A DNA stretch of 64,000 nt from Microlunatus sp. Gsoil 973 (lineage in GTDB: Bacteria; Actinomycetota; Actinomycetes; Propionibacteriales; Propionibacteriaceae), in contig NZ_CP046122.1 of NCBI RefSeq assembly GCF_009707365.1, positions 124,001 through 188,000 of the forward strand. The letters are read 5' to 3'. Position 1 is the stretch's first letter. Each line of letters begins with the position of its first letter. The notes below the pieces were generated by a model. It made no database searches, was not told where the DNA came from, and saw only the letters and a program-made list of their open reading frames with translations. Shown piece by piece: positions 1 through 64,000 of the stretch. The position numbers and the translations under genes were made by a program.

Positions 1-312
1 ATCGGCTACGGCGCCATCGCGCTGTTGGCGTACTTCGTGCTGATCATCGTGCAGTTGCTGGCGGCCGAGAGCTGGGTGTGGTTCCCGTTCTGGATCGTGA
101 TCGGGATGATCTTCATGATCGAACGGGTGGTGACCGCGTGGGGCGGCGGCTGGCGGGCTCGCGTCCTCGGTCTGCTGGTCTTCCCCGAGCTCTTCTACGC
201 GACCTTCCTCAATCTCGTTTTCCTCAAAGGGATTCTCGACATCTCGCTGCAGCGCACCGCGCAGTGGACCCACCTGACCCGTGAAACCGCCCAGGAAGGA
301 GACCGTCGATGA
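1..312 (+). CDS. C-terminal end of a membrane glycosyltransferase-like protein (5' end outside window)
   Basis: The frame is open from the first base, so the gene starts upstream of the window; about 103 residues are visible. It shows two or three hydrophobic segments (roughly residues 4-20, 26-42 and 48-70). A short polar tail ends in QRTAQWTHLTRE. A tail of this kind after membrane helices is typical of processive family-2 glycosyltransferases that make cell-surface polysaccharide, but the catalytic domain is not in view, so this is an inference from the tail. The stop codon overlaps the next start (ATGA), which implies translational coupling with the small membrane protein that follows. 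Confidence 0.5.
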   Translation: MGYGAIALLAYFVLIIVQLLAAESWVWFPFWIVIGMIFMIERVVTAWGGGWRARVLGLLVFPELFYATFLNLVFLKGILDISLQRTAQWTHLTRETAQEGDRR

Positions 313-521
313 CCCCCGACGGCGTTCTACTGCCATCCAGTCTGCTCGGTTCACCGTTCTTCGCCGTGTTGTCGACGTTGGTTGCGCTCAACACGCTGAT
401 CTTCGTGACCCTCGCCATCACGAAGATGCTGCCGGCGATCCATTTCGGCGAGGTCTTCGCTCGGCGGGGTCGGCGGAAGGAGACCCGAAGCATCTACCCG
501 GATGCGCCCCTCGACGCGTGA
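309..521 (+). CDS. Small single-span membrane protein, unknown function
   Basis: This 70-residue protein begins at an ATG that overlaps the stop of the upstream glycosyltransferase-like gene by four bases, which supports a real coupled gene. One long hydrophobic segment covers about residues 14-40 (SPFFAVLSTLVALNTLIF region), followed by a basic cluster (RRGRRKETR) and a short tail. The positive-inside rule would put the C-terminus in the cytoplasm. I do not recognise a family. Its position suggests an accessory subunit or partner of the membrane enzyme encoded upstream. Confidence 0.5.
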   Translation: MTPDGVLLPSSLLGSPFFAVLSTLVALNTLIFVTLAITKMLPAIHFGEVFARRGRRKETRSIYPDAPLDA

Positions 522-601
522 GCCCGATCGACAGCTGATCGATGTCTGATCGGCCTCTTGGGGCGTAGGCTCTCGCGGAGACTGCGGTGAGGGGGATTCC
601 C

Positions 602-1783
602 ATGGCGGGTCGCAGCAGGTGCGGCACGGCTGCCGCGGCATTGGCCTCACTCCTCGTCCTGAGCGCCTGCGGTGGCGGTCGAACCGGGGGGTACGCCCAC
701 GGTGACCCCGAGCGCCGGAGGCAACGCCGGCGGCGCCGTCAAACTCGCCTTCATCGGGCCGTTGAGCGGCGCGCATTCCGACCTGGGTTTCGCTGTTCGT
801 GACGGTGCACGGGTGGCGGTTCAGCAGGCGAAGGATTCCGGTGTCAAAGTTGATCTTGTCGAGGGCGACACCCAGGTTGATCCGGCGCAGGCGAGTGCCA
901 TCAAGGGCCGGTTCATCAACGATCCCGGTGTTGTCGGTGTGGTCGGTCCGTCACTGTCGGATGAGACCAGGACGCTGCTTCCTGACCTGGAGGCCAACAA
1001 TCTGGCGATGGTCTCCGCGTCGGCGAGCGACGTCGCACTGCCGACGGTGGTGCCCAACGAAGCGGTGTTCCACCGGGTCGTTCCTGACGACACCGCAGCA
1101 GCAGCCGGTATCGCTTCCTACATCGTGAAGGAGGTCAAGCCGCACAGCGTCGTCTATGTCAACGACAGCAGTGACTACGGTAGAGGCCTGGCGGACGCGA
1201 CGATGAAGGCGGTTGCGGCGACGGGCATCCCGGGCCAACCGCTCACCATTGACCCGAACACGCAGGACCTCGCACCGGTCCTTGCCAACATCAAGGCGGC
1301 CAACCCTGATCTGGTCTTCTACGGCGGCTATGTCAGCAACGCGGGTGCGTTGGTAAAGCGGCTGCGCGACATCGGCGTCACTGCGAAGTTCATCAGCGGT
1401 GAGGGGGCGCTCGACCCGGGATTCGTCACCACCGCAGGGGCACCAGCGGCCGAGGGCGCGATCTTCGCGTGCTCATGCAGGTTCCCGGCGGCCGATGCCG
1501 GCGGGGCGCTCGGACGGTTCGCCACGCAGTACGCACAGATCAACAAGGTGCACCCCTCGACGCGTACTCCGCCGAGGGGTACGACGCGGCAAACGTCCTG
1601 ATCAACGGCATCAAGGCCGGGGACACCGACCGCACCAAACTGTTGCAATACGTCGACCACTACCCGTCGACCCCGGGTGTGGCGAAGACGATCGCCTTCC
1701 AGAACAACGGCGACATCCAAGACTCAGGTGTCATGATCTACAAGGTGATCAACAGCAAGATCACGGTGGTGGGCCCGAACTAG
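602..1783 (+). pseudogene. ABC transporter substrate-binding lipoprotein, branched-chain amino acid (LivK) type, with two compensating frameshifts
   Basis: A lipoprotein signal with lipobox LSAC (cysteine near residue 23) leads into a periplasmic-binding-protein fold: VKLAFIGPLSG near residue 48, then VVGPSLSD, and near the C-terminus AYSAEGYDAANVL, all typical of Leu/Ile/Val-binding proteins. GAGGGGG lies upstream of the ATG chosen as start. The reading frame breaks twice. A run of six G at 686-691 should be five for the lipobox region to join the mature protein. One base is missing near 1545-1555, just before the AYSAEG motif. Repairing both gives about 393 residues, the usual family length. 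No permease or ATPase genes adjoin it, so it is an orphan binding protein. The two shifts are more likely sequence errors than true inactivation. Confidence 0.75.
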
Positions 1784-1796
1784 CGTGCGACGTTCG

Positions 1797-1830
1797 GACC
1801 CACCGATCCGCGATGATCATGAAGTGGGTC
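1797..1830. terminator. Possible bidirectional hairpin between convergent genes
   Basis: A 7-bp perfect inverted repeat (GACCCAC at 1797-1803, GTGGGTC at 1824-1830) lies between the stop of the binding-protein gene and the end of the convergent beta-propeller gene. The loop is long (20 bases) and no T tract follows, so terminator function is only a weak inference. Confidence 0.25.
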
Positions 1831-2947
1831 GGAGGAGACCCACCAGGCCGTGCTGTTCGTCATCTGGTCCGGCGCTGAACCAGATCGCGTCGGTGCCGCC
1901 GGCCACCGGATCCCCGACGACCAGCGCCCACAGACCGTCGATCATCAGCGACCGACCGGATGTGCCGCGCAGCGTGCCCTGCGGTTGTCCGGTCTGCGGG
2001 TCGAAGGCGTGGATCCGGCCGTCGCCGAAGTTCCCGACCAACAGATCGCCGGCGAACCGCCCGAAGCTGGCCGGTGCGAGCGTCATGCCCCAGGGCGAGT
2101 TCAGGACACCGTGGGTGACGAGCCGACGGACGAATCTGCCGGAATCGGAGAAGACGTCGACGATTCCGTGTCCCGGTCCGGCGACGTCGTCCTCGGCAGC
2201 CGCATCCTGGCGTGCGTAGCTGACGAACACCTGACCGTTGAGTTCGGTGATGTTGAACGGTGCGTAGTGCCGCGGGAGGAAACGGTCGCGGAACATGCCG
2301 GCGTCGTTGACCGGGTTGAACTGCCCGTCGAAGACGTCGATCCGGTTGTTGTGGAAGTCGGCGGCAAGCAGGAGTGGCCCGTTCGCCCCGTGCGCCAACG
2401 CCAGCCCTTTGTAGACGGCGCCGTCGGTGTGTGCGACCAGGACGGCCGCGGTCCCGGCCGACTGGTTCCAGACCGAGAGGTGACCGTGCTCACCGATGAA
2501 CATGAACCGTGCCGGTAGCCCGGTGCCCGGAACGATGAAGTCGGACGTGTCGTTGAAGACCTGGCCGGTCGGAGCGCCGCCGGGGATGGTGACGATCAGC
2601 GGCACCTGGCTGACCGGGGTCGTGCCGACGGCTCCCTGGTAGAGCGTGGTGACGCCGGTCCCGTTGTCCGAGACCCAGACCGGTGTCGCCGGCCCGTGCG
2701 AGATGCCCCAACCGTTGACCAGATTCGGATCGGTGATCGCCGCAACCCCAGGCTGGTCGGAGACAAGATTCTCCTGTTGGAAGGTGGCCGTCCGGTGATG
2801 CCGGAAATCGCCATGTCGGTGGTGAACGGAATGCTCGTGCCGCTGGTGCTGGCCGGTGTGTGCGCTCGCGGTTCCTGCCGGGGCTGCGAACAGCGCCGCC
2901 AACGCGACCGAGAGCGCTACACCGATGAAGCCTCGTCTGACCCCCAT
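1817..2947 (-). CDS. Secreted TIGR03118-type beta-propeller protein with His-rich N-terminus
   Basis: An N-terminal signal peptide (MGVRRGFIGV followed by an Ala/Leu-rich core ending near TASA) directs export. The start was chosen at the ATG with GGAGG about nine bases upstream; a longer frame adds only an Arg/Pro-rich stretch. The mature protein has the phrases NLVSDQPGVA, DPNLVNGWGIS, VWVSDNGTGV and PTGQVFNDTS, which I recognise from the TIGR03118 family, an uncharacterised repeat protein with a predicted beta-propeller fold. Just after the signal peptide, residues about 28-54 are very rich in histidine. That stretch is not part of the propeller and may bind metal. Function is unknown. The gene is convergent with the preceding binding-protein gene. 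Confidence 0.75.
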   Translation of the reverse strand: MGVRRGFIGVALSVALAALFAAPAGTASAHTGQHQRHEHSVHHRHGDFRHHRTATFQQENLVSDQPGVAAITDPNLVNGWGISHGPATPVWVSDNGTGVTTLYQGAVGTTPVSQVPLIVTIPGGAPTGQVFNDTSDFIVPGTGLPARFMFIGEHGHLSVWNQSAGTAAVLVAHTDGAVYKGLALAHGANGPLLLAADFHNNRIDVFDGQFNPVNDAGMFRDRFLPRHYAPFNITELNGQVFVSYARQDAAAEDDVAGPGHGIVDVFSDSGRFVRRLVTHGVLNSPWGMTLAPASFGRFAGDLLVGNFGDGRIHAFDPQTGQPQGTLRGTSGRSLMIDGLWALVVGDPVAGGTDAIWFSAGPDDEQHGLVGLLRPTS

Positions 2948-3212
2948 GATCCAAACGCCTCCTCGACGTGGTCTGCGCCGTCGCAGACCCCGACCCGGAA
3001 ACGGCGTAGGAGTTGGCACGGTTCACGAGGTCACGGCGTGTCGACCGCGGCTGTGTTCCGACCACAACCGCGCGTCCGGCTGTCGCGAACCTCAAACTTT
3101 GATCGTGCGGCTGCGACACGCCGGGGTGGATCGCCTGTGGGTCAAACTTTGAGTTTGCGGCCGCGGTGGGCGCGGGGTGCGGGTTCGGCGTACGGCCCGA
3201 CTCATCACGTTG

Positions 3213-3285
3213 CGCCCCGGGAGGGAGTCGAACCCCCAATCGGCGAGGTAGAAGCTCGCTGCCTTATCCGTTTGGCCACCGGGGC
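3213..3285 (-). tRNA. tRNA-Arg (anticodon TCT)
   Basis: Read on the minus strand, 73 bases fold as a complete cloverleaf: acceptor arms GCCCCGG/CCGGGGC, D stem GCC/GGC, anticodon stem GCGAG/CTCGC with loop CTTCTAC, and T stem GGGGG/CCCTC with loop TTCGACT. The anticodon TCT at positions 34-36 reads AGA/AGG arginine codons, which are rare in this GC-rich genome. The discriminator base is G and CCA is not encoded, so it must be added after transcription. Confidence 0.95.
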
Positions 3286-3374
3286 AGGGTCGTCCGGAAC
3301 CGAACACCCGCGCAGGGCAACACTGTAGTGGCTGGCGGGTTGGACCGACCTGATCACTCGGTACGCTGGTCGCC

Positions 3375-4934
3375 GTGTCGGTAGCCGAGAAGAGTGGACC
3401 GCAGACCGGAGTGGCTCCGCAGCCAGCCCCGTCCGCGGGTGGGCCACGGTCGACGTTCGGCCGACTGCTCGGTCGCGGCAACGCCGAACCCGGCAGGGAC
3501 AAGAGTCCGCGCGCGCTGGACCAGCGCCGGGCCGATCGGGCCGGACTGCCGCGTACGGTCGACCTCTCCCAACCCCTGCCTCGACGACTGCTGACCAGCC
3601 GGATGGTCTGGCTCGGTGTCGTGATGCTGATCGCGTACGCCGTCTTCCTGGTCCTGCTCTACAACCAGGTCGTACCGGACCGCCGCGTCCCCGGTGGACG
3701 GCTGATCGGGCTCGGACATGAGGCGGTGCCGATCTCGGCGAAGTACGCCGCCTTCACCGCCGTTCCGTTGGCGCTGGTCTTCCTCTGGGTCGACCGGTTC
3801 CGGCCGCAACGGCTACCGGTCTGGTTCATGGCGTTCGGATGGGGCGCGTGTATCGCCACCTTCGTCGCTGCGCAGGTCAACACCTGGGCAGCCGGCCACC
3901 TGTCGATCGTCGGTGATGGCGACCCGGCCACCGGCGCCCGCGCTGCCATCTACGTCGCCCCGTTCGTCGAGGAGGCGTGCAAGGCGACCGTGTTGTTCTG
4001 GATGGCGATCCTGATGCGCTACCGCTGGGTCAGCCGACTGACCGGCATCACCCTCGCCGGGCTCTCCGCGGCCGGGTTCGCGTTCGTGGAGAACATCCTC
4101 TACTACGGCCGCGTCTATCGGTACGCCGCCAACACCTTCGGTGCCATCCAACCGGAGGACGCGCTGCACCAGCTCTTCATCCTGCGCGGTGTGCTGACCT
4201 TCTTCGGCCACCCGCTGTTCACGTCGATGACGGGCATCGGTCTTGCCATCGCGCTGCGCTCCAAGAGCAAGGTGGTCCGGGTCGTGGCGCCGCTGGCCGG
4301 TTACTGCGCCGCCGCCTTCCTGCACATGACCTTCAACACCATCTCCAGCTTCGTCAGCGGCACCCAACTGCTGTTGATGTACATCTTCCTTGCGCTGCCC
4401 GCTGTGATCGCGATGATCACCTTCATCGTCCGTCAGGAGCTCCGCGAGGGCCGGCTGATCCGGGAACGGTTGACCGACTACGTCCGCGTCGGCTGGCTGC
4501 CCGAAGAGGACGTCGTCCCGATGTCGCGGCTGCGGACCCGGCTGCGGGCGATCTGGCAGTCGATCTTCCTCGGACCCCCGGTCTTCCTTGCCACCTTCAA
4601 GGTGCAGCGCGCCGAGACGGAGCTCGCCTATCTGCGGGACGCGATGACCCGAGGTGTGGTTGACGACGCCGGCCAGTTGCGGGAGAAGGTGCTGCTCGCC
4701 ACCATCCGAGCCGAGCGTGGGCAGGCGGTGATTCAGCCGGAGCGGCGGGCGGCCTACCACAGGGTCAAGGAACTGTTCGTACGCAAACGCGTAGCCCCGG
4801 CCTACGCGCCGCCGCAGTACCCCGGACCGGCCGGCCTCGGCGGTAGCCTGCCCGCACCCGGAACGGCTCCGATCGGTCCTGCCGCGACCCGACTGTCCGA
4901 GGTGGACCCCAACTGGAAGCCGCCGGGCGAATAG
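3375..4934 (+). CDS. prsW: PrsW-family intramembrane metalloprotease
   Basis: The 519-residue protein has a disordered, charged N-terminal 70 residues, then about eight hydrophobic segments, then a basic Pro/Gly-rich cytoplasmic tail. The membrane part carries the family signature: the paired glutamates in FVEEACKA (about residues 199-200), FAFVENILYY (about 236-245), FFGHPLF (about 277-283) and LHMTFN (about 315-320). These Glu and His residues are the expected metal and catalytic groups. PrsW proteins cleave membrane anti-sigma factors or other membrane substrates. No sigma/anti-sigma pair is adjacent, so the target is unknown. The GTG start follows a short gap after the divergent tRNA gene. 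Length is typical for actinobacterial members, which have longer tails than the Bacillus protein. Confidence 0.85.
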   Translation: MSVAEKSGPQTGVAPQPAPSAGGPRSTFGRLLGRGNAEPGRDKSPRALDQRRADRAGLPRTVDLSQPLPRRLLTSRMVWLGVVMLIAYAVFLVLLYNQVVPDRRVPGGRLIGLGHEAVPISAKYAAFTAVPLALVFLWVDRFRPQRLPVWFMAFGWGACIATFVAAQVNTWAAGHLSIVGDGDPATGARAAIYVAPFVEEACKATVLFWMAILMRYRWVSRLTGITLAGLSAAGFAFVENILYYGRVYRYAANTFGAIQPEDALHQLFILRGVLTFFGHPLFTSMTGIGLAIALRSKSKVVRVVAPLAGYCAAAFLHMTFNTISSFVSGTQLLLMYIFLALPAVIAMITFIVRQELREGRLIRERLTDYVRVGWLPEEDVVPMSRLRTRLRAIWQSIFLGPPVFLATFKVQRAETELAYLRDAMTRGVVDDAGQLREKVLLATIRAERGQAVIQPERRAAYHRVKELFVRKRVAPAYAPPQYPGPAGLGGSLPAPGTAPIGPAATRLSEVDPNWKPPGE

Positions 4935-4971
4935 CGGGGCGGCGGTGATCGAGCGCCCGTTCGCGGAATGA

Positions 4972-5967
4972 TCAGAGATCGTTGCGCCAGGAGTAGCTGG
5001 GTTCGTACCCGAGTTCGCGGCGAGCCTTCTCGATCGAGATCAGCGGTTCGTCGCCTTCGATGCCGCCTCCCAGCCCCCGTTCCACCAGCAGCGGCCAGCG
5101 GCGCTTCAGCGCATCCTGGGTGGAGTGGCGATAGCGTACGTCGGTCGCCACGAAGTACGGCTCGAAGGAATTCTTCAGCTGGGCGGTCATCGCCAGCAGG
5201 ATGAAATCGGCGATGTCGCGGGCGTCGGCATACTGGTAGGTCGTGTTGTTCGGGTATCCCTTCGCCACATCGTCGACCTCGGGAACGTCGATGTCGAAGG
5301 TGTGCATCCGTCGCGACATCTCCACGTTGTGGTAGTAGACGCCAAGCAGCCGCAACGCAACCGTCTCGATTCCGTAGGCCCTGCTGTACGCCTTGAGAAT
5401 CTCCTCGCCGATGACCTTGGACAGCGAGTAGCTATCCTCCGGCTCGAGCGGCGTGTCCTCGTCCATCGGCAGGTAGGGCGGTATGTACGGCGTACCGCTG
5501 AGCCGGAACCCCAGGCCGAGAACGAAGAAGCTGGAGGCATGGATGATCCGTCGGACGCCGCCGACGCGCCTCGCGGCATCCAGCAGATAGTACGTTCCCA
5601 TGGTGTTGACCCGGAACGTCTCGTCCTCGGGCAGTCGCTGTACGAACCGGGCGCCGGTCTCCTCGTACTCGGTGTCGTAGTCCTTGGCGTACGGTGGATG
5701 CAATTCGGTGTTGAAGGGAATCGCCCCCAGGGAAACGATCATGTCCGGCTGGGCCATCGTGATCGCCCGGAAGCAGTCACCGATATCGGTCAGATCCGCC
5801 TGGACGAAGGGCACGGCGAGTTCTGCATTCGGACTGCCTTCCGGGTAAGGGAATCGGTCGGTGCCGACGACCCGATACCCGGCGTCGACGAGGGCCGGGA
5901 CGACGAAACTCCCGAGGCGGCCGGCGGCGCCGGTGACCAAGACCTTCATTCCTGCGTTGTCGGACAT
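4972..5967 (-). CDS. NAD-dependent epimerase/dehydratase (extended SDR), paralogue 1
   Basis: The extended-SDR fold is clear: Rossmann motif VTGAAGRLGS near residues 11-20, catalytic Ser in ASSF near 145, and the YxxxK pair in YSLSK (Tyr 180, Lys 184). The start was set at the ATG that follows AAGGAGAAGAC; an in-frame ATG six codons earlier lies within the same leader. The protein closely resembles the second epimerase at 16292-17206 (shared TMGTYYLL, VLGLG/ALGLG, PEDSY, RAYGI blocks), so the two arms of this locus hold paralogues. Relatives include uronate dehydrogenases and nucleotide-sugar epimerases. Here a role in oxidising or epimerising a sugar or sugar acid is inferred from the neighbours. 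It is the last gene of the leftward arm. Confidence 0.8.
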   Translation of the reverse strand: MSDNAGMKVLVTGAAGRLGSFVVPALVDAGYRVVGTDRFPYPEGSPNAELAVPFVQADLTDIGDCFRAITMAQPDMIVSLGAIPFNTELHPPYAKDYDTEYEETGARFVQRLPEDETFRVNTMGTYYLLDAARRVGGVRRIIHASSFFVLGLGFRLSGTPYIPPYLPMDEDTPLEPEDSYSLSKVIGEEILKAYSRAYGIETVALRLLGVYYHNVEMSRRMHTFDIDVPEVDDVAKGYPNNTTYQYADARDIADFILLAMTAQLKNSFEPYFVATDVRYRHSTQDALKRRWPLLVERGLGGGIEGDEPLISIEKARRELGYEPSYSWRNDL

Positions 5968-6007
5968 GTCTTCTCCTTCGATCAAGATCGTGTCGGTGGT
6001 GGGTCGG

Positions 6008-6787
6008 TCAGTTCATCACTGATCCGGCGCTGACGTTGACGTCCGCTCCGGTGATCGCCGATGCCGAATCGCCGGCGAGGAACAAGCACAGGTCGGCCAC
6101 CTCGTCGGCCTTGACGAGCCGGCCCAGTGCGGCGGGTCCGGTGTGTTCGCCCCTGGCCTCTGGGACCGACATGCCTCCCGCTGCCGCTGCCGCCTCGAAG
6201 ACAGCGTCCATCCGGGGACCGTCGACCGAGCCCGGGCACACCGTGTTGGCCCGGATGCCGAACGGGCCGAGCTCCAGGGCCAGTGATCGGACGAGTCCGA
6301 TGATCCCCATCTTCGCTGCCGCGTAGGGGGTCCGGTTGGCCAGCGGCCTCTTGCCGGTCACCGACGAGACGGCGATCAGCGTTCCACTCCGGAGCTTGAT
6401 CATCTCCGGGATGAACGCGCGGAAGGTGAGGAACACTCCGGTCAGATCGACGTCGATGCACTGCCGCCATTCGTCGGGGCTGATGGCGTGGAGCGGAGCG
6501 ATCGGCCCGGCGACTCCGGCGTTGGCGATCACCACGTCGACTCGACCGAACCGACCGGTGACCGCGTCTGCGAACGCGGCGACCGCCTGCGCGACGGTCA
6601 CGTCGCATGGCGCGACGTGGACCCGGTCCCCGCCGTCGATGTCCTTCTCGGCGGCCGCCACCGAGTCGGGATCGTGGACGCCGATCGCAACGTTCGCGCC
6701 CGCAGTCAGGAAGCGCCGGGTGATCGCACGCCCGATGCCCTTGTCGCCGCCGGTGATCACCACGGTGCGGCCTGTCAGATCACTCAC
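6008..6787 (-). CDS. SDR-family NAD(P) oxidoreductase
   Basis: This is a classical short-chain dehydrogenase of 259 residues with cofactor motif TGGDKGIG (12-19), an NAG motif near 89-91, and catalytic Ser 141 or 142, Tyr 155 and Lys 159 (PYAAAK). The C-terminus has the usual substrate-loop and LFLAGDSASAITG segment. The GTG start overlaps the stop of the dehydratase gene by four bases (GTGA), so the two are translationally coupled. In non-phosphorylative sugar pathways an SDR following the aldonate dehydratase oxidises the 2-keto-3-deoxy acid. That role fits the order here but is not proven. Confidence 0.8.
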   Translation of the reverse strand: MSDLTGRTVVITGGDKGIGRAITRRFLTAGANVAIGVHDPDSVAAAEKDIDGGDRVHVAPCDVTVAQAVAAFADAVTGRFGRVDVVIANAGVAGPIAPLHAISPDEWRQCIDVDLTGVFLTFRAFIPEMIKLRSGTLIAVSSVTGKRPLANRTPYAAAKMGIIGLVRSLALELGPFGIRANTVCPGSVDGPRMDAVFEAAAAAGGMSVPEARGEHTGPAALGRLVKADEVADLCLFLAGDSASAITGADVNVSAGSVMN

Positions 6788-8460
6788 AGGAAGTCCAGGT
6801 CGGCACCGACATCCGGGCCCTCGACGCGTTCGGCATAGATCCGGCGCCAGCCCCGCGGTGGACGCGTCGGCGGGACCCATGTGGCCCGGCGGCGGGCAAG
6901 TTCGGCTTCGTCGACGACGAGTTCGAGTCTGCGGTTGACGGCGTCGAGTTCGACGATGTCGCCGTCCCGAACGAGCGCCAGCGGACCTCCTGCCGCGGCC
7001 TCCGGGGCGACGTGCAGCACCACGGTGCCGTAGGACGTGCCACTCATCCGGGCGTCGGAGATCCGAACCATGTCCTTGACGCCCTTGCTGGCAAGAGCCT
7101 TCGGGATCGGGAACGAGCCGGCCTCCGGCATGCCGGAGGCCACCGGTCCCGCGTTGCGCAACACCAGCACATGTTCGGCGGTGATGCCCAGCGTCGGGTC
7201 GTCGATCCGTTCGGCCACATCCGCCGGTGACTCGAAGACCACTGCAGGACCCCGATGCCGGAGGAGTTCGGGTGTCGCGGCCGACACCTTGAGGACGGCG
7301 CCGCGGGGCGCCAGCGAACCTGTCAGGATCGCGAGTGCCCCGGGGGGTCCGATCGGGTCGTCCAGGGTGCCGATCGCGGTCTGCCACGGCGCTGGATCGC
7401 CGACGGAGTCGATCACGTCGGCGATCGTCCTTCCGTCGGCTGTTCGTGCATCCAGTCGGAGCAGTGGAGCGAGCACCCTCAGCAACACCGGAAGCCCGCC
7501 GGCGCGATGAAAGTCCTCCATGTATTGGGATCCCGACGGTTTGAGGTCGACCAGCAACGGAACGTTCGCGGCGATCGTGTCGAGGTCGCCAAGGGTCAGC
7601 TGGACTCCTGCCCGGCGGGCGGCTGCCAGCAGATGCACGATCCCGTTGGTCGACCCGCCGACGGCCGCGAGCACGGTGGCCGCGTTGAGGAAGGAATCCC
7701 GGGTGATCACCTCTGACGGTCGTGGTCCTGACCGGGCCAACGTGACCGCCCGCCGGCCGGACTGCGTCGCGGTCCGGAGCCGGTCGCCGGTCGGAGCCGG
7801 TGCGGTTGCACCACCGGGCAACATCATGCCGAGGGCCTCGGTGATGCAGGCCATCGTCGATGCCGTTCCCATCACCATGCAGGTGCCCGCCGTCGGACAC
7901 AGCTGACCTTCGACGTCGTGGATCTCCTCCTCGCTCAGCTCGCCCGCACGGTAGCGGGCCCAGTGCTGCCGGCAGTCGGTGCAGGCACCCAGCCGGGTTC
8001 CGCGCCAGCTCCCGGTGATCATGGGGCCGGCGACCACCTGCAGCGCAGGAAGATCCGCAGAGATTGCCGCCATCAGGTGGGCCGGTACGGTCTTGTCGCA
8101 ACCACCGAGCAACACGACCGCATCCATCGGTTGGGCGGTGATCATCTCCTCGGTCTCCATCGCGGCGAGATTCCGGAAGAGCATGGAGGTCGGTGACAAC
8201 AGGGTCTCACCCAGTGACGTGGTCGGGAAGACCATCGGCAGGCCACCAGCCTCCAGGACCCCGCGTTTGACGGCCTCGACCAGTTCCGGCATCTGCCGAT
8301 GGCATGGGGTGAAATCTGAGATCGTATGGGCTATTCCGATGATCGGCCGGTCAAGATCATCGCGGTCGTACCCCGCTGCTGCGAGGAATGCCCGTCGCAG
8401 ATAGGCGCTGAATCCGTCGTCGCCGTACGAGGTCAATCGCTTGCTGCTGCTGCTGCTCAT
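6784..8460 (-). CDS. IlvD/Edd-family sugar-acid dehydratase
   Basis: The 558-residue protein belongs to the iron-sulfur dehydratases that remove water from aldonates or dihydroxy acids. Cys 53 (TPCHRQ), Cys 121 (GGCDKT) and Cys 194 (AGTCMVMGTAST) are spaced 68 and 73 residues apart. From memory this is the spacing of the [2Fe-2S] ligands Cys59/127/200 of L-arabinonate dehydratase. Asp 122 and Lys 123 supply the magnesium site. Because the neighbours are sugar-catabolic and no ilv genes are present, an aldonate dehydratase is more likely than branched-chain dihydroxyacid dehydratase; the substrate is unknown. The ATG overlaps the upstream aldehyde dehydrogenase stop by four bases. A run of Ser codons follows the start. 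Confidence 0.85.
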   Translation of the reverse strand: MSSSSSKRLTSYGDDGFSAYLRRAFLAAAGYDRDDLDRPIIGIAHTISDFTPCHRQMPELVEAVKRGVLEAGGLPMVFPTTSLGETLLSPTSMLFRNLAAMETEEMITAQPMDAVVLLGGCDKTVPAHLMAAISADLPALQVVAGPMITGSWRGTRLGACTDCRQHWARYRAGELSEEEIHDVEGQLCPTAGTCMVMGTASTMACITEALGMMLPGGATAPAPTGDRLRTATQSGRRAVTLARSGPRPSEVITRDSFLNAATVLAAVGGSTNGIVHLLAAARRAGVQLTLGDLDTIAANVPLLVDLKPSGSQYMEDFHRAGGLPVLLRVLAPLLRLDARTADGRTIADVIDSVGDPAPWQTAIGTLDDPIGPPGALAILTGSLAPRGAVLKVSAATPELLRHRGPAVVFESPADVAERIDDPTLGITAEHVLVLRNAGPVASGMPEAGSFPIPKALASKGVKDMVRISDARMSGTSYGTVVLHVAPEAAAGGPLALVRDGDIVELDAVNRRLELVVDEAELARRRATWVPPTRPPRGWRRIYAERVEGPDVGADLDFL

Positions 8461-9893
8461 ATCGCGATGTTGACGTACTTGGTGACTAGATAGGGCTCGA
8501 TCCCCTCGGCACCGCCCTCCCGGCCGAATCCGGAATCCTTGATCCCGCCGAAGGGTGCCTCGGCCGTCGCGATGACCATGTTGTTGACCCCGACCATGCC
8601 GACCTCAAGTGCTTCGGACACCTCGAAGGCCAACCTGGTGCGATCAGTGAACACATAGCCGGCCAGACCGTACGGCGTTGCGTTTGCCAGGGCCACGCCG
8701 TCGGCAACATCGCTGAAGGTCGCGATCGGCAGGATCGGCCCGAACGGTTCCTGGTGCATCACGTCCATCTCGGTTGTCACGCCGGTCAACACCGTCGGTT
8801 CATAGAAGTAACCGCGAGAAAGGCCCGGCGGCCGACGTCCGCCGATCGTGACGGCAGCGCCCCTGTCGACCGCGTCGGTGACGAGGGCCTCGACCGCGGC
8901 GAGCCGGCGGGCATTGGTGAGGGGCCCGACATCAGTCCCCGGCTCGACACCGCTTCCTATCTTGAGACCGCGGGCATACTGCGTGACCTCATGGGCGAAT
9001 TGATCAGCGACCGACTCCTGGACGAAGAACCTGCTGGGCGAGATGCAGACCTGACCACAGTTGCGGAACTTGGTCCGGGCGCACATCTCGGCTGCCTTCG
9101 ACACGTCGACGTCGTCGAACACCAACACAGGTGCATGGCCGCCCAATTCCAGTGTGGTCGGAATGATCCGGTCGGCCGCCTGGCGCAGCAGCTGTCGGCC
9201 GACGGGCACAGATCCGGTCAGACTGATCTTGCGGATCGATCCAGAGTCGATCAGCCGTTCGCTGATCAACGCGGGATCGCCGACGAGCATGTTGATCACA
9301 CCGGCCGGAACACCGGCGTCATGACATGCCTGGGCCAGGCACAGCGCCGTCTGCGGCGCCTCCTCTGCCGGCTTGATCACCATCGAACAGCCCGCTGCCA
9401 TCGCTGCCGCCATCTTCCGGGCGGGCAACAGCGCGGGGAAATTCCACGCGGTGAACGCCGCAACCGGGCCGACGGGTTGGTGGATGGCGAAGAGCCGGTT
9501 GCCGCGGCTGTGTCCGTCGATCGTCCGACCGTAGATCCGGCGCGCTTCGTCAGCGAACCAATCGAACTGATCCGCGGCGGACTTCACCTCCGCAATCGCC
9601 TCGCCGACCGGCTTGCCCTGTTCGCGGGACATGACGGCACCGATCTCGTCGGCACGTCGACGGACCAGGTCGGCGACCGAACGGATGATCGTGCTCCGAG
9701 TCCAGGCGTCGGTCGACCGCCACACCTCGAAGCCGGCCTCGGCGGCCGCCAAGGCGGAGTCGACGTCGCTCTTGTCGGCGGCCGCGACCTTGGCTATCAC
9801 CGCTTCGGTGCTCGGGTCGATCAGATCGATGGTTCCGCCGTGACCCGAGGTCCATTCGCCACCGATGTAGAGCAGATCGGATGCCTCCGTCAC
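8457..9893 (-). CDS. NAD(P)-dependent aldehyde dehydrogenase
   Basis: This is a full-length ALDH of 478 residues with Asn 151 (AWNFP), general base Glu 249 (LELGG) and nucleophile Cys 283 (NCGQVCISP), plus EPFGPILP toward the C-terminus. It resembles the succinate-semialdehyde and alpha-ketoglutarate-semialdehyde dehydrogenase group. In oxidative sugar pathways an enzyme of this group finishes the route to a TCA-cycle acid, or oxidises glycolaldehyde or lactaldehyde released by an aldolase. No aldolase is visible in this locus, which slightly favours the semialdehyde route. Both ends overlap neighbouring genes by four bases, so it sits inside a tightly coupled operon. Confidence 0.85.
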   Translation of the reverse strand: MTEASDLLYIGGEWTSGHGGTIDLIDPSTEAVIAKVAAADKSDVDSALAAAEAGFEVWRSTDAWTRSTIIRSVADLVRRRADEIGAVMSREQGKPVGEAIAEVKSAADQFDWFADEARRIYGRTIDGHSRGNRLFAIHQPVGPVAAFTAWNFPALLPARKMAAAMAAGCSMVIKPAEEAPQTALCLAQACHDAGVPAGVINMLVGDPALISERLIDSGSIRKISLTGSVPVGRQLLRQAADRIIPTTLELGGHAPVLVFDDVDVSKAAEMCARTKFRNCGQVCISPSRFFVQESVADQFAHEVTQYARGLKIGSGVEPGTDVGPLTNARRLAAVEALVTDAVDRGAAVTIGGRRPPGLSRGYFYEPTVLTGVTTEMDVMHQEPFGPILPIATFSDVADGVALANATPYGLAGYVFTDRTRLAFEVSEALEVGMVGVNNMVIATAEAPFGGIKDSGFGREGGAEGIEPYLVTKYVNIAI

Positions 9894-10822
9894 GCCGGCA
9901 CCTCCGCCCGCTCCTGGAGTTCGACCCCGGCAAGGCCCTCCAGCACGGTGATCACCGACGTGTAGTCGTCGAGCGCATGGCCCTGGCTGCAGGCCGTTGA
10001 GAACAGCTGCAGCGCCGCAGCGCCGACACCGACCGGAAGTTGTTGATCAATGGCCAGGCTCATCACCAGACGAAGATCCTTCACCGCCAACCGGGTGGCG
10101 AAGCCTGGACTGAAATCCCGGCGCAGGGCCTTCTCGGCGTAGGTGCTCTTCAGATGGGTGTTGCTGGCGGCCGTCATCCGCAAGACGCTCAGCACCGTCT
10201 TGAGTTCGAGTCCGGCGGCCACGCCGAGGACCAGTGCCTCAGCGTTGGCGGCAACGATCGTCGCGGTGAGCAGGTTGTTGACCAGCTTCATCGTCTCACC
10301 GGAACCGACGGGGCCGCATCGGATGATGTCGGTGCCGAAGTTCTGCAGGACCGGCCAGGCCGCGTCGACATCCTGGTCCGCCCCGCCGACCATGATCAGA
10401 AGGTCACCCTCCGCGGCATGGCGGGAGGTGCGCCCCACCGGCGCATCGACGAACCGGCCGCCGGCCGCGACGACGCCGGCCGCCAACTCGCGCGTCACCG
10501 CCGGCGAGATCGTGCTCATGTCGATCACCAGGGCATCCGACCGCAGCCCGGCCAGGACACCGTCCGCGCCACCGGCGGCCGCCTGGACCTGTGGCGAGTC
10601 GGGCAACATCAACACCACGACGTCGCTGGCGGCTGCCGCCGCTCGAGCCGAATCCACGGCGGTCGCTCCCTCGGCCACCAACGACTCGACCTGGGCATCG
10701 GCAACATCATGAGCGGTGAGCCGGTAGCCGGCGCGGAGGAGACGGCGTGCCATGGGCAAGCCCATCGCGCCAAGTCCGACGAAACCTATCGCCGGGCGAC
10801 TGTCGGGTGCAGGGGAGTTCAT
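9890..10822 (-). CDS. Beta-hydroxyacid dehydrogenase (3-hydroxyisobutyrate/tartronate semialdehyde reductase family), paralogue 1
   Basis: An N-terminal Rossmann domain with GLGAMG (16-21) is followed by the all-helical C-terminal domain. The catalytic-lysine segment GSGETMKLVNN and the DAPVGRTS substrate loop are present; most relatives have DAPVSGG there, so the loop is altered. AAGGA lies six bases before the ATG chosen; an ATG two codons earlier is possible but too close to that site. It is the first gene of the leftward arm, and its upstream gap contains the 20-bp palindrome facing the GntR gene. A second family member lies at 12629-13522. The likely reaction is NAD(P)-linked oxidation or reduction of a short beta-hydroxy acid. 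Confidence 0.8.
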   Translation of the reverse strand: MNSPAPDSRPAIGFVGLGAMGLPMARRLLRAGYRLTAHDVADAQVESLVAEGATAVDSARAAAAASDVVVLMLPDSPQVQAAAGGADGVLAGLRSDALVIDMSTISPAVTRELAAGVVAAGGRFVDAPVGRTSRHAAEGDLLIMVGGADQDVDAAWPVLQNFGTDIIRCGPVGSGETMKLVNNLLTATIVAANAEALVLGVAAGLELKTVLSVLRMTAASNTHLKSTYAEKALRRDFSPGFATRLAVKDLRLVMSLAIDQQLPVGVGAAALQLFSTACSQGHALDDYTSVITVLEGLAGVELQERAEVPA

Positions 10823-10892
10823 ATCCATCCTTGGATGACGACGGTGGCTATCGAGGGCTTGACCTCGCCGAGCCCGGGAAATAGACTCTCGA

Positions 10893-10912
10893 CAACATTC
10901 TATAGAAAATTG
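10893..10912. promoter_or_regulatory. 20-bp operator-like palindrome in the divergent GntR intergenic region
   Basis: The core TTCTATAGAA is a perfect 10-bp palindrome, and outer arms CAA and TTG also match after a two-base break on each side, giving 16 of 20 paired positions. It is the only AT-rich patch between two divergent operons, one of which starts with a GntR regulator. That placement suits an autoregulatory operator controlling both arms. The TATAGA core could also serve as a -10 element. Confidence 0.6.
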
Positions 10913-10958
10913 GATGTAGCGCAACGCCTGGAACGTGCCGGATGAAGCGGGTGGACCG

Positions 10959-11681
10959 ATGGATGCACCGACGAATATGAAGCCGTTGGCCACGGCCTCA
11001 TACCGACAGATGGTCGGGGAGCAGTTGCGTGCCGCGATCGCGTCGGGGGAGCTTGCTGCCGGTGAACGGCTGAACGAGGTCGCCGTCGCGAAGCAACTGG
11101 GCGTTAGCCCGACTCCGGTTCGCGAGGCGTTCCGTGACCTGGAGCAGGCCGGCCTGATCGAGGTCGTCCCATACCGCGGCGCACGTGTTCGGCCACTGAC
11201 CGAGCGGGATCTGTCCGAGATCTACTCGCTCCGCGCCCACCTTGAACAGATGGGGATCCGGCTCGCGTACTCCCGGCTCGGTGAGTCCGACTTCGAGGAA
11301 CTCGCCGGACTGATCCGCGAGATGGAGCAGTGCGCACGCAACGACGACCCGTCCGGTGTGGTCCGCCACGATGTCGCGTTCCACAGATTGATCATGGCCC
11401 GGTCGGATCACTCACTGTTGTTGAAGACCTGGGAGCAGATCCATCCGTCCAGGTGGACCTACGTCACGGTGCGCGTGTTGGCCAATCGCGGGCCGCTCTA
11501 CATCGCTCAGCGTCATTGGCCGCTGCTCGAGGCGCTGCGGGGACCCTCGCCGGAGCTGGCAGTGGATGCCGCAGCCAAACACATCGAGCTGGTCGGCGAC
11601 GAGGCGATGCAGGTGCTGCGCGGCAAGCCGGACGAGGAGAAGCACGACTCCGACGCGTCCGAGGCGCTCGGAAAGCACTGA
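10959..11681 (+). CDS. GntR-family (FadR/FCD type) transcriptional regulator
   Basis: The N-terminal winged helix (about residues 10-75) includes LNEVAVAKQLGVSPTPVREA, a standard GntR recognition region. The C-terminal FCD domain keeps the metal-binding pattern: Asp and His in HDVAFHRLI, His in QRHWP and His in AKHIEL. FCD regulators usually sense a carboxylic or sugar acid, in agreement with the dehydratase and dehydrogenases around it. It starts the rightward arm and diverges from the leftward arm across the palindrome at 10893-10912. A GTG eight codons earlier (10935) is an alternative start; neither has a strong ribosome site. Confidence 0.9.
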   Translation: MDAPTNMKPLATASYRQMVGEQLRAAIASGELAAGERLNEVAVAKQLGVSPTPVREAFRDLEQAGLIEVVPYRGARVRPLTERDLSEIYSLRAHLEQMGIRLAYSRLGESDFEELAGLIREMEQCARNDDPSGVVRHDVAFHRLIMARSDHSLLLKTWEQIHPSRWTYVTVRVLANRGPLYIAQRHWPLLEALRGPSPELAVDAAAKHIELVGDEAMQVLRGKPDEEKHDSDASEALGKH

Positions 11682-11732
11682 CCACAGGTTGTAGTCGAAC
11701 ATCGAACACCCATGTCTCGAGGAGGAGACCGC

Positions 11733-12632
11733 ATGTCCGAAGACGGCAAGACACCTGCGTGGACCCGTCATCTCGGCCACACAGGCATCACCTGGCCGTT
11801 CACACCGGAGGGCGCGAAGCAGGCGATCGCCGACGTCGCAGCTGCCGGCTACTCCGGGATCGAGCTCTTCGGCTTCGTGCTGGACGAATATCCGGGCGGA
11901 CTGGACGCCGTACAGGATGATCTTGCGGCAGCTGGTTTGCGATACGTCTCGTCGTACTGCTCGGTGTCGTTGGTCGATCCTGAATTGCGCGACTCCGATC
12001 TGACCAAGATGCGCCGGTGGGCGGGACAGATCGCCGACCTCGGCGGGTCCGTCGCAGTGGTCGGCCCTGATCAGAGACATCGTGAGGCGTACGCCGCAGA
12101 GGACTACACGCGGGCAGCCGAAACTTTGAACGACATCGGCCGAATCTGCGCTTCGTTCGGAGTTCATGCTTGCTTCCACCCACACACGGGCACGCCTGTC
12201 GAGACCCGCGACGAGATACGGCAGGTGATGGACCGCATCGATCCCGATGTCGTCGCGATGGCTCCTGATACCGGTCAGATCGCGAAAGGAGGTGCCGACC
12301 CGGTCGAAGTCGTCCGCAGCTATCGCGAGTTGATCAAGCACCTCCACCTGAAGGACTACGTCGGCGGCACCAGCACGGTCGACTGGGAAGGATCAACGAA
12401 CGATCGCACCGGCTACCTCGATTACGTGCCGGTCGGTGACGGTGTCGTCGATGTCGTCGCCATCCTGGACGCGTTGGGACCGGACTGGCCAGGCTGGGTC
12501 ATGGTCGAACTGGACGGCACGGAGAATTCACCGCGCGCGCCGATCGACGCTGCCAGGATGAGTAGGCAGTATCTCGACCAGCTGACTGAAGCCGCGTCGT
12601 CGGAGGCCGCAGGCCAAGGCGTCCGGTCGTGA
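11733..12632 (+). CDS. Sugar isomerase/epimerase-like TIM-barrel protein (IolE-like), paralogue 1
   Basis: The AP-endonuclease-2/xylose-isomerase-like fold is recognised from GYSGIELFGF, the CFHPHTGTP strand, APDTGQIAKGG and HLHLKDY, ending with MVELDG. The conserved Glu, Asp, His and Glu of these segments would bind the divalent metal. The DTGH-like and HLKD segments resemble 2-keto-myo-inositol dehydratase and hydroxypyruvate isomerase, so an isomerase or dehydratase acting on a keto sugar is plausible; the substrate is unknown. The start at 11733 follows GGAGGAG by five bases. It overlaps the next gene by four bases. Confidence 0.75.
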   Translation: MSEDGKTPAWTRHLGHTGITWPFTPEGAKQAIADVAAAGYSGIELFGFVLDEYPGGLDAVQDDLAAAGLRYVSSYCSVSLVDPELRDSDLTKMRRWAGQIADLGGSVAVVGPDQRHREAYAAEDYTRAAETLNDIGRICASFGVHACFHPHTGTPVETRDEIRQVMDRIDPDVVAMAPDTGQIAKGGADPVEVVRSYRELIKHLHLKDYVGGTSTVDWEGSTNDRTGYLDYVPVGDGVVDVVAILDALGPDWPGWVMVELDGTENSPRAPIDAARMSRQYLDQLTEAASSEAAGQGVRS

Positions 12633-13522
12633 CCCGGATCGGCGTGCTCGGACTGGGCAACATGGGATCGATCATGGCCTCACGACTGCTGGCAGCGGGC
12701 TTCGATGTCTGGGTCGGAAACCGGACCGCGGCGCGGGCTGAACGCTTGGTCGGGGCCGGCGCCCACTGGTCGGAATCCGGCGACGCGATCGCCGACCAGG
12801 TGGAGTTGTTGATCACCATGGTCGCTGACGACGATGCGTTGCTCGCAGTCACTACCGGTGAGAGCGGGATCCTGGCTCGTCGCCATCCCGGGCTCGTCTA
12901 TGCCGACATGAGCACAGTTTCACCCGACGCATCCGCAGCTGTTGCCGACGCGGCAGAGCGGGCCGGCGTGCGCTACTTGCGTGCACCGGTCAGCGGTAGC
13001 ACGACCGTGGCTGAAGCCGGCGCGCTCGGAATCCTCGCCTCCGGACCTCAAGACGCATTGGACGAATTCGACCAGGCGTTCACGGCGATCGGCAAGCGGG
13101 TGTTCTATCTGGGGCAGGATGACGAGGCCCGCATCATGAAACTCGCCCTGAACATGCTCGTCGCCCAGACCGTCGTCGGGCTCAGCGAGGCACTGGTGCT
13201 CGGCGAACGTGCCGGGCTCGACTGGCAGACCATGCTCGATGTCTTCAGTGACAGTGCGGTGGCCTCGCCGCTGGTGCAGTACAAGGCCAGCAGTCTTTCC
13301 AAACACGACTTCGAGGCAGCGTTCACCACCTCGATGATGACAAAAGATCTTGATGTGGCGCTCGCGATCGGCCGGCGGACCGGTGCCGTGATGCCGACCA
13401 CCGCACTGACTCAGGAGCTGCTCCGCGCAGCGTGCGGGCTTGGCTGGGGTGACCAGGACTTTTCGGCCGCGGTGCTGATGTTCGAGCGGCTGGCCGGTGA
13501 TCAGCTCACGAACGATCGGTAG
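12629..13522 (+). CDS. Beta-hydroxyacid dehydrogenase family protein, paralogue 2
   Basis: Rossmann motif LGLGNMGS (7-14), substrate loop RAPVSGSTT with Ser 122, and catalytic Lys 171 in IMKLALNML define the family of 3-hydroxyisobutyrate and tartronate semialdehyde reductases. Unlike its relative at 9890-10822 it keeps the canonical PVSG loop, so the two may handle different substrates. The GTG start overlaps the preceding TIM-barrel gene stop (GTGA). Length 297 is standard. It probably acts on an intermediate of the same pathway. Confidence 0.8.
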   Translation: MTRIGVLGLGNMGSIMASRLLAAGFDVWVGNRTAARAERLVGAGAHWSESGDAIADQVELLITMVADDDALLAVTTGESGILARRHPGLVYADMSTVSPDASAAVADAAERAGVRYLRAPVSGSTTVAEAGALGILASGPQDALDEFDQAFTAIGKRVFYLGQDDEARIMKLALNMLVAQTVVGLSEALVLGERAGLDWQTMLDVFSDSAVASPLVQYKASSLSKHDFEAAFTTSMMTKDLDVALAIGRRTGAVMPTTALTQELLRAACGLGWGDQDFSAAVLMFERLAGDQLTNDR

Positions 13523-13560
13523 GCGAGAGCCCGTCACACACGTGAACGAAGGAGTACACG

Positions 13561-14316
13561 GTGAGATTGGAAGGTAAGAAGGCGCTCGTGACCGGCGCCA
13601 ACCGGGGGATAGGTCGCGCAATCGCCATCGCGATGTCCAAGGAGGGCGCGGATGTGGTGGTCAACTACATCGAGGATCCCGACGCTGCGGCCAAGGTATG
13701 TGAAGAGATCCAGGGTGCCGGCAGTCAGGCTCTGGCCATCCAAGGTGACATCTCCGTACGGGCCGACGTGGAGACCCTGTTCGACCGTGCCTTCACCGAG
13801 CTCGGCCCGCTGGACGTCTTGATCAACAATGCCGGGATTGAGACCATCGTCGACCTCCTCGATCTCACCGACGATCAGTGGTCACGGGTCACCGACGTCA
13901 ACCTGCGCGGCACCTGGATGTGCTCCCAGGCATTCGCTCGACGGATGATCAAGATCGGTCGCAAGGGTGCGATCGTCAACATGGGATCGATCCAGGCCGG
14001 GTTGGCGCTGCCGGGCCGGACCCACTACGCACCGACGAAACGCGGCGTCGAAGCCCTGACCGCCAATCTGGCGGCCGAGCTGGCCGACCACCGGATCCGG
14101 GTCAACTGCGTCCACCCGGGAGTGATCGAAACCGACATGACGCAATGGGTCATGCAGGATCCTGAGGTTCTGGCCGAAGTTCTCGGAAAGATCCCGATGC
14201 ACCGCGTCGGACAACCGGAGGAGATCGCCGGAATCACGATCCTCCTGGCCTCAGAGGAAGCCGCGTACATCACCGGCCAACACATCTACGTCGATGGTGG
14301 CATGCGCCTGGTCTAG
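13561..14316 (+). CDS. SDR-family dehydrogenase (glucose/sugar 1-dehydrogenase-like)
   Basis: This classical SDR of 251 residues has TGANRGIG (11-18), NNAG near 89-92, Ser 143 in NMGSIQ, and Tyr 156 and Lys 160 in HYAPTK. The C-terminus GQHIYVDGGMRLV is the typical ending of glucose 1-dehydrogenase and 3-oxoacyl reductase relatives. GAAGGAG precedes the GTG start by about seven bases. In this locus it is a good candidate for the first oxidation of a sugar to its lactone, since the next gene encodes a possible lactone or ring hydrolase; this is inference. Confidence 0.8.
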   Translation: MRLEGKKALVTGANRGIGRAIAIAMSKEGADVVVNYIEDPDAAAKVCEEIQGAGSQALAIQGDISVRADVETLFDRAFTELGPLDVLINNAGIETIVDLLDLTDDQWSRVTDVNLRGTWMCSQAFARRMIKIGRKGAIVNMGSIQAGLALPGRTHYAPTKRGVEALTANLAAELADHRIRVNCVHPGVIETDMTQWVMQDPEVLAEVLGKIPMHRVGQPEEIAGITILLASEEAAYITGQHIYVDGGMRLV

Positions 14317-14373
14317 GCGATCCAGCCCAGCCGTCGCATCAAGATCATCACCAACCACTGGAATGTGAGGAAC

Positions 14374-15294
14374 ATGACATCGGTGGACGACGCCGAACGT
14401 GGCGCCATGCCCTCGACGACCCTAGACGGCAGCACCGCGGAGATCGCCGGCTCGGTTCTGGGCGCGCTCCGGACGGCCCGGCACGGCCGGGTGTACTCGC
14501 TCGCCCTGCCACGCTTCCCGGGCATGCCGCTGTGGTCCGGGCATCCGGAGTTCCAGGTGCTGACCTACCGGTCACCCCAGGGTCTGCGATCAGAAGGCAT
14601 CAAGGCGTGGTCGGGCGAGAACGAGGTCGGCCTGGGATACATCGCGGAGACCGTGTCAGGGTCAGTGCACACCGGTGCGCACATCGACGCCCACGCACAC
14701 ATGACGATCGGAGAGGATGATCACTGGTACGGGGGATCCGCGAAGACCGACCTCGGCGATTTCGGTCCGCTGAAGGGCGATGCGAGCGAACTGCAGCCGA
14801 TCCTGGCCCGGGGCTTGTTCTACGACGTTCCCCGGCACCGTGGCGTCGACTCGTTGGGCAAGGGCGAACCGATCACCGCCGCAGAACTCGAAGAAATCAG
14901 TCGCAACAACGACATGGCGGGACCAGGTCCGGGAGATGTGGTCCTGATCAGGACCGGATACCTGCATCACTGGCCGGACCCACAGGCACTCCTCGCACAC
15001 AGCGGAGCCGGCCCCGACATCTCCGTCGCCGACTGGCTGATCGACCGAGGCGTTCGCGCGACAGGCACGGACACGGAGGCCTACGAGGTACAACCGCCGC
15101 CGAATCCCGGGAGCCCTGCCAATCCCCAGCCGGTCCACACCCGGTTGCTGATCGAGCACGGCATCCATCTCATGGAAAGCCTGTTCCTGGAGGAACTCGG
15201 CGCAGCCGGACTGACCGAGTTCCTGTTCATCGCGCTGCCCCTGAAGATCAAGGGCGCGACCGGCTCCATGATCGATCCGATCGCAGTCAGCTGA
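14374..15294 (+). CDS. Cyclase-family metal-dependent hydrolase (kynurenine formamidase superfamily)
   Basis: The metal-binding block VHTGAHIDAHAH (about residues 98-109) matches the HxGTHxDxxxH signature of the cyclase/KynB superfamily, with Ala in place of Thr at one position. Further support comes from GPGDVVLIRTGY and TDTEAYEV in the expected order. Members hydrolyse amide, lactone or other ring bonds with manganese or zinc. Next to a sugar dehydrogenase it may open an aldonolactone, although that activity is not established for the family. The ATG at 14374 follows GTGAGGAAC; a GTG three codons earlier is also in frame. Confidence 0.75.
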   Translation: MTSVDDAERGAMPSTTLDGSTAEIAGSVLGALRTARHGRVYSLALPRFPGMPLWSGHPEFQVLTYRSPQGLRSEGIKAWSGENEVGLGYIAETVSGSVHTGAHIDAHAHMTIGEDDHWYGGSAKTDLGDFGPLKGDASELQPILARGLFYDVPRHRGVDSLGKGEPITAAELEEISRNNDMAGPGPGDVVLIRTGYLHHWPDPQALLAHSGAGPDISVADWLIDRGVRATGTDTEAYEVQPPPNPGSPANPQPVHTRLLIEHGIHLMESLFLEELGAAGLTEFLFIALPLKIKGATGSMIDPIAVS

Positions 15295-15362
15295 GCCCAT
15301 CGCGGCTCGTCCACAAGATCATCGACAACTCACACGTCAAAAGAGAAATGAGAGAGGAATCC

Positions 15363-16295
15363 ATGACTGCCACCCAGACTGAATCGCAGGTCGATTCCCT
15401 GATCGGCACCATGCGGGTCGGGTTCACCGGCGGAATGTACCCGGTGCCGGCCGACGTACCGGCGGAGCAGTGGCCGGACTGGCAACTGACTCGCGCGGCC
15501 GAGCTCGGCTGCACCGCGCTGCAGATCCGGGAGACACCGCGCGACCGGCAGCTGCAGAAGGATCTGCGCCGTCGCGCCGAGGCACTGGACATCGAGCTCG
15601 AAGGATCCGCTCGCGGGATCTTCGTGCCGCTGGCAGCAACCCCGGGCAGCTCGACCCAGGAACTCCGGGAGCAGGTCGCCGCCGGCAAAGCCGCGGGGAT
15701 GACCGTGCTGCGCAGCGGTTACGGCCGGCTGACGCTGGAGACCACCCGATACGCCGCAGAACGCAATGCCGAGCAACAGCTGTCGCACATGGTTGCCTGC
15801 CTGCGGGAGGCGGCCAAGATCGCCGAAGAGTACGAGATGCCGCTTGCCGTGGAGAATCACTGCGACTTCACCGGTCGCGAGCTGGCCACTGTGCTGCGCG
15901 AAGTCGACTCGGAGTGGATCGGCTGTGCCATGGACACCGCCAACGGGTTCACCGTGTATTGCGATCCGAACGATGACATCGAGGCGCTGGCTGAGTTCAC
16001 CTTCACCACGCACATGAAGGACATGAGGATGGTGCCGACGCCGATGAAGGGCCTGGTACCCATCGTTCCGAAGGGGTGCGAGCTGGGAGCCGGGCACGTC
16101 GACCTGGTCCGCGCCGTGCGGCTGTTCGCCGAACGGAGCCCACGGGCACAGAACCTTCACCTGATAACCGAGGCCGGTTGGGAGACCTTCGACCCGGAGG
16201 CCGACAACGCCACCGATCTGAAAAAGGCGTTGCTCGAACAGGGCGTCAGCTACCTGACAGAGCTGGTCGCGGCGGCGAAGGCGAAGGCGGCATGA
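15363..16295 (+). CDS. Sugar isomerase/epimerase-like TIM-barrel protein, paralogue 2
   Basis: This 310-residue protein of the xylose-isomerase-like TIM-barrel superfamily has the metal ligands spread along the barrel: Glu in AVENHCDFTG, Asp in AMDTANG, His in TTHMKDM and Glu in ITEAGWE. It is a distant relative of the barrel protein at 11733-12632. GAGAGGAATCC precedes the ATG used; the frame is open to an ATG five codons earlier, which lies inside that ribosome site. It shares an ATGA junction with the following epimerase gene, so the pair is coupled and may act on successive intermediates. Substrate unknown. Confidence 0.75.
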   Translation: MTATQTESQVDSLIGTMRVGFTGGMYPVPADVPAEQWPDWQLTRAAELGCTALQIRETPRDRQLQKDLRRRAEALDIELEGSARGIFVPLAATPGSSTQELREQVAAGKAAGMTVLRSGYGRLTLETTRYAAERNAEQQLSHMVACLREAAKIAEEYEMPLAVENHCDFTGRELATVLREVDSEWIGCAMDTANGFTVYCDPNDDIEALAEFTFTTHMKDMRMVPTPMKGLVPIVPKGCELGAGHVDLVRAVRLFAERSPRAQNLHLITEAGWETFDPEADNATDLKKALLEQGVSYLTELVAAAKAKAA

Positions 16296-17206
16296 CCAAG
16301 GTCCTGGTCACCGGCGGGAGCGGACGCCTCGGTGGTATCGTGACGCCCCGGCTGCGGGCAGCCGGTCACGAGGTGACCGACTTCGATGCGGTGCCCCATC
16401 CGGCGGTCGATGACCCCGCGCCGTTCATCCTCGGCGATCTGACGTCCCTGGAGGACTGCATGCGTGCAGTCAACTACTCAGGAGCTGAGGTGATCGTCCA
16501 TCTGGGCGCCCTGCCGGGACCACGGGAGATGATCAACAGACCCGGGTGGCGCATCCAGCAGGTCGTGCCGGAGGACTCGACGATGCGCACCAACACCATG
16601 GGCACCTACTACCTGCTGGAGGCGGCTGCCCGGCTCGGTGGCGTCAGGCAGGTGATCTTCGCTTCGACCTTCTACGCCCTAGGGCTCGGCAACCGGATCA
16701 GTGATCATCCGTTCCAGGTCGACTACCTGCCGATCGATGAGGAGCATCCACTTCGGCCCGAGGATTCCTACGGACTGTCGAAGATGTTCGGCGAGGAGTT
16801 GCTGAAAGGCTACAACCGCGCGTACGGGATCACCGCCGTCGCGTTCCGGCTCATGGGTGTCCACTATCCGCACAACGACAACAGTGCACAGTACGACGTG
16901 ACCGTTCCGTCCCAACCTCACCATCGGGGCGGGCCGATCAAGACGACCTACCAGTACGTCGATGCCCGCGATGTCGCCAACGCGTGCGCTCTGGCCATCG
17001 ACGCGGCGAACCTGGATGGTTTCGAGGCGTTCCACCTGTCCACCGACACCGTCTATTCCGAAGGCACCAAGGATCTTGTCGCGCGGGTCTGGCCCGATCT
17101 TGCCCCGCTCGCCGCCGGAATCAACGGCACCGACGGGATCATCACCGATGCGAAGGCGCGACGAAAGCTCGGCTACAAGCCGGAGCATTCCTGGAGGAAC
17201 GCCTGA
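16292..17206 (+). CDS. NAD-dependent epimerase/dehydratase (extended SDR), paralogue 2
   Basis: Rossmann motif VTGGSGRLGG (6-15), Ser 125 in FASTF, and Tyr 160 and Lys 164 in YGLSK show an active extended SDR of 304 residues. Sequence blocks TMGTYYLLEAA, ALGLGNRIS, PEDSYGLSK and RAYGI are shared with the epimerase at 4972-5967, which lies at the far end of the leftward arm. The start overlaps the preceding stop as ATGA. It closes the enzyme part of the rightward arm; a hairpin-rich gap separates it from the transporter genes. Confidence 0.8.
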   Translation: MTKVLVTGGSGRLGGIVTPRLRAAGHEVTDFDAVPHPAVDDPAPFILGDLTSLEDCMRAVNYSGAEVIVHLGALPGPREMINRPGWRIQQVVPEDSTMRTNTMGTYYLLEAAARLGGVRQVIFASTFYALGLGNRISDHPFQVDYLPIDEEHPLRPEDSYGLSKMFGEELLKGYNRAYGITAVAFRLMGVHYPHNDNSAQYDVTVPSQPHHRGGPIKTTYQYVDARDVANACALAIDAANLDGFEAFHLSTDTVYSEGTKDLVARVWPDLAPLAAGINGTDGIITDAKARRKLGYKPEHSWRNA

Positions 17207-17262
17207 TCCAAGGCCGGCCCGACGCCGACTCACAGCGATCGGCGTGCCCCCGGTCACCCTCA

Positions 17263-17319
17263 CGTCCCGCCGGTGGGCGGGACGCTCCGACAAGGAAGTC
17301 ATGCGTCCGGACGGACGCA
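17263..17319 (+). other. Two consecutive strong hairpins in the leader of the solute-binding-protein gene
   Basis: A 9-bp perfect stem (CGTCCCGCC / GGCGGGACG, 4-base loop, 17263-17284) is followed by a 7-bp perfect stem (TGCGTCC / GGACGCA, 4-base loop, 17302-17319), ending 15 bases before the binding-protein ATG. Neither is followed by a T tract. Hairpins at this place in transporter operons can stabilise the binding-protein mRNA relative to upstream genes, or attenuate transcription; both readings are inference. Confidence 0.45.
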
Positions 17320-17334
17320 ACAGAAGGGTCGAAC

Positions 17335-18657
17335 ATGTCCGAACCGTACAAACTCTCCCGTCGTGGACTCCTGGCCGGCGCAGCGAGCGTCGGCGCACTG
17401 GGTGCCCTGTCGGCCTGTAGCCAGCTCGCCCCGGGTGCCGCACCAGGGAGCAAGAGCGATGGTGGCGTGGCACAGATCTGGGTGAACAGCGACGACGTTC
17501 TGAATCCGATCCAGCAGAAGGCCGTCGACAGATTCAACGCCACCTCCAAGACCACGATGAAACTCGTCCCGATCCCGTCCACCCAGTCGATGAACGACAA
17601 GGTGCGGGCGGCGATCAACACACCCAACAAGCCCAACCTGTTCTTCAACTGGGCGGCGGCAGCATCCGCGAGTACGCGGAAGCCGACCTGCTCGTCGACC
17701 TGACGCCCAAGCTCACCAGTGACACCACCTGGCGCGACACCTTTGTGAAGAGCGTTCTGGACGCCGGGAAGATCGGCGACAAGTACTACGACATCCCACT
17801 GAAGGGTATGCAACCGGTGCTGCTCTTCTACAACAAGACGATGTTCGCCGACGTCGGAGTCAAACCGCCGGAGACCTGGGACGACATCAAGTCGCTGGTC
17901 AACACCTTCAAGCAGAAGGAGATCACGCCGTTCGTCCTGGGTGGCCAGGACTCGTGGACCGAGCTGATGTACTTGGAATTCCTGGTGGATCGCCTCGGCG
18001 GGCCGGAAGTTTTCCAACGAGTCGAGAACGGCGACGCTGCGGGCTGGGGCGACCCGGTATTCCTGAAGTCGCTGGAGATGATCCGCGAACTGGTCGACAT
18101 GGGAGCCTTCGGCACCAACTATTCGTCGATCGGCTATGGCAACGGATCGGCCAGCGCGCTGTTCGCCAAGGGCAAGGCAGCGATGCATCTGATGGGCACC
18201 TGGGAGTTCACCAGCCAACAGGGATCGAACCCGAAGTTCGTGAAGAACGACCTCGACTACACCAACTTCCCCGCTGTCGACGGTGGCAAGGGGGGACCCG
18301 AGGGACACCGCCGGCAACCCGACCAACTACTTCGCGGTGACCAAAACCGACGTGTCCGACGCGTGTGTGGACTTCCTCCACACGCAGATGACCAACAAGG
18401 AGTACATCGACGCGATGATCAAGGCCGGCGAGGTACCGGCGATCGCCGATCTCGGCGACCGGCTGGACCAGCACCCGAACCCCGCCTTCGCCAAGGCCGT
18501 GTACGAGATCGCCCAGACCGCTCCATCCTTCACCCTGTCATGGGACCAGGCGCTGCCCTCGAACATCGGCGACGCCGTTGTGACGAATCTGCAGAAGGTG
18601 TTCAACAAGCAGATCCAGCCCGCCGACTGGGTTGCCGCCATGAAGAACGCCAACTGA
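17335..18657 (+). pseudogene. Sugar ABC transporter extracellular solute-binding lipoprotein, with two compensating frameshifts
   Basis: The N-terminus has a twin-arginine signal (SRRGLLAG) and a lipobox LSAC with cysteine near residue 27, followed by a family-1 solute-binding protein: VDRFNATSK, YDIPLKGMQPVLLFYNK, MHLMGTWEF and a C-terminal DWVAAMKNAN. Two frame breaks occur. At 17651-17653 one G is missing in the NWGGGS segment. At 18290-18295 a run of six G should be five in the VDGGKGDPRDTAGNP segment. Repaired, the product is about 440 residues, the normal length. It would capture a sugar or oligosaccharide for the two permeases downstream. Probably a functional gene with sequence errors. 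Confidence 0.8.
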
Positions 18658-18697
18658 TCGAAATGATCATGACTCGTCGGCCGACAAAGGAGTGATC

Positions 18698-19624
18698 ATG
18701 GCCGCAACTGTAGCTACCGTACGCGTCCCACGGCGGGGTGCGGCCGACAGGACAAGTCGACCAGGGTTGGCGTGGGGAGTTCCGACCGTCGTCTACTTCG
18801 CCGTCTTCGCGCTGCTCCCGATGGCCCTTGTCGTGTACCTGTCCTTGACCAGCTGGCGCGGGTTGGGAACTCCGCAGTTCACCGGTCTCGACAACTGGCG
18901 GAGGATGCTCAGTGACCATGAGTTGTTCTCCTCTCTGCGGATCACCGCGGTCTTCACCGTCGGCTCATGGCTGTCCCAGACCGTGTTGTCCCTGGCATTG
19001 GGAGTCTGGGCGGCGGGCCGGCAGCGGAATCGGGCCGTCCTGTCGGCCATCTACTTCCTCCCGCTGGTGATGTCGTCGACGGCCATCGCCATCGTCTGGA
19101 GTGTCATCCTCGATCCGAACTTCGGCCTCGCCGGCTGGTTGGGTCCGCTGGTCGGGTTCAAGGACGGCAACATCCTCGGATCCGACAATGGTGCGCTGGC
19201 GATGATCATCTTCGTCGGTGGGTGGCAGTTCATCCCGTTCCACACGCTGCTCTACCAGGGTGCGGCACGGGCAGTCCCGGCCGTCCTCTACCAGGCGGCG
19301 GTCGTGGACGGGGCCGGCCGTATCCAGCAGTTCTTCAACGTCACGCTGCCGCTGATCAGGAACACCATCGTCACCTCATCGGTGATCATGCTGGTCGGCA
19401 CTCTCACCTCGTTCGAGACGGTCCTCATCCTGACCAAGGGTGGACCGGGCACGGCGACGAGGATCCTGCCGTACGAGATGTATGCCCGCGGCTTTCAGAA
19501 TTACGAGATGGGCTACGGCAGTGCGATTGCCCTGGTTCTTGTTGTTGTGGCCACCGCGCTGTCCCTGATCACGGTGAAGTTGTCCGGATACTCCAAGATG
19601 CGCAGCACCTACGAAGGGGTGTGA
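18698..19624 (+). CDS. Sugar ABC transporter permease (MalF/UgpA type)
   Basis: Six hydrophobic segments and the cytoplasmic EAA-like loop QAAVVDGAGRIQQFF...LPLI (about residues 205-230) identify a CUT1-family binding-protein-dependent permease. AAAGGAG lies five bases before the ATG chosen; a GTG two codons earlier is also in frame. It follows the binding protein and is eight bases from the second permease. No ATPase gene follows, so the system probably uses a shared MsmK/UgpC-type ATPase encoded elsewhere, as is common in actinobacteria. Confidence 0.9.
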   Translation: MAATVATVRVPRRGAADRTSRPGLAWGVPTVVYFAVFALLPMALVVYLSLTSWRGLGTPQFTGLDNWRRMLSDHELFSSLRITAVFTVGSWLSQTVLSLALGVWAAGRQRNRAVLSAIYFLPLVMSSTAIAIVWSVILDPNFGLAGWLGPLVGFKDGNILGSDNGALAMIIFVGGWQFIPFHTLLYQGAARAVPAVLYQAAVVDGAGRIQQFFNVTLPLIRNTIVTSSVIMLVGTLTSFETVLILTKGGPGTATRILPYEMYARGFQNYEMGYGSAIALVLVVVATALSLITVKLSGYSKMRSTYEGV

Positions 19625-19631
19625 AACGACC

Positions 19632-20552
19632 GTGAGTACCACTGCGCAGACCCCGTCCGAGGTCCAGACCGAACCTGCCGCCGTCGCGGCGGTCCGGCGG
19701 CTGGGCGCCCGACCGGCGCGTCGCACGGGTCCGGCATCGGAACGGCCCAACTACGTCGCCGGAGTTCTCAGCATCGCCTGGTTGATCATCATCGCCGTTC
19801 CGATCTACATGATGGTGAAATACAGCTTGCAGTCCCAGCAGGACTACCTCAACGGCAATCCACTGGCGCCACCGACTCATCCGTCGTTGGGCAACTACGC
19901 CTACGTCCTGCAACACGGCTTCGTGCTCTACGGATTGAACACAGCGATCGTCATGATCGGATCGGTCGGACTGGTGTTGATCTTCGCCGTGCCCGCGGCG
20001 TACGCCATCGTGCGGTCACCGAGCAGATTCATCTCCTGGACCTTCCGGCTGTTTCTCTTCGGTCTGGCCATCCCGGCGCAGGCGACGATCATTCCGGTCT
20101 ACCTGCTGATCACCAAGCTCGGACTGTACGACTCCCTGATCGCGATCATCCTTCCGGGAGCCGCATTCGGATTGCCACTGTCGATCCTGGTCCTGGTCGG
20201 ATCGCTGCGCGACATCCCGCAGGAGACCTACGAGGCGATGTCGCTCGACGGTGCCTCGGCAGCCAAGGTCTTCTGGCATCTGGTGCTGCCGTTCGGGAAG
20301 TCGGCGATCATGACGGTCGCGATCTTCTCGGCGCTGGGGGCGTGGAACTCGTTCATCTTTCCGCTCCTGTTGACACAGTCGCCGGGGAAACGCGTGCTCA
20401 CCCTGTCGTTGTACCAGTTCCAGGGCGAGTTCCAGACGAACGTTCCGGGCCTGATGGCCGCCGTCGTGTTGTCCGCGGTGCCGATCTTCCTGCTCTATCT
20501 CTTCGGTCGACGCTGGTTGATGGCCGGCTTGATCGGGATGGGCGGGAAGTAG
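19632..20552 (+). CDS. Sugar ABC transporter permease (MalG/UgpE type)
   Basis: A CUT1 inner-membrane subunit of 306 residues: a disordered Arg-rich N-terminal 35 residues, six membrane segments, and the EAA loop YEAMSLDGASAAKVFWHLVLP (about residues 200-220) that would contact the ATPase. The last segment ends with RRWLMAGLIGMGGK, the usual MalG-type terminus. GTG start, seven bases after the first permease stop. It is the last gene of the rightward arm of the catabolic locus. Confidence 0.9.
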   Translation: MSTTAQTPSEVQTEPAAVAAVRRLGARPARRTGPASERPNYVAGVLSIAWLIIIAVPIYMMVKYSLQSQQDYLNGNPLAPPTHPSLGNYAYVLQHGFVLYGLNTAIVMIGSVGLVLIFAVPAAYAIVRSPSRFISWTFRLFLFGLAIPAQATIIPVYLLITKLGLYDSLIAIILPGAAFGLPLSILVLVGSLRDIPQETYEAMSLDGASAAKVFWHLVLPFGKSAIMTVAIFSALGAWNSFIFPLLLTQSPGKRVLTLSLYQFQGEFQTNVPGLMAAVVLSAVPIFLLYLFGRRWLMAGLIGMGGK

Positions 20553-20585
20553 GAATGCGGTAGCCGGTTGGTCCGCTCCGGAGGG

Positions 20586-20625
20586 TTGTCCACAGGGCGA
20601 AGGACACCTCGAAGTACTGTCCACA
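20586..20625 (+). promoter_or_regulatory. Two DnaA-box-like 9-mers upstream of ssb
   Basis: TTGTCCACA at 20586-20594 matches the actinobacterial DnaA box exactly, and CTGTCCACA at 20617-20625 differs at one position. They lie 31 bp apart on the same strand, about 90-130 bases before the ssb start. This is not an origin (no dnaA/dnaN and no box cluster), so a DnaA-controlled promoter is the only functional reading offered. Confidence 0.4.
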
Positions 20626-20716
20626 GATTTCGCCGACCCTGAAACACCACCGGCCTCCGGGCGCAAGGTAGCGGTGAAGGAGTTGCAGGTAGCGACTCCG
20701 CGACTGCGAGGAGCGC

Positions 20717-21199
20717 ATGGCTATGGAGGCACTGGTCACCATCACCGGATACGTCGGGACTGCCGTCGAGTCCCGTCCCACCCAGCGGAACACCGCGCGG
20801 GCGTCGTTCCGGCTCGCCTGCACCCCGCGGGCCAAACAGGGCGGAAACTGGGGCGACGACAACACCGTCTGGATGACCGTCATCTGCTGGCGGACGCTGG
20901 CCGAGCACGCGCTGGCCAGCGTCAACAAGGGCGACCCGGTCGTCGTCTCGGGCAAGCTGCGCAACCAGGTCTGGCCGGATGCCGACGGCGTGGTGCAGGA
21001 GCGGTTGGTGATCGAAGCGACTTCGGTGGGTCATGACCTGACCCGTGGCACGTCAAGCTTCCGCCGCCTGCAGCGGGTGGATTCCTTCGACGATCTTGAT
21101 CGGGAGACCGGTGAGATGATCGCCAAGCTCGAGGCCGAGGATCTGGCGGACCCGTTCACGGTCGAGGACGATCCGGCCTCGGCCGGGGTCGGCGACTGA
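20717..21199 (+). CDS. ssb: Single-stranded DNA-binding protein (short paralogue)
   Basis: This 160-residue protein has an N-terminal OB fold (about residues 1-112; ITGYVGTAVESRPTQ, ASFRLACTPR, VWMTVICWRTLAEHA, KGDPVVVSGKL) and an acidic C-terminal tail. The tail lacks the DDIPF-like tip used by the main replicative SSB to bind partner proteins. The gene also sits alone rather than beside rpsF and rpsR. Both points suggest the second, non-essential SsbB-type paralogue used in stress, competence or recombination. GAGGAG lies four bases before the ATG. Two DnaA-box-like sites are upstream. Confidence 0.9.
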   Translation: MAMEALVTITGYVGTAVESRPTQRNTARASFRLACTPRAKQGGNWGDDNTVWMTVICWRTLAEHALASVNKGDPVVVSGKLRNQVWPDADGVVQERLVIEATSVGHDLTRGTSSFRRLQRVDSFDDLDRETGEMIAKLEAEDLADPFTVEDDPASAGVGD

Positions 21200-21205
21200 G
21201 ACCGG

Positions 21206-21241
21206 TCGGCCGCGGTACCGGAAGGCCCGGACCGCGGCCGA
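21206..21241. terminator. Bidirectional hairpin terminator between ssb and icd
   Basis: A perfect 10-bp GC-rich stem (CGGCCGCGGT at 21207-21216 and its complement at 21231-21240), extendable by one T-A pair, sits in the 52-base gap between two convergent genes. It lacks a T tract, as is common for actinobacterial terminators. Symmetry would let it serve both genes. Confidence 0.6.
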
Positions 21242-21251
21242 TCAGCGGTGC

Positions 21252-23600
<2,349 letters not shown>

Positions 23601-23635
23601 TCAGATCCATCCGTTCGAAGGGGACACGCGCAGCC

Positions 23636-25318
23636 ATGGCTGAGTTCATCTTCCAGCTCCAGAGCGTACGCAAGGCCCTTGGCGACAAGGTCATCCTGGA
23701 CAACGTCACCCTGGACTTCCTACCCGGCGCCAAGATCGGCGTCGTCGGTCCCAATGGCATGGGCAAGTCAACGCTGCTCAAGCTGATGGCCGGCATCGAG
23801 CAGCCCAACAACGGGGAGGCGAGGCTGGCGAAGGACGCCAGCGTCGGCATCCTGCTCCAGGAACCGCCGCTGACCGAGGGCAAGACAGTCCTGGAGAATG
23901 TCGAGGAGGCCGTCGCCGAGACCAAGCAGATGCTCGCCCGGTTCAACGAGATCTCCGAAGAACTGGCCGACCCGGACGCCGACTACGACACGCTGCTCGC
24001 CGAGATGGGCGATCTGCAGACCGAGCTTGATCGCCGCCAGGCGTGGGAGGTCGACTCCCAGCTGGAGCAGGCGATGGACGCCCTGCGCTGCCCGCCCGGC
24101 GATGCGGACGTCGACATCCTGTCCGGTGGTGAACGCCGTCGGGTCGCGCTCTGCAAGCTGCTGCTGCAGCAGCCCGACCTCTTGCTGCTCGACGAGCCGA
24201 CCAACCACCTGGACGCCGAATCGGTGTTCTGGCTGCAGGGCCACCTGAAGAGCTACCCGGGTGCCGTGCTGGCGGTCACGCACGACCGCTATTTCCTCGA
24301 CGACGTCGCCGAGTGGATCCTCGAGCTCGATCGCGGCCGCACCTACCCCTACCAGGGCAACTACTCCACCTATCTGGAGACCAAGCGCTCCCGGTTGCAA
24401 CTGGAGGGTCGCAAGGACGCCAAGCGGGCGAAGATCCTTGAGCAGGAGCTGGAGTGGGTCCGCTCCAACCCCAAGGCACGGCAGGCCAAGAACCGCGCCC
24501 GCCTGGCCCGCTACGAGGAACTGGCCGCCGAGGCCGAACGCAGCCGCAAACTCGACTTCGAGGAGATCAACATCCCGCCGGGCCCGCGGCTGGGCAACCA
24601 GGTGCTCGATGTCGAGGACCTTGTCAAGAGCTTCGAGGACCGCACGCTGTTCAACGGGCTGTCCTTCTCGCTGCCCAGGGCCGGAATCGTCGGTGTCATC
24701 GGCCCCAACGGCGTCGGGAAGTCGACGCTGTTCCGGATGATCGTCGGCGAGGAGACCCCGGACAGCGGAACGCTCAAGCTCGGTTCGACCGTTTCGGTCT
24801 CCTACGTCGACCAGAGCCGCTCCGGTCTTGATCCGAAGAAGAACGTCTGGGAGGTCGTCTCCGACGGGCTGGACTACATCAAGGTCGCGAACTTCGAGAT
24901 GCCGTCCCGCGCCTACGTCGCCAGCTTCGGCTTCAAAGGCCCGGACCAGCAGAAGCCGGCCGGTGTGCTGTCCGGTGGTGAGCGCAACCGCTTGAACCTC
25001 GCGCTCACGCTCAAGATGGGCGGCAACCTGCTGCTGCTGGACGAGCCGACCAACGACCTGGACGTGGAGACCCTGCAGTCGCTGGAGGACGCGCTGCTGG
25101 AGTTCCCCGGTTGCGCCGTCGTCGTCTCCCACGACCGCTGGTTCCTCGACCGGGTCGCGACCCACATCCTGGCCTGGGAGGGCACCGACGAGGATCCGGC
25201 CCGGTGGTACTGGTTCGAGGGCAACTTCGAGGACTACGAGGCAAACAAGATCGAGCGCCTCGGCGCAGAAGCCGCCCGGCCGCACCGCACCACGCACCGT
25301 CGGCTGACCCGCGACTGA
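23636..25318 (+). CDS. ettA: Energy-dependent translational throttle protein EttA (ABC-F ATPase)
   Basis: Two ABC domains lie in one soluble 560-residue chain without membrane segments. Domain 1 has Walker A GPNGMGKST (about 38-46), signature LSGGERRR and LLLDEPTNHLD; domain 2 has GPNGVGKST (about 357-365), LSGGERNR and LLLDEPTNDLD. The Arg/Lys-rich linker between them (KRSRLQLEGRKDAKRAK onward) includes the arm and P-site tRNA-interaction motif, and the chain ends with HRRLTRD, close to the usual EttA terminus. EttA binds the ribosomal E site and gates the first elongation step according to the ATP/ADP ratio. Confidence 0.95.
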   Translation: MAEFIFQLQSVRKALGDKVILDNVTLDFLPGAKIGVVGPNGMGKSTLLKLMAGIEQPNNGEARLAKDASVGILLQEPPLTEGKTVLENVEEAVAETKQMLARFNEISEELADPDADYDTLLAEMGDLQTELDRRQAWEVDSQLEQAMDALRCPPGDADVDILSGGERRRVALCKLLLQQPDLLLLDEPTNHLDAESVFWLQGHLKSYPGAVLAVTHDRYFLDDVAEWILELDRGRTYPYQGNYSTYLETKRSRLQLEGRKDAKRAKILEQELEWVRSNPKARQAKNRARLARYEELAAEAERSRKLDFEEINIPPGPRLGNQVLDVEDLVKSFEDRTLFNGLSFSLPRAGIVGVIGPNGVGKSTLFRMIVGEETPDSGTLKLGSTVSVSYVDQSRSGLDPKKNVWEVVSDGLDYIKVANFEMPSRAYVASFGFKGPDQQKPAGVLSGGERNRLNLALTLKMGGNLLLLDEPTNDLDVETLQSLEDALLEFPGCAVVVSHDRWFLDRVATHILAWEGTDEDPARWYWFEGNFEDYEANKIERLGAEAARPHRTTHRRLTRD

Positions 25319-25329
25319 CGGGTCAGCCG
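25301..25329. terminator. Hairpin spanning the stop codons of two convergent genes
   Basis: An 11-bp perfect stem (CGGCTGACCCG and its complement, 7-base loop) covers the last codons and stop of ettA and the last codons and stop of the convergent membrane-protein gene; the stops are only five bases apart. It probably ends transcription in both directions. Confidence 0.6.
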
Positions 25330-25793
25330 CCGACCCGCCGGCCCGGCAGGCCGACGATGAAGGTCGTTCCGACCACGACGTGCATCGACACCAGGGCGAT
25401 CGCGGCCGGCACCGACAACGCCATGGTGATCGGCGACCACAGGGAACCGATCAGCACGACCCCGGCGATCACCCGCCAGACGGTCGCGGCCCGCCGGCCA
25501 AGGAAATGTTCCAGGACGGCCAGCAACAACCAGGCCGCCAGCCCGGAGATGATCGGCGCCGCGGCGACCAGGACAGGGTGCACGACCTGCGGGCCGAATC
25601 CCTGGTCGACGACCAGATCGGTGCCGATGATCTTGGCACAGAGCACCCAGTCCAGCAGCGCCGCCGTCAGCGCGATCAAGATCACGATCGCCCGCCGCGC
25701 GCGGGGCGCCGCCCTCCGATCGTCCTTGTGATGCGCGACTGTCGTCGGGTCGACGGCACGTGCGTTTTGGTCCTTGGTTGCACTTCTGTCCAT
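25323..25793 (-). CDS. Four-helix membrane protein (DUF6069-like)
   Basis: This 156-residue protein has a charged N-terminal 40 residues and four hydrophobic segments (about residues 42-60, 75-97, 108-125 and 130-150). The pattern resembles the DUF6069 family of actinobacterial membrane proteins, whose function is unknown; I base this on general similarity only. The ATG at 25793 was chosen over a longer Arg-rich extension. Its 3' end forms one arm of the hairpin shared with ettA. Confidence 0.6.
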   Translation of the reverse strand: MDRSATKDQNARAVDPTTVAHHKDDRRAAPRARRAIVILIALTAALLDWVLCAKIIGTDLVVDQGFGPQVVHPVLVAAAPIISGLAAWLLLAVLEHFLGRRAATVWRVIAGVVLIGSLWSPITMALSVPAAIALVSMHVVVGTTFIVGLPGRRVGG

Positions 25794-25905
25794 GATCAGG
25801 ACGCTACGGTCGCCGGTCCGGACCTGCCTGCGACGTCTGTCAGGACCCCCAGGTGACAACCGTCACCGATTGCCGTCGCCGATCTCCGGAACGTTCCTGC
25901 GGCGG

Positions 25906-28788
25906 TCAGCGGGCCAGCAGATCGGCCAGGCTGATCGCCGTACGACCGCCCAACTCGGCCAGCTGCGTACGGCAGGAGAATCCGTCGGCGAGCACGATCG
26001 CCTCCGGATCGGCCGCCCGGACGGCGGGAAGAAGATCATGTTCGGCGACTGCGACGCTGACCTCGTAGTGGCCCTTTTCCATCCCGAAGTTGCCGGCCAG
26101 GCCGCAGCAGCCGCCGACCGTGGTGATCGCGGCGCCCGTCCGGGCCAGCAACGCGGCGTCGGTCTGCCAACCGCTGACCGACGCATGGTGACAGTGCGGC
26201 TGGACCACCACCTCGACACCGGTGAGATCGGGAGGTTGCCAGCCGTCGGTGTGGGTGAGCAACTCCGCCAGGCTCTGGATGCCGGCCGCCACCGTGGCGA
26301 TCCGCGGATCGTCCAGCAGTTCGCCGGCATCGCTGCGCCACACCGCGAGACAGGACGGTTCCAGACCGACGATCGGGATCCCGGCCTCGGCGTACGGGGC
26401 CAACACCGCTGCCGCGTTGCGCAACTGCCGCCGGGCGCCGTCAAGCTGTCCGGTGCTGATCCAGGTCAGACCGCAACAGGCGGTGCGGGGGAGCAGGTAG
26501 GGCTGGTAGCCCGCCCGTTCCAACACGGTGATGGCCGACGGGATCGGCCCGCCGGCGAACTGCGAGGACAGCGAATCGGTCCAGACGATCACGGGCTTGG
26601 CCGCTGACGGTCCGGAAAGGTTCGCCGCGTCGCCGGCGATCGGCACCCGGTCAGTGATCCTGCTGGTCTCGAAGGCGGGCAGGCTGCGCCGCCGGTCGAT
26701 TCCGGCGATCGACTTGATCAGCCGGCTCAGTCCCGGCATCCGGGTGCCGAGGTTGGCCAATCGCGCCACACCGGGCAGTCGGGTGATCATCCGTCCCCAG
26801 CGTGGCAACTGTCCCAGCGCGTAGTGCGACCGCGGCCGCGGCTTGCCGGCGTACGTCTCGTCCAGCACCCGCGCCTTGTACGCTGCCATGTCGATACCGG
26901 TCGGGCAGTCCCGGCGACATCCCTTGCAGGACAGGCAAAGGTCTAATGCCTGGTGCACCTCAGGCGCTGTCCAGCCACCGCCCACCAGCCGCCCGTTGAT
27001 CACCTCCTCCAACACCCGCGCCCGCCCCCGGGTCGAGTCCTTCTCGTTGCCGGTCGCCTGGAAGGACGGGCACATCACCCCGCCGCCGGCGGTGTTGTCG
27101 GCGACACACTTGCCGACCCCGGTACAGCGATGCACCTCCCGGGTGAAACCGGGATCGGCCAGCGCCAACGGGCGGAGGCGTACCTGCGGGATCCGCAGAT
27201 CGGCGTCCACCGGCCGAGGATCGACCAGCACTCCGGGATTGAGCAGGTTGCCCGGATCGAAGATCTGCTTGACCGCGCCGAACAGCCGGATGGCTTCGGC
27301 GGAATACATCTTCGGCAGCAGGGCCGAGCGTGCCCGGCCGTCGCCGTGCTCACCGGACATCGAACCGCCGTAGCCGGCAACGAGTTCCGCGGCATCCTCG
27401 ACGAACCGCCGGTACTGGTCCCCGCCGCCCTCCTCCCACAGCGGGAAGTCGATCCTGATGTGCACGCAGCCGTCACCGAAATGCCCGTACGGCAGCCCTT
27501 CGACGCCGTAGGAGCCCATCAGCTTCTCGAAGTCCCGAAGGTAGGCGCCGAGATGCTCCGGCGGGACGGCGCTGTCCTCCCAGCCACCGTGTGCCGGACG
27601 GCTCAGGCTGACCGCCGCCAGCCCGGCGCCGTCCTCCCGGATCTTCCACAATCGGGCCGTCCGCGCCGGATCGTCGACGATGAAACCGTCCAGACAACCG
27701 GAGTCGGCAAGCAGCCGTTCGGCCCGGTCGCGTACGTCATGATCATCCTCACCGGCCAGCTCGACCAGCATCCAGCCGGCACCCCGGGGCAACACCGGTA
27801 CCGCACCCTCGCCCTGCCGCCGGCGGACGACGTCAACGATCCTCGAGTCGAGTCCTTCGGCAGCCGTCGGACGGTAGGGCAGGATGGCCGGCACCGCATC
27901 GGCTGCCTCCGCCATACTCGGATAACCGAGCGCGATCATGATCTTGTACGGCGCATCGCGGACCAGCCGCACCGTTGCCCTGGTGATCATGGCCAGGGTT
28001 CCTTCGGTACCGGCGAGGAACTTGAGCACGTCGAAGTTCCTCTCCGGCAGCAGGTTCTCCAGCGCGTAGCCCGACACCTGTCGGCCGAACCTGCCGAACT
28101 CGGTCCTGATCAGGCCGAGATGATCACGAACCAGCGCGTCCAGGCGGGTGAACAACGCCGAATCGGACGGTGAGCTGTCGGCGGTGATCAGCATCCGGGT
28201 GCCGTCGGCCGTGGCGATCTCCAGGTCGACCAGGTTGTCGGCGGTGCGGCCGTAACCCAACGCCCGCGACCCGCAGGCGTTGTTGCCGATCATGCCGCCG
28301 ATGGTGCACCGGGTGTGCGAACTGGGATCCGGTCCGAAACGCAGGCCCTGCCGGGTCGCCTCGCGTTGCAGGGCGGCGTGCACCACACCAGGTTCGACGG
28401 TTGCGGTGCCGGCCTCCGGGTCGATGGAAACGATCTTGTTGAGGTGTTTCGAGGTGTTCAGGATGAGGCCGGTCCCGATCGCGTTCCCGGCGATCGACGT
28501 CCCGGCTCCACGGCTGGTCACGGGCACCTCATGGTCGACCGCCAACCGGCCGATCTCGACAAGTTCCTCGGCGGTCCGCGGCCACGTGACCAGTTGCGGG
28601 ACGACCCGGTAGATGGAGGCGTCGGAGGAATACAGCGCCCGGGTCAGGGTGCTGCTGTCCACCGCCGCGCCGAGCCCGCGACGGCGCAGTTCGGCCAACA
28701 GGTCGCGTGCCGCCGGGTCGAGGATGTGGTCCGCGGGCCCGACGGCGTCGGCCGGATCGGCCGGGTCGGCCGTGGTGACGTCAGTCAT
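25906..28788 (-). CDS. FAD-linked oxidase fused to Fe-S/CCG domains (GlcD-GlcF or Ydij-type 2-hydroxyacid dehydrogenase)
   Basis: A 960-residue fusion. An N-terminal FAD_binding_4 domain (about residues 55-260; SRGAGTSIAGNAIG, SHTRCTIGGMIGNNACG) and FAD-oxidase C domain (to about 510) are followed by ferredoxin-type clusters: CTGVGKC with MCP downstream near 555-575, and CLSCKGCRRDCPTG near 614-627. The C-terminal part has CCG-type cysteine pairs (ACCGLT, HCHHAS, GCCGLAGNFG). Relatives oxidise D-2-hydroxyglutarate, D-lactate or glycolate and pass electrons to the membrane pool. The substrate here is unresolved. The start at the ATG before TDVTTADPAD avoids a non-conserved leader. Confidence 0.85.
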   Translation of the reverse strand: MTDVTTADPADPADAVGPADHILDPAARDLLAELRRRGLGAAVDSSTLTRALYSSDASIYRVVPQLVTWPRTAEELVEIGRLAVDHEVPVTSRGAGTSIAGNAIGTGLILNTSKHLNKIVSIDPEAGTATVEPGVVHAALQREATRQGLRFGPDPSSHTRCTIGGMIGNNACGSRALGYGRTADNLVDLEIATADGTRMLITADSSPSDSALFTRLDALVRDHLGLIRTEFGRFGRQVSGYALENLLPERNFDVLKFLAGTEGTLAMITRATVRLVRDAPYKIMIALGYPSMAEAADAVPAILPYRPTAAEGLDSRIVDVVRRRQGEGAVPVLPRGAGWMLVELAGEDDHDVRDRAERLLADSGCLDGFIVDDPARTARLWKIREDGAGLAAVSLSRPAHGGWEDSAVPPEHLGAYLRDFEKLMGSYGVEGLPYGHFGDGCVHIRIDFPLWEEGGGDQYRRFVEDAAELVAGYGGSMSGEHGDGRARSALLPKMYSAEAIRLFGAVKQIFDPGNLLNPGVLVDPRPVDADLRIPQVRLRPLALADPGFTREVHRCTGVGKCVADNTAGGGVMCPSFQATGNEKDSTRGRARVLEEVINGRLVGGGWTAPEVHQALDLCLSCKGCRRDCPTGIDMAAYKARVLDETYAGKPRPRSHYALGQLPRWGRMITRLPGVARLANLGTRMPGLSRLIKSIAGIDRRRSLPAFETSRITDRVPIAGDAANLSGPSAAKPVIVWTDSLSSQFAGGPIPSAITVLERAGYQPYLLPRTACCGLTWISTGQLDGARRQLRNAAAVLAPYAEAGIPIVGLEPSCLAVWRSDAGELLDDPRIATVAAGIQSLAELLTHTDGWQPPDLTGVEVVVQPHCHHASVSGWQTDAALLARTGAAITTVGGCCGLAGNFGMEKGHYEVSVAVAEHDLLPAVRAADPEAIVLADGFSCRTQLAELGGRTAISLADLLAR

Positions 28789-28826
28789 AGCGGCGTCAAG
28801 CCTAAGGGGCGGCGTGCCGCCGACGC

Positions 28827-29447
28827 TCAGTGGCGCACGTATCCACCCGACGACGCCGCCGGGGACTCCGGGTCCTCGGAGAGGCAATCGTCAGCGTCCT
28901 CGGCATCGTCGGTGTCATCCGCGACATCCTCATCGTCGGGGTCCGACGTCGGCGTGGGAGCGACCAGGATGAAATGGCGGGGCGTCAGGGTGCCGTCGTC
29001 GCGTGGGGTGTCCAACAGCCCGTCGAAGACCCGACCGAGTGCCTCCCAGTCGTCGGGGCCGGCAGGGCCGATCAGGTGCCTGCGTACCGATTCCACGTGG
29101 GCCGGGGCCGACTCCTGCAGAAGTTCGACTCCCCGTTGTGTCAGCTCCGCCCAGACCCCGCGACGATCCGATCGTGAGGCCTCCCTCCGAACCAGTCCGG
29201 CGGCCTCCATCCGGGTGATCGTGTGCGTCAACCGGGAGCGGGACTGGTGCACCGCGTCGGCGAGTTCGGACATCCGCAGCCGCTGGTCCGGGCCCTCCGA
29301 CAGGCAGACCAGGATGCTGTACTCGTTGAGCGACAGGTTGAACGGACGGAGTGCCTGATCGAGGCGCTGCCACAGCTCGGCGGCACCCAACAGATACGTC
29401 CGCCAGATCCGCTGTTCGGATTCGTTCAACCACGGGGTTTGGCTCAT
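28827..29447 (-). CDS. MarR-family transcriptional regulator with acidic C-terminal tail
   Basis: The winged helix-turn-helix (about residues 35-110) includes LNEYSILVCL, LRMSELADAVHQSRSRLTH and a basic wing (RREASRSDRRG), as in MarR repressors. After about residue 165 the chain becomes a run of Asp and Glu (DPDDEDVADDTDDAEDADD), which is not part of the family fold and may be an intrinsically disordered extension. GTG or TTG codons just upstream are possible alternative starts. It follows the FAD/Fe-S oxidase on the same side of the gap, but nothing shows that it controls it. Confidence 0.85.
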   Translation of the reverse strand: MSQTPWLNESEQRIWRTYLLGAAELWQRLDQALRPFNLSLNEYSILVCLSEGPDQRLRMSELADAVHQSRSRLTHTITRMEAAGLVRREASRSDRRGVWAELTQRGVELLQESAPAHVESVRRHLIGPAGPDDWEALGRVFDGLLDTPRDDGTLTPRHFILVAPTPTSDPDDEDVADDTDDAEDADDCLSEDPESPAASSGGYVRH

Positions 29448-29536
29448 CGTCACCAACTTCGGTCCTGCGGGAAGCGCGCCATGGCGCGAACCTACTGCAC
29501 GGGTGAAGGTCGCCGGATAATCTACGCCGAAATGGC

Positions 29537-30250
29537 TCAGGAATGTCGCTGCGTCGTGATCAGCAGTCTCTCCGCACGCCAGGCGTTTGTGCTACGCCAG
29601 AAGGAATACAGGACGACACAGACCATCACACCGGAAATCACCGCACTGAGTTGCTGCACGGCGATTCCGGCCACCAGACCTGCGTCCGGCCCGGATCGGG
29701 CGCGGTGACTCAGGAACGCCAGCAGGTAGGTCGCAGCGATCGACGCCAGAGAAAGAGCGGTGAAGGTGATGGCCACCCGATGGACCCGGTCGGTGCGCCG
29801 CCGGCGATATCTCAGGAATCCGACGGTCGCCGTGGAGAACAGCACTGATAGTGCGCCGATGAGGGTGAATCCGGTCCCTGCCGACGTGCCATCGGTGAAA
29901 CGGGTGACCGTCTGGAAGACCGCATAGTAGAGCGCCCAGCTGGTCAGGATCAGTGGATAGCCGATCCCCACGACCACGGCCGCTCGGAGGGTGGCCGAGG
30001 CGCCGAGTTCGGTCCGGCACTGGCTGGCGATCCTGTCGATCTCGTTGACGCCGAAGTCTTCGACCGCCTTCTGTTCGGCGATGCTTGCCGGCAGCCCGGC
30101 CTCGCGGTAGGCCGCCGCCGCATCCTCCAGGCCGTCGCGCATCTCGGTGATCAGCTCCCGGCCCGCACCGACCCGGGTCTGCGGGATCCTGGCCCGCAGC
30201 GCTGCGAGCAGCCCGGGGATCGTGGTGACCTCGGCAGTTGATGTCGTCAT
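29537..30250 (-). CDS. Membrane protein with N-terminal HAAS/permease-prefix-like helical domain, partner of PadR regulator
   Basis: The first 85 residues are a soluble helical domain (LITEMRDGLEDAAAAYREAGL, AVEDFGVNEIDRIA) of the kind often encoded after PadR regulators (HAAS/permease-prefix type). Four hydrophobic segments follow (about 95-120, 128-148, 160-185 and 200-220). The ATG overlaps the padR stop as ATGA, so the pair is translationally coupled. In other systems such membrane proteins are regulated by the adjacent PadR and respond to envelope stress or small molecules; the role here is unknown. Confidence 0.75.
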   Translation of the reverse strand: MTTSTAEVTTIPGLLAALRARIPQTRVGAGRELITEMRDGLEDAAAAYREAGLPASIAEQKAVEDFGVNEIDRIASQCRTELGASATLRAAVVVGIGYPLILTSWALYYAVFQTVTRFTDGTSAGTGFTLIGALSVLFSTATVGFLRYRRRRTDRVHRVAITFTALSLASIAATYLLAFLSHRARSGPDAGLVAGIAVQQLSAVISGVMVCVVLYSFWRSTNAWRAERLLITTQRHS

Positions 30251-30573
30251 CGTGCAGTGCCTCCCAGGACGCGCTGGATGGCGCCGGAGAATCGCAGCCA
30301 TTCGGTGCGCCGTTCACTCAACGCCCGACGGCCGACAGCGGTCAGGCTGTAGGTGCGCCGGCGGCGGCCACCCACGGTACTCCACCGACCCTGCAGGTAG
30401 CCGGCGGTTTCCAGTCGACGGAGTGCCGGATAGACGGTACCGGTCGGCAGGTTCAGTTCACCGCCGCTGCGCCGTTGCATCGCCTCGATCACGGCGTAGC
30501 CATGCAGGGGTCCGTCCTCCAGGACGGCCAGCAGCAGGCTGTCCAGATGCCCCTTGACATTGTCGGCCGCCAT
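30247..30573 (-). CDS. PadR-family transcriptional regulator
   Basis: This 108-residue winged-helix repressor has the PadR signature: LDSLLLAVLEDGPLHGYAVIEAM, GTVYPALRRLETAGYLQGRW and RRRTYSLTAVGRRAL. PadR proteins bind operator DNA near their own promoter and release on binding a phenolic, drug or other ligand. It starts an operon with the coupled membrane protein and diverges from the multicopper oxidase operon. The GTAG-5-CTAC repeat at 30670-30682 lies in that gap. Confidence 0.9.
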   Translation of the reverse strand: MAADNVKGHLDSLLLAVLEDGPLHGYAVIEAMQRRSGGELNLPTGTVYPALRRLETAGYLQGRWSTVGGRRRRTYSLTAVGRRALSERRTEWLRFSGAIQRVLGGTAR

Positions 30574-30669
30574 GCGGCGATGGTAGCGCGCCAGCGGTGG
30601 ATAGGTTGGCTGCTCGGCTATGGATCAGGGTTCCAGGCCGCGAATGCCAGGGAAATTCCCGATGCATAA

Positions 30670-30689
30670 GTAGACTGCCTACATATACG
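30670..30689. promoter_or_regulatory. Candidate PadR operator and -10 element
   Basis: An inverted repeat GTAG-N5-CTAC (30670-30682) abuts TATACG (30684-30689), a plausible -10 element ten bases before the membrane-protein ATG. That spacing would give a leaderless or nearly leaderless transcript. The only Shine-Dalgarno-like string, GAGG, lies one base before the ATG, too close to work. Confidence 0.3.
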
Positions 30690-30698
30690 GTGTGAGGC

Positions 30699-31175
30699 AT
30701 GAGTTCCATCGAGAGGTCCGTCGAGACCAGGCCGAGGGTCGGGTTCGCGGCATCGCGCTGGGTGGTGCGGGTGTTGTTGTCACTGACCGCGGTGGCCGCG
30801 GTCGCTCAACCCCTCACCATCGGCCAGTATCTGGACGGCCGTTATGCGTTGCTGCAGATGCACAGTGCGGGCGCGGTGGCCCTGGAGACCTTCGGGCTGC
30901 TGCTGATCCCGCTGGTGATCTGGTACGTGGTGGCCGGCGGCCGGGTCTGGGTGTTGATCACGATCCTGTTGGCAGTGGCGATCGAGGTCCAGGCGGTGAT
31001 GGGTTACGTCCGCGATCTCGGCGTGCACATCCCCCTCGGGGTGGCCGTCGTCGGCGGCGCGATCGTGCTGACCATCTGGTTCTGGTCGCCGTATTCCGCC
31101 AAGCACCGTCCGCGCCGCGCCCGCTCGGCGGTCGAGGATGCCGAGGCCGAGCCGGAGGGGGCGGTGGTCGGATGA
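30699..31175 (+). CDS. Four-helix membrane protein coupled to multicopper oxidase
   Basis: This 158-residue protein has four hydrophobic segments (about residues 20-42, 54-78, 84-101 and 108-128) and a charged C-terminal tail. I do not recognise a named family. The stop overlaps the multicopper oxidase start by four bases, so the two are made together, and a role in electron transfer, anchoring or copper handling for the oxidase is an inference from this coupling. The promoter region suggests a very short 5' leader. Confidence 0.7.
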   Translation: MSSIERSVETRPRVGFAASRWVVRVLLSLTAVAAVAQPLTIGQYLDGRYALLQMHSAGAVALETFGLLLIPLVIWYVVAGGRVWVLITILLAVAIEVQAVMGYVRDLGVHIPLGVAVVGGAIVLTIWFWSPYSAKHRPRRARSAVEDAEAEPEGAVVG

Positions 31176-32725
31176 GACGCCGTACGCTCTTCGGTCTGGC
31201 TGGTGCCGGATTGGCCGGGATGGCGGTCGGCCCGTTGGCGGGTTGCGCCGACAGTCCGGCCGGCCAGAGTGCCCGGTTGTTGCACAGCAGTCTGCGGCTG
31301 CCGCGGCCGTACCAGGTGCCAATGCCGATCCCTCCGGTGAAGAAACCGGTCGCCACACAGGCCGGCGTCACGTCGTACGAGATCGTCCAGCGCACCGCCG
31401 AGGTGGAAATGCTGCCGGGGTTGCGAACCACGATCATGGGATACGACGGGATCTTCCCGGGTCCGACGATCGAGGCCCGCCGTGGTGAACGGGTGGTCGT
31501 CCGGCACAAGAACCAGCTGCCGGTGCCCAGTGTCGTCCATCTGCACGGCGGCAACACCGCGCCGGCCAGCGACGGCTACCCGATCGACCTGGTGCTGCCC
31601 AGGCACTGGGACGGTGAGCAGACCGCTCATGATCACGGGGCCATGCGGGGAGATGTCGCGCTCGGTGAACGGGAGTATCACTACGACCATGATCAACAGG
31701 CTGCGACCCTGTGGTACCACGACCACCGGATGGATTTCACCGGGCCACAGGTGTGGCGGGGTATGGCCGGCTTCCATCTGATCCGCGACGACGTCGAGGA
31801 CGAGCTGCCGCTGCCGCACGGTGATCGGGAGATTCCACTGATGATCACCGACCGTGCCTTCAAGGCCGACGGCAACCTGCACTACCCGGCGCTGGATCCA
31901 CGGCTGATCAGCACGCCGGGAGTCACTGCTCCCTACGCGTCGGGGGTGTTGGGTGACGTGATCCTGGTCAACGGGGCACCATGGCCCGAGCTCGAAGTGG
32001 ATGCGGCACGCTACCGGTTCCGCATCCTCAACGCCTCCAACGCCCGGCGCTATCAACTGCAGCTCGATCCGCCGCCACCCGGGGACGGTCGGGGCTTCAC
32101 GGTGATCGGCACCGACGGCGGTCTCCTGAGCGCACCGGTACGGCTGGAATCGATCACCACCGCGTCGGCCGAGCGGCACGATGTCATCATCGATTTCTCC
32201 CGCTATCCGGTCGGGTCCGAGGTGGTGCTGGCCAATCGACTGGGCAGTGGCAGCACGGCGACTGTGATGCGGTTCCGGGTGGCGCGCAAGGCCCGCGACG
32301 ACTCCCGGATCCCGGCCACGCTGACCGAGTTGGAACCCCTCGACACCAGCAACGCGATTCGCCGGGAATGGCGCTTCACCCGCAAACCGTCCGGCGGGAT
32401 GACGATGTGGGCGATCAACGGCCGGTTCTTCGATCCCGGGCGGATGGATGCCAGACCCCAGCTCGGCCGAACCGAGATCTGGCGGTTCTACACCGACCTG
32501 AACCACTCGGTGCACGTCCACCTGTCGCCCTTCCGGGTGATCAGCCGGACCGGTCATCGACCGGAACCGGTCGAGGCAGGCTGGAAGGACACCCTGGATC
32601 TGCGGCCGACCGAGTATGCCGACGTGGCGGTGCGGTTCACCAATCACCGCGGCCACTACCTGATGCACTGCCACAACCTGGAACACGAGGACATGGGCAT
32701 GATGTCGGCGTTCGAGGTGGTCTGA
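31172..32725 (+). CDS. Multicopper oxidase, exported lipoprotein
   Basis: The N-terminus MRRRTLFGLAGAG with LAGC (Cys 25) suggests Tat export and lipid anchoring. The copper sites are all visible: HLHGG (His 123, 125), YHDH (His 183, 185), HVHLSPF (near 446-452), and HCHNLEHEDMGM, where His 499, Cys 500, His 501, His 505 and Met 510 form the trinuclear and type-1 sites. The 517-residue, three-cupredoxin layout matches CueO, CotA and bilirubin-oxidase-like enzymes that oxidise phenols or metal ions with oxygen. An extra His-rich loop (TAHDHGAM, YHYDHD, about 151-174) precedes the YHDH motif. Confidence 0.9.
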   Translation: MRRRTLFGLAGAGLAGMAVGPLAGCADSPAGQSARLLHSSLRLPRPYQVPMPIPPVKKPVATQAGVTSYEIVQRTAEVEMLPGLRTTIMGYDGIFPGPTIEARRGERVVVRHKNQLPVPSVVHLHGGNTAPASDGYPIDLVLPRHWDGEQTAHDHGAMRGDVALGEREYHYDHDQQAATLWYHDHRMDFTGPQVWRGMAGFHLIRDDVEDELPLPHGDREIPLMITDRAFKADGNLHYPALDPRLISTPGVTAPYASGVLGDVILVNGAPWPELEVDAARYRFRILNASNARRYQLQLDPPPPGDGRGFTVIGTDGGLLSAPVRLESITTASAERHDVIIDFSRYPVGSEVVLANRLGSGSTATVMRFRVARKARDDSRIPATLTELEPLDTSNAIRREWRFTRKPSGGMTMWAINGRFFDPGRMDARPQLGRTEIWRFYTDLNHSVHVHLSPFRVISRTGHRPEPVEAGWKDTLDLRPTEYADVAVRFTNHRGHYLMHCHNLEHEDMGMMSAFEVV

Positions 32726-32839
32726 GTCATTGGTTCCCGGTCTCCCGATGACGGACACTAGAGTGACAGGAGATGGAGAAGTCGTTCGCCGGTCCTGATG
32801 AGGTCATCACGATCGTCGCTGGAGCTAGGGGAGTCAGCC

Positions 32840-34684
32840 ATGACGTCCACGCAACCGACCCTGGGTCCCTACCGGCCCGACGCGCTGGAGCGGGTGAACG
32901 CGCGACCCGCCACGGTTGGGGAGATGTTTCTGCGGCAGGTGGAGGCGTCCGGGCCGCGGGAGGCGTACCGCTATCCCGAGGGGGACCGCTGGGTTTCGCT
33001 GACCTGGGACCAGACCAAGGAGAAGGCGTTCGATCTTGCCGCCGGGTTGATCGCGCTCGGTCTCGAACCCGAGGATCGGGTGGCGATCGCCTCGACGACG
33101 CGAATGGAATGGGTGCTGGCCGACCTCGGCGTGGTGTGTGCCGGCGGGGCGACGACCACCGTCTATCCCAACACCCGTTCCGGTGAGGTTGCCTACATCC
33201 TCGGCAACTCCGGTTCCCGGATGATCTTCACCGAGAACGGCGAGCAGACCGCGAAGGTGCTGGAAGGCCTTGATCGGCTTCCGAACCTCGCCAAGATCAT
33301 CCAGATCGAGGGCCGCACCGATCACGAGCTGGTGATCGGCTGGGATCAGCTGCTGGAGACCGGACGCGCCTATCGTGCCGAGCACCCGGACGCGGTCGAG
33401 ACGGCGATGAGCAAGGTGGGACCGGAGAGCCTGGCGACGCTGATCTACACCTCGGGCACGACGGGCGAGCCCAAGGGCGTACGGCTGGTGCACGACAGTT
33501 GGACCTATGAGGGCGTGGCCCTGGACGAGCTGGGCCTGGCCGGACCCGACGACGTGCAGTACCTGTGGTTGCCGCTGGCACACTGTTTCGGCAAATTGCT
33601 CAGCGTCGTCCAGTTCCAGATCGGTTTCGTCACGGCGGTGGACGGTCGGATCGACAAGATCGTCGATGGTCTCGGAGAGGTCAGGCCGACGTTCATGGCC
33701 GGTGCCCCGCGGATCTTCGAGAAGGTCCGGGCCACGGTGATGCTGCAGGCCGGTAGCGGTGTCAAGGCCAGGATCTTCAACTGGGCGTTCCGGGTCGGGC
33801 GCCGTACGGTGCCGCACCGGTTGGCCGGGAAGCAGCCGACAGGGTTGCTGAAATGGCAGGCTGCTCTCGCCGATCGGCTGGTCTTCTCCAAGATCAAGGA
33901 CCGGATGGGCGGCCGGATCCGGTTCTTCGTCTCGGGGTCGGCCGGCCTGAATCGTGAGGTCCAGGAATGGTTCTATGACGCCGGGCTACTGGTGGTCGAG
34001 GGGTACGGCATGACCGAGACCAGTGCAGCCAGCTTCGTCGACGATCCCCGCAACCCCCATTTCGGGACCGTCGGGCCGGCGTTGATCGGCACCGAGGTCA
34101 GGATCGCCGAGGATGGCGAGATCCTGCTCAAGGGGCCTGGGGTGATGCGCGGCTACCACGACAATCCGCAGGCCACCGCAGAGACATTGGTCGACGGCTG
34201 GCTGCGAACCGGCGACATCGGTCACCTGACCGACGAGGGCTGTCTGGTGATCACCGATCGCAAGAAGGATCTGATCAAGACCTCGGGTGGCAAGTACGTC
34301 GCACCGCAGAAGGTGGAGGGCGCGCTGAAGGCCGAATGTCCGTACATCAGCCAGGTGTTGGTGCACGGTGAACATCGCAAGTACATCAGCGCATTGATCA
34401 CCCTCGATCCGGATGCGATGCAGAGCTGGGCCGGTGATCATGATCTGTCCTCGGCCAGTCTCGGCGAGCTGTCCGCCAAGCTCGAGGTGCGCACCCTGAT
34501 CGAGGGTTACGTCGACCGGGTGAACAGCCAATTGGACCGTTGGGAGACCATCAAGCGTTTCGAGATCCTTCCGGAGGAGCTGACCGTCGAGCAGGGACTG
34601 GTCACGCCGAGTCAGAAGATCCGTCGCGCCGCGGTGGAGAAGCGGTACGTCGAGGTGCTGGACTCGATGTACGACAAGGATTAG
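32840..34684 (+). CDS. Long-chain fatty-acid-CoA ligase (AMP-forming)
   Basis: A 614-residue ANL-superfamily enzyme with P-loop LIYTSGTTGEPKGV (about 202-215), adenine motif GYGMTETSA (about 390), GWLRTGDIG (about 453) and KTSGGKYVAPQKVE (about 479), the last containing the C-terminal catalytic-lysine region. The length and the large linker match FadD15-like bacterial long-chain acyl-CoA synthetases. It activates fatty acids with ATP and CoA at the inner membrane face. GGGGAG lies six bases before the chosen ATG. It stands alone, convergent with the methyltransferase gene. Confidence 0.9.
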   Translation: MTSTQPTLGPYRPDALERVNARPATVGEMFLRQVEASGPREAYRYPEGDRWVSLTWDQTKEKAFDLAAGLIALGLEPEDRVAIASTTRMEWVLADLGVVCAGGATTTVYPNTRSGEVAYILGNSGSRMIFTENGEQTAKVLEGLDRLPNLAKIIQIEGRTDHELVIGWDQLLETGRAYRAEHPDAVETAMSKVGPESLATLIYTSGTTGEPKGVRLVHDSWTYEGVALDELGLAGPDDVQYLWLPLAHCFGKLLSVVQFQIGFVTAVDGRIDKIVDGLGEVRPTFMAGAPRIFEKVRATVMLQAGSGVKARIFNWAFRVGRRTVPHRLAGKQPTGLLKWQAALADRLVFSKIKDRMGGRIRFFVSGSAGLNREVQEWFYDAGLLVVEGYGMTETSAASFVDDPRNPHFGTVGPALIGTEVRIAEDGEILLKGPGVMRGYHDNPQATAETLVDGWLRTGDIGHLTDEGCLVITDRKKDLIKTSGGKYVAPQKVEGALKAECPYISQVLVHGEHRKYISALITLDPDAMQSWAGDHDLSSASLGELSAKLEVRTLIEGYVDRVNSQLDRWETIKRFEILPEELTVEQGLVTPSQKIRRAAVEKRYVEVLDSMYDKD

Positions 34685-34720
34685 CCCACTCCGCAGAGCA
34701 GCCGGTCAGAGCCAGTGGGC
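34684..34720. terminator. Possible bidirectional hairpin between convergent genes
   Basis: A 7-bp inverted repeat (GCCCACT at 34684-34690, AGTGGGC at 34714-34720) spans the 21-base gap between the acyl-CoA ligase stop and the methyltransferase stop. The loop is 23 bases, so the structure is weaker than the hairpins at 21206 and 25301. Confidence 0.3.
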
Positions 34721-35422
34721 GGCCGTCTTGTCCTCGTCGTGTTCGGGATCGGGACGGCGGTACTCGGCCCGCCAGCGGATCCGGCCATCACCCACCGGGA
34801 CCGTCTCGACCACCGCGCGTTCCACGCCGTCGACGGCGAAATAGCCGAGCTCGTCCCCGGTCAGCGGCCAGGGCGGATCGTCCGGGACCTCGTCGCCGAC
34901 CCGAGCGCCGGAGATCACCACCAGCAGCCCGCCGATCCCGACCAGTGAGGCAACCGCGGCCGCGGCGCGCTGGTGCAGCGATGGCGGCAGCGCCTGCACC
35001 GTGATGCACTCGACGACCAGGTCGAACGCCTGGCGCCATTCGTCGGGCAGGGCGAGCAGATCGGCCTGCACGTAGTTCACCCGCGAGTCGGGGTAGCGGC
35101 GGCGGGCCAGCTCCAGCGCCGTCGGCGCGATGTCGAACGCGGTCGTCTGGAAGCCGCGGGCCGCGATCAGCTCGGCATCGTTGCCCAGCCCACAACCCAC
35201 GACTGCGGCGCGTTTGCCGGCCGGGTCCAATGGATGGTTGGCCAGCCACTCGATCAACATCGGATTGGGTACGTCGCGGTCCCACGGGACGGCGATGTCG
35301 CCGGCCGCTGCCCGGGCGTAGAGCGGCTCGAACCAGGCGGTCGGCTCGTCCGCGGCGTCGGCGAGGTCGCGCAACTGGCGGCGTACGTCTTCCGGAATGC
35401 CCCGCGACGGAGGCTCGCTCAC
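34706..35422 (-). CDS. Class I SAM-dependent methyltransferase (thiopurine-methyltransferase-like)
   Basis: The SAM-binding motif AAVVGCGLGNDAELIAARG (about 71-89) is followed by an acidic strand end (TTAFDIAPTALELA) and a motif-II-like region DLVVECITVQAL. The preceding WEPLYA/WDRDVPNPML segment resembles the TPMT-like subgroup, which methylates small thiol, halide or selenium compounds. The GTG start overlaps the stop of the LacI gene by four bases, so it is coupled to that regulator. A link to rhamnose use is not obvious. Length 238 is normal. Confidence 0.8.
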   Translation of the reverse strand: MSEPPSRGIPEDVRRQLRDLADAADEPTAWFEPLYARAAAGDIAVPWDRDVPNPMLIEWLANHPLDPAGKRAAVVGCGLGNDAELIAARGFQTTAFDIAPTALELARRRYPDSRVNYVQADLLALPDEWRQAFDLVVECITVQALPPSLHQRAAAAVASLVGIGGLLVVISGARVGDEVPDDPPWPLTGDELGYFAVDGVERAVVETVPVGDGRIRWRAEYRRPDPEHDEDKTAAHWL

Positions 35423-36450
35423 CGGGCGCCGACCGTCGACTCGCGCACCACCAGTTCGGGATGGAAGACGACCTGTTCATGATCGACTTCGCCGCCCGAC
35501 TCGATGGCCTGCAACTCCCGGAGCAGCAACTCCACCGCCGTACGGCCGATCAGTTCGGCCGGCTGCCGGATGGAGGACAGCGGAATCACCGTCGCGGCTG
35601 CGAAATCGATGTCGTCATAGCCGATGATCGCGATCGCTCCGGGGACCAGCTGGTGGTCGACCATGGACAACGACTGCATCAGGCCGATGGCCACCAGGTC
35701 GTTGGCGGCGAAGATCGCGTCGGGTCGCTCGGCCGCGGGGCGGGTGGCGATCGCCTGCGCCACCGCATGGCCGGCGCTCACCGTCAGGCTGTCGGTTTCG
35801 ATGATCTCCAGGCTCGCGTGACTCCCGGCGATGGCCTGCTCGGCTCCGGCCCGGCGATCGGCGACCTGGCGCAGCGTCGCCGGTCCGCCGACGAAGGCGA
35901 TCCGCCGCCGCCCGGCCTGCAGGAGATGTTCGACGGCCATCCGGCCACCGGCGACGTCGTCGACCCACACCGAGGAGTACGGATGGTCCTCGGCCGGACG
36001 ATCGACCAGGACCGTGGGTGTGCCGCGGCGGCGCAATCGGCCCAGCCGCTCGTAGACGTCGCCGACCGGGGAGATCAGCAGGCCGCGTACCCGTTGCTGT
36101 TCGAACAGGTCGAGGTGGGCCGCCTCGCGGGTCTCAGTCTCGTCGGAGTTGCCCAGCAGCACCGACAACTGCTCCTCGGCGGCCCGGTCCTCCACGCCGC
36201 GGGACACCTCGGTGAAGAACGGGTTGCCGACGTCGAGCACGACCAGCCCCAGCGTTCGGCTCAGGCCCGCGCGCAGTTGTCGGGCGGCATCGTTACGGAC
36301 GAAGCCGAGCTCGTCGATCGCCGCCAGCACACGCTTGCGGGTCGGCTCGGCGACCTTCTGGGGGCGGTTGAGCACGTTGGACACCGTGCCGAGTGCCACG
36401 CCGGCACGCTCGGCGACGTCCCTGATGCTGACCGCAGGTGAACGTTTCAC
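35419..36450 (-). CDS. LacI-family transcriptional regulator of the rhamnose locus
   Basis: An N-terminal helix-turn-helix VSIRDVAERAGVALGTVSNV (about residues 7-26) with hinge VRNDAARQLRAG is followed by a periplasmic-binding-protein-like effector domain (GLVVLDVGNPFF, RGLLISP, IAIIGYDDIDFA). At 343 residues it is a standard LacI/GalR member. It is divergent from rhaI, and the operator-like TGAAACGATTCA just downstream of the rhaI promoter is the obvious target, so it most likely represses the rhamnose genes until a sugar ligand binds. GTG codons at 36453 and 36459 are alternative starts; no strong ribosome site decides. Confidence 0.9.
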   Translation of the reverse strand: MKRSPAVSIRDVAERAGVALGTVSNVLNRPQKVAEPTRKRVLAAIDELGFVRNDAARQLRAGLSRTLGLVVLDVGNPFFTEVSRGVEDRAAEEQLSVLLGNSDETETREAAHLDLFEQQRVRGLLISPVGDVYERLGRLRRRGTPTVLVDRPAEDHPYSSVWVDDVAGGRMAVEHLLQAGRRRIAFVGGPATLRQVADRRAGAEQAIAGSHASLEIIETDSLTVSAGHAVAQAIATRPAAERPDAIFAANDLVAIGLMQSLSMVDHQLVPGAIAIIGYDDIDFAAATVIPLSSIRQPAELIGRTAVELLLRELQAIESGGEVDHEQVVFHPELVVRESTVGAR

Positions 36451-36546
36451 CACAGGCACATCTTGCCCTAGATCGCCCGGGCCCGGTCCGTTCGGCCCCA
36501 AGATGGCGTGGTGCGCCGCCCTTGCCCCGGTCTCGGGCGCGCGGTT

Positions 36547-36851
36547 GTCGAATCGGTAACACGGGTTACGGTCTTCAGCCCAGCGGGGGCGATTGGCGTT
36601 GATTTCGTACCACCAGGTACGAAATCGCGGTTCCTTGGAGTTGAGGGCGTCGATTTGGTAGCACGTGGCATGAATTCGCGGATCCGGGCGGCGGGCGCGT
36701 CGATTTCGTACCACGTGGTGCGAATTCGCGGCACCCGCGCGCGAAGGCCGTCGACTTGGTACCACGAGGTACGGATTGGCGGGTCCGCGCGCCAGGAGCC
36801 GTCGATTTGGCACCACGGGCTACGAATTCACCCGCATTCGGCGCCGGGCCG
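36547..36851. repeat. Six 51-bp tandem units with palindromic cores
   Basis: Six degenerate units repeat with 50-51 bp spacing. Each begins near GTCGATTTS and contains a palindromic core of the form GTACCACNNGGTAC at 36556, 36607, 36658, 36708, 36759 and 36810. In the second unit the core extends to an 11-bp perfect stem (36601-36626; GATTTCGTACC and its complement around ACCA). The rest of each unit is GC-rich and variable. The gap between lacI and rhaI (about 550 bp) consists largely of this array. Because 51 is a multiple of three, open frames run through it on the minus strand, but they are not credible proteins. Confidence 0.85.
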
Positions 36852-36907
36852 GGGACTGCTGTCTGCGGGTCCGAAGCGTCGCCGACCGGGCGGACCGAGG
36901 CCGCCAG

Positions 36908-36937
36908 TTGACGCGCCACCCGAAGCGGCACTAATCT
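36908..36937 (+). promoter_or_regulatory. Candidate rhaI promoter
   Basis: TTGACG (36908-36913) and TAATCT (36932-36937) are separated by 18 bases and match the -35 and -10 consensus of the vegetative sigma factor well for a GC-rich genome. Transcription would begin near 36944, just before the operator-like palindrome and about 55 bases before the rhaI start. Confidence 0.55.
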
Positions 36938-36947
36938 CAGCCGCATC

Positions 36948-36959
36948 TGAAACGATTCA
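36948..36959. promoter_or_regulatory. LacI-type operator for the rhamnose operon
   Basis: TGAAACGATTCA is a palindrome with the central CG typical of LacI-family operators (one mismatch pair). It lies immediately downstream of the predicted rhaI -10 element, where bound repressor would block transcription. Confidence 0.6.
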
Positions 36960-36998
36960 AGGTTTCAGTGCCGGCGGCTCGAAGGAGAGATGACGACG

Positions 36999-38165
36999 AT
37001 GCCGAGCTTTGATCAGATCGCACCGCTGCTGGAAGACCAGGCGATCGAACTGCCGTCCTGGGCGTTCGGCAATTCGGGTACCCGGTTCCGGGTGTTCGGG
37101 CAGCCCGGGGTGCCGCGCAACCCGGAGGAGAAGATCTCCGACGCCGCGAAGGTGCATGAGTTCACCGGCTTGGCGCCGACTGTCGCGCTGCACATCCCTT
37201 GGGACAAGGTGGACGACTATGACAGGTTGGCCCGCTTCGCCAAGGAGCACGGGGTCGGCCTGGGCACGATCAACTCCAACACCTTCCAGGACGACGACTA
37301 CAAGTTCGGCAGCCTGGCCCATCACGACAGCCAGATCCGGGCCAAGGCTCTTGATCACATGTACGAGTGCATCGAGATCATGAACGCCACCGGATCGCGC
37401 GATCTGAAGATCTGGCTGGCCGACGGCACCAACTACCCCGGACAGGGCGATCTGCGCCGCCGGCAGGACTGGCTGGCCGATTCGCTGAGCAGGATCTACG
37501 ACCGGCTCGCCGATGATCAGCGGCTGATCCTGGAGTACAAGTTCTTCGAACCGGCCTTCTACCACACCGATGTGCCCGACTGGGGGACCGCGTACGCCCA
37601 CACCGTCGCGCTCGGCGAGAAGGCCAAGGTCTGTCTGGACACCGGGCACCACGCGCCGGGCACGAACATCGAATTCATCGTCGCCCAGCTGCTCCGCCTC
37701 GGCAAGCTGGGCTCCTTCGACTTCAACTCCCGCTTCTACGCCGACGACGATCTGATCGTCGGCGCCGCGGACCCTTTCCAGCTCTTCCGGATCCTGCACG
37801 AGGTGATCACCAACGGTGGCTACGGCAAGGATTCCGACGTCGCGTTCATGTTGGACCAGTGCCACAACCTGGAACCCAAGATCCCCGGCCAGATCCGGTC
37901 GGTGCTCAACGTCTCGGAGATGACGGCCAGGGCGCTCCTTGTTGATCATGAGGCGTTGGTCGAGGCACAGTCCGCGGGTGACGTCCTCGGCGCCAACCAG
38001 GTGCTGATGGACGCCTTCTACACAGACGTACGCTCCGATCTCGCTGATTGGCGGGCCGGCCGCGGGCTGCCGGCCGACCCGATGGCGGCGTACGCGAAGA
38101 GCGGTTACGCCGAGCAGATCATCGCCGAACGGATCGGCGGAACCCAGGCAGGCTGGGGCGCCTAG
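36999..38165 (+). CDS. rhaI: L-rhamnose isomerase
   Basis: The 388-residue TIM-barrel sugar isomerase starts with a segment LPSWAFGNSGTRFRVFGQPG that I recognise from the actinobacterial/Rhizobium-type L-rhamnose isomerase (RhaI), and continues with VALHIPWDKVDDY, LEYKFFEPAFYHTD, CLDTGHHAPGTN and FDFNSRFYADDD, which hold the metal-binding Glu, Asp and His residues. It converts L-rhamnose to L-rhamnulose in the cytoplasm. The ATG at 36999 lies 11 bases after AAGGAG; the ATG at 36990 is only two bases after it. It leads the rhaI, aldolase/dehydrogenase, rhaB order. Confidence 0.92.
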   Translation: MPSFDQIAPLLEDQAIELPSWAFGNSGTRFRVFGQPGVPRNPEEKISDAAKVHEFTGLAPTVALHIPWDKVDDYDRLARFAKEHGVGLGTINSNTFQDDDYKFGSLAHHDSQIRAKALDHMYECIEIMNATGSRDLKIWLADGTNYPGQGDLRRRQDWLADSLSRIYDRLADDQRLILEYKFFEPAFYHTDVPDWGTAYAHTVALGEKAKVCLDTGHHAPGTNIEFIVAQLLRLGKLGSFDFNSRFYADDDLIVGAADPFQLFRILHEVITNGGYGKDSDVAFMLDQCHNLEPKIPGQIRSVLNVSEMTARALLVDHEALVEAQSAGDVLGANQVLMDAFYTDVRSDLADWRAGRGLPADPMAAYAKSGYAEQIIAERIGGTQAGWGA

Positions 38166-38270
38166 CCCGGTCACGACGGTTGCCGCACCCTTTCCAGCAC
38201 GCCGCACCGGGTACACACGGTGCAGGAAGCTGTAAGTGGTGCGGCTGCGAGGTGCGGAAGGGATGACGAC

Positions 38271-40305
38271 GTGAACAAGACGGTCCAGGAGCTGCTGGAG
38301 CGGTCCAACCGGTTGGGCGCCGACAAGGAGAACACCAACTACGCCGGTGGGAACACCTCCGCGAAGGGCACCGACACCGACCCGGTCACCGGCGAACTCG
38401 TCGAACTGCTGTGGGTGAAGGGATCCGGAGGCGATCTCGGCACGCTCACCGAGCCCGGGCTGGCGGTCCTGCGGCTGGACCGGGTGCGCGCCCTGCCCGA
38501 GGTCTATCCCGGGATCGACCGCGAGGACGAGATGGTCGCCGCCTTCGACTACTGCCTGCACGGCAAGGGTGGAGCCGCGCCGTCCATCGACACCGCCATG
38601 CATGGCCTGGTCGACGCCCCCCATGTTGATCATCTGCATCCCGACTCGGGGATCGCGATCGCGACCGCCGCCGACGGCGAGGAGCTGACCCGGACGATCT
38701 TCGGCGACCGGGTCGTCTGGGTGCCGTGGCGACGTCCCGGATTCCAGCTCGGCCTGGACATCGCCAAGATCAAGGAGGCAAACCCGCAAGCGATCGGTTG
38801 CATCCTCGGCGGCCACGGCATCACCGCCTGGGGGCAGACCAGTGACGAGTGCGAAGCCAACTCACTGACGATCATCCGCACCGCCAAGGAACATCTCGCC
38901 CAGCACGGAAGGCCCGACCCGTTCGGCGCCGTGAAACCTGGCTATAAGGCCCTTCCCGAGGCCGAACGTCGGGCCAGGGCGGCCGTTCTGGCTCCGCACG
39001 TCCGGGCCTTGGCCTCGGCCGACAGACCTGTGGTCGGACACTTCACCGACGACCCCGCGGTGCTGGATTTCCCTGTCCCGGCAGGAACATCCGCGGCTCA
39101 CCGAGCTCGGCACCTCCTGCCCCGACCACTTCCTGCGTACGAAGATCAAACCGCTGGTCCTCGACCTACCGTCCGACGCACCGCTGGAGGATGCCGTCGC
39201 CCGGCTGCAGGAGTTGCACGAGCAGTACCGGGCCGACTACCGCGCCTACTACGAACGCTATGCCGATGATGACTCCCCGGCGATCCGCGGCGCCGATCCG
39301 GCCATCGTCCTTGTCCCCGGAGTTGGGATGTTCTCCTATGGTGCCAACAAGCAGACTGCGCGGGTCGCCGGCGAGTTCTACCTCAACGCGATCAACGTGA
39401 TGCGCGGCGCCGAGTCGGTATCGTCCTACGCGCCGATCGACGAGAGCGAGAAGTTCAAGATCGAATACTGGGCGCTGGAGGAGGCCAAACTCCAACGGAT
39501 GCCCAAGCCGCGCAGCCATGCCGGCCGCATCGCCCTGGTCACCGGATCGGCCAGCGGCATCGGGAAAGCCATCGCCACCCGACTGGCCGCGGAGGGTGCC
39601 TGCGTGGTGATCGCTGATCTTGACCGGGCCAAGGCCGAGCAGGTGGCCGCCGACCTCGGCAGCACCGACGTCGCCGTCGGGGTTGCCGCCGACGTCACCG
39701 ACCCGGCCGCGGTCCGCGACGCCTTCGACGCTGCGGTGCTGGCCTTCGGCGGCGTCGACCTGGTCGTCAACAATGCCGGGCTGTCGATCTCCAAGCCGCT
39801 GCTGGAGACCACCGAACAGGACTGGGACACCCAGCACGACGTGATGGCCAAGGGCTCGTTCCTGGTCTCCCAGGCCGCGGCCAGGATCATGATCGACCAG
39901 CAGATCGGCGGCGACATCATCTATGTCTCCAGCAAGAACTCGATCTTCGCCGGACCCAACAACGTCGCCTACAGCGCAGTGAAGGCCGACCAGGCCCACC
40001 AGGTACGCCTGCTGGCAGCGGAACTGGGCGAGTACGGCATCCGGGTCAACGGCATCAACCCCGATGCGGTGGTGCAGGGTTCGGGCATCTTCGCCGGCGG
40101 CTGGGGTGCCCAGCGCGCGAAGGTGTACGGGGTCGCCGAGGAGGACCTCGGCTCCTTCTACGCCCAGCGCACCCTGCTCAAGCGGGAGGTCCTGCCCGAA
40201 CACTGCGCCAACGCGGTCGCGGTGCTCACGTCCGCCGAACTTGATCACACGACCGGGCTGCACATCCCGGTCGATGCCGGCGTCGCCGCAGCATTCCTGC
40301 GATGA
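38271..40305 (+). pseudogene. rhaD: Bifunctional rhamnulose-1-phosphate aldolase / short-chain (lactaldehyde) dehydrogenase, one frameshift
   Basis: The N-terminal two-thirds is a class II aldolase-type domain (YAGGNTSAKG, VKGSGGDLGT, VDHLHPDS, CILGGHGITAWG). The C-terminal part is an SDR domain (TGSASGIGKA, NNAG, Tyr and Lys in AYSAVK). The fusion corresponds to the known family in which the aldolase cleaves rhamnulose-1-phosphate to dihydroxyacetone phosphate and lactaldehyde, and the dehydrogenase oxidises lactaldehyde. The frame breaks at 39071-39073, where three C should be two: after repair the protein reads AVLDFLSRQEHP and continues to a full 677 residues. The GTG start was chosen by homology. 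Its stop overlaps rhaB by four bases. Probably functional with a sequence error. Confidence 0.88.
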
Positions 40306-41735
40306 CCGGCAACAGCCCGCCGGTCTTCGTGGCGATCGACATCGGCGCCTCCGGCGGGCGGGTGATCGCCGGCTGGCTCGCCGATGGCCGGATCACCAGC
40401 GAGATCCTGCACCGCTTTCCCAACGGCCCGATCCAGACCCCGACCGGACTGCGCTGGGACCTGACCGGGCTGCACCAGCAGGTGATCATCGGACTGACCG
40501 AGGTGGCGCGCCGGCACCCGAATGTGATCAGCATCGGGATCGACACCTGGGCCGTCGACTACGGCCTGCTGGATGCCCAGGGCCGGCTGGTCGAAGAACC
40601 ACACAGCTATCGCGAGGCCCGGACTGCCGAAGCCGTCGCCGCGGTCCACGGCCGGATCCCACCCGAGGAGCTGTATACGATCACCGGGCTGCAGTTCCTG
40701 CCGTTCAACACGATCTACCAGCTGGTCGCCGAGCAGTCCTGCCCCGCCTGGGGCACCGCGGCGCAGGTGGTGCTGCTGCCGGATCTGCTGGCGCATCAGC
40801 TGACCGGACGGCTGGCCACCGACGTGACCAACGCCTCCACCACGGCGCTGCTGCACGCCGGCACCCGCGACTGGTCGGATCGGCTGCTCGAGGTCGCCGG
40901 CCTCCGCCGCGACCTGCTGCCGCCGATCGAACCGCCCGGCAGCGTACGGGGCCGGATCACCGAGGCCGTCGCCGAGCAGACCGGACTCTCGCCCGACGTC
41001 GTGGTCACCACAGTGGGAACCCACGACACCGCCTCGGCGGTCGCCGCCGTCCCGGCAACCGGACCGAACTTCGGCTACGTCTCCTCGGGAACCTGGTCAC
41101 TGGTCGGCATCGAGACACCCGAGCCGATCCTCACCGAGGCGAGCCGGCTGGCGAACTTCACCAATGAGGCCGGCGTCGACGGCCGGATCCGCTACCTGCG
41201 CAACGAAGGCGGGCTCTGGCTGCTGCAGGAGTCGCTGCGGCAGTGGACCGTCGACGGCCTGGACCATGATCTTGGTCAGCTGCTGGACGACGCCGCGAAG
41301 CTGCCGGCCGGTGGCCCGCTGGTCGACGTCGGCGCGGAGGAGTTCATCGCACCGGGCGACATGCCGGCCCGGATCATCCGGGCGTGCGTGTCCGCCGGCG
41401 GGGCCGTGCCGCGCCACCCGGCAGGGATCACCCGCTGTGTTCTGGACTCGCTGGCGGCGGCGTACGCGAAGACCGTTCAGGAAGCGGCCGAATTGTCCGG
41501 CCGGACGGTCGACCGGCTGCACATCGTCGGCGGGGGATCACAGAACGAACTGCTCTGCCGGCTCACTGCCGAGGCCACCGGTCTGCCGGTGATCGCCGGG
41601 CCGGTTGAGGCGACCGCCTTGGGGAATCTGCTGGTCCAGGCGCGCACCCACCGGATGATCACCGGGACGCTGGAGGACCTTCGGCGGATCGTCGCCGCGT
41701 CCAGCAGCCTGACCACCTACCAGCCGGCCGGCTGA
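40302..41735 (+). CDS. rhaB: L-rhamnulokinase
   Basis: This 477-residue FGGY-family sugar kinase has the N-terminal phosphate-1 motif FVAIDIGASGGRVIAG (10-25), IGIDTWAVDYGLLD, the hinge GTHDTASAVAAVP with the catalytic Asp near 245, SSGTWSLVGIE, and the adenosine motif HIVGGGSQNELLC near 408. It phosphorylates L-rhamnulose to rhamnulose-1-phosphate with ATP. The ATGA overlap with the aldolase gene shows coupled expression. It is the last gene of the rhamnose operon; no rhamnose transporter is visible nearby. Confidence 0.93.
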   Translation: MTGNSPPVFVAIDIGASGGRVIAGWLADGRITSEILHRFPNGPIQTPTGLRWDLTGLHQQVIIGLTEVARRHPNVISIGIDTWAVDYGLLDAQGRLVEEPHSYREARTAEAVAAVHGRIPPEELYTITGLQFLPFNTIYQLVAEQSCPAWGTAAQVVLLPDLLAHQLTGRLATDVTNASTTALLHAGTRDWSDRLLEVAGLRRDLLPPIEPPGSVRGRITEAVAEQTGLSPDVVVTTVGTHDTASAVAAVPATGPNFGYVSSGTWSLVGIETPEPILTEASRLANFTNEAGVDGRIRYLRNEGGLWLLQESLRQWTVDGLDHDLGQLLDDAAKLPAGGPLVDVGAEEFIAPGDMPARIIRACVSAGGAVPRHPAGITRCVLDSLAAAYAKTVQEAAELSGRTVDRLHIVGGGSQNELLCRLTAEATGLPVIAGPVEATALGNLLVQARTHRMITGTLEDLRRIVAASSSLTTYQPAG

Positions 41736-41774
41736 TCGGCGTCCGGTCTCCGGGCGGCGCTCTATATTCGACCC

Positions 41775-42377
41775 ATGATCACCCAGCAGCGGCTGGACGA
41801 ACTCTGGGATTTCGGCAACGCAGCGGCCAGCGAGCAGCGGCTGCGCTCGGCGGCCGACGAGGCGACCGGCGACGAACGCTGCGAGTACCTCACCCAGGTT
41901 GCCCGCGCTCTCGGCCTGCAGGACCGGTTCGACGAGGCCCGGACCACCCTGGACGGCATCGTGTCCGATCACCCCGCCGTCGCCACCCGGATCTCCCTCG
42001 AACGGGGCCGGGTGGAGAACTCGGCGGGTGACACCGGTGGTGCCCTGCCGTACTTCCGTGCGGCGGCCGACCTGGCGCAGCGACACGACCTGGAGTTCCT
42101 GCAGATCGACGCCCTGCACATGCTGGCGATCAGCGACGTCGATCATGAGCCGGACTGGACCGCTCAGGCCGTACGGCTCGCGGCGGCTTCCAGCGACGAG
42201 CGCACCAGACGCTGGCTGATCTCCCTGCACAACAACCACGGCTGGACGCTGTACGACGCCGGCGATCGGGACGGCGCGATCGCCGAGTTCGAGCTGACGC
42301 TGGAGTTGGCCGAGGCTCTCGGCACGCCGACCCAACAGCAGTACGCCCGGGAAGCGCTCGAGGAGGCGCGGAATTGA
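41775..42377 (+). CDS. Tetratricopeptide-repeat protein
   Basis: This 200-residue, all-helical protein has at least three degenerate TPR-like units (CEYLTQVARALGLQDRFDEA, ISLERGRVENSAGDTGGALP, HGWTLYDAGDRDGAIAEFE), where Gly and Ala occupy the small-residue TPR positions. There is no signal peptide or membrane segment. It probably mediates protein contacts; no partner is evident. It begins 39 bases after rhaB on the same strand, but its content does not suggest a rhamnose function. Confidence 0.75.
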   Translation: MITQQRLDELWDFGNAAASEQRLRSAADEATGDERCEYLTQVARALGLQDRFDEARTTLDGIVSDHPAVATRISLERGRVENSAGDTGGALPYFRAAADLAQRHDLEFLQIDALHMLAISDVDHEPDWTAQAVRLAAASSDERTRRWLISLHNNHGWTLYDAGDRDGAIAEFELTLELAEALGTPTQQQYAREALEEARN

Positions 42378-42404
42378 TAATCCAGCGCTGCTGTTGTGGC
42401 TCCC

Positions 42405-42797
42405 ATGACCGAAGCATCGACCGACAGACCGATCAAGGTTCCCGGCCCGCATCATCCGATCACCGTCGAGCCCAGCTCCGATCGGGTGACCGCAACGGTG
42501 GACGGCTCGACGATCGCTGACTCGACGGCGACGCTCACACTCGCCGAGGCCGGATATCCGGTCGTCCGGTACTTCCCACGAGCCGACGTGGAGATGAGCC
42601 TGCTCGAGCGGACCGATCATGCGACGTACTGCCCTTACAAGGGAGACGCGTCGTACTTCACGATCCGCACCGGAAATGCCTTGCTGAAGAACGCTGTCTG
42701 GACCTATGAGCAGCCGCACGAGGCTCTCTCGGAGATCGCCGACTACGTTGCGTTCTACTCCGATCGCGTCGAGGTGGTCGCTGCTCCGACCCCGTGA
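42405..42797 (+). CDS. DUF427-family protein
   Basis: This 130-residue protein shows the DUF427 pattern: DSTATLTLAEAGYPVVRYFP, CPYKGDASYFTI and the C-terminal IADYVAFYSDRVEV. The family forms a small beta-rich fold of unknown function, widespread in actinobacteria. The ATG at 42405 was preferred to a GTG three codons earlier. Its 3' end overlaps the 3' end of the convergent hydrolase gene by 43 bases, so both genes encode protein from the same DNA there. Confidence 0.85.
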   Translation: MTEASTDRPIKVPGPHHPITVEPSSDRVTATVDGSTIADSTATLTLAEAGYPVVRYFPRADVEMSLLERTDHATYCPYKGDASYFTIRTGNALLKNAVWTYEQPHEALSEIADYVAFYSDRVEVVAAPTP

Positions 42798-43816
42798 CGG
42801 GCGGCGATCCGGCGGATCTCGGTCGCCAGCAGGTCAGGATGTTCGCTGGTGGTCAGGTGGCCTCCGGGAAAGGTGCGAACCTCGACCCGGGGAGCACGGA
42901 TCCGGGTCGCCGGTAGCTGGCGGTGTTCGTAGGCGTCCTCCTCACTGCCGCCGACGTAGAGGGCGACCGAGCCGTCCAGCTCACGGTCGATCGCGGCGAG
43001 ATCCCAGCGCTCGGCATGCCGCTTGTGCTCCCGGAGGAAACCGGCGGCATTGTGGGCGAAGGCCGCGCCGTCCCGTCGAGTGATCGCCGACCACATCTGG
43101 GCGATCTCCTCCGACTCCGGACGGTAGTCACGCGAATACATCTGCGCTCGCCGCATGGACACCTCGAACGGGCGCAACGACGCCTGCCACTGCCGCATCC
43201 CCAAGGCGCCGATCCGGCTGCGCAACAGCGGAGTGCCGAGCCACGGGTGGCTGTGACGGTCGGCGAACAGGCCCCCGTTGATCATGAATACCGCGGTGAT
43301 CCTGGTCCCGGCCGCTCCGGCCGGCTCGTCCAGCTGTCGCCGCAGCAGTTCGAGGACGGCCAGCGACGTGTAGTCGAAGGTGACAACGACTGTGTGCCGG
43401 ACATCGTGGTGTCGCCACAGGGCCTGGACAAGATCTGCACGTTCCATCGTCGAGTACGGATAGTCCCGCGGCTTGTCCGAGTCGCCCTGCCCGACGGGTT
43501 CGACGTAGAGGCGTGGCGTGGGCTCGTCGCCGAGCAGCCGGTCGACCTGTGCCCAGCCGTAGGACCCATCGGGGAACCCGGGCAACATCGTCAGCCACAC
43601 CGCATCCAGTGCTGTCCCGCCCGCCGGTGCAGCGATGCGCTCGAACACCTGCACCGCGTTCCGGGCCGCTGCATCGGCCGACCCGGGGTGGGAGGCCGGC
43701 GCCACGTGACGGGCGCTCGGGTCGTAGCCGACCCGCCGTCCGCCGGCGAACCACTCGTCGGCGGTGACCAGCTGGCCGCCCCGGGGGGCAGCCGTCGTCG
43801 GTTGCTTGTCATTCAT
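42755..43816 (-). CDS. Alpha/beta hydrolase with aspartate at the nucleophile position
   Basis: An alpha/beta hydrolase of 353 residues. The oxyanion region is LPGFPDGSYGW, followed by the GQGDSDKP motif. The nucleophile elbow reads VTFDYTSLA with Asp 148 where serine hydrolases have Ser, and a late His sits in FPGGHLTTSEHP. Asp at this place is typical of haloalkane dehalogenases and epoxide hydrolases. The gene diverges from a TetR regulator across three palindromic operators, so it is probably induced by a xenobiotic or hydrophobic ligand. The start ATG has GGAG about eight bases upstream on the minus strand. Confidence 0.8.
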   Translation of the reverse strand: MNDKQPTTAAPRGGQLVTADEWFAGGRRVGYDPSARHVAPASHPGSADAAARNAVQVFERIAAPAGGTALDAVWLTMLPGFPDGSYGWAQVDRLLGDEPTPRLYVEPVGQGDSDKPRDYPYSTMERADLVQALWRHHDVRHTVVVTFDYTSLAVLELLRRQLDEPAGAAGTRITAVFMINGGLFADRHSHPWLGTPLLRSRIGALGMRQWQASLRPFEVSMRRAQMYSRDYRPESEEIAQMWSAITRRDGAAFAHNAAGFLREHKRHAERWDLAAIDRELDGSVALYVGGSEEDAYEHRQLPATRIRAPRVEVRTFPGGHLTTSEHPDLLATEIRRIAARHGVGAATTSTRSE

Positions 43817-43839
43817 CAGAATCTCCTCGACATCAATTG

Positions 43840-43854
43840 GTGGACACCGTCCAC
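43840..43854. promoter_or_regulatory. TetR operator copy 1
   Basis: GTGGAC-ACC-GTCCAC is a perfect 6+6 palindrome with a 3-base spacer. It lies 24 bases upstream of the hydrolase start and is the first of three in the divergent gap. Confidence 0.75.
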
Positions 43855-43860
43855 TCCGAA

Positions 43861-43875
43861 GTGGACACCGTCCAC
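43861..43875. promoter_or_regulatory. TetR operator copy 2
   Basis: This second copy is identical to the first over all 15 bases and starts 21 bp after it, two helical turns, so dimers bound at both sites would lie on the same face of the DNA. Confidence 0.75.
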
Positions 43876-43888
43876 TTTAGTTGTGCAA

Positions 43889-43903
43889 GTGGACGCTGTC
43901 CAC
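43889..43903. promoter_or_regulatory. TetR operator copy 3
   Basis: GTGGAC-GCT-GTCCAC keeps both arms and changes only the spacer. It starts 28 bp after copy 2 and ends 12 bases before the TetR ATG, so it should control the regulator's own gene. Confidence 0.75.
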
Positions 43904-43915
43904 TAATTTGTGATC

Positions 43916-44563
43916 ATGACCGATGCAGCGGCACGCACAGCAGGGCGACGTCCACGAGGGGAGGTGCGGGACGGGCTGATCAAGGCCGGACTCGAACTGG
44001 CCCGCGCCGGCGGTCCGGACGCCGTCGTGCTCCGCGAGGCGGCCCGGACAGTGGGCGTGGTGCCGAATGCTGCGTACCGGCACTTCTCCGACCGCGAGGA
44101 GCTGCTCGCCGCAGTGTGCGCGGCCGCGATGCGGGAGCTGGCCGCCCGAATGGCGACCGAGGTCGGCCGGATCCGGGGCAGGTACGGCGACGCGGCGGCT
44201 GCCGGTCGGAGGTTGCGGGCGATCGGTCGGGCCTACCTCGAATTCTCCGACACCGAACCGGGTCTGTTCGTCACCGCGTTCGCCGTGCCGCAGCGGCACG
44301 CTTACCAGAGGGCCGACGACAAAACGGATCGGTATCCGCTGCCCCTGGACCAATTGCGCGCGGTACTCGACGAGCTGGCCGACGCCGGCGTCCTCCCTCC
44401 GCGACGACGGGCCGATGCCGAGTATCCGATCTGGGCCACCATGCACGGCCTGGCCGTACTCACCGGACAAGGCCCGCTGCGCGACGTCCCGGCCGCGACC
44501 CGCCGCCATCTGGAACGGGTCACCCAGGCATTCATCGAGGGCGCCATCCGTCAGTCCATCTGA
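43916..44563 (+). CDS. TetR/AcrR-family transcriptional regulator
   Basis: The N-terminal helix-turn-helix (AGLELARAGGPDAVVLREAA through VGVVPNAAYRHFSDREELLAAV, about residues 20-70) is typical of TetR repressors. The C-terminal ligand domain belongs to the TetR_C_33/WHG-like group judged by GRAYLEFSDTEPGLFVTAF. It is divergent from the Asp-nucleophile hydrolase gene, with three copies of GTGGAC-N3-GTCCAC between them, which are presumably its binding sites. The ATG was chosen over a GTG two codons upstream. Confidence 0.9.
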   Translation: MTDAAARTAGRRPRGEVRDGLIKAGLELARAGGPDAVVLREAARTVGVVPNAAYRHFSDREELLAAVCAAAMRELAARMATEVGRIRGRYGDAAAAGRRLRAIGRAYLEFSDTEPGLFVTAFAVPQRHAYQRADDKTDRYPLPLDQLRAVLDELADAGVLPPRRRADAEYPIWATMHGLAVLTGQGPLRDVPAATRRHLERVTQAFIEGAIRQSI

Positions 44564-44597
44564 CCCGGCAACCCCTGGTCCCGCATAGGGTGGCGCT

Positions 44598-45989
44598 GTG
44601 CACGAGCTGGAGTCCGGACTGACGACACTGACCGGGTGGGCGCGAACCTCGCCCTCGGCGTCAAGAGTCGTCGCTCCGACCGACCTGGCCGGCCTACGAC
44701 GAGCCCTGGCGCAGGCGCGACGGGACCCGCAGCGGCGCGGACTGATCGCCCGCGGCCTCGGGCGCAGTTACGGAGACCCCGCGCAGAACGCCGGGGGCAC
44801 CGTGCTTGACATGACCACGCTGAACCGGATCCATCGCGTCGACCGTGACGCGGAGACCGACCACGGCATCGCCACGGTCGATGCCGGTGTCTCCCTGGAC
44901 CAGCTGCTGCGCACCGCCGTCCGGTTCGGCCTGTGGCTGCCGGTGATGCCCGGCACCCGGCAGGTGACAGTCGGCGGAGCCATCGCCTTCGACGTACACG
45001 GCAAGAACCATCACACCGCGGGAAGCTTCGGCAACCACGTCCGCTCAATCGACCTGCTCACCGCCGACGGCGAACTTCGCACCGTCACCCCCGACGGTGA
45101 GGATCGTGATCTCTTCTGGGCGACCGTCGGCGGCATGGGGCTGACCGGGATCGTCGTTGCGGCCACGCTGGCGCTGCGCAAGGTGGAGACCGCCTACTTC
45201 GTCGTGGACAGCGACCGGACCGCCGACCTCGACGAGACGATCAGCTTCTACAGCGACGGGCGGGACGAGAGCTACGACTACTCGATGGCCTGGTTCGACT
45301 CGATGTCGACCGACTCCCGGCTTGGCCGGGCGGCGTTCTCCCGCGGGTCGATCGCACGTGTTGATCAACTGCCGGCCACATTGCGCAGGGATCCGCTGCA
45401 CTTCGACGCACCACAGCTGGTCAGCCTGCCGGACCTCTTCCCCAACGGGCTGGCGAACAAGATCACCTTCGGGATGATCAGCAACCTCTGGTACTACAAG
45501 ACGCCGAAGCGCAGACGCGACCAGATCCAGAATCTGACCAGCTTCTACCATCCGCTGGACCTGATCGGGGAGTGGAACAGGGCGTACGGTTCTCGCGGTT
45601 TCCTGCAATACCAATGCCTGCTGCCCTTCCAGCGCGATGATCAACTCAGGGCGATCATCCGCCGGATCGCCGGATCGGGCCAGGTGTCCTTCCTCAACGT
45701 GCTCAAGCGGATGGGTGAGGCGAACCCTGCACCGCTGTCCTTCCCGCGGCCGGGCTGGACGATCACCACGGACTTTCCGATCGGCCCGGGACTCGGCCGG
45801 CTCGTCGCTGATCTCGACACGATGGTGCTCGAATCAGGCGGCAGGCTCTATCTGGCCAAGGATTCCAGGATGACTCCGGCAATGGTCGAGCGGATGTATC
45901 CGCGACTGGACGAGTGGCGCAGGATCAGGGACGCCGTCGACCCGGATCGGATCTTCGTCTCCGATCAGGCCCGTCGGCTGGGGATCTGA
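44598..45989 (+). CDS. dprE1: DprE1-like decaprenylphosphoryl-beta-D-ribose oxidase
   Basis: The 463-residue FAD enzyme aligns along its length with mycobacterial DprE1 as I recall it: [70 protein letters not shown] and [10 protein letters not shown]. DprE1 oxidises the ribosyl lipid in making decaprenylphosphoryl arabinose for cell-wall arabinan. The residue matching the benzothiazinone target Cys387 is Thr 390 here ([11 protein letters not shown]). The reductase partner DprE2 is not adjacent; a thioesterase gene follows 23 bases on. GTG start. Confidence 0.88.
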
Positions 45990-46012
45990 CCGGCTTCTGT
46001 GAAGATGGGCCG

Positions 46013-46849
46013 GTGCCTTTCCACTACCGGGTCCCCAAGCGGTTCGTCGATCTGAACGTCGGCGGCCATGTCGATCATGGCGTGGTGATCGACTACCTGC
46101 AGGAGGCTCGCACCGAGTTCCTGCTGTCCGCGTCCGGTCCGATGCCCGCCATGCTGGACAGTGGCGTGCTGGTCACCGGACACCAGGTCGAATATCTCGG
46201 CCCGATCGGCTACGACGCTGCGGTGGTCGATGCCGAGGTCTGGGTCGACCAGGTCGGAGGGGCACGGTTCTCGATCAGTTACCGGCTCAGCGACGGCGGC
46301 ACGCCGGTGGTCAGGGCCCGGACGTTCCTCACCCCCTACGACCTGGCCGGCGGCGGCCTTCGCCGGCTGACCGGTCCGGAACGCGACCAGTTGGCGGCCG
46401 TTGTCGACGATCCGGTCGACATCACGCCGCTGGGCAAGGTGCGGCCGGCCGACCTGACCGGGGCCCACCCGGCGGCCTGCCGGGTGCGGTGGGCCGATCT
46501 CGACTCCTACCGGCACGTCAACAACGTGAAGTTCTTCGACTACTTCGCCCAGGCCCGCTGGGAACTGCTGGCCGGCGCCGGGCCGTTGCAGCCCGGCGAA
46601 CCGTGGCTGGTGGTCCGACAGGACCTGAGCTACCTGTCACCGCTCGACTTCCGCCGCGAGCCGTACCAGGTCCGCACGGCGGTGGTGCGGGTCGGCAGCA
46701 CGTCCCTGGAGTGTGCCGCCGACATCATCGATCCGCTGCATCCCGAGCCCAAGCCGTACGCGACGGCGCGGACCGTGCTGGTGCAAGTGGACGACGCCGG
46801 ACGGCCGAAACCGGTTGCCGGCGATCTGCGCGGAGCACTCGACGCGTAG
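46013..46849 (+). CDS. Double-hotdog acyl-CoA thioesterase
   Basis: Two 4HBT/YbgC-like hotdog domains are arranged in tandem. Each begins with a strand of the form VPKRFVDLNVGGHVDHGVVI (first, about 6-25) or CRVRWADLDSYRHVNNVKFF (second, about 160-180), with the catalytic Asp and the H-N/H-D loop. The second copy keeps the canonical D-x-x-x-H-V-N-N pattern, while the first has HVDH. Products probably hydrolyse short or aromatic acyl-CoA esters in the cytoplasm. The GTG start lies shortly after the dprE1 homologue stop on the same strand, suggesting co-transcription. Confidence 0.8.
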   Translation: MPFHYRVPKRFVDLNVGGHVDHGVVIDYLQEARTEFLLSASGPMPAMLDSGVLVTGHQVEYLGPIGYDAAVVDAEVWVDQVGGARFSISYRLSDGGTPVVRARTFLTPYDLAGGGLRRLTGPERDQLAAVVDDPVDITPLGKVRPADLTGAHPAACRVRWADLDSYRHVNNVKFFDYFAQARWELLAGAGPLQPGEPWLVVRQDLSYLSPLDFRREPYQVRTAVVRVGSTSLECAADIIDPLHPEPKPYATARTVLVQVDDAGRPKPVAGDLRGALDA

Positions 46850-46859
46850 GTTGGTGATC

Positions 46860-47897
46860 ATGACTGACCTGCAGCTTCCCGCCGAACAGCGCCGTTCGCT
46901 GTTGACCAAGCCCGAGGTGATCCGGACCGACATGGCGGTGGTTCCGCAGCCCGGTCCGGACCAGGTGCTGATCGAGATCGCGGCGGTCGGCATCTGTGGC
47001 TCCGACGTGCACTACTACGAGCAGGGCAGGATCGCCGATTTCGTGGTCGAGCAACCCCTGGTGCTGGGCCACGAGGCGTCCGGGGTGATCCGGGCGACCG
47101 GATCGAACGTCTCTGACCGCAGCATCGGCCAGCGCGTAGCGCTGGAGCCGCAGGAGACCTGCGGCCGTTGCAGACAATGTCTGGCCGGCCGCTACAACCT
47201 CTGCCCGTACGTGCAGTTCTACGCCACCCCGCCGGTGCACGGCGCCTTCGCCCAGTACGTCGTCCTGGACTCCAGCCGGGCGCACCCGATCCCGGACACG
47301 ATGAGCAACGAGGCCGGTGCGTTGATCGAGCCGCTGTCGGTCGGCGTCTGGGCCAACCGGAAGGCCGCCGTCGAGCCCGGCGACCGGGTGTTGGTCACCG
47401 GCGCCGGCCCGGTCGGGCTGCTCGCCGCCGATGTCGCCCGAGCCCGCGGCGGCTGGGTGGCGGTCAGCGACACCAACGCCTACCGCCTGCAGGTGGCGTC
47501 GGAGCGCGGCGCGCAGGCGATCATCGACGTGACCGCTGGTTCGCCGCGGGAGCAACAGGGGGAGTTCGACGTCGTTCTCGAGTGCAGCGGGGCGGCCCCC
47601 GCTGTCGCCGGCGCGTTCGACGCCGCCGCACCGGCGGCACGGATCGTGCTGATCGGGATGGGCGCTGCGACGATGGAACTCCCGGTCGGCCTGATCCAGG
47701 CCCGCGAGCTGCAGGTGACGGGTGTCTTCCGGTACGCCAACTGCTATCCGGCGGCGATCGCGCTGGCGGCAAGCGGCGCGGTGGATCTTGATTCGCTGGT
47801 CACCGCCCGGTTCGGACTGGAGCAGGTCGCCGACGCGCTGACCGCCGCCAAGCGGGATCCGAAGACGCTCAAGCCGATGGTCTACCCGAACCGCTGA
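46860..47897 (+). CDS. Zinc-dependent alcohol/polyol dehydrogenase (sorbitol dehydrogenase-like)
   Basis: This 345-residue medium-chain dehydrogenase has the catalytic zinc segment GICGSDVHYYEQG, LGHEASGVI, the four-cysteine structural zinc loop CGRCRQCLAGRYNLCPY, and nucleotide motif VTGAGPVGLLAADVA. The VHYY segment and overall pattern match sorbitol/xylitol (polyol) dehydrogenases rather than ethanol dehydrogenases. It oxidises a polyol to a ketose with NAD. The ATG is ten bases after the thioesterase stop. The gene is convergent with the globin gene. Confidence 0.85.
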   Translation: MTDLQLPAEQRRSLLTKPEVIRTDMAVVPQPGPDQVLIEIAAVGICGSDVHYYEQGRIADFVVEQPLVLGHEASGVIRATGSNVSDRSIGQRVALEPQETCGRCRQCLAGRYNLCPYVQFYATPPVHGAFAQYVVLDSSRAHPIPDTMSNEAGALIEPLSVGVWANRKAAVEPGDRVLVTGAGPVGLLAADVARARGGWVAVSDTNAYRLQVASERGAQAIIDVTAGSPREQQGEFDVVLECSGAAPAVAGAFDAAAPAARIVLIGMGAATMELPVGLIQARELQVTGVFRYANCYPAAIALAASGAVDLDSLVTARFGLEQVADALTAAKRDPKTLKPMVYPNR

Positions 47898-47922
47898 CCG
47901 TGACCGGCCGCTCCGGCGTGGC

Positions 47923-48387
47923 TCAGGGCCGCGGGGTGATGCTCAGGCCGGGTGCCGGCCGGTCCGGACCGGATTCGTCGAACGCGTTGACCATCGCGTG
48001 CGCCGCGCGGGTCAGGTAGTCCCACAGCATCCGGTCCTGCTCGAGCGGCAGGTCGAGTTCGTCGACGGCGTCTCTCATGTGCCGCAGCCAGCGGTCCCGC
48101 ATGTCCGGAGTGACCGCGTACGGCGCATGGCGCATCCGCAGTCGCGGGTGCCCGCGGCGCTCGCTGTAGGTGGTCGGGCCGCCCCAGTACTGCTCCAGGA
48201 ACATCCGAAGCCGGTCCTCGGCCGGTCCGAGATCCTCCTCCGGGTAGAGCGCCCGCAACGGCGCATCGCCGGCAACGCCCTGGTAGAACGTCTTCACCAA
48301 CCGGGCGAAGGTCTCGGCCCCGCCGACCAGTTCGTAGAAGGTCTGCGGAGTGTGGTCGGTCGGGTCGGGTGGCAGCTGGCTGGACAT
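47923..48387 (-). CDS. glbO: Truncated hemoglobin, group II (GlbO type)
   Basis: This 154-residue 2-over-2 globin has [20 protein letters not shown] at the N-terminus, [13 protein letters not shown], the proximal-histidine segment [11 protein letters not shown] and the group-II tryptophan in DRWLRHM. These match the GlbO proteins of actinobacteria, which bind oxygen and help handle reactive oxygen or nitrogen species near the membrane. The extra C-terminal 20 residues are Pro/Arg-rich. The ATG at 48387 removes a nine-residue non-conserved extension. Confidence 0.9.
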
Positions 48388-48449
48388 CGTCCACCATTGT
48401 TGCGCACCGCCCAACTGCCTCGACCCTGCAGGCTGATCAGCCCATCAGG

Positions 48450-49928
48450 TCAGCCGGGAAGGGAGTAGCGGGAGTTGAGGATGCCGTGCGGGTCGTACTT
48501 GGTGTTCAGGGAGAGCAGCCGGTCATAGTTGTCCCCGGAGTAGTCGCTCAGTTTGCGCCCGGGCTCCAGGTAGTTCAGGTAGCCGCCGACCGAGGATCGC
48601 CCGATGGCGTGATGGCAGCCGGCCACCCAGTCGGTTGCCCGGCCGACGTTGGCCCGCGAGGTGCTGGACAGTCCGACATACCACTGAACGGTGGCGTTGG
48701 CATGGCGCCAGCGGAACGCCGTGTCGGCAGCCCCGAGATCGCTGACCGCGCCGCCCAGTGGGTCGAAGATCGCCGCCGCCGCTCCGGAGCCGTTCCACTT
48801 CCTCACCGCGGCGATGATGTCCTTCGTGCGGGCACTGGTGATCGCGTGGCCGACGACGTCGGAGCCTGCGTACCAGGACTGCCTGGTGCGGCCGTTGGCG
48901 CCGCCCGCGAACCAACCCATCGCGCCGGCGTGGGATTCGGCGTAGGTTCGACGGCTCAACGGCTCTCTGCCGATCGCGTCGACCATCGCCTTGATCTCCC
49001 GGGACGCCCCGCGGTCCCAGCACACGCCCGTGATGCTCGGGCTGACGACGCCTCCCGCGGTGTCCAGGTGCAGGTTGGCCCAGGAATGCCTGGGCAGGTG
49101 CGCCAGTCGTTCCTGCCAGCCCATCAGCACCCGGTGGTTGTCGTGGTGGCCCCAGGACAGCCGGAAGATCGTGCCGGGCAGCGCCGGAGAGGTGGCGTAA
49201 GTGAGGCTGGTGACGACGCCGAAGTTGCCCCCACCACCACCCCGCAGCCCCCAGAACAGGTCTGCGTCGGTGTGCCGACCGAACCTGTGGATGTGGCCAC
49301 TCGGACTGACCAGCGTTCCGCCGGTCAGCGCGTCGGCGGTCAGGCCGTACAGCCGGGATTCGGTGCCGATCCCGCCACCGAGGGTGAGCCCGGCCGCCCC
49401 GACGGTCGGGCAGGTGCCGGTCGGCACCGTTCGCCCGTGCCGGTCGAGGGTTTGGTGCAGATCACCGAGGACGGCGCCCGCGCCGACGGTGACCTTGTGG
49501 TCCTCGGCGTGGTAGTGGACGCCGTGCATCGGCCGGACGTCGATCACCAGGACGCCGTTCCCGGTCGACGCACCGACATAGGAATGCCCGCCGGAGCGGG
49601 GCCGCGGGTGGACGCCGTGGCTCCTGCAGAACGCGAATGCGGCGGCCACGTCACCGGCCGACGCGGCCCGCACGATCGCCACAGGCCGCTTGCCGTCCCG
49701 CCGCGGATCGAAGGTCGACGCCGCCCGGGCGAAGCCGTCGTCCCCGGGCCGCAGCAGTTTTCCGTCCAGCTCCCCGGCCAGGTGCTTCCAGGCGGATGTC
49801 GGCACGGCCGCGTCCGCGACACCGGGTGTCGAGATGATCTTGGCGGCGGCGCCCGACCCGAACAGCGCAGCACCGGTTGCCAACAGTGCACGCCGGTTGA
49901 GCCTGTGGTCCCCGAGTGAATTCCCCAT
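48450..49928 (-). CDS. Exported FAD-dependent oxidase of the berberine-bridge family, bicovalent type
   Basis: A Tat signal (LNRRALLATGAAL) is followed by a FAD_binding_4 domain and a C-terminal BBE segment (NYLEPGRKLSDYSG, LLSLNTKYDPHGIL). His in RSGGHSYVG (about residue 114) and Cys in GTCPTVGAAG (about 175) occupy the two positions that attach FAD in bicovalent flavoproteins such as glucooligosaccharide oxidase. The enzyme is therefore likely an extracytoplasmic oligosaccharide or alcohol oxidase making hydrogen peroxide; the substrate is not determined. Length 492 is typical. It stands alone. Confidence 0.85.
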   Translation of the reverse strand: MGNSLGDHRLNRRALLATGAALFGSGAAAKIISTPGVADAAVPTSAWKHLAGELDGKLLRPGDDGFARAASTFDPRRDGKRPVAIVRAASAGDVAAAFAFCRSHGVHPRPRSGGHSYVGASTGNGVLVIDVRPMHGVHYHAEDHKVTVGAGAVLGDLHQTLDRHGRTVPTGTCPTVGAAGLTLGGGIGTESRLYGLTADALTGGTLVSPSGHIHRFGRHTDADLFWGLRGGGGGNFGVVTSLTYATSPALPGTIFRLSWGHHDNHRVLMGWQERLAHLPRHSWANLHLDTAGGVVSPSITGVCWDRGASREIKAMVDAIGREPLSRRTYAESHAGAMGWFAGGANGRTRQSWYAGSDVVGHAITSARTKDIIAAVRKWNGSGAAAAIFDPLGGAVSDLGAADTAFRWRHANATVQWYVGLSSTSRANVGRATDWVAGCHHAIGRSSVGGYLNYLEPGRKLSDYSGDNYDRLLSLNTKYDPHGILNSRYSLPG

Positions 49929-50073
49929 GCAGCAAGTGTCGAAGCGGCGTGGGTCTCAGCCGTCACGCCCGGGACACGGTGATGTCACGAGGGCCGCCCG
50001 ATCAGGACAAGGTTCGATCGGGCATGATCAGCCTGTAGCACCGCATCGCACACCCACTTGAGAGGTGAATGTC

Positions 50074-50502
50074 ATGGCAACCGTACGCACCGCCAACGCC
50101 CACTGGGAAGGGTCGCTCTTCGAGGGGTCCGGCCAGGTCGAGCTCGCCTCGTCCGGCATCGGCACGTATCCGGTCACCTGGGCGTCCCGGGCCGAGCAGG
50201 CCAACGGCAGGACCAGCCCGGAGGAGTTGATCGCGGCGGCCCACTCGACCTGCTTCTCGATGGCGCTCTCCAACGGACTTGCCAAGGCCGGCACCCCGCC
50301 GACCAGTCTGGACACCACCGCCGACGTCACCTTCCAGCCGGGCGAAGGCATCACCGGCATCAAGTTGACGGTGGTCGGTGTGGTCCCGGGGATGTCGGCC
50401 GACGACTTCGCCGCCGCGGCGGAGGACGCCAAGCAGAACTGCCCGGTCAGCCAGGCGCTGACCGGCACCACGATCACCCTGGAGGCGAAGCTCGCCGAGT
50501 GA
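50074..50502 (+). CDS. OsmC-family peroxiredoxin
   Basis: This 142-residue OsmC/Ohr-type protein has two redox cysteines in the expected places: AHSTCFSMAL (about residue 54) and QNCPVSQAL (about 127). WEGSLFEGSGQV and NGRTSPEELIAAAH are typical of the OsmC (YajB/osmotically inducible) branch rather than Ohr. It reduces organic hydroperoxides using thiols. AGAGGTG precedes the ATG by seven bases; a GTG three codons upstream is part of that site. Confidence 0.92.
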   Translation: MATVRTANAHWEGSLFEGSGQVELASSGIGTYPVTWASRAEQANGRTSPEELIAAAHSTCFSMALSNGLAKAGTPPTSLDTTADVTFQPGEGITGIKLTVVGVVPGMSADDFAAAAEDAKQNCPVSQALTGTTITLEAKLAE

Positions 50503-50526
50503 TCCGGATGATCGGATTTCCGGATC
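50501..50526. terminator. Hairpin between convergent osmC and mscS genes
   Basis: A 7-bp perfect stem (GATCCGG at 50501-50507 and CCGGATC at 50520-50526) overlaps the OsmC stop and lies before the end of the convergent channel gene. A short A/T-rich loop and no strong T tract make it a moderate candidate. Confidence 0.4.
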
Positions 50527-50546
50527 TGATCGCTGGAACCCGCTGA

Positions 50547-51272
50547 TCACCGGGCCTTGTCGGAATCCGGTGGGGTGCTGACCTCACCGGATTCTGATTC
50601 GGCCAACTCCGATTCGGGAATGGGCGGACGGCCGGTGCCCGACCCCTGGCTGTAGTTGCCGACCTTGGCGATGTCGCCGTTGCGCAGATACCAGACCGTG
50701 CCGGCCTCGTCCCGGATCTGGGTCAAGCGCAGACCGATGTCCTCCACCACACCGTCGATATCGCCCACCCGTACATAGTCACCCAGACCGATCTGGTCCT
50801 CGAACAACATCAGGATCCCGGAGATGATGTCGCGGAGCACTGTCTGGACACCGAAGGCCACAGCGATGCCGATGATCGAGGTGCCGGCCAACAGCGCGGC
50901 GATGTTGAACCCCAACTCGGTCATGATCATCAGCGCGACGATCACCGCGAGGATGATCAGGACAGCACTGCGGCCGAGCGAACCGAGCGCACCGATCCGC
51001 TGTTCCCGGCGTTCGTCGGCGAACACCGTCTTCTTGGCGACGAGCTTTGCAGGCTTGACGACGAGTTCGGCGGGTTTGGCCACGGCCTTGCCTGGCTTGG
51101 TGCGGTTCTTCGACCGCTTGGAGACCATCGAGCGTACCGCCCGGTCGATCATCCGGTCGGCGATCGCACGGACGATGCCGGCCACGATCAGGATGATCAG
51201 GATCCGGACGCCGTGGGTCACCAGAGCGCCGAGAAAGCTGCCGTTCCACACCTCGTCAAGCCAATGGAGCAT
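50547..51272 (-). CDS. MscS-family mechanosensitive ion channel
   Basis: This 241-residue protein has an N-terminal membrane segment, a basic loop (about residues 50-85, rich in Lys and Arg), then paired helices with TSIIGIAVAFGVQTVLRDII (the pore-lining TM3 motif of MscS) and GILMLFEDQIGLGDYV leading into the beta domain. It releases solutes on hypo-osmotic shock. The short C-terminus lacks the full alpha/beta chamber of E. coli MscS and ends with a Pro/Glu-rich tail. Convergent with osmC. Confidence 0.9.
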   Translation of the reverse strand: MLHWLDEVWNGSFLGALVTHGVRILIILIVAGIVRAIADRMIDRAVRSMVSKRSKNRTKPGKAVAKPAELVVKPAKLVAKKTVFADERREQRIGALGSLGRSAVLIILAVIVALMIMTELGFNIAALLAGTSIIGIAVAFGVQTVLRDIISGILMLFEDQIGLGDYVRVGDIDGVVEDIGLRLTQIRDEAGTVWYLRNGDIAKVGNYSQGSGTGRPPIPESELAESESGEVSTPPDSDKAR

Positions 51273-51388
51273 GGGTCCAATCTAGGGCTGGCCGCTCCGA
51301 CGACGGAATCGGAGAGCCGGTGATCGGTGGCCGCGCAGTCCTCGGTTGGGTGAGGCCTCAGCCGATCCTGTGACCGCCCTGAGCCGGC

Positions 51389-52690
51389 TCACACCCGGCT
51401 GTAGGTGATCGCACCGGCGGCGATCGTGATCATCACCGGGTCCGGCAGCTCACGGCCGTGGTAGGGATTGTTCCGCGACAGCGAGGCCGAAGCGTCCCGA
51501 TCGACGGTCGCCCGCCTGCCAGGATCGATCACGGTGAGATTGGCCGGTGCGCCGAACACCGGCCGGACGCCGAGACCGTCGCCCAGCCGCGCGATCCGTC
51601 CGGGCGCCAATGACGTCCGGCTCACCAGCCCGTCCCAGTCCAGGGCACCGGAGTTGATCATGGTCTCGACCACCACGCCCAGCGCGGTCTCCAGGCCGAC
51701 CATGCCGTAGGCGGCGTCACCGAAGGCGTGCTCCTTGTCGTGCCGGGCGTGGGGAGCGTGGTCCGTGGCCACCGCGTCGATCGTGCCGTCGGCGAGCGCC
51801 CCGACGAGCGCAGCCACGTCCTCGTCCGGTCGTAGCGGCGGGTTGACCTTGTAGGTCGGGTCGTAGCCCTCGACCTCGGCGGTGGTGAGCAGCAGGTGGT
51901 GCGGTGTCACTTCGGCGGTGACGTCGATGCCGCGTTTCTTGGCCCAGCGCAGCACGTCGACCGATTCCGCGGTCGAGACATGACAGACGTGCAGCCTCGA
52001 CCGGGTCAGCTTGGTCAGCTCGGCGTCCCGGGCGATCACCGACGCCTCGGCCGCCGACGGCCAGCCGGGCAACCCGAGCCGGCCGGAGACCTCGCCCTCA
52101 TGGCAGCACGCGTCCGGACCGGCCAGCCGCGGGTCCTGAGAGTGCTGCGCGATCCGGGCGCCGAAGGGGCGCACGTACTCCAAAGCGCGCCGCATCAGCC
52201 GGGAGTCGAAAACGCAGTGGCCGTCGTCGCTGAACAGGGTGACGCCGGTGCGGGCCATGAGTCCGAGTTCGGCCAGCTCGGTGCCGGCCAGACCCTTGCT
52301 GACGGCGCCGACCGGGAAGACCTGTGCGTGCCCGGCCTTCTCTCCCAGCGTCCGGATGTATTCGGCCGCCTCGGCGGTGTCGGTCACCGGCACTGTGTTG
52401 GGCATCGCCAGCAGCGCGGCGAACCCGCCTCGAGCCGCCGCCAGGGTGCCGGTCTCGACGGTCTCGGCGTCCTCCCGGCCGGGCTCGCGGAGGTGGGTGT
52501 GCAGATCGATCAGCCCCGGGATCGCGGTCAGGCCGTCGGCGGAGATTCTGGTCGCGTCCGCGGAGCTCTGTGACGGGTCGGCGTACCGGCCGTTGACGAT
52601 CAGGATGTCCTGGGTGCCGGCCGGCAGGGCGTCGGCGTGATCATCCGGACCGGTCACCAGTCGTACGCCGCTGATCAGGAGCTCAGTCAT
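51389..52690 (-). CDS. pyrC: Dihydroorotase
   Basis: This 433-residue amidohydrolase has the zinc motif DLHTHLREPG (about 60-69), HSQDP, the histidine HHLLL in the barrel, and ATDHAPH (about 308) with the catalytic Asp. These are the features of type I dihydroorotase. It closes carbamoyl aspartate to dihydroorotate in pyrimidine synthesis. The order pyrR-pyrB-pyrC on the minus strand with a nine-base gap to pyrB shows an operon; carAB, pyrD and pyrF, which often follow in actinobacteria, are not seen in the 1.4 kb downstream, where osmC and the channel gene lie. Confidence 0.95.
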   Translation of the reverse strand: MTELLISGVRLVTGPDDHADALPAGTQDILIVNGRYADPSQSSADATRISADGLTAIPGLIDLHTHLREPGREDAETVETGTLAAARGGFAALLAMPNTVPVTDTAEAAEYIRTLGEKAGHAQVFPVGAVSKGLAGTELAELGLMARTGVTLFSDDGHCVFDSRLMRRALEYVRPFGARIAQHSQDPRLAGPDACCHEGEVSGRLGLPGWPSAAEASVIARDAELTKLTRSRLHVCHVSTAESVDVLRWAKKRGIDVTAEVTPHHLLLTTAEVEGYDPTYKVNPPLRPDEDVAALVGALADGTIDAVATDHAPHARHDKEHAFGDAAYGMVGLETALGVVVETMINSGALDWDGLVSRTSLAPGRIARLGDGLGVRPVFGAPANLTVIDPGRRATVDRDASASLSRNNPYHGRELPDPVMITIAAGAITYSRV

Positions 52691-52699
52691 CGTCGGTCC

Positions 52700-53628
52700 T
52701 CACTGTTGATCTTCACCGCCGAGCAACTGGTAGAGCACGCTCATCCGGACGGCCACGCCGGCGGCAACCTGATCAAGGATCAGCGAGTTGGCCGCGTCGG
52801 CGGCGTCGGCGGAGATCTCCAGCCCGCGGTTCATCGGGCCCGGATGGCAGATGGCGGTGCCCGGCTTGAGGGCGGAGACCCGCTCCCTGGTCAGCCCGTA
52901 GCCGATGGTGTATTCCCGCGGGGTGGGGAAGTAGCCGCCGGACATCCGTTCGCGCTGCACGCGCAGCATCATCACCGCGTCGACGCCGCCCAGCACGGCA
53001 TCAAGATCATCACTGACCTCGCAACCCCAACTGTCCACCCCGGCGGGCATCAGTGTCGGCGGTGCGACCAGCACCGGCCTGGCGCCCAGCTTCTTCAGCA
53101 GGATGACGTTGCTGCGGGCGACCCGGGAGTGGGTGATGTCGCCCACGATGGCGATCCGGCGGCCGCTGAACGAGCCCGTGTCACCGCCGAAGTGCCGACG
53201 CAGGGTGAAGGCGTCCAACAGCGCCTGGGTCGGATGCTCGTGCATGCCGTCCCCGGCGTTGATCACATGGGCATCGGTCCACCCGGTGACCTGCAGCGGC
53301 GCCCCGGAGGTCATGTGCCTGATCACCAGCGCATCGACCCCCATTGCGGCGACCGTGAGCACCGTGTCGCGGAGCGACTCGCCCTTGGACACCGACGATC
53401 CCTTGGCCGAAATGTTGATCACGTCCGCCGACAGCCACTTGCCGGCGATCTCGAAGGATGACCGGGTCCGGGTGGAATCCTCGAAGAACAGGTTCACCAC
53501 CGTGCGGCCGCGCAACGCGGGGAGCTTCTTGATCGACCGATGCTGGACATCGGCCATCTCCTCGGCAAGATCGAGGATCGCGGTGACATCGGTGAGTTCG
53601 AGGTCAGCGGTGGACAGCAGATGCCGCA

Positions 53629-53629
<1 letters not shown>
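52700..53629 (-). CDS. pyrB: Aspartate carbamoyltransferase catalytic subunit
   Basis: The 309-residue enzyme has carbamoyl-phosphate loop [13 protein letters not shown] (about 50-62), [16 protein letters not shown] with His and Gln of the active site (about 126-141), [11 protein letters not shown] (about 159) and HPGPMNRG (about 262). It condenses carbamoyl phosphate and aspartate. No pyrI regulatory subunit is present, as is usual in Gram-positive bacteria. Its ATG shares one base with the pyrR stop (TGATG), indicating translational coupling. Confidence 0.96.
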
Positions 53630-54639
<1,010 letters not shown>

Positions 54640-54653
<14 letters not shown>

Positions 54654-55104
54654 TCTGGTTCCCGCTGCGGCCGGCGACCCGTTGGCCGACCCGTTCCGCC
54701 CTGTGCACGGCACGGGGCCGCTGACCCCATTCGAGATCGGTCGGGTGGAGCGGGTGATCCGCTATGCCCGGGAGGTCGCCGGGCTGCCGTTCGCCGTGTT
54801 CATCGGTCCTGCCGAGCCGGACAGCCGGGCGTACGCCCTCCGCCTGCACGGTGCGCTGCCGGATCCGGATCGCAGCGTGCTGGTGGTGGTCGATCCGGCT
54901 GCCCGGGTGCTGGAGATCGTCACCGGCGGCATCGCGGCGCGTAGTCTGGGTGATCCTGAGTGCCGGCTGGCAGCCGCGACCATGCAGTCCAGCTTCGTCG
55001 TCCACGATCTGGCGGGGGGTCTGACCGCCGGCATCCAGCAGTTGGCCAACGCCGCCTATCACGCACCGACGCTGCATCTGTCCGACACCCACGAGCCCTA
55101 CTGA
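54640..55104 (+). CDS. DUF5130 / TPM-domain-like protein
   Basis: This 154-residue protein has no membrane segment. It has [21 protein letters not shown], a VFIGP strand, and [19 protein letters not shown] near the middle, in the style of the TPM (phosphatase-like) fold assigned to DUF5130 in actinobacteria. Biochemical function is unknown. The GTG start overlaps the upstream membrane-protein gene, and together they form a two-gene unit divergent from pyrR. Confidence 0.75.
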
Positions 55105-55121
55105 AACAGGACCTCAGCTGG

Positions 55122-55622
55122 TCAGCCGCGCAATTCATGTGCTCGGAGAGCCCGCTTGATCTCCAGCCCGTAGCGGAAGCCGCCCAGGGCGCCGTCCCGA
55201 CGGACGATGCGGTGACACGGGACGAACAGTGCCGCCGCGTTGCGCGCGCAGGCTGCCGCTGCGGCACGGACCGCCTCCGGACGTCCGGCGTCGGCGGCCA
55301 GCAGGGTGTACGTCGCCGGCTGGCCGGGAGCCGTCTTGCGCAGCGCGTCCCAGGCTGCCTCGATGAACGGGCCGGACCGCTGGCGTACCGACACGGCGTC
55401 GATCGCCGTGAGGTCTCCGTCGCTGTAGTCCCGGACCGCGGTGTCGATGGTCGTGTTCTTGCCGTGGGAGATCGAGCCGGGCCGGAGGCTGGGGTGGATC
55501 AGTGCGATGAGGTAGTCGGGGTCGTCGGTCCAGCCGGACGCCAGCACCACGGGTGCCTCGTCGTCGGTCCACAGATAGCCGAAGCTTCCTGCCACGCTGT
55601 CGGTTGCGCCGAAGTTGATCAT
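55122..55622 (-). CDS. ogt: Methylated-DNA-protein-cysteine methyltransferase
   Basis: This 166-residue repair protein has the acceptor-cysteine motif VPCHRIVRRDG (about residues 131-141) and the following LGGFRYGLEIKRALRAHE. It transfers methyl from O6-methylguanine to its own cysteine. The ATG overlaps the alkA stop by four bases (ATGA), forming a two-gene alkylation repair operon that resembles the alkA-ogt pair of mycobacteria. Confidence 0.93.
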   Translation of the reverse strand: MINFGATDSVAGSFGYLWTDDEAPVVLASGWTDDPDYLIALIHPSLRPGSISHGKNTTIDTAVRDYSDGDLTAIDAVSVRQRSGPFIEAAWDALRKTAPGQPATYTLLAADAGRPEAVRAAAAACARNAAALFVPCHRIVRRDGALGGFRYGLEIKRALRAHELRG

Positions 55623-57145
55623 GCTGCCAGCTCCATCCTGCTTGCTTGCCAGAGTCTCATGGTTGCGTACGACCGCCACGGCGCCCACGCGCTGTCGGCC
55701 GAGGTCAGTCCCCGGCGTTGGAGCTCACGACGGATCACCAGATCCTCGGTGAGCAGCACGTCGGGATCGCCGAGGCCGCGCATCGCGATGTAACCGGCGG
55801 TCCACGGACCGATGCCGGGTAGTGCGAGCAGCCGGGCCCGGGCCTGCGCGCGGTCGGCTCCCGGTGAAAGGTCGATCCGGTCTGAGGCCAATGCCGTGGC
55901 GAGGCCGACCAGCGCACGCCCGCGGGAGCGTGGCATCGGCAGCGTCTCCGGGTCTGCTTCGGCCAGCGCAGCGGCGGTGGGGAACAAGTAGCGCAGCTGA
56001 CCACCATCGGACCCGTGTTCATCGGGATGATCATCGGGCCGGTCACCGGGCCGGTGATCATCAACCGGCAACGGCCGGCCGAACTGCCGGACGATGCGGG
56101 CTGCGGTGGTCCTGGCCCCGGCGACCGAGACCTGCTGTCCGATCAGTGCACGGAAGGCCAGTTCGTCGGCGTCGACCACGCCGGGTACCCGGACGCCGGG
56201 ACGATCGGCGACGAGTTGGGCCAGGGCGGGGTCGGCGGCCAGGGTGGAATCAACAGCGACCGGATCGGCGTCGAGATCGAGGACCCGTCGGATCCGGGAC
56301 ACCGCCGCCGAGAGGTCCCGAAGATCATCCAGCCGCAGGGTTGCCGTCAGTGGGCCGTGGGCTGCCATGATCAACTCGAGGATGCCGGCGCCGTGCGGAA
56401 GCGAGCAGCTGCGGACGAACGTCAACCGTGTCCCGGTCCGCTGCTGTGTTCGTCGGCCTGCTTCGACACCGGGAATCGCCCGGTCCGCCAGGAATTCGAA
56501 CAACGGCTCGGCGGCGAAGGGGCGGCGGACGGGGAGTTTCAGGGTGATCGTGGTCGGCCCGGCGGAGGGCTGGTCCCCGGCCCGACGGCTGCGGATGTGC
56601 GAAGGAGCCAGGCCGTACACCTCGCGCAGCGTGTCGTTGAACTGACGGATGCTGGAGAAACCGGCGGCGAAGGCGATGTCGCTGAGCCGCAGGTCGGTGT
56701 TCTCGATCAACATGCGTGCGGTCTGCGCCCGCTGGGCACGGGCGATCGCCAGCGGACCCGCCCCGACCTCGGCGACCAGCAGGCGGTTGAGTTGTCGCTC
56801 GCTGTAGCCGACCGCCGCAGCCAGGCCGGAAACGCCGTCACGGTCGACCAGACCGTCGGCGATCAGCCGCATCGCACGCGCCACCGCGTCGGCCCGCGGA
56901 TTCCACTGCGGTGAGCCGGGCACAGTGTCCGGACGGCATCGTCGACAGGCTCGGAAGCCCGCGGCCTGTGCGGCGCCCGCCGCGGCGAAGAACCGGCAGT
57001 TCTCAGGTTTCGGCGTCCGGGCAGGGCAGCTGGGCCGACAGTAGATGCCGGTCGAGGAGACTCCGACATAGATCCAACCGTCGTAGCGCGGATCCTTCCC
57101 GGCCACTGCGCGGTAGCAGACATCGGTCTGCGGTAGTGCGAACAT
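55619..57145 (-). CDS. alkA: AdaA-AlkA fusion: methyl-sensing AraC regulator and 3-methyladenine DNA glycosylase
   Basis: The protein of 508 residues is a fusion. Residues about 1-80 form the Ada zinc domain (GIYCRPSCPART and FRACRRCRPD, with methyl-accepting Cys). About 85-190 is an AraC helix-turn-helix (LSDIAFAAGFSSIRQFNDTL). The rest is an AlkA N-domain and HhH-GPD glycosylase (LPGIGPWTAGYIAMRGLG with catalytic Asp in GDPDV). It senses phosphotriester damage, turns on the operon and removes 3-methyladenine. AGGA lies eight bases before the chosen ATG. About 40 residues of Asp/Arg/His-rich insert (about 355-395) separate parts of the glycosylase. Confidence 0.92.
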   Translation of the reverse strand: MFALPQTDVCYRAVAGKDPRYDGWIYVGVSSTGIYCRPSCPARTPKPENCRFFAAAGAAQAAGFRACRRCRPDTVPGSPQWNPRADAVARAMRLIADGLVDRDGVSGLAAAVGYSERQLNRLLVAEVGAGPLAIARAQRAQTARMLIENTDLRLSDIAFAAGFSSIRQFNDTLREVYGLAPSHIRSRRAGDQPSAGPTTITLKLPVRRPFAAEPLFEFLADRAIPGVEAGRRTQQRTGTRLTFVRSCSLPHGAGILELIMAAHGPLTATLRLDDLRDLSAAVSRIRRVLDLDADPVAVDSTLAADPALAQLVADRPGVRVPGVVDADELAFRALIGQQVSVAGARTTAARIVRQFGRPLPVDDHRPGDRPDDHPDEHGSDGGQLRYLFPTAAALAEADPETLPMPRSRGRALVGLATALASDRIDLSPGADRAQARARLLALPGIGPWTAGYIAMRGLGDPDVLLTEDLVIRRELQRRGLTSADSAWAPWRSYATMRLWQASRMELAA

Positions 57146-57306
57146 GACAACCATCCTGACACTGCCGCGAGACCGGAACTAGCGGAAATCAGACACGGCG
57201 GCGGGGGCGGGTCAGGCGAACCGGGTGGGCCCGGGATGTCGCGGCTCTCGACGTACCGGACGGGTCGTGTCGACCCCGGCTGACCGACGTGCTGGCAGTC
57301 AGCGCG

Positions 57307-58431
57307 TCAGACGCGGAACGTCCAGGGGTCGGTGTTGATCTCAGAGACCTTCACCGATACGTCATCGAGTTCACCGACCAACTGATCGCGGAGCCGGGGC
57401 AGCCAGGTCCATTCGGCGGCCCAGTGTGGAACGTCGATCAGTGCCGGCGCGCCGTCCCAGGCGATTGCCTCGCTGGCCGGGTGGTGCCGCAGATCAGAAG
57501 TCAGATAGACATCCGCTCCGGCCTCGCGTGCGACATCGAGAAGATCATCGCCGGCACCACCCTGCAGCGCGACGGTGTTGATCATCCGATCCGGCTCACC
57601 GGCGACCCGGATCCCGGACGCCGTCTTCGGCAATGCAGCCGCGACCTGATCAGCGAAGCCGGCCAGGCTGGTTTCGGCGATCCGGCCGATCCGTCCCATT
57701 CCAGCAGTGCCTGCGAGGTCTGCGGGACGGGCCACTTCGGTCAGGTGATAGGCGGGCACCTCGTACGGGTGGGCGTCCAGCAGAGCGGCGATCACCTGGT
57801 TGCGCAGTCGCCTGTCCATGATCATCTCGATCAGGTTCTCGGCTACCTGCTCGCGCCGGCCGGGCCGTCCGATCGCCGGTCGGGCGCCGGGTCCCGGAAC
57901 GAAGGTGCCGGTCCCGGTGACGGTGAACGCGGCGCGCTGGTAGGTGCCTACTGCACCAGCGCCGGCCGCGGACAGGGCGTCGAGGACGGCGTCTGTGTGG
58001 TCAACCGGCACGTAGGTGACCAGTTGGTCAGCCGGGTACACCGGAACCTGCCGCAACGGTCGGGTCTCGGACAGCCCCAGCGCCGCGGCCAGCGAGTCGG
58101 CCACACCGCCGGCGGGAATGTCGGCGTTGGTGTGCGCGGTGATCAGACCGAGATCGGACCTGATCAGCCGGCTGATCATCCGTCCTTTCGGCCGGCGCGG
58201 GTCGACGGTGTTGACTCCGCGGAGCAGCAACGGGTGATGGGCGATGATCAGATCCGCGCCGAGCTCGATCGCCTCGTCGATCACCGCGTCGGTGACGTCG
58301 ACCGACAGCAGCACACCGTGGACCGGGGCGGTGACGTTGCCGCTGACCAGCCCCACGCGGTCCCAACTCTCGGCCGATCCGGCGGGGTAGCGCTGCTCGA
58401 GCAGCGTGTGCAGTTCGCCGACCGTGGTCAT
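57307..58431 (-). CDS. Nif3-like dinuclear metal centre protein
   Basis: This 374-residue NIF3/GTP-cyclohydrolase-I-type-2-like protein has SVDVTDAVIDEAIELGADLIIAHHPLLL (about 41-68, quoted in part by motif IIAHHPLL), ITAHTNAD, and the C-terminal YLTSDLRHHPA with metal-binding His and Asp. The central PII-like insert, about residues 130-230, is that of the longer bacterial form. The family forms a hexamer with a dimetal centre and its reaction is not settled. The ATG before TTVGEL was chosen over a longer Ser/Arg-rich leader. It is 22 bases from pepN on the same strand. Confidence 0.85.
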   Translation of the reverse strand: MTTVGELHTLLEQRYPAGSAESWDRVGLVSGNVTAPVHGVLLSVDVTDAVIDEAIELGADLIIAHHPLLLRGVNTVDPRRPKGRMISRLIRSDLGLITAHTNADIPAGGVADSLAAALGLSETRPLRQVPVYPADQLVTYVPVDHTDAVLDALSAAGAGAVGTYQRAAFTVTGTGTFVPGPGARPAIGRPGRREQVAENLIEMIMDRRLRNQVIAALLDAHPYEVPAYHLTEVARPADLAGTAGMGRIGRIAETSLAGFADQVAAALPKTASGIRVAGEPDRMINTVALQGGAGDDLLDVAREAGADVYLTSDLRHHPASEAIAWDGAPALIDVPHWAAEWTWLPRLRDQLVGELDDVSVKVSEINTDPWTFRV

Positions 58432-58453
58432 CGGTTCGCTCGCCGCTTGATGA

Positions 58454-61063
58454 TCACACCTCGGAGACCTGCTGACAGCGGTGCGCGCGGTCGGCGGCGT
58501 CCAGCCGCTCCGAGACGATGTGTTTGACCATGTCGCCCAGTGGCGCACCGACGGCGGTCACCCCGGCGGCGAGCCATCCGTGGACCCGGCCGAGCAGTGC
58601 AGCATCATCGGCGATGTCGGGGAAGAGGTAGGTCAGCACGTTCTGCCTGAAGATCGACGACTTCTCCGCCCAGACGCCGGTCGACGTGGAGATCTCCTCG
58701 GCAGCCTTCAGGTACTTGTCCAGATAGCCGTCGAGGACCCCGGCCTGGTCCGGTTGCCAGAACGCCGCACAGATCTGGCGCTGCGTCTCGTTCGGGACGT
58801 CGTTGCGGTCGACCGCGAGCTCCCAGGCCTCGGCCTTGGCCTCGGCGGTCGGTCGCGCGGACCGAGCCGCGGCCGCATTCTCGGCGCCGGTGACGGTGTT
58901 GTCCCGCTCGAGCTCGGCGGCGACGAGTTGCTCGTCCGCTGCACCGCACCGGGCCAGTTCGATGATCAACAACCAGCGCAGTTCGGCGTCGATCACCAAC
59001 CCGTCGGGAACATTGCGCCCCTCCAGCCAGTCGGTCAGGGCGGCGACGCCCTCCTCGGAGAGCACGGCCTGTGCGTACGCCTGGGCCAGCGCCAGTTGAT
59101 GATCACTGCCCGCCTCGGCGGCGGCGACCAGATCGGCCAAGCCCTGTTCCCAACGGCGGCGGACCGTCGTCCGGATGCCGGGTGCGGTGTAGGAGCGTAC
59201 GGCGAGACCGGCGTTCATCAGCACGGCCCGGACCGTGCTCAGGTCGGTCTCACTGCCGACGTTGCGGAGCACCAGCTCGGCGTAGTCGGAGGCCGGCAGC
59301 TCGGCGTCGCGGCACATGTCCCAGGCGGCGCCCCAGCAGACCGCCCGGCTCAGCGGCGAGCTGATCCCGGACAGGTTGGTGATCAACGTCTTCATCGACC
59401 GGTCATCGAACCTGATCTTGGCGTAGCCGAGATCCTCGTCGTTGACCAGCACAAGATCGGGACGTGGCCTGCCGACCAGTTCGATCACGTCGCTCGATGC
59501 ATCGGCGATGTCTGTCTCGACCAGATCGGTACGCACCAATTCCCTGCCCAGCAGCTCGTACAGGCCGATCGCGATGCGGTGGTGACGCAACGTCGGGTGG
59601 TCGGCCGGAGCGGTCTGCTCGACCGCGAAGGCGGTGAACTCGTCATCGTCGTTGACAGTGAACTGCGGACGCAGGGTGTTGACGCCGGCCGTCTCCAGCC
59701 ATTCGGCCGACCAACCCGAGAGGTCGCGGCCGGATGGCCCTTCCAGTGCCTTGAGCAGGTCGGCCAGTCGGGTGTTGCCGAAGGCATGTTCGGCGAAGTA
59801 GGCGCGGGCTCCCTCGAGGAACGCGGCCTGACCGACGAAGGCGACGAGTTGGCGCAGGACCGAGGCGCCCTTGGCGTAGGTGATGCCGTCGAAGTTCGAT
59901 TCGACCGCCTCGAGATCGACCATGTCAGCCGCGATCGGGTGCGTGGTGGGCAGTTGGTCCTGCCGGTAGGCCCAGTTCTTCCGGGATCCCGTGAAGGTCG
60001 CCCACGCCGTCTGCGGATCACCGGTCCGCTCGGCGATGGCGAAGGTGGCGGAGAACTCGGCGAAGGACTCCTTCAGCCACATGTCGTCCCACCAGACCAT
60101 GGTGACCAGGTCGCCGAACCACATGTGGGCGAGTTCGTGCAGGATCGTTTCGTCGCGCTGCCGGTAGGACGCCTCGGTGACCCGGCTGCGGAAGACAAGA
60201 TCATCACGCAGGGTGACGCAGCCGATGTTCTCCATCGCGCCCATGTTGTATTCCGGCACGAACGCCTGGTCGTACTTGCCGAACGGGTAGGCGTACTCGA
60301 AATGCTCTTCGAAGATGTCGAAGCCGGCCTTGGTTGTGGCGAAGATCCGGTCGGCGTCCAGGTGCTCCTGGAGCGACTTGCGGACCAAGATCGACATCGG
60401 CAGTTCGCCCGACTTGGTGGTGTGGCTGTCGGAGACCACCGCGTAGTGTCCGGCGACCAGGCTGGTCAGGTAGGTCGAGACGCGCGGTGTCGGCGAGAAA
60501 TGCCAGCTGCTGACGTCCTGAAGCCCGTCGACAAGGGTCGGCTCGTCACCGATGGAATTGGCGATCACCGTCCAGTCCGACGGCGCCAGGACGGTGAGTT
60601 CGAAGGTCGCCTTGAGGTCGGGTTGCTCGAAACAGGCGTACACCCGGCGCGCCTCGGAGGCCTCGAACTGGGTGTACAGATAGGTCCGCTGGTCGGCGGG
60701 ATCGACGAAGCGGTGCAGCCCTTCGCCGCTGCGGCTGTAGCGGCAGAGCGCAAGGACGGCCAGTTCGTTGTCCCCGGCGGCGACCGGCAACGGCAACCGG
60801 GAGCCGTCGAAGCTCCCCGGGTCAAGATCATCGCCGTTCAACGATGCCGACAGCACCCGCTCGGCGATCAGATCGATGTGGGTCGTCGCTGCCTCGCGAG
60901 CGCTGAACCGGACCAGGGTCCGCGACACGAAGGTGGTGTCGGGCTGCGTCAGGGGCTGGCCGGACAGATCGTGTCCGGACAGGTCGAGGGCAACCGTGTA
61001 CGAGTCGGTGGCCAGCAACGACGAGCGCCGTTCGGCCTCGTCGCGGGTGAGGTTATGCAGCAT
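58454..61063 (-). CDS. pepN: Aminopeptidase N (M1 family)
   Basis: This 869-residue M1 metallopeptidase has the substrate motif GAMEN (about residues 250-254) and the zinc motif HELAHMWFGDLVTMVWWDDM with the third ligand in LKESFAEF (about 315-345). N-terminal HNLTRDEAERRSS and the long helical C-terminal domain match actinobacterial PepN. It removes N-terminal residues from peptides in the cytoplasm. The ATG with AGGAT upstream was chosen; an ATG three codons earlier is possible. Confidence 0.95.
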   Translation of the reverse strand: MLHNLTRDEAERRSSLLATDSYTVALDLSGHDLSGQPLTQPDTTFVSRTLVRFSAREAATTHIDLIAERVLSASLNGDDLDPGSFDGSRLPLPVAAGDNELAVLALCRYSRSGEGLHRFVDPADQRTYLYTQFEASEARRVYACFEQPDLKATFELTVLAPSDWTVIANSIGDEPTLVDGLQDVSSWHFSPTPRVSTYLTSLVAGHYAVVSDSHTTKSGELPMSILVRKSLQEHLDADRIFATTKAGFDIFEEHFEYAYPFGKYDQAFVPEYNMGAMENIGCVTLRDDLVFRSRVTEASYRQRDETILHELAHMWFGDLVTMVWWDDMWLKESFAEFSATFAIAERTGDPQTAWATFTGSRKNWAYRQDQLPTTHPIAADMVDLEAVESNFDGITYAKGASVLRQLVAFVGQAAFLEGARAYFAEHAFGNTRLADLLKALEGPSGRDLSGWSAEWLETAGVNTLRPQFTVNDDDEFTAFAVEQTAPADHPTLRHHRIAIGLYELLGRELVRTDLVETDIADASSDVIELVGRPRPDLVLVNDEDLGYAKIRFDDRSMKTLITNLSGISSPLSRAVCWGAAWDMCRDAELPASDYAELVLRNVGSETDLSTVRAVLMNAGLAVRSYTAPGIRTTVRRRWEQGLADLVAAAEAGSDHQLALAQAYAQAVLSEEGVAALTDWLEGRNVPDGLVIDAELRWLLIIELARCGAADEQLVAAELERDNTVTGAENAAAARSARPTAEAKAEAWELAVDRNDVPNETQRQICAAFWQPDQAGVLDGYLDKYLKAAEEISTSTGVWAEKSSIFRQNVLTYLFPDIADDAALLGRVHGWLAAGVTAVGAPLGDMVKHIVSERLDAADRAHRCQQVSEV

Positions 61064-61109
61064 GATCCGCATCCTATGCGGGTCAGCGGGCGGACCCTAA
61101 GATGCAGGC

Positions 61110-61577
61110 ATGCGCGTACACATCGGCAGCGATCACGCCGGCTTCGAGCTGAAGAACCACCTGGTGGAGGTGCTGACCGCTGACGGGCATCTGGTTGTCG
61201 ATCATGGTCCGCAGGCGCTCGATCCCGACGACGACTACCCGATCTACTGCATTCCGGCGGCGCAGGCCACGGTCGACGACGAGGGGTCCCTTGGCATCGT
61301 GATCGGCGGCTCGGGCAACGGTGAACAGATCGCCGCCAACAAGGTGACCGGAGTGCGCGCCATCCTCGCCTATGACGAGGACACCGCCACGTTGGGCAGG
61401 CTGCACAACAACGCCAACGTGATCTCGATCGGTGCGCGGCTGCACTCGCTCGAGGCGGCCACTGGCCTGGTCCGGCTGTTCCTGGCCACCGAGTTCTCCG
61501 GTGAGCCGCGGCATCAGCGCAGGATCGACCAGCTGGCGGCGTACGAGAAGAGCGGCGAACTCCCGGCCGGCGCCTGA
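61110..61577 (+). CDS. rpiB: Ribose-5-phosphate isomerase B
   Basis: This 155-residue RpiB/LacA-family protein begins VHIGSDHAGFELKNHL and contains IGGSGNGEQIAANKV (about 71-85). Actinobacterial RpiB proteins have Ser where E. coli has the catalytic Cys, as here. It interconverts ribose-5-phosphate and ribulose-5-phosphate. The gene diverges from pepN, and downstream lies a repeat-rich non-coding block. Confidence 0.93.
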   Translation: MRVHIGSDHAGFELKNHLVEVLTADGHLVVDHGPQALDPDDDYPIYCIPAAQATVDDEGSLGIVIGGSGNGEQIAANKVTGVRAILAYDEDTATLGRLHNNANVISIGARLHSLEAATGLVRLFLATEFSGEPRHQRRIDQLAAYEKSGELPAGA

Positions 61578-61580
61578 TCC

Positions 61581-61623
61581 CGCCTCACCGAGCGTGCCGC
61601 CTCGCCGAGCGTGCCGCCTCGCC
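61581..61623. repeat. 17-bp short tandem repeat, 2.5 copies
   Basis: GCCTCRCCGAGCGTGCC occurs at 61581-61597 and 61598-61614 (one A/G difference), and the first nine bases repeat again. It directly follows the rpiB stop and precedes the larger repeats. Confidence 0.7.
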
Positions 61624-61664
61624 GCGTCCTAGCCGCCGCCGTCCCCGTGGTCCCCGCCGTCCCC

Positions 61665-62105
61665 GCACCAGTTCGTCGTTGGCGCACCAGTTCGTCGGCG
61701 GCGCACCGGCTGCAGTGGGTGCGCGGCCGAGTAGCTGGTGCGGCGTCGAGCAAAGGGTGCGGCGTCGACCTCGGCTGGGGTTGGCCTGCCGGTGCGGGGT
61801 CGGGCGAAGGGGGTGGGCGTACGGGCGTCCTACTCGTTGACGCACCAGTTCCTCGTTTACGCACCAGTTCGTCGGCGGCGCACCGCCTGCAGTGGGTGCG
61901 CGCCCGAGTAGCTGGTGCGGCGTCGACCTCGGCTGGGGTTGGCCTGCCGGTGCGGGGTCGGGCGAAGGGGTGGGCGTACAGCGTCCTACTCGTTGACGCA
62001 CCAGTTCGTCGTTGGCGCACCAGATGGTCGGCGGCGCACCGCCTGCAGTGGGTGCGCGGCCGAGTAGCTGGTGCGGCGTCGAGCAAAGGGTGCGGCGTCG
62101 AGGAA
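61665..62105. repeat. Three imperfect long direct repeats (about 100-176 bp) with GCACCAGTTCGTC boxes
   Basis: A long unit running from GCACCAGTTCGTCG through GCAGTGGGTGCGCGGC and CTGGTGCGGCGTCGA to CGTCCTACTCGTTGAC is present from 61665 to about 61840, again from 61842 to about 61996, and in shortened form from 61997 to about 62105. The second copy lacks one 19-21 base GTCGAGCAAAGGGTGCGGC segment that the first and third have. Short boxes of the form GCACCAGTTCGTC recur several times with reverse-complement-like GGTGCGGCGTCGA. I find no convincing gene in the 590-bp stretch; open frames cross it because it is GC-rich and repetitive. Confidence 0.85.
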
Positions 62106-62164
62106 TTGGTGCGGCGCAAAGGGAGCGGGGTCGCTCAGGTGGTGCGGAGCGTACGACGAGGCAG

Positions 62165-62392
62165 TCAGGAGACGCGTTCGGGGCGACGGCCCTCGGCCCG
62201 GGCGATCAGACTGTCCACGATGGACAGCGCGAACTCCTCCTCGGCCTGCCCAGGGCGCGACACATCACGTGCCCGCATGGCACGGTCGATGCTGACAAGC
62301 CCGGAAACCCCGTCGCGACCGAAATCCCGACCCGGCAGTTCCCCCACGTCCTCGGCGACCCCTCGCCGATCGCGTTCTGCGATCACCCGCAT
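62165..62392 (-). CDS. Small hydrophilic hypothetical protein
   Basis: This 75-residue open frame encodes a hydrophilic protein (MRVIAERDRRGVAEDVGELPG onward) with no membrane segment and a C-terminal helix EEEFALSIVDSLIARAEG. Its coding character is better than the repeat block beside it, and it ends before the repeats begin. I do not recognise a family. No strong ribosome site is visible, so it remains tentative. It is divergent from nei. Confidence 0.45.
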   Translation of the reverse strand: MRVIAERDRRGVAEDVGELPGRDFGRDGVSGLVSIDRAMRARDVSRPGQAEEEFALSIVDSLIARAEGRRPERVS

Positions 62393-62470
62393 ATCCTAGG
62401 TCGTCTGCGAGGGCACCGGAGGCAGGCTCCGGCCACGATTCGGTCACAAGCTCAACCAAAGGAGGCGCCG

Positions 62471-63275
62471 ATGCCCGAGGGGCACACCCTGCACCGGCTT
62501 GCGCTGGATCTGACCGACGCCTTCGCCGGTACGCGTCCCGAGGTGTCGAGTCCGCAGGGTCGATTCGCCGAGTCGGCCGCGATCCTCACCGGGCGAACGT
62601 GTTCGGGCGCGCAGGCCCACGGCAAACACCTGTGGATGGACTTCGAAGATCATCTGCTGCACATCCACCTCGGACTGATCGGCAAGTTCCGGATCGCGCC
62701 GCCGGCGCCGCCGCAGGGCGAGATCCGGGTACGGATCGCAACGCCGCAACTGGCGGCCGACCTCAGCGGGCCGCAGTTGTGTGTCCTCCGCACGCCCGAG
62801 GAGTTGGCGGCGCAGATCGCCCAGCTCGGACCGGACCCCTTGCGCAAGGACGCAGATCCCGAGCTGGCGTGGAGCCGGATCCATCGGTCCGGCCGGCCGA
62901 TCGCGGCGTTGTTGATGGATCAGACGGTGCTCTCCGGTGTCGGCAACGTCTACCGGGCAGAGGTGCTGTTCCGGAACCGGATCCGCCCTCATGTCGAGGG
63001 CAAGAAGCTCACCCGTCGATCATGGAACGCGATCTGGCAGGGACCTGATCACCCTGATGCCCCAGGGTGTGGTCGACAACCGGATCGACACCGTACGACC
63101 TGAGCACACGCCGGAGGCGATGGGCCGTCCGCCGCGGGTCGATGATCATGGCGGTGAGGTGTACGTCTACCGGCGCGCCGGCATGCCGTGTCTGGTCTGC
63201 GGATCGCGGGTCCGGACTGAGGCGCTCGCCGGCCGCAATCTCTTCTGGTGCGGACGATGTCAACGGCGGAACTGA
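62471..63275 (+). pseudogene. nei: Endonuclease VIII-like (Fpg/Nei family) DNA glycosylase, one frameshift
   Basis: The protein starts MPEGHTLHRLA, where Pro 2 and Glu 3 are the catalytic residues of Fpg/Nei glycosylases. HGKHLWMDFEDHLLHIHLGL, the helix-two-turn-helix with VLSGVGNVYRAEVLF, and a C-terminal zinc finger CLVCG...CGRCQ complete the family layout. It removes oxidised bases and nicks the strand. The frame breaks at 63040-63042: three G should be two, after which WNAIWQDLITLMPQG continues to the zinc finger for about 267 residues in all. An intact gene with a sequence error is the likelier reading. AAAGGAGG lies seven bases before the ATG. Confidence 0.88.
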
Positions 63276-64000
63276 ACTTCACGGTCGGCGATCTCGAGGT
63301 GGTCGTCGGTGCCGAAGGGTTCCCGGTACGCGTTCGATGCATCTCCCGGCCCGGGCAGGACTACCTCGCCGCCCAGCGGGCACCGGGTGAGTTGATCATG
63401 GACGACAGGATCCAGCGGTGGGAGCCGGCAGGGCTGATCACCGACGTCGACGAGACCGAGGCGCGCTACGCCGTTGCTGATCATCCGCACCTGGAGTACA
63501 CGGTACGCAATTCATTCTCCGGTCACTGGCAGCAGCGACACATGCTAGTCAACACCTCGTCGTCGCCGGTGCGGATCAACCGTTGGCTGTCTCCGGTCGC
63601 GCCGGCTGCCGGCTGTGTGGGTTGGGCGGCCGCAATCGGCGGTGACGCGTTCTGGGCCGTCCAGCCGGCCGACGGGAACGGCCCGCTGTTGACGGCCGAG
63701 CTGATTCAGGGCTCGGTCACCGAACTCGTCGGCGGTGACGTCCCGGGCCTGGCGACCGGGGAGATCATGCTGCCGGCGAATCGGCGGGTCGTCCTGCAAT
63801 GGCGCATCGACACCGCCGCCGACACTGCGCACATCAACCGCAGCCGCCGGCCGGTGTTGTCCGGGCTGATCGATCTCGGGATGAACGAGCCGTACGAGAT
63901 CGCCGACGCGGACAGTGCGGTCGTCGCCGACGACCCGGTCGTGGTGACCACCGAGGGCGACGTCCAGGTGCTGTCCACCGGCCGCCCCGGTCGGTATCCG
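63257..64000 (+). CDS. Unrecognised beta-rich protein, 3' end outside window
   Basis: The ATG lies within the last codons of nei (19-base overlap) and the frame stays open to the window end, giving 248 residues so far. There is no signal peptide or membrane segment. The sequence is rich in beta-forming residues (TVGDLEVVVGAEG, LEYTVRNSFSGHWQQ, HMLVNTSSSPVRINR), as in a beta-sandwich or mutarotase-like domain, but I cannot name a family. The overlap implies it is translated after nei. A carbohydrate-related protein is possible, with no motif to prove it. Confidence 0.7.
   Translation, partial: MSTAELNFTVGDLEVVVGAEGFPVRVRCISRPGQDYLAAQRAPGELIMDDRIQRWEPAGLITDVDETEARYAVADHPHLEYTVRNSFSGHWQQRHMLVNTSSSPVRINRWLSPVAPAAGCVGWAAAIGGDAFWAVQPADGNGPLLTAELIQGSVTELVGGDVPGLATGEIMLPANRRVVLQWRIDTAADTAHINRSRRPVLSGLIDLGMNEPYEIADADSAVVADDPVVVTTEGDVQVLSTGRPGRYP

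Follow-up and report, generated by a model that had tools for sequence, protein, structure and literature searches.

In the window (the whole 64,000-nucleotide stretch of Microlunatus sp. Gsoil 973 DNA analysed here), an α/β-hydrolase gene and a gene for a TetR-family regulator diverge from a 99-bp gap, with the hydrolase starting at 43816 on the minus strand and the TetR at 43916 on the plus strand (ATG; a GTG at 43910 is a possible upstream start). The gene next to the hydrolase is a convergent DUF427 gene (PF04248; 42396-42797). The first-pass annotation had described three copies of GTGGAC-N3-GTCCAC, two of them identical, as filling this gap; three perfect 15-bp dyads of exactly this form do lie within it, although they occupy only 45 of its 99 bp. 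The dyads at 43840-43854 and 43861-43875 are identical, each reading GTGGACACCGTCCAC on the plus strand, and that at 43889-43903 reads GTGGACGCTGTCCAC, with start-to-start spacings of 21 bp (43840/43861) and 28 bp (43861/43889). The features of the locus are as follows.

42755-43816, minus strand: α/β-hydrolase gene, 353 aa (open reading frame, alignments, AF2 model and Foldseek)
43822-43828, minus strand: likely ribosome-binding site of the hydrolase, GAGGAGA (read from the sequence)
43840-43854, unstranded: putative third operator, 21 bp from the 43861 site, present in the window only, downstream of the expected transcription start
43861-43875, unstranded: putative operator common to relatives, overlapping the predicted -10 hexamer of the hydrolase and its expected transcription start
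43874-43902, minus strand: predicted hydrolase promoter, TGGACA-17-TAAAGT (promoter scan; geometry common to relatives)
43889-43903, unstranded: putative operator common to relatives, containing the predicted hydrolase -35 hexamer
43904-43909, plus strand: possible tetR -10 hexamer, TAATTT, 6 nt before the ATG (read likewise)
43916-44563, plus strand: TetR-family regulator gene, 215 aa (Pfam TetR_N and TetR_C_33)

A genome-wide search for further copies of the operator, which the first-pass annotation had proposed as a check, returned no exact site beyond the three in the gap among 4,913,910 bases. The reversed pattern used as a control also had three matches genome-wide, a rate that would put about 0.00006 sites in a gap of 99 bp. 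When up to one mismatch was allowed, the genome held 36 sites versus 58 for the control, and with up to two mismatches the window held 13 sites versus 6.07 in shuffles. The exact and one-mismatch counts, set against the control, thus confine the signal to the cluster in the gap, and a wider regulon marked by exact sites in this genome was rejected.

The predicted hydrolase promoter TGGACA-17-TAAAGT was the sole promoter-like match in 43700-44050, against an average of 0.0 (sd 0.2) in shuffles. Across the loci compared, a -35 hexamer TGGACR placed within the distal site and a -10 hexamer (TAATGT, TATTGT, TATAGT or TAAAGT, for example) whose end takes in the two opening bases of the next site give spacers of 16-18 nt. 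Because TGGACR is part of the dyad sequence, the -35 match cannot be counted separately from the operator. The conserved spacing of about 28 bp fits a predicted hydrolase promoter with one site on the -35 and the next overlapping the -10. The tetR promoter is weak and absent from the scan output for 43700-44050; if TAATTT serves as its -10, the tetR mRNA would be leaderless.

The regulator matched TetR_N (E = 3.8e-8, 33.4 bits, cut-off 24) and TetR_C_33 (E = 7.6e-13, 49.4 bits, cut-off 26.8), and its relatives of solved structure are general TetRs, the best being 3on2 (6.2e-7). Relatives were present in 68 of 391 genomes of the order (E ≤ 1e-30), and among the matches listed in that search we examined 30 loci, the window counted in. 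All 17 TetRs that are at least 61% identical (window included) had at least one exact dyad upstream, and 16 of them at least two. For the 13 TetRs at 40-47% identity, a site within two mismatches was found at 12 and an exact site at two, against an expectation, at the shuffle rate of the window, of about 0.03 sites with up to two mismatches per 360-bp stretch. The motif NAAYRHF stood in the expected recognition-helix region of 33 of 33 aligned TetRs, a count for which only frames with a loose helix-turn-helix pattern were scanned and to which all 33 loci contributed a row. The recurrence of the dyad beside these relatives, together with the constant recognition region, indicates that the operator goes with the regulator branch, and it supports the view, already put forward in the first-pass annotation, that the dyads, which bracket the predicted hydrolase promoter, behave as operators of this TetR.

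For the hydrolase, we compared the window with 14 other actinobacterial loci, 11 of which come from one genus (including named Kribbella records) and are therefore not independent. Loci from duplicate genomes (L021, L022, L024 and L029/L035, with identity over a 1-kb stretch checked for L021, L022, L024 and L029), L036 (which repeats the L032 gene), L010 and L012 from Bacteroidota, and ten distant relatives (L014-L019, L030, L031, L033 and L034) were dropped. At least one exact dyad preceded the hydrolase at all 14 loci, and at 13 of them a pair of dyads lay 27-29 bp apart (28 bp in six, 29 bp in six and 27 bp in one), the second site of the pair having one mismatch at L005. At L004 there was a single site, so that the pair is not indispensable. 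The counterpart of the conserved pair in the window is 43861/43889, at 28 bp, with 43840 as an extra site. The 21-bp spacing of 43840/43861, on which the first-pass annotation had laid weight as permitting cooperative binding, was absent from all 14 other loci, and we rejected it as a conserved cooperative arrangement; as 21 bp makes two helical turns of 10.5 bp each, cooperativity within the Microlunatus genome is possible.

A divergent TetR, 61-73% identical, accompanied the hydrolase at 13 of the 14 loci. At the fourteenth, L026 (genome G531), the linked TetR keeps residues 154-213 only, and an intact, unlinked TetR (L043) with its own operator pair 28 bp apart is found elsewhere in the same genome, which makes control in trans plausible. 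Apart from this G531 pair, exact sites away from the locus were at about the control level in the genomes of the 14 relatives (2-5 per genome versus 1-6). Neither a TetR match nor an exact dyad was found at the two Bacteroidota loci or at the ten distant relatives (27-37% identity), so the hydrolase also exists without the switch; two-mismatch sites were present at two of the distant loci, L018 and L019.

The genes that accompany this switch vary. At 11 of 11 Kribbella-genus loci a SAM methyltransferase directly follows the hydrolase, matching the methyltransferase of L051 at 67-89%, and at one of these (L020, genome G517, minus strand) the hydrolase (2439-1495) and the methyltransferase (1518-736) form a single open frame of 797 aa, a natural fusion. 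L004 has a different methyltransferase (33%) as partner, L006 a beta-carbonic-anhydrase-like gene, and L005 neither. In the window, no SAM methyltransferase stands beside the hydrolase, and the Microlunatus genome yielded three weak methyltransferase matches only, the best with E = 6.1e-10 at 36%. The switch also occurs without an adjacent hydrolase: TetRs at least 61% identical stand opposite the same methyltransferase at L044, L045 and L051 and opposite a carbonic-anhydrase-like gene at L039, with an operator pair at all four, and they have operators and no clear divergent partner at L040 and L043. More distant TetRs stand opposite ABC, MFS, DUF899 and RibD_C genes, assignments of which Pfam confirmed one of each (L055, L065, L059 and L061), the rest being made by eye. 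These neighbours of the more distant TetRs favour, only indirectly, the xenobiotic inducibility that the first-pass annotation had considered likely. At L059, L064 and L067, related TetRs are divergent to DUF899 genes, with operator copies that are degenerate or exact. The hydrolases of L011 (4001-4744) and L032 (1289-1791) lack the stretch around residues 215-273 and the downstream methyltransferase is retained; the enzyme may thus be dispensable.

Residue 148 of the translated hydrolase is Asp. In a profile alignment with haloalkane dehalogenases and epoxide hydrolases of solved structure, Asp148 and His320 coincide with the nucleophile and the base, in agreement with the first-pass annotation as regards the nucleophile, and both residues are invariant across 23 aligned relatives. 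The Glu293/Asp294 stretch is conserved, with D294, invariant in 14 relatives, as the candidate acid. In the same 14 aligned relatives H188 and H190 are invariant and Y227 nearly so, and these were not matched to the cap Tyr-Tyr/His-Tyr positions. Relatives of the hydrolase included seven actinobacterial loci at 61-73% and two from Bacteroidota at 44-46%; in actinobacterial relatives further off, the residues held in common are W22, D148, Y149, N180-G181-G182, H188, P191 and H320, a set that may resemble motifs of MEST/PEG1-like hydrolases. The window hydrolase falls below the Pfam cut-off for Abhydrolase_1 (18 bits versus 25.8), and the hydrolases of L008 and L010 pass Abhydrolase_6. The AF2 model, built with nine sequences, was moderate (mean pLDDT 72.2, pTM 0.78); Foldseek against the PDB put the dehalogenase/Renilla luciferase group first, and VIA-align gave ties within Z 1 among a subfamily-III dehalogenase (8ooh, joint first), a cofactor-free dioxygenase, epoxide hydrolases and a feruloyl esterase. 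Because the model is moderate and these matches tie, the reaction class cannot be read from the fold, and a family outside those listed in the comparison may also apply.

Subfamily-II haloalkane dehalogenases carry a halide-binding Asn in the motif HGNP, subfamilies I and III have their second halide-binding residue elsewhere, and α/β-fold epoxide hydrolases carry HGXP. At this position the window hydrolase and 13-14 close relatives read PGFP, so that GXP is kept, the His is replaced by Pro79, and Phe81 occupies the column of the Asn of DbeA and DatA. A haloalkane dehalogenase serving haloalkane breakdown, one of the two activities the first-pass annotation had suggested, would agree with the best match of the 23-sequence profile, dehalogenase 6s42 (E = 1.6e-17), with the presence among the top matches of DatA, which likewise has a Tyr after its nucleophile, and with a weak match to the NCBIfam dehalogenase family PRK03592 (26.8 bits versus a cut-off of 241, thus not reached). 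DbeA and DatA further share the fold, the Asp nucleophile and the His base. However, epoxide hydrolases score nearly as well (8zp6, 4e-17; 9c2g, 3.4e-16), the best 60 of the 269 distinct PDB sequences matched being led by dehalogenases and epoxide hydrolases together, and with the Asn missing we would not class the enzyme in subfamily II. Both dehalogenation and a role in haloalkane breakdown therefore seem unlikely, and dehalogenation less likely than epoxide-type ring opening. Among bacterial epoxide hydrolases (isobutylene epoxide hydrolase 9c2g, MdEH 8zp6 and EchA 1ehy), 9c2g and 8zp6 resemble the window hydrolase in the Asp-Tyr at the nucleophile, and a large residue at the X of HGXP is a further likeness. 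The HGXP His is replaced in the window hydrolase and its two ring-opening Tyr were not identified, and we would not class the enzyme as a standard epoxide hydrolase either. Epoxide-type ring opening is the reaction we favour, at somewhat less than even confidence, and some other substrate class is about as likely.

The closest functional parallel may be CifR/Cif of Pseudomonas aeruginosa. CifR is described as a TetR repressor that binds the gap of divergent genes and is released by certain epoxides, and Cif as an Asp-nucleophile epoxide hydrolase under its control, whose operon has two further genes, morB and an MFS gene; Cfl2 of Burkholderia cenocepacia is likewise a Cif-like hydrolase beside a TetR repressor (PMC8244358). 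The window likewise has a divergent TetR with dyads in the gap beside an Asp-nucleophile hydrolase. In contrast to cif, the hydrolase gene stands alone next to the convergent DUF427 gene, with no morB/MFS operon, and its product is only remotely similar to Cif-like 1 (7jqx, profile E = 6e-14). The best reading by analogy is that the unit works like CifR/Cif, and we do not class it as a member because the operon partners differ and the relatedness is remote.

What the computation shows directly is the presence and conservation of the dyads, the way they fit the promoter and the alignment of Asp148 and His320; that relatives carry this switch in front of either the same enzyme or other ones suggests a chemical-response unit. 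We consider the locus to be, with fair probability, a TetR-repressed, ligand-released enzyme unit built on an Asp-nucleophile hydrolase. A TetR dimer would bind the two shared dyads (43861 and 43889) and cover the -35 and the -10/start of the hydrolase promoter; as these dyads adjoin or sit inside the putative tetR promoter, both hydrolase and tetR would be kept low, and the third dyad (43840), special to the Microlunatus genome, would add one more block, immediately downstream of the start. Release of the TetR by a small molecule would then allow the hydrolase to be made, and catalysis would proceed by way of a covalent ester on Asp148, which water activated by His320 would resolve.

Other explanations of the locus differ in what the TetR answers to, in what the dyads are and in whether the hydrolase still matters. 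The TetR might respond not to a foreign chemical but to an internal metabolite or to a natural product made by the cell itself or a neighbour, with the hydrolase and the relatives' methyltransferase tailoring that compound. The methyltransferase at all 11 loci of one genus and its single frame with the hydrolase in L020 speak for this, as does its resemblance, weak and far below cut-offs, to sarcosine/dimethylglycine and geranyl diphosphate methyltransferases, but the window has no such neighbour and its genome only the three weak matches given above, and we regard this alternative as rather improbable, if the most serious of the three. That the hydrolase no longer matters and the TetR regulates only itself in the window could be argued from L040 and L043, where TetR and operators lack a recognisable divergent partner, and from the internal shortening in L011 and L032; the window hydrolase, however, is of full length and has retained the residues that do not vary among 14 aligned relatives, which makes this very unlikely. 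We give even less credence to the dyads being RNA hairpins or terminators and not protein-binding sites: the promoter scan did flag 43888-43904 as terminator-like, but that match is the operator palindrome itself, and the dyads recur beside TetRs with differing neighbours, an unchanged recognition region and a spacing that fits the promoter.

Beyond the repressed, ligand-released unit in the window, it is possible, though doubtful, that the TetR branch and its promoter-embedded pair of sites form a portable switch placed before different actinobacterial enzymes, whose main form would hydrolyse and then methylate (Asp-hydrolase plus SAM methyltransferase, one polypeptide in L020) and so disarm or tailor one class of compound; the window would hold a reduced version, with the hydrolase retained and a third operator acquired. 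A two-step reaction of this kind is suggested by the natural hydrolase-methyltransferase frame, and a clean operator with its matched TetR branch is a ready candidate sensor. TetR-controlled hydrolases are a known theme, and the window hydrolase belongs to a branch that there falls below the Pfam and NCBIfam cut-offs. Neither the operator consensus nor six exact spellings of it were found in the literature searched, which includes few subscription papers, and nothing on point was found there on the WHG domain or the Kribbella unit.

Of the 391 genomes searched in the order, the window genome and 11 others, all of the latter from one genus, contained close hydrolases, and six further matches were distant. 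The window genome was the sole carrier among 97 genomes of its family, with no match in the 18 other listed genomes of its genus. This patchy distribution suggests that the hydrolase spread by transfer; the G+C content is not unusual. A search of plasmids gave no match. As a separate observation, the sole phage match was a 30% relative at 60519-61184 of an unannotated Pseudomonas phage record (OQ572413.1).
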